A DNA stretch of 7,385 nucleotides from Dehalococcoidia bacterium (GTDB taxonomy: Bacteria; Chloroflexota; Dehalococcoidia; UBA1151; UBA1328): positions 1 through 7,385 of the forward strand of contig JASLNQ010000107.1 of the NCBI GenBank assembly GCA_030745955.1. The letters run 5' to 3'. Made by a program: the position numbers and the translations under genes. This document shows, one piece after another, positions 1 through 7,385 of this stretch (within the stretch, counting starts at the first letter, position 1; each line of letters begins with the position of its first letter). The notes below the pieces were generated by a model, which did no database searches, was not told the DNA's origin, and was given only the letters and a program-made list of their open reading frames with translations.

Positions 1-113
1 ATATTGACTAGTCTAATGGCCCGGAATTACTGCTGAATTTAGCCGTGCCTGCTCTTTCGGGGCATTTCGCGCCGATTCGACCGGGCTGGCCAGTTGGGCT
101 AATCCGAGAAAAA

Positions 114-1349
114 CTAATCGGGAAGCCCGAGCAGTTCCCGTCTGAACAGGCTCAGAGCCCCCATCGCCGCCCGCCTGCGGTCCGGAATGCCCCTGCCTGC
201 AGACCGCACGTGGTGGGTCCGTTCTCCGTTCGGTCCCGAAATAACGATGAATGTTTCGCCCCTGCCCAGGTTCTCTGCCCGCTGATCGCCCTCTTCTGCG
301 CCGTGCACTGCGATTCCGTACGTGGCGCCCGCGGTCTTCCTGATGGCACGGGCGAGTGCCGCGGCTCGTTCGGCCCCACCGGCAAACGGTGGCGTTTCAC
401 CACCGGCAAGAGCGACCCGCTCGAGCGATTCGTTCGAGTTCACGATCGAACTTTGTAGTAATGCAGAGTTCACCGCTTCCTGTACCGACGACGCGACCGC
501 TCCCCCGGCGAGGTCTTCACATGTGGCAACCGTTGCCTTGCCATCGGCCACGAGTCCGCCGACCACCGACTCGATCGTCTGGTCATCAATGGCGAAAATA
601 TTGTCGCCAAGCAGATCCCGCACCTTGACATCGACGGTATCGATCAGCGTATTCGCCTCTTCGACGCTCTCGGCGAGTGCGGCGATCCTGACGTCGACCT
701 GGCCGGGGTGCGCAAGTACACCGACAGTTGGATTCCTGGAATCTGCGATCAGGTGGCCGATACGGTCGTCGACTGCGCTCTCTCCGATGTCGGCGACCTT
801 GAGGGTCCGGAAGTGGATCATCTGGGTGAGTCCGAACTTTTCACGCAGGTACGGGATTACCTCGTTCTCGACCAGCCATTTCATTTCGAACGGCACGCCG
901 GGAAGGCTGATTGTCACGCCACGGTCGGTTTCAACGATGAAGGCCGGGGCGGTACCGTTCGGGTTTTTCACCACGATCGCCCCGCTGGGCACCTGGGCCT
1001 GCCGCTCGTTGTTCTTCGTGAGGATGAAACCGCGCTTCTGGAACCGTTCTCGCAACTCGATCAACGAATCGGGATCGGTGACAACCTCGCGGCCGGTGAC
1101 CTGTGCGATTGCCTGGCGGGTCAGGTCGTCCCGGGTGGGGCCAATTCCGCCCCCGGTGATCACCACGTCTGACCGGTCGAGCGCACGGTCAAGCGTGTCG
1201 ACCATGCGTTCCATATTGTCGCCAACGGTCGTCTTGTAGAACAGGTTTACCCCGGCTTCGGCAAGTCGTTGGGCGATCCACGAGGCGTTGGTGTCGACGA
1301 TCTGGCCGAGTAGCAATTCCGAGCCGATAGAGACGATTTCTGCGTTCAT
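114..1349 (-). CDS. cinA: CinA family protein: COG1058 nucleotide-processing domain plus degenerate PncC-type amidase domain
   Basis: This 411-residue protein has the usual length and two-domain layout of CinA. Residues 1-170 are the MoaB/MogA-like (COG1058) domain, with SIGSELLLGQ near 7-16, the glycine-rich TGGGIGPTRDDLT at 65-77, PNGTAPAF at 129-136 and LPGVPFEM at 149-156. In characterised CinA proteins this half has ADP-ribose pyrophosphatase activity. Residues about 255-411 correspond to the nicotinamide-nucleotide (NMN) deamidase domain, but its active site looks lost. The family AESCTGG motif reads CEDLAGG (277-283), which puts Asp where the catalytic Ser should be. The YSNEAK segment reads NSNESL (304-309), losing the Lys. 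The TGIAGP loop reads HGAEEG. The fold may persist without deamidase activity. The start is ATG at 1349, preceded by GGAGGG at 1368-1363 with a rather long 13-base spacer. The gene is divergent from the SOS-type promoter, and no recA is visible beside it. Family assignment is firm; loss of amidase activity is inferred. Confidence 0.93.
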   Translation of the reverse strand: MNAEIVSIGSELLLGQIVDTNASWIAQRLAEAGVNLFYKTTVGDNMERMVDTLDRALDRSDVVITGGGIGPTRDDLTRQAIAQVTGREVVTDPDSLIELRERFQKRGFILTKNNERQAQVPSGAIVVKNPNGTAPAFIVETDRGVTISLPGVPFEMKWLVENEVIPYLREKFGLTQMIHFRTLKVADIGESAVDDRIGHLIADSRNPTVGVLAHPGQVDVRIAALAESVEEANTLIDTVDVKVRDLLGDNIFAIDDQTIESVVGGLVADGKATVATCEDLAGGAVASSVQEAVNSALLQSSIVNSNESLERVALAGGETPPFAGGAERAAALARAIRKTAGATYGIAVHGAEEGDQRAENLGRGETFIVISGPNGERTHHVRSAGRGIPDRRRAAMGALSLFRRELLGLPD

Positions 1350-1445
1350 ATGTTGTTACTGGCCCTCCAATGGGCCGTTGGATCCCGCTCCGGTTGAATC
1401 GCGCCGCGACCGTGGCTATCGATCTGTATGCGGGCGTAAGGGCCA

Positions 1446-1474
1446 AAAGTAGTGCGGAATCACCTTCGGGTCAA
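1446..1474 (-). promoter_or_regulatory. Candidate promoter for cinA
   Basis: Read on the minus strand, TTGACC (1474-1469) is followed after exactly 17 bases by TACTTT (1451-1446). This is a plausible sigma70-type -35/-10 pair and would give a leader of roughly 90 bases before the cinA ATG. Its -35 element lies about 35 bases from that of the rightward SOS-type promoter, so the two promoters are back to back. None of the GAAC-N4-GTTC boxes overlaps this promoter, so cinA is not obviously under the same repressor. The call rests on motif match only. Confidence 0.45.
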
Positions 1475-1508
1475 CAGGTGGACTGGCAAAAAGGGCGCGC
1501 CAGGTCGC

Positions 1509-1538
1509 TTGACATGATTAGAACAAGTGTTCGATAAT
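1509..1538 (+). promoter_or_regulatory. Strong sigma70-type promoter under SOS-box control
   Basis: A perfect TTGACA (-35, 1509-1514) is followed after 18 bases by GATAAT (-10, 1533-1538, five of six consensus positions). The predicted transcription start is near 1545, about 40 bases before the ATG at 1585. One GAAC-N4-GTTC palindrome occupies the spacer and reaches the edge of the -10. A second covers the predicted start point, and a third lies just before the ribosome binding site. Near-consensus promoter strength with overlapping operators is typical of a gene kept silent until the repressor is removed. Confidence 0.8.
1521..1532. promoter_or_regulatory. SOS (LexA/Cheo-type) box 1
   Basis: GAACAAGTGTTC matches GAAC-N4-GTTC exactly, the LexA operator core of Bacillus, Actinobacteria and Dehalococcoides. 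It sits between the -35 and -10 elements, so a bound repressor would exclude RNA polymerase. LexA itself is not encoded in the window, so the identity of the binding protein is inferred. Confidence 0.78.
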
Positions 1539-1539
1539 A

Positions 1540-1551
1540 GAACAATCGTTC
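1540..1551. promoter_or_regulatory. SOS (LexA/Cheo-type) box 2
   Basis: GAACAATCGTTC is an exact GAAC-N4-GTTC match. Its symmetry extends to TAGAAC/GTTCTA arms (1538-1553), making it the most symmetrical of the three. It lies directly after the -10 hexamer, over the predicted transcription start, with its centre 19 bases from that of box 1. Confidence 0.8.
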
Positions 1552-1559
1552 TAATATGA

Positions 1560-1571
1560 GAACGCCAGTTC
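1560..1571. promoter_or_regulatory. SOS (LexA/Cheo-type) box 3
   Basis: GAACGCCAGTTC is a third exact GAAC-N4-GTTC match, centred 20 bases after box 2 and ending just before the GAGG ribosome binding site. Its G+C-rich centre suggests weaker binding than the A+T-richer boxes 1 and 2. The even 19-20 base phasing puts all three on roughly the same face of the helix, which would allow cooperative repression. Confidence 0.68.
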
Positions 1572-1584
1572 CGAAGAGGTCAAG

Positions 1585-2304
1585 ATGAACCAGACAGCAG
1601 CCGCAGTTATCACGCCGGAAGTGCCCCGAACATCCGGAACAACATCACTGGTATCGAGACCCGGACTGCCCGATGGCGAGTTGGCGGATAGCGGGTTGAA
1701 CGCGGCCCGGGCACGGATTGTCCAGAGTGTCACCGACCGTGGCAATCACGAAGGCACAACCATCACGGTCGACCTTGTGCCGGGTGAGAGTGCGCAGGAG
1801 TTTTCGACACGGTTGCGAATGCTCCTCCTGTTCATGAACCGTGAGACGAACTCGGTTTCGGCGACGGTCTCTCCGTCTTTTCAGAACGATACGTACCCGG
1901 CGATGCTTGCTCTTGTGAACGGTTTTCACCGTTCTGGAGCAGGCGGTGACTGGCGCCCGGACGGGCCGCGTGCGATACGCGTGGGCAAATCGAGGCACCT
2001 GTTTGTGAGCGTGGACATGCCGGTTGCCGACCGGAGCCCTTCTCCCGACACGATGCTTGAGGTCATTGCGGCACACAGGGTCGAGGCTTCCTGGTACGAC
2101 CAGCGTGTGCGCCCGCGTGCATCCTCCCTCGGACTGACGGTCGTGATGTTCGGCGTCCCCGAAGTGATCAGTACGCAGGCGAGTCCCGGTTCGAACTTTG
2201 CCAGTTCGGTTTTCAAGCGGGAACGCGCCAGAAACCTGTCGGGCCGGCCCGGTGGGGTTCACTTTTCACGTCAAGCAGACTGGGCCGCCAGTGCGGCCGT
2301 CTGA
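1585..2304 (+). CDS. Unrecognised 239-residue protein, predicted SOS-induced
   Basis: I do not recognise the family. The start is well supported: ATG at 1585 has GAGG at 1576-1579 with a 5-base spacer, and the strong promoter and operators sit immediately upstream. Residues 1-35 are rich in Ala, Thr, Ser and Pro and look disordered. An alpha/beta body follows at about 38-195. It includes a beta-like TTITVDLVP (58-66), an amphipathic, hydrophobic helix around FSTRLRMLLLFMNRE (73-87), a strand-like HLFVSVDMP (138-146) and a hydrophobic LTVVMFGVP (184-192). The tail (205-239) is basic, then Ser/Ala-rich. I see no Cys, signal peptide, clear transmembrane helix, Walker motif or nuclease signature. 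Codon third positions are G/C-rich, as expected for a real gene here. Its regulation suggests a DNA-damage role such as a cell-division inhibitor or repair accessory factor, but that comes from context only. Confidence 0.72.
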   Translation: MNQTAAAVITPEVPRTSGTTSLVSRPGLPDGELADSGLNAARARIVQSVTDRGNHEGTTITVDLVPGESAQEFSTRLRMLLLFMNRETNSVSATVSPSFQNDTYPAMLALVNGFHRSGAGGDWRPDGPRAIRVGKSRHLFVSVDMPVADRSPSPDTMLEVIAAHRVEASWYDQRVRPRASSLGLTVVMFGVPEVISTQASPGSNFASSVFKRERARNLSGRPGGVHFSRQADWAASAAV

Positions 2305-2315
2305 ATTCATTTTTT
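2283..2315 (+). terminator. Weak terminator-like hairpin at the end of the SOS-linked gene
   Basis: A perfect 6-base-pair G+C stem, GGCCGC (2283-2288) with GCGGCC (2293-2298) and loop CAGT, overlaps the last codons. Six T residues follow at 2310-2315. The 11 bases between stem and T-tract are more than a standard intrinsic terminator has, so this may attenuate rather than stop transcription into the next gene. Confidence 0.25.
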
Positions 2316-2352
2316 CTTCTACTCGGCTACCAAATTACACGGAGACTTTCCT

Positions 2353-2766
2353 ATGGTGATGACGCTTCTCGCTCCTGTCAGGTCCGACACGCTGCCGGAG
2401 AACACGCGGTACCGGGACGATGGGTGCGATGCTTCCGCGACCTGCCTGGACTGTCCGCTACCGCTGTGTAAGTACGATGACCCCGGTTGGCTGCAGCGAG
2501 AGAGCCGCCGGACCCGCGACGACGCGATATTCCGATTGCGCCAGGAGAGGGTCCCGGTCGCAGAGATTTCACGAAAGTTCGGGATAAGCACGCGTACCGT
2601 CCACCGGATCGTCCAGCGTGGCGGGGCCACTCCGGTCTCCGTGGCCGAAGAGGACGAGGGTCCGCTGATTTCGCTTCGAGAGCTCGAGGCGGCGTCGCTG
2701 TTCCGGGCGCGGACGCCGCTGCCGGTGCTCCGGGCTGGAGATTCATCCCGGTTTATCGCGAGCTAA
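2353..2766 (+). CDS. Small protein with Cys4 cluster and helix-turn-helix domain, putative transcription regulator
   Basis: This 137-residue protein has four cysteines in a compact cluster, C25-x5-C31-x2-C34-x4-C39, with CLDCPLPLC at its core. A Tyr-Asp-Asp-Pro linker follows. A helical region with a helix-turn-helix comes next (about 54-90), with VAEISRKFGIS (69-79) as first helix and turn and TRTVHRIVQR (80-89) as recognition helix. This resembles the HTH of resolvases and sigma-like regulators. The Cys cluster could bind zinc or an iron-sulfur cluster; the sequence does not decide which. From memory, this Cys4-then-HTH layout recurs in Chloroflexota proteins without assigned function. The C-terminal 45 residues are acidic, then Leu/Arg-rich. 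The start is ATG 2353, with GGAG at 2341-2344 and an 8-base spacer. It lies 48 bases after the SOS-linked gene, on the same strand and perhaps co-transcribed. DNA binding is likely; its targets are unknown. Confidence 0.78.
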   Translation: MVMTLLAPVRSDTLPENTRYRDDGCDASATCLDCPLPLCKYDDPGWLQRESRRTRDDAIFRLRQERVPVAEISRKFGISTRTVHRIVQRGGATPVSVAEEDEGPLISLRELEAASLFRARTPLPVLRAGDSSRFIAS

Positions 2767-2790
2767 ACCATACGATGCCGCGAGTTCGAT

Positions 2791-4110
2791 ATGATCTCTG
2801 GCGAAATGACCACAGCTCGCGCACTTCCTGATCACCCACAACTACGGCCCATCGAAGTAAGTCGCATCTCTCACGAGGGAAGCGACTTCTTCTTGTTAAA
2901 AGACCCGCGACGCCTCCGTAATCAGACATTGCTGGTTCCGGTCCCACTCGGGCTGTACCTCCAGAACATGGACGGCACGAACACCATTGAGGAGATCATC
3001 GAGCTTGCGGTGGCCGGCGGGGCACAACCTTTCCCGAAGGAAGTTTTCAACGATCTGCTGGGTCGACTGGACGAGGTGCTTCTGCTTGCCAACGGTGCGT
3101 ACAACGCCGAGATTCAGAAGAGGCTGCGCGAGTACAGGGAAGCACCGGCACGGAAGCCGGCGCTGGCCGATCTCGCATATCCGGGAAAGCCCGACGATCT
3201 TCGAGCCTGCCTGGACGGGATGGCATTTCCGTACATGTCCTCCCCAACCGGACAAAGCGCCGATGGACATCCACCAGTATCAGCACCTGAAACCCCGCAA
3301 TGGCGGCTCAAGGCCATCGTTTCGCCGCATATCGACTTCGAGCGGGGTGGCGACTCGTACGGAATGATCTGGGAGCAGGTCCGGGACGAGCTCCAGGACG
3401 TCGAATTGTTTGTCGTCTTTAGGACCGATCACAACGCTGATGGCCCGCGTCTTACGCTCACGGAACAGAACTACGCGTCACCGATTGGCGAACTCGAGAC
3501 CGACCGGGAACTCGCCCGTGAGCTGGCGGCCATCCTCACCTCGGACACTACGATCGAGAACCACGCATTTGCCGACGAGTTCAACCACCTCAGTGAACAC
3601 TCCATCGAACTGGCAACGGTCTGGCTGCACCGGGCGCTGGGCAGATCGCAGGCGAAAATGCTGCCCGTGCTCTGCGGATCGTTCGGGCGGTTGCTGCTGG
3701 ACGGTGCCCCCAACCCCGACGCTCATCCCCGGATCGGCGCCGCGATCGCGCAACTGGAACAGGTCGCAATTGAACGCCGGACTGTATTCGTGGCCGCCGC
3801 CGACCTATCACACGTCGGCCCTGCGTTCGGCGACCCCGATCCAGTGCCGGCAACGAGCGAAGAGCGAGAACGGGTCCAGGCGGATGACGAGAGGTTGCTC
3901 GCGGCGATCGCCAGGGGCGACCGGCGCCAGTTTTTCGATCAGATCAGGTCTGTGTCAGACGCCAACAAGGTTTGCGGCCTTGCGCCGATCTACATGACCC
4001 TCTGGGCTGCAGGCGCGAGCACGGGGGTCTGGAACGGCTATCGGCAGTGCCAGGCCGACGAAGACGACACGTCGTTCGTGTCGATTGCGGGTGCGGCCCT
4101 CTACGGGTGA
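2791..4110 (+). CDS. amrB: MEMO-family protein (AmmeMemoRadiSam system protein B-like) with N-terminal extension
   Basis: Residues about 172-439 form the MEMO domain, related to class III extradiol dioxygenases. Candidate metal-site and active-site residues are in place: His180 in SPHIDFERGG, His214 in FRTDHNADGP, His270 in EHSIEL, His341 in AADLSHVGP and Cys395 in KVCGLAPIY. Human MEMO1 uses equivalent His/His/Cys ligands. Residues about 18-115 are an extra domain, with LLKDPRR, LDGTNTIEEI-like and LGRLDEVLLL segments, similar to the PqqD-like front part of many bacterial homologues. A low-complexity linker (about 145-170) joins the two. The usual partners, AMMECR1 and the radical SAM protein, are absent here, so this copy stands alone in the window. 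Its biochemical role is not established for bacteria. Neither ATG 2791 nor ATG 2806 has a clear Shine-Dalgarno. The gene begins 24 bases after the Cys4-HTH gene and in the same frame, which suggests translational coupling. Confidence 0.9.
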   Translation: MISGEMTTARALPDHPQLRPIEVSRISHEGSDFFLLKDPRRLRNQTLLVPVPLGLYLQNMDGTNTIEEIIELAVAGGAQPFPKEVFNDLLGRLDEVLLLANGAYNAEIQKRLREYREAPARKPALADLAYPGKPDDLRACLDGMAFPYMSSPTGQSADGHPPVSAPETPQWRLKAIVSPHIDFERGGDSYGMIWEQVRDELQDVELFVVFRTDHNADGPRLTLTEQNYASPIGELETDRELARELAAILTSDTTIENHAFADEFNHLSEHSIELATVWLHRALGRSQAKMLPVLCGSFGRLLLDGAPNPDAHPRIGAAIAQLEQVAIERRTVFVAAADLSHVGPAFGDPDPVPATSEERERVQADDERLLAAIARGDRRQFFDQIRSVSDANKVCGLAPIYMTLWAAGASTGVWNGYRQCQADEDDTSFVSIAGAALYG

Positions 4111-4150
4111 TCGCAGGCGATTTCGCGTAACCGGTCCTGATTCGCCAGGG

Positions 4151-4870
4151 CTACTCGGACGAGGCCGATTCGATCTGGGTTGATCCACTGACCAGTTCGC
4201 CCGTCGCCTGGAACAGAGCTCGCTCGACGATGTTCATCGCGCGGTCGGCAACCCGTTCAAGGTTGTGGGCCACCCACATCAGGTAAGTCGCACGCTCGGC
4301 GCCCTCCGGGTTGGTCTTGACCAGCTCCATGAGGTCAGCCTGGACCGTCATGTAGAGATCGTCGACCAGGTCGTCATCAAGCTCAAGGTCGACGCTCAGC
4401 GCCCGCACTGTTTCGGCGTCACGACTGATAAACGCTTCCAGCGCCCGCTTCAGCATGCTTACCGCCATGTCACCCATACGCGGAATATCGATCAACTCTT
4501 TGAGCAGCGGCTGATCGCCCATCGAGATGCTGATCTTGGCGATACCCTCGGCATAGTCGCCAATCCGTTCAAGCTCGCCGGCAATATGGAGTGATGCGAC
4601 GATTCGACGGAGATCGCCGGCCATAGGTGCCTCGCGCCGGATTAACTCGATACACGACCGCTCGATCTCCAACTCGGCTTCGTCGATGTAGTCGTCTTCC
4701 TCGATTACTTTCTGCGAGCGTTCGAGGTCACGATTTTTAAGGGCATTCAGCGAGTTGAAGATCGCCTGCTCGACCAGCCCGCTCATCAGGATCAACTCGG
4801 CTTCAAGCCTGCCCAGGTCCCTGTCAAAGGTCTGTCGGCCCGTTTGTATTCTGTTGCCCGGTTCGTTCAT
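4151..4870 (-). CDS. phoU: Phosphate transport/signalling regulator PhoU
   Basis: The 239-residue length and all-helical composition fit PhoU, a cytosolic protein of two three-helix bundles. It restrains the Pst transporter and keeps the PhoR-type kinase in its phosphate-replete state. Both metal-cluster motifs of the E-x3-D type are present: ELERIGDYAEGI (99-110) in the first repeat and NLERVADRAMNI (203-214) in the second. The N-terminal FDRDLGRLEAEL segment (15-26) is also typical. The C-terminal 18 residues are Ser/Glu-rich and extend past the fold. The start, ATG at 4870, has only a weak G-rich stretch (4879-4876) as ribosome binding site. It is 27 bases after the pstB stop, so the two are very likely co-transcribed and perhaps translationally coupled. 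It converges on the MEMO gene with a 40-base gap and no convincing terminator. Confidence 0.96.
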   Translation of the reverse strand: MNEPGNRIQTGRQTFDRDLGRLEAELILMSGLVEQAIFNSLNALKNRDLERSQKVIEEDDYIDEAELEIERSCIELIRREAPMAGDLRRIVASLHIAGELERIGDYAEGIAKISISMGDQPLLKELIDIPRMGDMAVSMLKRALEAFISRDAETVRALSVDLELDDDLVDDLYMTVQADLMELVKTNPEGAERATYLMWVAHNLERVADRAMNIVERALFQATGELVSGSTQIESASSE

Positions 4871-4897
4871 GCTGGCCCCAGTGTACCTGTGCCGTCG

Positions 4898-5731
4898 CTA
4901 ACCGATGCGACCGGTTACGTAAGCTTCCGTCCGATCGTCCTTCGGGTTGCCGAAGACCTGTTGGTTGGTCCCGTACTCGATGAGGCGTCCGACCCGCTCC
5001 TCACCGGCCATCATCACCGCGGCGTGATCGGAAATGCGGGTTGCCTGTTGCATGTTGTGGGTCACAATGATGATCGTGACCTCGTTCGAAAGCTCCAGGA
5101 TCAGCTGCTCGATGGCCTGCGTTGATATCGGGTCGAGGGCCGACGCCGGCTCGTCCATTAGCACGATTTCCGGGTTGACCGCAAGTGCCCGTGCAATGCA
5201 GATCCGCTGCTGCTGGCCACCCGAAATGCTGAGTCCGCTGTCGCTCAGCCGGTCTTTCACCTCGTCCCACACGGCGGCGCGCTTCAACGACGTTTCGACC
5301 ACCTCGTCGAGATCGTCGGTCATACCGTTGATCCGCGGGCCGAACGCAACGTTTTCGTAGATGCTCTTCGGGAACGGGTTGGGCCGCTGGAAGACCATTC
5401 CGATGCGGAACCGGATTTCGGTGGGATCGACTTCGGGGTCGTAGATATTCTGGCCTGTGAAGTCGACGGTACCGTCCACGACCGCGCTCGGGATGAGATC
5501 GTTCATGCGATTGAAGCAGCGCAGGAGCGTGCTCTTGCCGCAACCAGAGGGGCCGATCAGCGAGACGACGCTGTTCTTCGGTACCTGGATGTTGACGTCA
5601 CTGATCGCCAGTGCATCGTTGTACGCGACGGAGAGGTTCCGGGCCTCAAGGACCACCTCGACGTCGTCGAATGTCTGGATATTTTCGCTCGATCCGGCCT
5701 GTGAGAGGAGGTCGGTATCGTTGAGGGTCAT
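4898..5731 (-). CDS. pstB: Phosphate ABC transporter ATP-binding protein PstB
   Basis: This 277-residue ATPase powers high-affinity phosphate import at the inner face of the membrane, working with PstA/PstC permeases and the PstS binding protein. All ABC motifs are intact: Walker [10 protein letters not shown] (60-68), Q-loop Gln115 in VFQRPNPFP, signature SISGGQQQR (168-176), Walker B IVLMDE (189-194) with catalytic Glu194, D-loop SALDP and switch His225 in VTHN. PstB-specific hallmarks include [30 protein letters not shown] and the C-terminal [13 protein letters not shown]. Residues 1-25 are a variable, polar N-terminal extension. The start, ATG at 5731, is supported by GGAG at 5741-5738 with a 6-base spacer. 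phoU follows after 27 bases. No pstS, pstC or pstA lies upstream; the neighbour on that side is a glycoside hydrolase, 217 bases away. Confidence 0.97.
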
Positions 5732-5778
5732 TACTCGCTCCGTCGGCGGGTTTGTTCCTGAAAGTTTTGGAATTCGGA

Positions 5779-5807
5779 TGTAAAGAATAGATGCGAAACG
5801 TTAACAG
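5779..5807 (-). promoter_or_regulatory. Possible Pho-type direct-repeat operator upstream of pstB
   Basis: On the minus strand three heptamers recur with an 11-base period: CTGTTAA (5807-5801), TCGCATC (5796-5790) and CTTTACA (5785-5779). The first and third are alike and resemble CTGTCAT-type Pho-box half-sites; the middle one is poor. The array is about 50-75 bases before the pstB start, in an A+T-richer part of the 217-base gap, where a phosphate-responsive activator would be expected. I could not assign a convincing -35/-10 pair. The rest of the gap (5821-5948) shows no clear gene, terminator or structured RNA. Confidence 0.3.
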
Positions 5808-5948
5808 ATTGATTTATTTTCTAGCGGCGGACAACTTTGCAGCGTCGTGTTGTTGCTCGCTCGTTGTTCGTGGTCGCTGATTTTGCCGGCGCTCGGCCAG
5901 CACCTCCCCGACCAGCACACACCTGAGCAGCCTGCCCGCCCCAGCGAA

Positions 5949-7283
5949 TCACGCGTCGATTGCCACCGCCGCGGTCGCCCAGCCAAACTCGGTGCCCCGC
6001 ATGCCCCGTCCGGACTCCGGCGAATAAAACTCACGGAAATCCTCCAGGGCTGCCTCTTTCGACCGCTCGGCGATAGTCCTGGCTTCCTCCGCGTACCCGT
6101 TCGCTTTCAAACCCCGCGCCAGCAGCCAGTTCAGGTTCATGCAGATAGGCCCGCGCCAGATCATCGCTTCACTCTCGGCATCGTAAGAAGGTTCCGACGC
6201 TGCGACACTCGGTACAGGGAACGGTCGCCAGAAGTGTTCAGGGGCGGTGAGGTACCTGTCGACGACCGCCGCAGTCCGTTCAGTGGGGGCATCCTCGAGG
6301 ATCAACGGGAATATGGCGCCGACGGAGAGCGTGGTATCCGGTATGTGGTCGGCGCCGGTCAGGTAGGTGTAATGGCCGCGCCCGGCATCCCAGCAACGTT
6401 CGTTCAGCGCCGCAGTCGTTCTCGCCGCCTGCTCCGCCGCGCTCGCTGCCGAACCCACGTCCCCGGCTGCCTCATGCAGGCGTGCCAGGGTCGTCCATGC
6501 GTCACCGTAGACCGAGTTCATGAACGGATCGATTACGATGAAACGATCTCGCTTCAGCAGGGTGCGGTAGTCGAAGTTCCTCCCTCGAACGATGTTGTAC
6601 CAGTCGAGCTTCCGGTTTGCCCACAGCACACGCATACGGCCCGGGTTCGATAATCCCAGCGCCCGGTCGAACGATGGATTGTTGTCGAGACCGGCTTCGT
6701 ATGGCGAAATGATCCCGATGAGGCCCGACCCGCCGGGGTCACGCTCCCCGCTGAGCCAATCGTAAAACGCCCGGACTTTGGGCAGAAACGCGGTCAGTAC
6801 CTCGGGATCGGCGGTCTGGAGCCACAGCTCTTCAAGCGCCTGGGCCAGCACTGGCGGCTGGATCATGCCCGAGTGCCGCCGTCGCCACTCCCCGATCCGG
6901 CTCTGGCCGTAGATTGCGCTCATCAGTGGCCCGCGCCTGCCCCAGTAGACCAGGTGGCCGACGAATCCATCGTCCCTCTGCGTAGTGAGGAGGGTGTTCA
7001 ACTCGGCCCGGGCCATCGCCGGGTTTAGCCGAGAGAGGGCGATGATGTGGAAACACGAATCCCACAACCACTGCCAGTGATACCGGCCGGGCGATGGAAT
7101 CGAGTATTCATAGTTGAACCTGTAGTAAGGATCGTATCCTGTGCGGCGGTTGGCGATTAGTCTCGCCAGGGCCTTCTGTTCCAGCGTGTTGCCGTTTCCT
7201 GCTTCGTCGGGGACCGGTTCGTTTCCAGTTTTCGCATTCGTATTCACGAAATCGAGTTTAGGCACTGACCCGGTCAATGTCAT
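5949..7283 (-). CDS. GH63 / MGH1-like glycoside hydrolase, possibly glucosyl- or mannosylglycerate hydrolase
   Basis: The 444-residue protein has the (alpha/alpha)6-barrel signature of the GH63/mannosylglycerate-hydrolase group. It has no signal peptide, so it is probably cytosolic. Visible motifs in order are YHWQWLWDSCF (68-78), TQRDDGFVGHL (101-111), SPYEAGLDNNPSFD (193-206), the region around DPFMNSVYGDAW (252-263), WRGPICMNLNWLL (376-388) and EFYSPESG (418-425), followed by GTEFGWATA. By analogy with Thermus mannosylglycerate hydrolase and E. coli YgjK, Asp200 is the likely general acid and Glu418 the likely base. Members of this group hydrolyse compatible solutes such as glucosylglycerate and mannosylglycerate or trim glucosylated oligosaccharides; the substrate cannot be read from the sequence. 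Residues 1-33 look unstructured and the true start could lie downstream, although no internal Met occurs before residue 90. The ATG at 7283 has only a weak GGG upstream. It is co-directional with pstB but probably a separate unit. Confidence 0.8.
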   Translation of the reverse strand: MTLTGSVPKLDFVNTNAKTGNEPVPDEAGNGNTLEQKALARLIANRRTGYDPYYRFNYEYSIPSPGRYHWQWLWDSCFHIIALSRLNPAMARAELNTLLTTQRDDGFVGHLVYWGRRGPLMSAIYGQSRIGEWRRRHSGMIQPPVLAQALEELWLQTADPEVLTAFLPKVRAFYDWLSGERDPGGSGLIGIISPYEAGLDNNPSFDRALGLSNPGRMRVLWANRKLDWYNIVRGRNFDYRTLLKRDRFIVIDPFMNSVYGDAWTTLARLHEAAGDVGSAASAAEQAARTTAALNERCWDAGRGHYTYLTGADHIPDTTLSVGAIFPLILEDAPTERTAAVVDRYLTAPEHFWRPFPVPSVAASEPSYDAESEAMIWRGPICMNLNWLLARGLKANGYAEEARTIAERSKEAALEDFREFYSPESGRGMRGTEFGWATAAVAIDA

Positions 7284-7309
7284 CTGCCCAACCCGCCAGC
7301 CCGTTGCTA

Positions 7310-7329
7310 AACTGGACGTTTACCCAGTT
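7310..7329. promoter_or_regulatory. Inverted repeat upstream of the glycoside hydrolase, possible operator
   Basis: AACTGG (7310-7315) and CCAGTT (7324-7329) form a perfect 6-base inverted repeat with an 8-base centre. It overlaps a second short dyad, TAAAC/GTTTA (7308-7322). The site is about 27-46 bases before the gene's start codon, where a sugar-responsive repressor could bind. Either dyad could also arise by chance, and no matching regulator is in view. Confidence 0.25.
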
Positions 7330-7385
7330 AACTCCTTCCAATGTCCCCCTCGTCTCCTCCTTCCGGCAGGTCGGCGGCTTCCAGT

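Follow-up and report, generated by a model that had tools for sequence, protein, structure and literature searches.

A predicted LexA operator-promoter in front of a putative, catalytically dead descendant of a phage terminase in Dehalococcoidia

Introduction

Gene transfer agents are domesticated phage packaging modules, and SulA has a RecA-like fold that lacks a P-loop. SAR202 bacteria abound in the ocean. The LexA protein of D. ethenogenes is said to have been the subject of a report in 2002, and a search of the open-licence literature returned no papers on LexA binding in Dehalococcoides. The palindrome GAAC-N4-GTTC represents the LexA operator type of Bacillus and Actinobacteria (PMC3323433). 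Light inhibits and kills SAR202 strains in culture, according to a text that mentions neither SOS nor LexA (PMC10444878).

In this article we report a computational analysis of a stretch of Dehalococcoidia DNA, termed the window (the whole 7385 bases analysed). We summarize computed results on an operator and its conservation, on the lexA and recA boxes of related genomes, and on the terminase ancestry, motif loss and purifying selection of the gene behind the operator, and we discuss what the encoded proteins may do. The best reading of the locus, drawn from sequence, is a domesticated, catalytically dead terminase module that would stand under strong SOS control. Regulation by a LexA-type operator and terminase ancestry, taken jointly and apart from the final function, appear very probable.

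Promoter and operator in the window

A preliminary description had proposed a near-consensus promoter overlaid by three tandem SOS boxes. Three exact GAAC-N4-GTTC palindromes are indeed found within 51 bases, starting at 1521, 1540 and 1560 with centre-to-centre distances of 19 and 20 bases, and their coordinates bear out the proposed placement in the promoter spacer, over the start point and before the ribosome binding site, which box 3 immediately precedes (Table 1). The window holds no other exact match, and 0.15 would be expected by chance. At least three matches anywhere in the window occurred in 1/200 dinucleotide shuffles, and none of 3000 further shuffles placed two boxes, let alone three, within 60 bp of each other; the claim that such clustering is remote by chance thus holds. 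TTGACA and GATAAT form the best promoter-like site between 1350 and 2900 (11/12, spacer 18), and box 1 fills the 18-base spacer, in agreement with the promoter that had been described. A divergent, cinA promoter-like site (TTGACC and TACTTT, 17-base spacer) is seen on the minus strand at 1446-1474 of the window; this arrangement is present in 14 of 22 loci, in most of which the spacer sequence is similar.

Table 1. Features of the operator-promoter, the predicted operon and the gene that follows it (window coordinates)
Feature	Position	Strand	Basis and remarks
-35 hexamer TTGACA	1509..1514	+	promoter-site scan; TTGAC 11-12 bases 5' of box 1 in 21/22 promoters
Predicted LexA box 1, GAACAAGTGTTC	1521..1532	+	in promoter spacer; perfect in 22/22 promoters
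-10 hexamer GATAAT	1533..1538	+	promoter-site scan
Predicted LexA box 2, GAACAATCGTTC	1540..1551	+	covers expected start point
Predicted LexA box 3, GAACGCCAGTTC	1560..1571	+	5' of ribosome binding site; lineage-specific
Ribosome binding site GAAGAGG	1573..1579	+	read off sequence; ATG at 1585
Pseudo-TerL, 239 aa, stand-alone; predicted catalytically dead descendant of phage large-terminase ATPase domain	1585..2304	+	fold, two-way profile homology, motif table
Residues 66-72, PGESAQE, where terminase Walker A RQGGKNE stands	1780..1800	+	alignment column counts
Residues 157-164, MLEVIAAH, where Walker B LLEVDESQ stands; E159 retained, D and E lost	2053..2076	+	alignment
Operon gene 2, product of 137 aa; four conserved Cys, helix-turn-helix	2353..2766	+	Pfam HTH_23, E 3.1e-7
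MEMO-like gene (AmmeMemoRadiSam system protein B), perhaps on the same transcript	2791..4110	+	family-library matches

We infer that LexA binds at this operator. LexA dimers on box 1, between the -35 and -10 hexamers, and on box 2, at the start point, would exclude RNA polymerase, and the operator-promoter would thereby silence an operon composed of the pseudo-TerL gene and a gene for a Cys-rich helix-turn-helix (HTH) protein. Upon DNA damage, activated RecA would promote self-cleavage of LexA, and the promoter would be freed.

Conservation of the operator

A contig search with an alignment of 34 homologues yielded 22 loci, whose titles name Chloroflexi, Dehalococcoidia, SAR202 or Candidatus Lucifugimonas marina; L007 is the copy of the cultured strain Candidatus Lucifugimonas marina JH1073. 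Promoter counts refer to the window and 21 of these loci (n=22), with the omission of L017, where the contig starts within the gene. The boxes are kept upstream of the orthologues, as the operator reading had implied: box 1 is perfect throughout, and box 2 lies at +19 from box 1 with at most one mismatch in 21 promoters (perfect in 17), while the remaining one, L020, carries a single-mismatch version at +18. Only 3/22 promoters, i.e. those of the window, L001 and L013, have a third perfect box in the 50 bp past box 2; therefore, the conserved unit is the double, and the triple is a local elaboration. The triple tandem operator that had been described is thus real in these three promoters, but the form shared across orthologues comprises boxes 1 and 2.

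Of the 21 genomes from which the loci come, 15 carry the exact tandem (7-base gap), at 16 places, every one just 5' of the pseudo-TerL gene; the reversed tandem pattern is absent from the same genomes, and the six genomes without the exact tandem include those with a mismatched second box. Two copies of the whole cinA-to-pstB region (L004 and L015) are present in one MAG (JABIFF01), most likely reflecting two strains in one bin. A class-wide sample of 393 genomes contains the tandem with a gap of 7 or 8 bases in 18 genomes, at the pseudo-TerL gene in ten and elsewhere in eight. Uniqueness of the tandem to the pseudo-TerL gene is ruled out at class level by the latter. Of these eight, with genes named from their translations, one is at lexA (L244), one next to an ImuB-like gene (L248), two are next to TetR-like genes (L249, L250) and three near a serS-like gene (L245-L247), and one has no gene assignment (L240).

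A subgroup of short forms, L132-L135, has no perfect box upstream. Upstream of L132, L133 and L135, TTGACA is followed by a different palindrome, GTTCTAAATAGAAC, in place of GAAC-N4-GTTC, perhaps indicating a changed LexA specificity.

LexA and its boxes in related genomes

The same 21 genomes, which stand in for the genome of the window, were searched for LexA, RecA and their boxes. LexA (TIGR00498, above the curated cut-off) and RecA (likewise above cut-off) are each encoded by 21/21 of these relatives. Upstream of lexA, GAACATTAGTGC is found in 19 genomes and the GTAC variant GAACATTAGTAC in the other two, and recA is preceded in all 21 by GAAC-N4-GTGC, which has the same half-site and a weaker second half. 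A perfect box also lies upstream of 9/11 ImuB-type polymerase genes. No GAAC-N4-GTTC-type box is present within 500 bp upstream of uvrA (0/21) or of DinB-type polymerase genes (0/19; both polymerase types are named from their translations). The occurrence of boxes on every SOS gene of the group is thereby ruled out, and the predicted regulon is therefore small. These findings support the LexA reading of the operator in relatives; of the expected boxes, those at lexA and recA exist in all 21 genomes, with GTAC or GTGC ends in place of GTTC, and the one at uvrA does not.

GAAC-N4-GT[TG]C was counted in 132 of 2200 random 500-bp segments, and perfect boxes number 45 genome-wide in G002 against 58 for the reversed pattern, and 146 in G001 against 71. 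To judge from these two genomes and from the two tandems near TetR-like genes, some perfect boxes are chance occurrences or sites of other regulators. The boxes of the pseudo-TerL gene are better and more numerous than those at lexA or recA, so that late release of its promoter would be expected; we infer tight repression combined with late induction.

Terminase ancestry of pseudo-TerL

The 239-aa protein has no match in Pfam (E 0.1), NCBIfam, PHROG or PADLOC, and searches of PDB sequences gave rows at chance level only. Rfam has no match in the window, and two scans of viral contigs did not find the short form. Fold comparison and two-way profile searches nevertheless assign to the protein a terminase-type ATPase fold and homology to terminases. 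A profile termed A2, built from 26 diverse short forms, matched 212 of the 393 class genomes. Matches of at least 163 bits come from 16 genomes and all lie in frames of 155-287 aa; the next-best reach at most 126 bits and, among the matches listed, mostly fall in frames of 420-1074 aa. Those longer frames that were read (L137-L150) possess RQGGKN, LLE[IV]DE and a C-terminal half. All four longer frames scanned match PHROG terminase large subunits, and Terminase_6C passes its cut-off in L150 (5e-6), whereas two of the others give a weak match and one gives none.

The longer-frame TerL proteins have 182 relatives in IMG/VR, 80 of which were kept; a named relative is the TerL of Bacillus phage vB_BboS-125 (31% identity over 97%). 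A2 matches each of the 80 viral TerL genes with an E of 3e-23 or lower. In the reverse direction, the only gene that a profile of six full-length TerL proteins retrieves is the short one, which it finds in 21/21 genomes (E 1.3e-11 to 1.1e-25) over TerL positions 7-187 of 461. Pseudo-TerL is 20-29% identical to terminases. A quick tree, which warns of long branches meeting at the short-form stem and whose outgroup does not form one side of a branch, places the 34 short forms on one branch among terminases (SH-aLRT 100, length 1.89). Judged by fold and profiles, the 239-aa product is a homologue of the ATPase half of the tailed-phage large terminase.

Apparent pairs of small and large terminase genes are seen in Dehalococcoidia chromosomes (L151-L153, L156-L158), without adjoining head genes in the stretch shown; those of L151-L153 have the same flanks, and the small terminase is a reading of the translation. 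Among the matches listed, most class genomes have one terminase match each, which might point to an element resembling a gene transfer agent.

Lost catalysis and new constraints

The motif alignment comprises 130 short forms and 102 TerL sequences (22 cellular and 80 viral; 99 distinct, with three repeat rows); P0103, P0108 and P0110, each shorter than 190 aa, are excluded. The Walker A Lys and the Walker B Asp are present in 102/102 TerL and in 0/130 short forms, and the Walker B Glu and the Thr that follows the Gly of motif III are each universal in TerL (102/102) and retained in 5/130 short forms. A GK[NST]-type loop was found in none of the 130 short forms. With 194-276 aa, the short forms are also devoid of the C-terminal RNase H-like nuclease half: Terminase_6C occupies positions 301-440 of the L150 TerL, outside the region that they match. 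Since the residues for ATP binding and hydrolysis and the nuclease half are lost, pseudo-TerL could act only as a binding module, and these losses probably reflect a new role in the damage response. Moreover, three defining features of terminases are missing, and therefore we do not file the protein as a terminase.

Of 69 ATPase positions conserved to at least 97% in TerL, the short forms keep 13, partly keep 18 and have lost 38. Among the terminase residues kept are P97 (130/130), E159 (130/130) and G190 (128/130), and the short forms have acquired invariants of their own, i.e. P154 and W170 (130/130 each) and R178 (128/130). The dN/dS ratio of pseudo-TerL ranges from 0.11 to 0.29 (six pairs, after one saturated pair was dropped), which is higher than for cinA (0.01-0.09) and phoU (0.02-0.07) and well below 1. 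By this measure, pseudo-TerL is under purifying selection.

The HTH partner and the neighbourhood

The HTH gene directly follows the pseudo-TerL gene in 21 of the 22 loci, and the flanks comprise a divergent cinA (20 loci), a following MEMO gene (16) and a following phoU (19). In L001 (from 7926), neither the HTH gene nor the MEMO gene was found between the open pseudo-TerL gene and phoU. The class sample has 16 short-form loci (L121-L136), and in each of them an HTH homologue follows as well. It also follows TerL in 5/14 cellular TerL loci and lies within 1.5 kb after TerL in 5/80 viral contigs. The order terL-HTH-portal-major head protein is seen in L160 and L161, with other frames between terL and the HTH gene in L160. 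Aligned with its phage counterparts, the host HTH protein is seen to retain their four Cys and their HTH. The best PHROG for the host protein and for two phage versions is phrog_836, a late transcriptional activator; the match of the host protein covers the generic HTH segment only (E 5.2e-5). The predicted fold of the HTH protein is of low confidence overall (pLDDT 73.7, pTM 0.43).

The MEMO gene of the window follows the dead-terminase operon. In L154 (2903-4272), MEMO-like and AMMECR1-like genes, named from their translations, are situated about 5 kb from a terS-terL pair.

Possible functions of the operon

In the mechanism we propose, the first product would be a descendant of the terminase ATPase half, which kept the fold, lost catalysis and the nuclease half and serves as a binding module; the second would be the HTH protein that some phages encode between terL and portal. 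Once released, late in the response, pseudo-TerL might act with its HTH partner as an adaptor, attaching to DNA or to a host protein in a checkpoint-like manner. The vertical synteny, the purifying selection and the new invariants all argue for a host-serving SOS effector, an assignment that is shared between a checkpoint-like and a regulator role and that we hold tentatively, short of calling it probable. The premises of this assignment might be questioned at either end. The palindromes may serve a regulator other than LexA, and two genomes in the class scan do have GAAC-N4-GTTC tandems next to TetR-like genes; yet the half-site is common to lexA and recA in 21/21 genomes, and the same scan also places tandems 5' of lexA (L244) and next to an ImuB-like gene (L248), leaving this explanation very unlikely. 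Pseudo-TerL could likewise be a decaying phage relic without function, given the loss of catalysis and of half of the protein, but with 130 open short forms that share their own invariants, dN/dS values of 0.11-0.29 and a conserved promoter, decay is hardly credible.

Other functions are conceivable within the same regulatory frame. Strong LexA-type control is typical of SOS division inhibitors, and tight silencing fits a product harmful to undamaged cells; pseudo-TerL might therefore resemble SulA in binding the division machinery and halting division until repair is finished. Such a division block is unlikely, as the protein has no Pfam SulA match at E 0.1, no link to ftsZ was seen and the HTH partner points to DNA. 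Alternatively, the HTH protein may itself be the effector, an SOS-induced second-tier transcription regulator to which pseudo-TerL is an accessory subunit. The conserved Cys and HTH and the phrog_836 assignment shared with two phage versions agree with this, but the restriction of that match to a generic segment and the HTH gene not being found in L001, where pseudo-TerL is intact, make it rather doubtful. DNA damage also wakes prophages, and a dead terminase released from LexA together with a phage-type HTH protein might jam the packaging or the late regulation of a waking prophage. The timing of release would suit a decoy of this kind, as would an ATPase domain that is homologous to that of TerL yet devoid of catalysis, and an HTH partner common to phages. 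However, no full-length TerL of the same family exists in the 21 genomes with pseudo-TerL, PADLOC does not match the protein, and the same host-gene flanks recur in most loci, unlike the usual patchiness of defence genes. The TerL-invariant positions, furthermore, are mostly changed (38 of 69 lost, 18 partly kept, 13 kept), and retention of the old partner surface is therefore disfavoured; we consider the decoy quite unlikely. The host-serving SOS effector thus remains our preferred, if tentative, assignment.

Comparison with known systems

The operator is of a known kind, and its double or triple arrangement is a new variation. It has the same 8 specified bases as the LexA operators of Bacillus and Actinobacteria and the same position over the promoter. 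In contrast to these, lexA and recA of the Dehalococcoidia relatives share the left half-site but end in GTGC or GTAC, and the pseudo-TerL promoter carries two perfect boxes 19 bp apart, a turn-plus spacing found group-wide, with a third in the window. For SAR202 bacteria, the predicted SOS regulon would consist of lexA, recA, ImuB-type genes and the dead-terminase operon, the last with the best boxes.

The identity of the gene is a larger surprise than the operator. With the SOS division inhibitors SulA, YneA, SidA and SosA, pseudo-TerL has in common a strong LexA-type operator and the lack of a repair-enzyme signature, yet no sequence relation to SulA is detectable with Pfam at E 0.1, a search that a distant relation could escape. 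With the TerL of the Bacillus phages BCD7 and vB_BboS-125 group it shares the fold of the ATPase domain, by fold comparison, and a two-way profile homology that runs via Dehalococcoidia and IMG/VR terminases. Unlike those proteins, it is without the Walker A Lys, the Walker B Asp and the nuclease half, and its gene is chromosomal and placed under LexA-type boxes; no perfect box occurs within 400 nt upstream of TerL in 80 viral or 14 cellular loci, some of which have less than 400 nt of upstream sequence. Terminase by ancestry and lacking three defining features, pseudo-TerL behaves, as far as its sequence tells, like no family compared, and nothing on an SOS-controlled dead terminase was found in the open-licence literature. 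Gene transfer agents offer a further parallel, as there, too, a phage packaging gene is retained by the host chromosome; in contrast, the motor is dead here, and no head or portal gene adjoins it or was found elsewhere in the window. If the proposed reading is true, a phage motor stripped of its ATPase and nuclease and brought under damage control would represent a new reuse of phage genes.
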